Of a stretch of 12,172 nt of DNA, positions 1 to 12,172 are shown in pieces (position 1 is the stretch's first letter; each line of letters begins with the position of its first letter). The position numbers and the translations under genes are program-made. The notes beneath the pieces were generated by a model. That model had not been told where the DNA came from, did not search any database, and saw only the letters and a list, made by a program, of their open reading frames with translations. Source of the DNA: Flectobacillus sp. (GTDB lineage: Bacteria; Bacteroidota; Bacteroidia; Cytophagales; Spirosomataceae). Location: positions 1-12,172 of the forward strand of contig JARXAV010000190.1 of NCBI GenBank assembly GCA_029865665.1, read 5' to 3'.

Positions 1-36
1 AATGCTGAGAGTGAATAGCTATTCACTCTCAGCATT
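1..36. terminator. Perfect 36-bp palindrome, probable terminator of an upstream gene
   Basis: Bases 1-18 are exactly the reverse complement of bases 19-36, so either strand folds into a hairpin of about 16 bp with a tight AGCT loop. It is followed by a T/C-rich tail (attatttctctcct). The long, mixed-composition stem between genes resembles the terminator at 2357-2387. The upstream gene lies outside the window, so the terminator reading is inferred; a palindromic protein-binding site is the alternative. Confidence 0.55.
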
Positions 37-195
37 ATTTCTCTCCTAAATACATCACTGAAATTGAATAAATAATTGTTTGATTAGAACAATAGCTCTC
101 CACAAATTAATTTAATATGAGTCGCCATTAGTTAACTTTAAATAGGTTATCTTGAAACACGAATCGTTATCCATAATTTTTTAAAATAGTATTTG

Positions 196-2346
196 ATGAA
201 AAAACTCTGTTTCATATTCCTATTCTTTGCATTTCATGGTATAGGCTTTTCGCAGTCTGTTAAATTTATTTCTTCATTAGATGCTTCAAAAACTGCCTAT
301 GCCAAGCGTATGCTCGAAAAAACGCTGAGTAACAAAGGGTATGCTTTGAAAAATTCCACCTCAAAATTTACGATTGATTTCAAAATAGATACTAGCAAGT
401 TTGAAGCCGAATCTTTTGGCATATTAAGAGATAAAACCACGATAAGTATTATTGGGGGAGATACACGTGGCTTAATTTATGGGGCGTTGGCTATTTGCGA
501 AAACGTCAGAAACGGCGTTGAATTAGACAAAATTAAAGCTTTTGAAGAAAAACCCAAATACCCCTATCGTACGATCAAGTTTGATTTACCTTACGATACC
601 TATCGCCATAGTTATGCCTTAGATTTACACCAAGAAACCTGCAAAGACATCAACTATTGGGAGGCTTTCTTAGATATGATGGCCGAAAATCGCTTTAATG
701 TCTTGAGCCTTTGGAACTTGCATCCTTACGTTTATATGATTCGTGCCAAAAACTTTCCCGAGGCTTCGCCTTTTTCTGATACCGAAATGGCAGCATGGCA
801 AACGCTTTTTCACGGTATTTTACGAATGGCCAAAGAGCGTGAAATAGAAACTTACTTAGTGCCATTTAATATTTTCGTGAGTCCAGAGTTTTCCAAAGCT
901 CATAATGTGGCGATGGATAATCTCGAACACCACTTTTTTGTAAAAGGCGATACGTCGAGCATCATCAAACGTTATACCCGTGAAAGCGTAGCTCAGGTTT
1001 TGCAAGAATATCCCGAACTTACTGGATTCGGTTTGACTTTGGGTGAAGGAATGGGCGGAATGACTCCCCAGCAGCGGGAAGATTGGATGAAAGAAACCAT
1101 CATTGAAGGTATGAAAATGTCGGGTAGAAAGGCTAAGTTGATTCACCGTATCCCGTTTTCAAGTAATGTAGGCTCACTTGGCCCCACCAGCATCGAAACC
1201 GAAAAGCTAACTCGCAGAGCCATTGACGAAGAAGGCACGATGGATTTTATCGAAAAACCAATTTGGGCTGATTTTAAATACAATTGGTCACATGCACACT
1301 CTACGCCCACACTTGTAAAAGTACACGGAGGGAAACTTTTTGATACTTATTTTGTACCAAAGCCTCAGACCTACAAAGTTACTTGGACAGCTCGAAATGA
1401 AGACTTTTTCTGCCTCAGATGGGGAGTACCCGATTTTATCAGAAGCCATATCAAAGAAAATAGTCAAGAATATGTCGGAGGCTATACTATTGGTTCAGAA
1501 ACCTATATTCCTGCCAAAGATTACTTTACAAAATCGGATATAAAAGTTGATTGGAATTACGCCTTCGAGCGTCAGTGGTTATTTTACAAATTGTGGGGCA
1601 GATTGCTCTATAACCCAGAAACCCCCGATGCTGTTTTTCAAGCCGAATTTACTCGTAGATATGGAAAAGATGGACAAAACTTACTTACTGCCAGTTCATT
1701 GGCAGGAAAAACACCGCTAAGATTAGCTTCGTCTTTTGATTTTACTTGGGATTTCAGCTTGTACAGCGAAGGCTTTTTGTCCTTAAAAGATAAAACGGTT
1801 AGCTACATTGATATTATCCGACAAATCGAACAACCTGTTACCGAACCAAGCTTTGTTTCTATTGCCGATTTCGTAAAAATAAAAACCAGCGGAACAAGCA
1901 TTGAAACCGGAAAAGTAAGCCCACCAATGCTGGCCGAAATGCTGGAAAACGATTGTAAAAAAGCCCTTGAATTGGTGAAAAATATCAATACCAAAAATAG
2001 TAATACCCTCATGTATGAGGTGGCAGACGTACGCTCATGGGCGTATTTGGGCTTGTATTATGCAGCAAAAATCAAAGGTGGCGTTGCTCTTCAAACCTAC
2101 CGAACTACGGGAGATTTACCACAAAAACAACTGGCAATCAATTATTTAGAAACAGCCTTGAAATTTTGGGATGAAGTAATTGCCATTACCAAACCTATCT
2201 ATAACGATATGCCTTTGGTACATTTTACCGAACAAGCAGGAAACACTAGAGAACAAAATGAAGCATTGCGTTTTCATTGGCACATTTTACGCCCTGCGGT
2301 GGCCAATGATATTGAAATTGCCAAGAAAACGGTATTTGAAAAATAA
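196..2346 (+). CDS. Secreted glycoside hydrolase-like protein with GH67/GH20-type N-terminal domain and TIM-barrel-like core
   Basis: Probably a periplasmic or exported carbohydrate-active enzyme; substrate unknown. The frame opens with TTG at 193 directly followed by ATG at 196. I chose the ATG because it begins a normal signal peptide (KK, hydrophobic run, cleavage near FSQ-S), giving 716 residues. Residues about 22-108 end in GGDTRGLIYGALAICENV, the signature style of the small alpha/beta domain that precedes the catalytic barrel in GH20, GH67 and GH84 enzymes. A barrel-like region follows (about 122-470), with PYRTIKFDLPYD, FNVLSLWNLHPYVYM, GFGLTLGEGMGG (Glu284) and GYTIGSETY (Glu435). 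These acidic residues are candidates for catalysis, not proven. The C-terminal part (about 575-716) looks helical. I cannot assign a CAZy family; alpha-glucuronidase-like or galacturonidase-like activity is a guess from the N-terminal domain. It converges on the GH43 gene, suggesting a related plant-polysaccharide role. Confidence 0.85.
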   Translation: MKKLCFIFLFFAFHGIGFSQSVKFISSLDASKTAYAKRMLEKTLSNKGYALKNSTSKFTIDFKIDTSKFEAESFGILRDKTTISIIGGDTRGLIYGALAICENVRNGVELDKIKAFEEKPKYPYRTIKFDLPYDTYRHSYALDLHQETCKDINYWEAFLDMMAENRFNVLSLWNLHPYVYMIRAKNFPEASPFSDTEMAAWQTLFHGILRMAKEREIETYLVPFNIFVSPEFSKAHNVAMDNLEHHFFVKGDTSSIIKRYTRESVAQVLQEYPELTGFGLTLGEGMGGMTPQQREDWMKETIIEGMKMSGRKAKLIHRIPFSSNVGSLGPTSIETEKLTRRAIDEEGTMDFIEKPIWADFKYNWSHAHSTPTLVKVHGGKLFDTYFVPKPQTYKVTWTARNEDFFCLRWGVPDFIRSHIKENSQEYVGGYTIGSETYIPAKDYFTKSDIKVDWNYAFERQWLFYKLWGRLLYNPETPDAVFQAEFTRRYGKDGQNLLTASSLAGKTPLRLASSFDFTWDFSLYSEGFLSLKDKTVSYIDIIRQIEQPVTEPSFVSIADFVKIKTSGTSIETGKVSPPMLAEMLENDCKKALELVKNINTKNSNTLMYEVADVRSWAYLGLYYAAKIKGGVALQTYRTTGDLPQKQLAINYLETALKFWDEVIAITKPIYNDMPLVHFTEQAGNTREQNEALRFHWHILRPAVANDIEIAKKTVFEK

Positions 2347-2356
2347 GGACAAAAAT

Positions 2357-2394
2357 AATAGTCGCAACCTTTACTGTTGCGACTATTGTTTTTG
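2357..2394. terminator. Bidirectional intrinsic terminator between convergent genes
   Basis: A perfect 12-bp inverted repeat, AATAGTCGCAAC (2357-2368) and GTTGCGACTATT (2376-2387), encloses a 7-nt loop. It is followed by a T-rich tract on the plus strand (to 2394) and preceded by an A-rich tract (2351-2355) that is a T tract on the minus strand. It lies 10 bp after the plus-strand glycosidase gene and about 20 bp after the end of the minus-strand GH43 gene, so it can end both transcripts. Confidence 0.85.
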
Positions 2395-2406
2395 CTTTTA
2401 CTGAAA

Positions 2407-3858
2407 TTAGGGCAACTTAAAATTCCATTTAGAATTATCGCTATTGAAATCAAATTTACCTAAAGTTGGCGTACTATCTCCCGACGAAATCAAGGCCATT
2501 TTTTCACCAGAATTAGGAACAACTTTTGGCATGATGCGATAAGTGCCATCAATTAGTTGGTCAATTCTCCATAACTGTTCGGCTGCTCCCGTAAACTTCG
2601 GAACGGTAATCAATTCCGCCTCAGCCGTAGCGGCCAACGCACGTTCTGTGCCAGCAATCACGATCTTATAATACTGTCCCCCAGGATATCCACCACCATC
2701 AGGCACGGCCGTAATTGTCCATTTTTGGTGCGGTCTAGCGATGTAGTCACCTGCTCTTACACCAATATCACCTTTTGGCCAAGTATCAATTACATCTTTT
2801 AATTCTTGCGATGCTATAGATTTTATAGGTTCATTAGGGTCACGAGGTCCACGGATACCGCCAGCCATACGCACAAAATCTACAATTAGTTCAAGACCAT
2901 AACCACGGCGTTCTGATTCAATCTGATAAGTTCCTTCTTTGAAAAGCTCACCACCCACAGGCCAATCGTTTTTCCAGAGCAATGGACGAATCGCCAAAAC
3001 ACTACGACCACTCATGTCTAAATCCGCTTCGTAGTGAAACGACATTTTTTCCACACCTTCATCCACTATCCAACGCCCAAAATGGCCAGCTCCGTTGACT
3101 CTACCGCCACCAGAACCCATTACCATTTTACCACCGCCTTTCAGCATATCACGGCCCATATTGTCGAGATAAGGTCCCGTAACTTTTCGTGAACGCCCCA
3201 CTACAATATTGTAAGTCGAGTTTGCTCCATCGCAACAAGTTCCGTGCGTACCCAATAAATAATACCAACCATCACGATACATCAAGTCAGTTGCTTCACA
3301 GTCGATGGCGATATTTATTTCCTTATTTCCTTCTTTGCGTTTCCCAGTTTGGGGGTCAAGTTCAATCAAGCGGATAAAACCAAAATAAGTACCATACGAT
3401 AGCCACAAGCGACCATCAGTTGGGTCAAGTAAAAGCCCTGGATCGATGGCATCACAGTCTTCTAGTCCGTCAGAAGCAGCTACTACAATTGCTTCGGTGT
3501 ATTTAAAGTCTGGTGATTTTGGATCAAGTGTTTTATTCCACATCGTCAAAATTTTACCACTATGTCCGCCGTTTAATCCGCCACCTGTTGCACCATAGAC
3601 TACCAAATAACGGTCACCAATTTTCAAGGCATCGGGTGCCGCACCACCGCCCGGTCTTTCGCCGCCAGGATTCCATTCCCAGCCGTCTGTTGATACCAAA
3701 CCACCACCACGAGTACCAAACGTATAGTATTTACCATCAGATTCCATAATGGTAGATGGATCGTGGATAAATGGTTTCCCGACTTGAGCGTTCACTTCGG
3801 CAGATAAACACCCTATGGCAAGAGCTAATTTGCCTATATTTTTTATAGAAAATTTCAT
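2407..3858 (-). CDS. Secreted GH43 arabinanase-type glycosidase with C-terminal ricin-like domain
   Basis: Probably hydrolyses alpha-1,5-linked arabinan or related arabinose-containing glycans outside the cytoplasm. A signal peptide ends near VNA-Q (residue 24). The GH43 five-bladed propeller follows, with its three acidic residues in recognisable contexts: Asp33 (HDPS, general base), Asp139 (DAIDPGLL, pKa modulator) and Glu188 (DCEATDLMY, general acid). The SYGTYFGFI segment (154-162), CCDGANSTYNIVVGRS (208-223) and GAGHF (256-260) strongly resemble endo-arabinanases, where the last histidine helps hold a metal ion near the active site. Residues about 378-483 (QKWTITAV, EQLWRIDQL, SKWNFKLP) form a ricin-type beta-trefoil-like module, probably carbohydrate binding. 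The gene is second in a minus-strand unit, 47 bp after the lipoprotein gene 3906-4637. The arabinan specificity is inferred from motifs; exo-acting arabinofuranosidase is possible. Confidence 0.9.
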   Translation of the reverse strand: MKFSIKNIGKLALAIGCLSAEVNAQVGKPFIHDPSTIMESDGKYYTFGTRGGGLVSTDGWEWNPGGERPGGGAAPDALKIGDRYLVVYGATGGGLNGGHSGKILTMWNKTLDPKSPDFKYTEAIVVAASDGLEDCDAIDPGLLLDPTDGRLWLSYGTYFGFIRLIELDPQTGKRKEGNKEINIAIDCEATDLMYRDGWYYLLGTHGTCCDGANSTYNIVVGRSRKVTGPYLDNMGRDMLKGGGKMVMGSGGGRVNGAGHFGRWIVDEGVEKMSFHYEADLDMSGRSVLAIRPLLWKNDWPVGGELFKEGTYQIESERRGYGLELIVDFVRMAGGIRGPRDPNEPIKSIASQELKDVIDTWPKGDIGVRAGDYIARPHQKWTITAVPDGGGYPGGQYYKIVIAGTERALAATAEAELITVPKFTGAAEQLWRIDQLIDGTYRIMPKVVPNSGEKMALISSGDSTPTLGKFDFNSDNSKWNFKLP

Positions 3859-3905
3859 ACAAAACTAATTTTTAATCAAGGTTTTAATCGATAAGAAATC
3901 AACGT

Positions 3906-4637
3906 TTATTCACAAGTAATAGATAGGTCTTTAACTGGTTGTCCGTTTTCATCCAAGAAACGAACACAGAAATCACTCATACCTGGCTCATTAATGATTG
4001 CCCCACGCAAAACGTTTCGACCTTTATTGAGTGTCAGACGATTAGAAACAACATCGTCCATCACCATACGTCTATCGCCAGAAAGTAAGGATGCTTCTTT
4101 GCCATTGAGCCACCACATTGAGGCTGAATTAGAACCGACTGCTAGGCGTACATTTTTCATTTCACGAGGGCTGTCAATTACAGTAACTCCCCAAAACAAA
4201 ACACCATAAACTTGTTTATTAAGTCCATGAGCAAAACGATACAATTTGACGTTGAAGTTAGTGCTTTCTAGGGCGTGCCAAGTAAGTTCTTGCTCACCCG
4301 CCTTTACTTTCTCGCCGTCCTTAGGCATAATCGCAAACTGATTCGGGAAATATTCTTTCGCAAAGTTTTCACGTAAGTAACTGTCTGTAAAAACAGTATT
4401 GCCTCGATTGGGTTTATTGATGGGTTCAAGTAGCATCCAACGTTGAATAAAACCGTCACTATCAGGTGTTTTAGGTTTATTGGATGCTTTTACAAAAAAT
4501 GGTGCGATACTGCGAGTGGTATCGTTTTTAGCTGTATTATTGGCATTTGGCTTTGTAGAATTACATCCCTGTAAGCCTGTACCCAATAACATCGCAACGC
4601 CAGTTGTTAGCAACAACTGTTTGAGATTGATACACAT
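3906..4637 (-). CDS. Small lipoprotein with galactose-binding-like domain, partner of the GH43 gene
   Basis: Predicted 243-residue lipoprotein. The open frame extends to 4682, but I place the start at the ATG at 4637. That gives a compact signal sequence (MCINLKQLLLTTGVAMLLG) with a lipobox LQGC, the lipidated Cys being residue 25; the longer form would add 15 poorly fitting residues. After a flexible Asn/Thr/Lys-rich linker there is one beta-rich domain with WWLNGKEA, RLTLNKGRNVLRGAIIN and FCVRFLDENGQPV. This pattern is typical of galactose-binding-like beta-sandwich modules attached to polysaccharide-degrading proteins, where a residue string such as LNGKEV precedes a DxxS..LxLxKGxN stretch. 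No catalytic residues are apparent, so a surface glycan-binding or accessory role is inferred. It lies 47 bp upstream of the GH43 gene and probably shares its transcript from the promoter at 4710-4717. Automated pipelines might label such proteins acetylxylan esterase, which the sequence does not support. Confidence 0.8.
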   Translation of the reverse strand: MCINLKQLLLTTGVAMLLGTGLQGCNSTKPNANNTAKNDTTRSIAPFFVKASNKPKTPDSDGFIQRWMLLEPINKPNRGNTVFTDSYLRENFAKEYFPNQFAIMPKDGEKVKAGEQELTWHALESTNFNVKLYRFAHGLNKQVYGVLFWGVTVIDSPREMKNVRLAVGSNSASMWWLNGKEASLLSGDRRMVMDDVVSNRLTLNKGRNVLRGAIINEPGMSDFCVRFLDENGQPVKDLSITCE

Positions 4638-4709
4638 AGATTTGTTTAGTGTTTTAAATAGAATGAGATAAAAAAAAATCAAAATAATTATAAAATAAAT
4701 TTACTGTGT

Positions 4710-4717
4710 CAAATGTA
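4710..4717 (-). promoter_or_regulatory. Candidate Bacteroidota -7 promoter element for the lipoprotein-GH43 unit
   Basis: The minus strand reads TACATTTG, an exact match to the TAnnTTTG -7 consensus of Bacteroidota, about 73 bp upstream of the lipoprotein start codon. No clear -33 TTTG is visible at the expected distance. The same octamer precedes the glycosyltransferase operon at 7271-7278. Confidence 0.5.
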
Positions 4718-4936
4718 CACAATTATTAGTTCGGTTGTTTTCGTACTATTGGATAAAAGGTTTTTGGAGAAGTAGATAGATTAAAATAGCCATATTATTC
4801 AGAAGAACTATTAGCATACTATTGTTCTTGAATAAAATGGATATTTCTGATAAAGAGTAGATTATGTCTTTAAGGTGTGCTCATGAAATAGTTGACTTGG
4901 GTATCTGTACCTACGATATTGATGGTTCGTTATTGT
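4718..4936. other. Intergenic region with no recognised feature
   Basis: AT-rich DNA between the end of the serine hydrolase gene and the promoter of the lipoprotein-GH43 unit. I find no convincing reading frame, terminator hairpin or repeat here. Confidence 0.5.
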
Positions 4937-6007
4937 CTAGTTTATTAGAGCATTAATTTTCGCCCAAAGTTCATTATCAAAACCTGATACCGCAAAGTTT
5001 GCATTGTCAGGATTAGCGGAATCTCCCATTCTGATAACCACCATTTTTTTACTGGGAATTACATAAATACGTTGGTCATTTGCTCCCATTGCAGCATACA
5101 TGTCAGCAGGTGCATTTGGGATTAAATAGCCCTGATAAACGGTTTGCTCGCCAGGAATCATAAAACTATTTTTACCATTTAACCACCATAGATAGCCATA
5201 AGCAGGGTTGATATTTTGAGATGTTGAAATACTCTCGTTGAAAAAGGGTTCATTGATGATTTGTTCGTTATTCCATTTTCCCTTATTTAAGGCCATAAGT
5301 CCAAACCTTGCCATACTTCTGGTTGTACTGTGGTAAATAGAGAAGATTGCTCCAAAATTCCAAAATCCATCCATTCCTATTTTATGCTTTAATTTTTCGT
5401 TGAAATACGTTTCAAAGGTTTTATTGCTTGAATTGGCCACAACATCAATTAATTTTTGAAAAATATTGCTGTAAGCCCATCGAGTTCCCGCATCGGCAAC
5501 ATACGTTAAGTTGGGTTTAATGACCAATTGTTTGGTATCATTATTTCCTGTTGTCATTGTCAGTAAATGCCTTACAGAAATTAAGTTTTCCTTTTCCAAA
5601 GGTATACTCGTCCACGCTGTTTTTAGATAATCAGAGGCTTTGTTATTAATATTTAATAATCCTTCTTGCTGAGCAATCCCTGTTGTAGTGGCAACTAGGG
5701 TTTTACCTGCACTATTCCATTCCCAAGTAGTGTTTGCTGTGTGACCATTCATATATTCTTCCATTACAATTCTTCCATTGACAAGTATCATAAAAGATTT
5801 AGTGTTTTTCTGAGTAAGAAATTCCTTCAATGGTTGAACGGCGTTTTGATTCCATCCCAAACTTGAAAGCGATTGAGTTTCCCAAGCAGTGTTTGTATTA
5901 GAAGGGAAATACATAGATTCAGATGCTGTTGGCTGAACAAGGTTATTATTTTTACCACAGCTCGAAGTGAATAGTGCGAGTAATAAATATACAGTAGAGG
6001 GCTTCAT
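4937..6007 (-). CDS. Lipoprotein serine hydrolase of the beta-lactamase (class C)/esterase family
   Basis: A 356-residue serine hydrolase of the class C beta-lactamase, DD-peptidase and 6-aminohexanoate-dimer hydrolase superfamily; substrate unknown. The N-terminus is a short hydrophobic segment ending in a lipobox (FTSSC, lipid Cys17), so the enzyme is probably anchored to a membrane facing the periplasm or cell surface. The nucleophile motif SxxK is Ser99-Ala-Gly-Lys102, in WEWNSAGKTLVATT. The second motif YxN is Tyr179-Ser-Asn181 in RWAYSN. The third-motif region appears as AAMGANDQRIYVIPSKKMVV (about 306-325), as in esterase-like members that replace KTG. LLTMTTG (148-154) and YGYLWWLNG (270-278) are also family-typical. 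It faces away from a hairpin-rich region and is not clearly in an operon with the downstream lipoprotein gene, because about 300 bp and a promoter candidate separate them. A true beta-lactamase role is unlikely on these motifs. Confidence 0.88.
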   Translation of the reverse strand: MKPSTVYLLLALFTSSCGKNNNLVQPTASESMYFPSNTNTAWETQSLSSLGWNQNAVQPLKEFLTQKNTKSFMILVNGRIVMEEYMNGHTANTTWEWNSAGKTLVATTTGIAQQEGLLNINNKASDYLKTAWTSIPLEKENLISVRHLLTMTTGNNDTKQLVIKPNLTYVADAGTRWAYSNIFQKLIDVVANSSNKTFETYFNEKLKHKIGMDGFWNFGAIFSIYHSTTRSMARFGLMALNKGKWNNEQIINEPFFNESISTSQNINPAYGYLWWLNGKNSFMIPGEQTVYQGYLIPNAPADMYAAMGANDQRIYVIPSKKMVVIRMGDSANPDNANFAVSGFDNELWAKINALIN

Positions 6008-6212
6008 AATTGTTTTGGTATTAAGTTAACACAACAATTAGATAGCTAACTTCTCAAAAGGTTTAACGTATTTATGGGTTTTGACGTGTTATTTAAAAAG
6101 GTAGAGGCGGATTTGTGAAAGCAGAGCAAGGAGGTAGATTTTCAACCTTCAGACCACCCTAAGCTGGTTTCTTGACCAGATTGGATAGAAGTTAGCTTCC
6201 GTAAAATGGTTG
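6008..6212. other. Hairpin-containing intergenic DNA upstream of the serine hydrolase
   Basis: No gene found. The segment contains short inverted repeats, including CTGGT (6164-6168) with ACCAG (6175-6179) and GAAG (6188-6191) with CTTC (6196-6199). These run directly into the multi-hairpin element at 6213, so the element may start earlier than I have marked. The promoter of the serine hydrolase gene should lie here, but no good TAnnTTTG match is visible on the minus strand. Confidence 0.5.
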
Positions 6213-6278
6213 TGGTAGTATGGTCAAGGAATAGACCAAGCAAAATTTGCTTTAATACGGATTATAAATCAGCTACCA
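6213..6278 (+). repeat. Hairpin-array element, copy A
   Basis: An outer stem TGGTAG (6213-6218) with CTACCA (6273-6278) encloses three small hairpins: TGGTC/GACCA with an AGGAAT apex (6221-6238), AGCAAA/TTTGCT (6239-6251), and GATT/AATC with an ATA loop (6260-6270). Positions 6235-6271 match 11959-11995 at 30 of 37 bases without gaps, so this is a dispersed repeat and not a local fold alone. The orientation label follows the arbitrary choice of plus for copies A, B and C. Confidence 0.75.
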
Positions 6279-6290
6279 GATAGGGATATC

Positions 6291-6356
6291 ATTCAGTTAC
6301 AAACTGAAAAATAGGAGATACAGGTGTTAAGTGTAGCGTCACCTGTACCAGTGGAG
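6291..6356 (+). repeat. 3' module of hairpin-array element, copy A
   Basis: Contains a perfect 7-bp hairpin, TTCAGTT (6292-6298) and AACTGAA (6302-6308) with an ACA loop. Next comes an 8-bp hairpin, TACAGGTG (6319-6326) and CACCTGTA (6340-6347) with a 13-nt loop, running into CCAGTGGAG. The segment aligns with 7040-7106: 16 of 18 bases agree over the first hairpin, and the arms and tail of the second are conserved while its loop is not. Confidence 0.75.
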
Positions 6357-6390
6357 TAACCCGTATGAATAAAGTCCAAATAGCTTCTTT

Positions 6391-6416
6391 TGATGAAGTT
6401 TAGGAACGCTTCATCA
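6391..6416. repeat. 8-bp inverted repeat next to the glycine-zipper gene
   Basis: TGATGAAG (6391-6398) pairs perfectly with CTTCATCA (6409-6416) around a 10-nt loop containing AGGAA. It lies 6 bp beyond the stop codon of the minus-strand gene 6422-6883. It has no T tract on the minus strand, so it is a weak terminator candidate at best, and it may be another hairpin of the adjacent element. Confidence 0.5.
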
Positions 6417-6421
6417 GATTA

Positions 6422-6883
6422 CTATTTCACTTCTACATTTAATTGTCTCCCTTCATTCAACGCTTTTTTATCCAATCTCGACCCGATTGAAACCCCAAGC
6501 CCTAACCCGATTGGTAAGCCCAAGCCCAACAAGCCCATATTACCCATAGATAAACCAAAAGCGACTCCCATAGGTACGCCCAAACCAGACATACCAAGTG
6601 CTATCCCAAGGGTTTGATAATAGTTTTTAGGAACAAGATTAAGCTCTTTTTGAACCAGTTTTAAGACACTTGCTTGTTGTTGCTTAACCAGCTTTTTGAG
6701 TTCATTTGCTGAAAGAGACGACGAGTTTACTTGCTCCACACACGCATTAATCGTGAGGATAACCTGCTCTGGCAATTCTCTCTTATTTAGTTCATTTAGT
6801 AGCTCTCCGAACTGTGTATAAAGTTTACTCAATTTACTATCATTAGCGACATCTTGCCTATTTTTTAGCTCAATTATAGTCAT
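6422..6883 (-). CDS. Small glycine-zipper membrane protein, unknown function
   Basis: A 153-residue protein I do not recognise as a named family. Residues 1-85 are polar, predicted helical and rich in Lys, Gln, Glu and Leu (for example ELLNELNKRELPEQV and ELKKLVKQQQASVLKLVQKEL), suggesting a cytoplasmic coiled or helical domain. Residues about 91-134 are very glycine-rich and hydrophobic (GIALGMSGLGVPMGVAFG and GLLGLGLPIGLGLGVSIG), with repeated GxxxG spacing. This fits two glycine-zipper transmembrane helices followed by a short charged tail. There is no signal peptide. The gene stands alone on the minus strand between two same-orientation copies of a hairpin-array repeat. Proteins of this shape are common short hypotheticals; a pore-forming, toxin-like or membrane-scaffold role would be speculation. 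The frame on the opposite strand is a proline-rich shadow of the glycine codons. Confidence 0.7.
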   Translation of the reverse strand: MTIIELKNRQDVANDSKLSKLYTQFGELLNELNKRELPEQVILTINACVEQVNSSSLSANELKKLVKQQQASVLKLVQKELNLVPKNYYQTLGIALGMSGLGVPMGVAFGLSMGNMGLLGLGLPIGLGLGVSIGSRLDKKALNEGRQLNVEVK

Positions 6884-6951
6884 AACCGTATCATTTATAG
6901 TTGTTTATCGTGTTACTGTAAAGGCTTTAAGTTATTGAATCAATAAAGATG

Positions 6952-7019
6952 CCACTAATGTTAAACAGGATTGGAATCCTGTAACTAACCAGTACTTGAT
7001 AGGAATCAAGCACTAGTGG
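6952..7019 (+). repeat. Hairpin-array element, copy B (three-way junction)
   Basis: CCACTA (6952-6957) can pair with TAGTGG (7014-7019), closing a junction. Inside are ACAGGATT/AATCCTGT (6965-6972 and 6975-6982, perfect, GG loop) and AGTACTTGAT/ATCAAGCACT (6991-7000 and 7005-7014, 9 of 10 paired, AGGA loop). Both inner hairpins carry a GGAAT apex like the first hairpin of copy A. The arms differ completely from copy A, so only the architecture and apex are shared here. Confidence 0.65.
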
Positions 7020-7025
7020 TGGACT

Positions 7026-7114
7026 TATCGTTATTTATCATTCATTTACAAACAGAATAAATTTTAGGTATAGGTGACACTAGGCTTAATACCTGCACCA
7101 GCGGGGGCCTAAAA
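7026..7114 (+). repeat. 3' module of hairpin-array element, copy B
   Basis: It begins with TATCGTTATTTAT (7026-7038), which recurs with one extra T at 12000-12013. ATTCATTTACAAACAGAA (7040-7057) matches 6291-6308 at 16 of 18 bases. The sequence GTATAGGTG, then a 13-nt loop, then ACCTGCACCAGCGGGG (7068-7106) aligns gaplessly with 6318-6356. An additional pairing TTTTAGG (7062-7068) with CCTAAAA (7108-7114) could close the whole module. Confidence 0.75.
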
Positions 7115-7270
7115 GGATGTTAAAAATTGAATAAAATACAGCCAATTTTATCCTTGTATTGTAGATTCGATTTTGTTGATAAAAGCCTCTAATAGACTTC
7201 TACTATCAATTTTCTCTACTATTTCAACTCCCATTTTCACGAATCTTACTGTTAAAATATAAATTAGCCT
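7115..7270. other. AT-rich leader region upstream of the glycan operon
   Basis: No gene seen. It holds an AT-only inverted repeat, ATAAAAT (7131-7137) with ATTTTAT (7145-7151), and a possible TTGATA/TATCAA pairing further right. These are weak, and I assign no role beyond spacing between the repeat and the promoter. Confidence 0.4.
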
Positions 7271-7278
7271 TACATTTG
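7271..7278 (+). promoter_or_regulatory. Candidate -7 promoter element of the glycan operon
   Basis: TACATTTG matches the Bacteroidota -7 consensus TAnnTTTG exactly and lies 35 bp upstream of the first operon start codon at 7314, which implies a short leader. No convincing -33 TTTG is visible. A weak AAAGG at 7303-7307 could help translation initiation. Confidence 0.55.
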
Positions 7279-7313
7279 TAACTCAATAGGAATCCAACAG
7301 CTAAAGGTTAATT

Positions 7314-8414
7314 ATGTCGTCACAAAAGAGAATTTTAAAGGTTTTTTGGAAAGTAACAGATGTGATATATACCTTTTTACATAAGCATTTAAGCAAAAAA
7401 AAATCTCCATCAAATCGTATCATTATATTCTCTCAAGACCGTATAGGAGACAATCTGCTCAAGGTACGAATATTTCAAGAATACCTATCTTTTTTTAATG
7501 ACTATGATATTACTTTTATTATCATTAAAGATACAGAAGAAATAGCTAAAACGTTGGGGTTAAATTATGTAATTATTGATAGAAAAGCCTTTTCATTAAA
7601 TATTTTTTATCGATATAAATTTTTACGTCAGTTTCATAGCCTTGCTCCAGAAATGCTGATATTTACCAGCTATTGTTTTGAAAATGATGCCATTTCAACA
7701 CTACTTTCCTATATAAAAGTAGCATGTCTTGAACTCCAACAAAATCAAACGTATCTAAATGCTCAACGTATTCTTTTTGAAAAAGTTACAAGTATACCCA
7801 TTGATATTGAAAGCCTTAGCCAAGATGATAAGGTGATACAATCATTAATTCCAGTACTTGATATACCATTTGATAAACCCATCATTGTCTTTGGCATAGG
7901 GGCTTTGCACACCATGCGTTATTATCCTGCACAAAAAATGGTGGTTGTTATTGAGCATTTTGTAAAATTGGGCTATCAAGTTTGTTTGCTGGGGAAAGGC
8001 AGGCTTGATGAAAGTTACGTGCAAGCTATTTTTGCTATTCGACCTCAGTTAGCCTCTCAAATTTTCAATGGAGTTAGTAACCTTTCTTTACTCCAATCAT
8101 TTAGTATTATACAAAATGCCGACTTGTTCATAGGTGTTGAATCGGGCCTTTTGCAGGCATGCTACCTCTTAAATAAAAAAGGAATTGCCATTTATGGTGG
8201 CGGTCATTTTGGCGTTTTCAAACACAGTAACTCCAATTTACATTACATATATGACAAGCTCCCTTGTTTTGGTTGCAACTGGGAGCAGTGTGATAAAAGT
8301 AACCTTAATAAAGAGCCAGCGTTTTGTATAGACCAAATATCTCCTTTAAGAATTATTGAAACAGCTCAAAAAATATTGACTCATGATAGTGCTTTGCGAA
8401 CCCAAATGTTATAA
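7314..8414 (+). CDS. Glycosyltransferase family 9 (heptosyltransferase-like)
   Basis: A 366-residue GT-B-fold glycosyltransferase related to ADP-heptose:LPS heptosyltransferases, expected on the cytoplasmic side of the inner membrane adding a sugar to a lipid-linked or LPS-core glycan. The N-terminal domain shows IIIFSQDRIGDNLLKVRIFQEY (37-57), the family's conserved start with the RIGD loop. The C-terminal nucleotide-sugar domain shows GIGALHTMRYYPAQKM (194-209), YQVCLLGKG (221-229) and NADLFIGVESGLLQACYLL (268-286), the GT9 donor-site segment. Four cysteines, C318, C321, C326 and C338, match the Cys cluster common in GT9 C-termini. A basic, aromatic stretch at residues 5-30 may aid membrane contact. 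It is the first gene of a three-gene operon; its last 32 bp overlap the next gene. The exact sugar and acceptor cannot be read from the sequence. Confidence 0.85.
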   Translation: MSSQKRILKVFWKVTDVIYTFLHKHLSKKKSPSNRIIIFSQDRIGDNLLKVRIFQEYLSFFNDYDITFIIIKDTEEIAKTLGLNYVIIDRKAFSLNIFYRYKFLRQFHSLAPEMLIFTSYCFENDAISTLLSYIKVACLELQQNQTYLNAQRILFEKVTSIPIDIESLSQDDKVIQSLIPVLDIPFDKPIIVFGIGALHTMRYYPAQKMVVVIEHFVKLGYQVCLLGKGRLDESYVQAIFAIRPQLASQIFNGVSNLSLLQSFSIIQNADLFIGVESGLLQACYLLNKKGIAIYGGGHFGVFKHSNSNLHYIYDKLPCFGCNWEQCDKSNLNKEPAFCIDQISPLRIIETAQKILTHDSALRTQML

Positions 8415-9498
8415 CAATATGCACCTGTTGTTCAATAGTGGGCTATTGGAAACATTGCAAATTGCCTACCCTCAACATCAAATTCACTATTTTGTAGAAA
8501 AAGAACAAGCTAAACAAGTGATGTCTATTGTGGGGAATAAAGGCAATATTGTGGTTCATCCTATCGCTATTATGGATTTCAGATTTGAATACTTATTCAA
8601 TTTGAGTGGTTTATTTAAAATCATTTATACGCTATGGAAAATAAAAAAACTTCCAGAGCTAGAAGCTGTCTATTTTTCTTCAACTTCGCCTACGTTGCTT
8701 TGGTGTAGCCGATATATGCTCAAAAATTATAAAGTACACTATATTTTTCACCGAATTACTTCTACCTTATTCCATTCGTATTCATGGATGCACTGGAATT
8801 TCTATCTTCTCAAAGCCATCAACTGTTTGCCCAACCATCATAAAATTTTGGTTCTGGGCAAATATGTGATTAAAAATGTGAAGAAAATTTGCCCGCAGTT
8901 GAAAAAATCTTTTCTATTTATTCCTCATGTATTGCCTTCCTCTTTGCAAGGTAAAAAAACTGTATACCAAGAAAACCCTACTTTTGGAAGTATAGGATAT
9001 GCCAATTTAGAGAAAGCAAGTCAGGCGATATTTGAATTAGCCAATAAACCCAAATTTAGTAACACACAGTTTTTTCATATTGGTACCATACATAATGAAA
9101 TATATAAGAAAAACATATCGAATGTAAAAACCTTCAGTAAGCAAGAATTTTACAAACAACAAGACTTTATAAAAAAATTGACTCCCATAAATTATGTTGT
9201 CTTTAGCTACCCTGCTGATACCTACCAACTTCATATAAGTGGAGCTGCTTTTGAAGCATTAAATGCCATAAAGCCCATCATAGCCATTGCCAATCCTTTT
9301 TTTGAAGAATTATTTGAAAAGTGGGGAAATATAGGATATTTAGAGCCAACATTTGAAGCCTTGGAAGCAAGAATTTTATCAATAATTGATAACCCAGAAC
9401 CAACAAATTACCAAATGCAACAAGCAAACATTATGAAGTGTTTACCCAATATAAGCCCTTCTTATGTAGCACAATCTGTTATTATAACGAATGAATAA
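8383..9498 (+). CDS. GT-B-like glycosyltransferase of the surface glycan operon
   Basis: A 371-residue protein probably acting as a sugar transferase. The start at 8383 overlaps the previous gene by 32 bp. I keep it because the first residues (MIVLCEPKCYNNMHLLFNSGLLETLQIAYP) form the beta-strand, Cys/His loop and helix that open GT-B glycosyltransferases; the later Met13 would remove that strand. The middle has HRITSTLFHSYSWMHW and ILVLGKYVIKNVKKICP. The C-terminal half shows PTFGSIGYANLEKASQ, a segment around SYPADTYQLHISGAAFEALNAIKPIIA (254-280), comparable to the donor-binding region of GT4-type enzymes, and NIGYLEPTFEALEARILSII. No diagnostic family motif (such as EX7E in a clear setting) is certain, so I leave the family open. 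It overlaps the pyruvyl transferase gene by 8 bp, consistent with translational coupling. Confidence 0.72.
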   Translation: MIVLCEPKCYNNMHLLFNSGLLETLQIAYPQHQIHYFVEKEQAKQVMSIVGNKGNIVVHPIAIMDFRFEYLFNLSGLFKIIYTLWKIKKLPELEAVYFSSTSPTLLWCSRYMLKNYKVHYIFHRITSTLFHSYSWMHWNFYLLKAINCLPNHHKILVLGKYVIKNVKKICPQLKKSFLFIPHVLPSSLQGKKTVYQENPTFGSIGYANLEKASQAIFELANKPKFSNTQFFHIGTIHNEIYKKNISNVKTFSKQEFYKQQDFIKKLTPINYVVFSYPADTYQLHISGAAFEALNAIKPIIAIANPFFEELFEKWGNIGYLEPTFEALEARILSIIDNPEPTNYQMQQANIMKCLPNISPSYVAQSVIITNE

Positions 9499-10651
9499 AA
9501 AGATATTGATAGGAGCTTGCCCTTATGGCACTTATAATACAGGCGATGATGCTATTTTACAAGGTATTATCAATGGCTTTGGTGCATATACACACGCTAT
9601 GGAGGTGTGTACCTATAAGCATCCGCTTATGCGGGCGTATCTATCTGATAAAATAGACACAACCTTTACTAACATTAGCTTTAAGAGCCATTTCTTTTTT
9701 CAAAATTATCAAAAGGGACAATACCAAATTCATTCCAAAGTATCGTGGCTTTCAGGTTACAATCAGCAAATTAATAAAGGTTTTTTTCGAAATAAAGATT
9801 TATTTATTGCTGGTGGTGGGACGCTTCTTTCGGATTTACCCATTCACTTGGCGGGTACGTTGGCTTTGGCAAGAAAAAGCCAAATTCCGACCATTACTTT
9901 TGGGATAGGTATGGACGAAGTACAGCCTCATGAAGCACTTTTAGAAGAACTAAGTTATTTAGAGCATATCTATGTGAGAGACCCCAATACCAAAAACAGG
10001 CTCATAAAAAATGGGATAGATGCGGCTAAAATTCAGGTAAGTTTTGACCCCGCCTTATTGTCAGTCATCAATCAACATAATTATACCCTACCTACTCAAA
10101 TTGAAGCGTCAAAAAAGGAAATTGTTGTTGCTTTGTGCTTGTCAAGTGAACGAGATATTAAAAGTGACATACATATTGAACACGCTGCCAATATGATTCG
10201 AAATCTTCAAAAACGGTATCAAATAAAGGTTTTATTAATACCTATCAATACTCGCCCTGGATTTGATATAGCGTACATGAAACCACTAAGAAAACTGGCT
10301 AATACCATCGCAATAACTACGGATAATTGTAGCATCGAGCAGATTGGCAACATTATCAAACAATGTCATGTATGTATTTCGAGTCGATTGCACTTAACTA
10401 TTTTATCGGCTGCTGTAGGAGTACCATTTATAGGCGTTCATAGAAATCAGAAGATAGCCGATTTTGCCAGCTTATACCAAGCCAAATGTTTTGAACACAC
10501 GGCCTTAGATTCAGAGGATTTTTTAGCTCATTTCAGTTATCTAATCAACAATCATCAAAACGAAAGTAGCGCTATTGGCCAACTAACAGAAGCGTATCAA
10601 CAAATACAACAAGCGACAATCAAACAGATTGCGGCTAAGTACTTGACTTGA
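9491..10651 (+). CDS. Polysaccharide pyruvyl transferase family protein
   Basis: A 386-residue member of the polysaccharide pyruvyl transferase family (CsaB/WcaK-like), which generally attaches a ketal-linked pyruvate from phosphoenolpyruvate to sugars of surface polysaccharides. The N-terminal motif is GACPYGTYNTGDDAILQGI (8-26). The central motif is LFIAGGGTLLSDLP (104-117), followed by TFGIGMDEV (136-144). A short YVRDPNTKNRL (161-171) matches the family's RDxxS/T segment. The C-terminal domain has CISSRLHLTILSAAVGVPFIGV (295-316) with the conserved SRLH (298-301), then NQKIADF. The length is normal. It is last in the operon, overlapping the preceding gene by 8 bp, which implies that the glycan made here is acidic and pyruvylated. 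Some family members do other chemistry, so the pyruvate transfer is inferred from the family. Confidence 0.87.
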   Translation: MNKKILIGACPYGTYNTGDDAILQGIINGFGAYTHAMEVCTYKHPLMRAYLSDKIDTTFTNISFKSHFFFQNYQKGQYQIHSKVSWLSGYNQQINKGFFRNKDLFIAGGGTLLSDLPIHLAGTLALARKSQIPTITFGIGMDEVQPHEALLEELSYLEHIYVRDPNTKNRLIKNGIDAAKIQVSFDPALLSVINQHNYTLPTQIEASKKEIVVALCLSSERDIKSDIHIEHAANMIRNLQKRYQIKVLLIPINTRPGFDIAYMKPLRKLANTIAITTDNCSIEQIGNIIKQCHVCISSRLHLTILSAAVGVPFIGVHRNQKIADFASLYQAKCFEHTALDSEDFLAHFSYLINNHQNESSAIGQLTEAYQQIQQATIKQIAAKYLT

Positions 10652-10669
10652 AAATAGTACCCATCTCAC

Positions 10670-10720
10670 CCCGATTGGCAATCGGGTGTGGTGTGGCTTT
10701 GCGTTTATAACGCTATTTTT
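10670..10720 (+). terminator. Hairpins at the end of the glycan operon, possible weak terminator
   Basis: CCCGATT (10670-10676) pairs with AATCGGG (10680-10686) around GGC. GCGTT (10701-10705) pairs with AACGC (10709-10713) and is followed by TATTTTT, an intrinsic-terminator-like tail on the plus strand, although the 5-bp stem is weak. On the minus strand the second hairpin reads GCG-TTATAAA-CGC, the same apex as hairpins in the dispersed element, so this may instead be a decayed reverse copy. Confidence 0.4.
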
Positions 10721-10793
10721 AACAGCTTTTGGTCGATGTGTTCCTCACTGTACCAAATTCGCAGCAGTCAATTCCTATCAAGTCTGGTCGGGA

Positions 10794-10823
10794 GAAAAAC
10801 AAAAAAGCAGGCGAAAACCTGCT
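10794..10823 (-). terminator. Intrinsic terminator for the DUF6438-like gene
   Basis: On the minus strand AGCAGG (10823-10818) and CCTGCT (10811-10806) form a 6-bp GC-rich stem with a TTTTCG loop. A run TTTTT, G, TTTTT follows directly. This is a classical intrinsic terminator, placed about 150 bp after the stop codon of the minus-strand gene at 10972. Confidence 0.8.
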
Positions 10824-10870
10824 CTTTCAAAATCTTTAAGTCGAACGACAAACTATAAAAGAAACCATCG

Positions 10871-10950
10871 AAGCCGACCGCTACCCCAGATTAAGTTCAA
10901 GACTAGCCGTCCGCCATGCCTTCATGGTTTGGCTTGCAGCCACCACGAAT
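10871..10950. other. GC-rich structured intergenic segment downstream of the accessory gene
   Basis: This 80-bp non-coding stretch is 55% GC by hand count, far above its surroundings. It contains a two-part hairpin: AGCC (10905-10908) with GGCT (10931-10934) around CCATG (10914-10918) with CATGG (10923-10927) and a 4-nt loop. It lies in the 3' part of the minus-strand transcript, before the terminator. Its role is unknown; a recombination site or a structured 3' RNA is possible. Confidence 0.45.
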
Positions 10951-10971
10951 GCTTAATTATTATGTGTAGGC

Positions 10972-11790
10972 TTATTTTTCCAATTTCCTTTTTTCAGATG
11001 TTCTTGTTAATAGTATTCTTTCATTTACTTGATATAAATATCCAATTAACTTGTCTGCAATAGTAGGCGGAAACATTGATTTTAAATATTTCCTCTTGCC
11101 ATTGTAATAAATAATTATTGTAGTTACTGGCCCATCTGCACCTTCTCTTGTAGGGAATATTAAATTATTCAAATTGCAAGTTTGTAGAATATTAATAAAT
11201 TCGTTGAATAATGTATCATCAAGTTTTCCAATAAATTGTCCTGATTTGTTGCTGTCGATTTCTCCAAATATTATGTTATCCTTATAAAACTCACCATCCA
11301 AATAGACATTCCCATTTTTATCTAATTCCAAGTCTATGGTTGGGCAATTTCCATAACAACTAGTGGTGTGATAAATTATCTTTTCAAAGAAAATGGTTCT
11401 GTCTAAATTGTATTCTTGTTTAATGAATTTAATATTAGTTCTATTTCCAAAAAAATTCTTGGACAATTTTGTTGAAGGATTAACTGTCAAAGTACTGTCA
11501 GTTTGGTTAATAATGACTAAGTCATATCTATCAATATATAGCTTGTTGTAATTAGTAGCAGATGAATAGTATTGTTTTTGGAAGCTCAAGACTTTTCCAT
11601 AATTGTAAAATGCCATTCCTTCATCTGAAGTAGAAGAGCATAACATATTTGAGTTGTCTGCAATATTAGAGGTGTCGCTTATAAACATTACATCATTTGC
11701 TCTTGAAACCCAAGTGCCTATTAATTTGTCAGTCTGCCCATAGGTATTTGTCCAAATTAGCATTGTTAATATGAATGTTGTGGTTCTCAT
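10972..11790 (-). CDS. Secreted DUF6438-like protein, unknown function
   Basis: A 272-residue exported protein with a signal peptide (MRTTTFILTMLIWTNTYGQ). The mature N-terminus (DKLIGTWVS) resembles the start of a lipocalin-type beta-barrel domain. Residues about 137-255 contain HTTSCYGNCPTIDLELDKNGNVYLDGEFY, then GQFIGKLDDTLFNEFINIL, then ADGPVTTIIIYYNGKRKYLKSMFPPTIADKLIGYL. From memory this matches the pattern of DUF6438, in which a CxxxCP motif (here Cys145 and Cys149) opens a small beta-rich domain. Its role is not known. The gene is alone, opposite to the glycan genes on both sides, with its own terminator. Its context (palindromes upstream, GC-rich segment downstream) looks like an accessory insertion. 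The DUF6438 assignment should be confirmed with a profile search. Confidence 0.78.
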   Translation of the reverse strand: MRTTTFILTMLIWTNTYGQTDKLIGTWVSRANDVMFISDTSNIADNSNMLCSSTSDEGMAFYNYGKVLSFQKQYYSSATNYNKLYIDRYDLVIINQTDSTLTVNPSTKLSKNFFGNRTNIKFIKQEYNLDRTIFFEKIIYHTTSCYGNCPTIDLELDKNGNVYLDGEFYKDNIIFGEIDSNKSGQFIGKLDDTLFNEFINILQTCNLNNLIFPTREGADGPVTTIIIYYNGKRKYLKSMFPPTIADKLIGYLYQVNERILLTRTSEKRKLEK

Positions 11791-11812
11791 AGCTTACCCA
11801 TAACTCTGATAT

Positions 11813-11828
11813 ATACGCAACTGCGTAT
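11813..11828. repeat. Palindrome ATACGCA-AC-TGCGTAT
   Basis: A perfect 7-bp inverted repeat with a 2-nt centre, 22 bp upstream of the start codon of the minus-strand gene ending at 10972. The position fits an operator or leader hairpin for that gene. The same stem recurs at 11941-11955. Confidence 0.55.
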
Positions 11829-11937
11829 TATTCTACGTAAAATTAAAAACTTTATTTTTAAAAGCAAGTCTGCCAATAAAAACCTCCAAACGGATTGATT
11901 TAACGGGGTTGTTAAGAAAATAAGTCTGCAACAATAC

Positions 11938-11958
11938 AAAATACGCATTGCGTATTTT
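11938..11958. repeat. Palindrome AAAATACGCA-T-TGCGTATTTT
   Basis: A perfect 10-bp inverted repeat with a single central T. Its core (ATACGCA/TGCGTAT) is identical to the palindrome at 11813-11828, about 110 bp away. It directly precedes copy C of the hairpin-array element and takes the place of the first hairpin in copy A. Confidence 0.6.
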
Positions 11959-12013
11959 ACCAAATAAAATTTGTTTTAATACTGGTTACAAACCAATGCT
12001 ATCGTTTATTTAT
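11959..12013 (+). repeat. Hairpin-array element, copy C (truncated)
   Basis: Positions 11959-11995 match 6235-6271 at 30 of 37 bases with no gaps, including the linker TTTAATAC. The last hairpin is TGGTT/AACCA with an ACA loop (11983-11995). The sequence TATCGTTTATTTAT (12000-12013) then matches copy B at 7026-7038. The 3' module with ACCAG(T/C)GG is not found after this point, so the copy appears incomplete. Confidence 0.7.
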
Positions 12014-12082
12014 TTCTAAACCATAAAACCGCCCTTTTGCTAAGACAATCCCTTCCTTTTCTCAAAAATCGGAAATCTTCTT

Positions 12083-12090
12083 TACCTTTG
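12083..12090 (+). promoter_or_regulatory. Candidate -7 promoter element of the GT2 gene
   Basis: TACCTTTG matches the Bacteroidota TAnnTTTG -7 consensus exactly and lies 21 bp before the start codon at 12112, implying a very short leader. No clear -33 element is seen. Confidence 0.5.
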
Positions 12091-12111
12091 TGCCAAATCT
12101 GTTTTCCACGT

Positions 12112-12172
12112 ATGGAGGTATCTATTGTTATTGTAAATTATAATGCTGCTCAATTGCTTATCAATGCCATTG
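12112..12172 (+). CDS. Glycosyltransferase family 2, N-terminal fragment cut by the window end
   Basis: Only 20 codons are inside the window: MEVSIVIVNYNAAQLLINAI. This is the typical first strand and turn of GT2 (GT-A fold) glycosyltransferases, where VSIVIVNYN opens the nucleotide-sugar binding fold. It is on the same strand as the glycan operon and follows its own promoter candidate, so it probably belongs to the same surface polysaccharide locus, interrupted by the accessory gene at 10972-11790. The acceptor and donor cannot be inferred from this fragment. Confidence 0.8.
   Translation, partial: MEVSIVIVNYNAAQLLINAI

Follow-up and report, generated by a model that had tools for sequence, protein, structure and literature searches.

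Intergenic hairpin segments on a Flectobacillus sp. contig as probable fragments of REP-like single-stranded DNA elements of RAYT group 5

The window analysed in this work is the whole stretch of 12,172 nucleotides of Flectobacillus sp. DNA (contig JARXAV010000190.1), and all hairpins are given on its plus strand. It contains two short intergenic segments, copy A (6235..6271) and copy C (11959..11995), each with two hairpins. Two minus-strand genes border copy A, which is downstream of the one that encodes a 153-aa protein (6422-6883) and upstream of the other, a member of the beta-lactamase family PF00144 (4937-6007). Copy C is located where two genes diverge, a DUF6438 gene (10972-11790, minus strand) and the gene that follows it. 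A third group of hairpins, array B (6952..7019), also lies between divergent genes, and a reading of C and B as terminators was rejected on this account. A scan of 9 proteins encoded in the window gave no match to PF01797.

The two hairpins of copy A are a middle one (6238-6252, AAGCAA-aat-TTGCTT) and a last one (6260-6270, GATT-ata-AATC). The first hairpin of copy C (11961-11973) can be read as CAAAT-aaa-ATTTG or in the register of copy A with one G-T pair, and the second (11983-11995) is TGGTT-aca-AACCA. The two segments align without gaps with 30 of 37 positions identical, as the original prediction had stated, and this is the top direct 37-mer match within the window: when partners at least 50 bases apart are compared, all direct pairs scoring 28 or more lie on the A/C diagonal, and the second-best match of copy A elsewhere in the window reaches 22 in direct or 23 in reverse-complement orientation. 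In 60 local first-order shuffles, scored in direct orientation only, the value of 30 was never reached; the best pair per shuffle scored 25 nine times, 26 in 31 shuffles, 27 in 13, 28 in six and 29 once. The similarity of A and C is thus confirmed as a real observation.

The seven differences between the copies are at positions 6240, 6241, 6250, 6259, 6261, 6265 and 6269 of copy A. Two of the changes are compensated, in agreement with what had been claimed earlier, i.e. the pair A6261-T6269 becomes G-C in copy C with pairing kept, and G6240-C6250 is replaced by A-T without a change of register. The pair C6241-G6249 becomes T-G, and the remaining seven of the ten stem pairs are identical in both copies. 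One detail of the earlier description has to be corrected: AAAATTTG is not a linker, it is the loop plus the 3' arm of the middle hairpin. For seven random substitutions the probability of at least two compensated pairs is 0.0026, of at least one 0.10, and of all ten pairs being Watson-Crick or G-T 0.018, all of which are somewhat generous values since the stems were picked post hoc from the sequence. For the same reason the compensation, observed between two copies of sequence only, is support and not proof.

It is unlikely, in our judgement, that the likeness of A and C arose by chance between two AT-rich, hairpin-prone stretches. A single shuffle did come within one identity of the observed value, the related genomes searched (see below) hold no further A/C copy, and a 27-base match in one genome spans the left edge of C, but no shuffle equalled the pair, four of the seven differences make up the two compensated pairs, and the homology that precedes C in genomes G048, G051 and others ends where C starts, as it would for an inserted unit. 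The density of hairpins is a less useful criterion. Counting hairpins of at least 5 bp with loops of 3-6 bases, the surroundings of A contain 3, which is unremarkable (64 of 300 shuffles equal that), array B is also not above shuffles, and the surroundings of C contain 6 (7 of 300 shuffles have as many). Hairpin density at a single locus was therefore dropped as proof, A and B being no denser than shuffled sequence.

Copy A is part of a larger array. The predicted fold places an enclosing stem around it (6213-6218 with 6273-6278, TGGTAG/CTACCA), and inside this stem, beside copy A, a further hairpin (6221-6238, TGGTC-aaggaata-GACCA). A GTAG is found 2 nt outside the latter hairpin, and another one outside 6260-6270 on the minus strand, which is an inverted pair as in canonical REPINs; the two GTAGs form the enclosing stem, and their hairpins have stems of 5 and 4 bp. 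The other 9 of the 11 window hairpins, including all three of C, are without GTAG or GTGG, and none of the 11 shows the canonical REP foot, i.e. GTAG or GTGG 0-2 nt 5' of a hairpin of at least 7 bp. Next come two modules which we call inner and outer type. The inner-type hairpin (6292..6308, TTCAGTT-aca-AACTGAA) is of the type that is found beside genes for REP-associated tyrosine transposases (RAYTs), and the outer-type hairpin with its foot ACCAG occupies 6319..6351 (hairpin 6319-6347, TACAGGTG-ttaagtgtagcgt-CACCTGTA). A second inner and outer copy is found at 7041..7101, with a decayed inner hairpin (7041-7057), an outer hairpin (7067-7099) and the same ACCAG foot. Together with the neighbouring hairpins at 6965-7010, this pair is positioned across the 153-aa gene from array A. 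When the two outer copies (6319-6351 and 7067-7101) are compared, the loop of the first copy only is reversed relative to the ACCAG foot, as though the palindrome had flipped. Array B has an outer frame CCACTA/TAGTGG (6952..7019) that encloses two hairpins, ACAGGAT-tgga-ATCCTGT (6965-6982) and CTTGAT-agga-ATCAAG (6995-7010). Directly before copy C there is a hairpin AAAATACGC-att-GCGTATTTT (11938..11958), which is half of a longer palindrome in other genomes. A perfect 11-base inverted repeat, AGCTAACTTCT / AGAAGTTAGCT, is located just left of array A (6044-6054 and 6187-6197, 132 bases apart), and its arms are paired in the predicted fold.

A protein encoded in the window led us to Emticicia and Lacihabitans (91-93% protein identity), and the 222 genomes of the family of that Emticicia were searched. 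The outcome differs between the core and its neighbours. No copy of the 36-base A/C core was found in the 222 genomes at up to 3 mismatches, and a 20-base half of it is not enriched in six relatives (10 matches vs 15 for the reversed control), but the neighbouring modules recur in a few genomes. The intergenic region 6008-7313 has matches in 10 of the 222, of which five cover the 153-aa gene only and two a short piece only. G046 and G124 hold parts of it, and G048 contains 7026-7112 at 85% and 7034-7101 at 87% identity with a third copy close by. Cousins of array B are dispersed at two loci of one genome (L084 and L088, 79-80% over 51-56 bases). A pattern for the outer hairpin was found in 3 of the 222 genomes (five matches in G046, three in G048, one in G107; the reversed control pattern gave 0), and the bare loop pattern gave 20 matches in 5 of 16 chosen genomes (nine in G046, six in G182; 2 for the control in all), at least two of which, L150 and L151, are stemless and chance-like. 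Some relatives carry the modules that adjoin copy A, and those of array B, as dispersed repeats; in terms of numbers, the window itself contains two A/C copies and two inner and outer pairs, and there are up to 9 loop-pattern matches in one relative (G046). Viral contigs were also scanned for A/C and outer-hairpin words, and the 10 and 19 stretches found had mostly coding contexts by eye and were taken as chance.

Covariation was counted in the outer hairpins. There were 40 candidates (38 tabulated ones, the hairpin of L093 and the reversed-loop copy from the window), 33 of which entered a first alignment; among the seven left out some are poorly paired. The covariation counts exclude the GTCGTAGG class (12 of the 40), and the removal of nine such hairpins, with arms one base over, from the 33 left 24. 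In these 24 we counted 34 double-change cells, compared with 12.8 +- 2.7 in shuffles (0 of 500 as high), while neither the number of pairs with a double-sided change (60 of 500 as high) nor that of further pair types (385 of 500) was above shuffles. The final set of 28, two of them from the window, was obtained by putting back four hairpins of the same register, including the stemless L150 and L151. It has 43 double-change paired cells vs 18.0 +- 3.0 in shuffles (0 of 500), 9 pairs changed on both sides (17 of 500) and 21 further types (5 of 500), and the shuffle figure is not a probability because some copies were found via stem-containing patterns and kin sequences are counted repeatedly. 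In the register counted, 74% of the cells of the 28 hairpins are paired, compared with at most 44% when the arms are slid, with 26 double-change cells in the best slid version. The loop ACGCTTCGCTWAA stays constant while the stems interchange (CAAGTG/CACTTG, GTCGTAGG/CCTACGAC, GTTGTTGGTG/CACCAACAAC). G-U pairs are scarce: they make up 11 of the roughly 207 paired cells, and 4 of these 11 belong to the closing pair.

The same hairpin types are found next to transposase genes. The four module-bearing genomes contain 20 matches to the Y1 transposase family PF01797, several of which are RAYTs bracketed by such hairpins. One RAYT (L106) ends in GGTCGTAGG-AACGCTTCGCTTAA-CCTACGACC-AGTG, whose loop and foot are those of the outer-type modules in the window. 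Another (L104) has GGTGCTGGAT-tcct-ATCCAGCACC on one side and CCAAGGAT-tcca-ATCCTTGG on the other; by eye these share the design of the window hairpins at 6965-7010, and the locus is in the same genome as the two array B cousins. Inner-type hairpins (GTT-nnn-AAC, 3-base loop) are seen beside RAYTs as CCGGTTacaAACCGG (L123), GACCGTTacaAACGGTC (L137) and GGCCGTTacaAACGGCC (L131), so that the intergenic hairpin style xxTTACAAAxx, noted earlier for Cytophagales, is real and stands beside RAYT genes. Both the inner type and the outer type (loop ACGCTTCGCTWAA, foot ACCAG) flank RAYT genes, often in inverted orientation. All five RAYT proteins tested scored above the cut-off of the NCBIfam model REP_Tyr_transpos (NF047646), and none of the five reached that of IS200. 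The RAYT motifs are NHFH...YIHQNP in L104, NHIH...YIHNNP in L108 and SHIH in L106; the published WQ motif is present in L104 and absent from L106 and L108. At E 0.001 or better the L106 RAYT has matches in 129 of the 222 genomes. A series of tandem hairpins, AACGATTC-tcct-GAATCGTT, is located immediately before a Y1 transposase gene in G048 (L105, 970-1160).

The flanks of the 30 best RAYT loci were analysed; one (L144) has a 3' flank of less than 100 bases and was left out of the hairpin count. With a criterion of at least 7 bp and a loop of 3-8, hairpins are present on both sides of the gene in 15 of 29 loci (shuffle mean 0.29, maximum 4), the other 14 lacking them on one side or on both, and 24 of the 29 have a hairpin on one side or more. 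The flanks have 70 hairpins in total (shuffle mean 6.4, maximum 14), and control windows 740-1000 bp off had a hairpin in 9 of 57 cases. A second test on all 30 loci, in which the stem is not presupposed, asked for outward pairing around short cores. Of 28 GTT...AAC cores near RAYTs, 24, 22 and 21 extend outward by a first, second and third pair, compared with 7, 5 and 2 of 16 far from RAYTs; for GTC...GAC cores the values are 47, 46 and 41 of 48 near and 15, 13 and 10 of 21 far, and the GTC core is not specific to RAYT flanks because far cores also pair well (15 of 21). Flanking hairpins of the kind that adjoin A and form array B were found at L106, L104, L119 and others. The A/C 37-mer itself resembles the RAYT flanks by inner-hairpin type only and not by sequence, and none of the RAYT loci read has A/C-like flanks. 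G132, a genome with 96.5% identity to the last 144 bases of the window, contains only a weak RAYT match (5.4e-4) and, by eye, a decayed hairpin pair (L250).

Taken together, we consider it fairly probable that both copies represent fragments of composite REP-like single-stranded DNA hairpin elements of RAYT group 5 (TnpA-REP subclass 2.6). Such elements would be non-autonomous and consist of successive short imperfect palindromes, which would form hairpins in single-stranded DNA and depend for their spread on a RAYT (HUH/Y1 family) of group 5, a group whose hosts are mostly Bacteroidetes. The transposase would cut and rejoin the hairpins at replication forks, and its recognition of the fold in single-stranded form could account for the compensated pairs of A and C. 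We infer that A and C belong to the same system as the RAYT-flanking modules from the shared inner-hairpin type and, for A, from the adjoining modules; this link between the 37-mer and a RAYT is an indirect one, suggested by hairpin design and by the presence of A in the same array, not by a matched pair. The idea that a dispersed multi-hairpin element is under selection for its fold is hence upheld, and single-stranded DNA is most likely the form in which the fold is selected, with an RNA fold as the rival.

Elements of this kind are known in outline from earlier work. Quentin et al. 2018 (PMC6006769) describe subclass 2.6 genes, mostly from Bacteroidetes, as flanked by "atypical secondary structures". 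These are weaker structures without the GT[AG]G consensus, and copies of them are present at other places in the genome. The earlier statement that no described function is known for hairpins of this style is not supported, a Bacteroidetes RAYT subclass with such flanks and genomic copies having been published. The likeness to the subclass as presented there extends to HUH/Y1 proteins of about 180 aa with the motif YIH[QN]NP, to flanking hairpins other than GT[AG]G and to genomic copies, and the RAYTs described here appear to fit it by length (about 180 aa), host and Y motif; unlike in that subclass, a cognate RAYT for A/C was not found in the 222 family genomes. The recognition signal of RAYT group 5 is given in the available text as 'atypical secondary structures' only. 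The present comparison adds concrete conserved parts, namely the 3-base inner loops, the 13-base outer loop and the ACCAG foot, which make a binding test straightforward, and it ties the intergenic TTACAAA hairpins of Cytophagales to a transposase family. Our description of the loop words (ACGCTTCGCTWAA and the 3-base inner loops) and of the ACCAG foot is sequence-based, and Table S1 of that paper may already list them.

It is useful to compare these elements to better known systems. The REP, BIME and REPIN elements of gammaproteobacteria are likewise clustered short intergenic palindromes thought to be moved by TnpA-REP, as PMC6006769 and PMC8266576 describe them, and according to the latter the E. 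coli TnpA-REP acts on single-stranded REP and needs the intact structure. Here, in contrast, there is no GTAG or GTGG at C or at the outer hairpins, there are several distinct short hairpins per unit, and the copy number in the scanned genomes is low. The ends of IS200/IS605 elements also carry subterminal single-stranded DNA hairpins that are read by a Y1 transposase, but the units in the window are without a transposase, and the RAYTs tested fall below the IS200 cut-off.

An alternative is that A and C are structured RNA elements, such as a small RNA, a 3' UTR stabiliser or an attenuator, with selection acting on the RNA fold. The compensated stems agree with this, the hairpins would also fold as RNA, and REP hairpins can act in RNA according to PMC12306157; nevertheless we regard it as improbable, given that Rfam gave 0 window matches at gathering scores, that no 3' UTR is expected between the divergent genes around C and array B, that G-U pairs are rare in the outer hairpins, and that the same hairpin types stand beside RAYT genes, often inverted across the two sides.

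The arrangement of outer hairpins allows a further comparison. Close neighbours run in the same direction in G046 (C3, C5, C45), G048 (C388) and G182 (C2), are opposed in G182 C26 and mixed in G046 C7 (L157). The numbers are small, and the same-direction hairpins could fit strand-specific insertion at replication forks. By eye, single small genes are located between two direct outer-hairpin copies and are opposite in direction to them at L085, L090, L148, L163 and in the window (6292-7101). L152 is a counter-example, the sole ORF of at least 80 aa between its copies (86 aa) running the same way; L167 has no such ORF between the copies, those of L162 are opposed and those of L157 mixed (also by eye). 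The gene concerned in the window, that of the 153-aa protein, has 112 hits across Bacteroidota (Flavobacterium, Pedobacter, Runella, Sphingobacterium), some of its relatives being named glycine zipper family protein. It has a match in only 18 of the 222 family genomes, i.e. its distribution is patchy, and it is perhaps mobile. We speculate, as a long shot, that the hairpin trains are cassette borders, in which single small genes bracketed by direct inner and outer units would be captured and relocated by a RAYT, perhaps aided by a neighbouring SSB/tyrosine-recombinase integron-like platform, with ACGCTTCGCTWAA in place of the GTAG guide of other REPs.

The stretch before copy C deserves separate mention. 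The region 11801-11958 has homology of 91, 83 and 80% in G048 and of 76% in G051, which ends at 11951-11958, just before C and inside a palindrome that continues in other genomes. The stop of this homology suggests that C is a separate inserted unit; the reading that the insertion is exactly at 11958/11959 is weakened by a 27-base match in G155 (26/27, L180) that spans this boundary. The stretch recurs at three loci in G048 and in G051 beside different genes (abhydrolase-like, CYTH, peptidoglycan-binding), DUF6438 being the neighbour in the window, and it resembles the attachment site of a platform of integron-like type. In G052 and G162, a gene for SSB and one for a tyrosine recombinase are followed by a stretch with similar palindromes.

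One could ask if the hairpins, instead of being REPs, serve an integron-like cassette system as recombination sites. We consider this very unlikely: C does adjoin an attI-like stretch, which follows SSB and tyrosine-recombinase genes in G052 and precedes varying genes in G048 and G051, and several outer-hairpin copies in direct orientation flank one small gene, but both sides of the hairpins are alike between copies without a break at the GTT core, the identical outer hairpin type is present at RAYT ends, and no such neighbour was seen for A. An attC site would have complementary R''/R' ends and a homology break at G|TT; the outer copies do not show this, being alike across GTTAAGC by eye.

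Other genomes have a different leader at the SSB/recombinase site, ending by eye in the same GAGTT. Among 17 loci read of 30 fetched, 16 have a recombinase frame of more than 200 aa, in one case truncated by a stop, and a loose pattern picks out an SSB-like ORF in 13. A single recombinase, that of L179, was compared with integron-integrase models, which it matches below their cut-offs (191 of 220 bits and 186 of 265). The work on IntegronFinder 2.0 (PMC9024848) names Salinibacter ruber M1 as its Bacteroidetes genome with a complete integron. The last 144 bases of the window (12029-12172) are 96.5% identical to G132 (L188, G132:C41), whose contig differs just upstream, so the gap with copy C is not common to G132. 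Finally, the stretch at 10795-10962 belongs to a 168-183 base type that follows a gene stop and occurs twice in direct orientation in G048 (L189, 2415-2597 and 3533-3715; 84%); judged by sequence it might be attC-like, and in G048 complementary ends are possible by eye.
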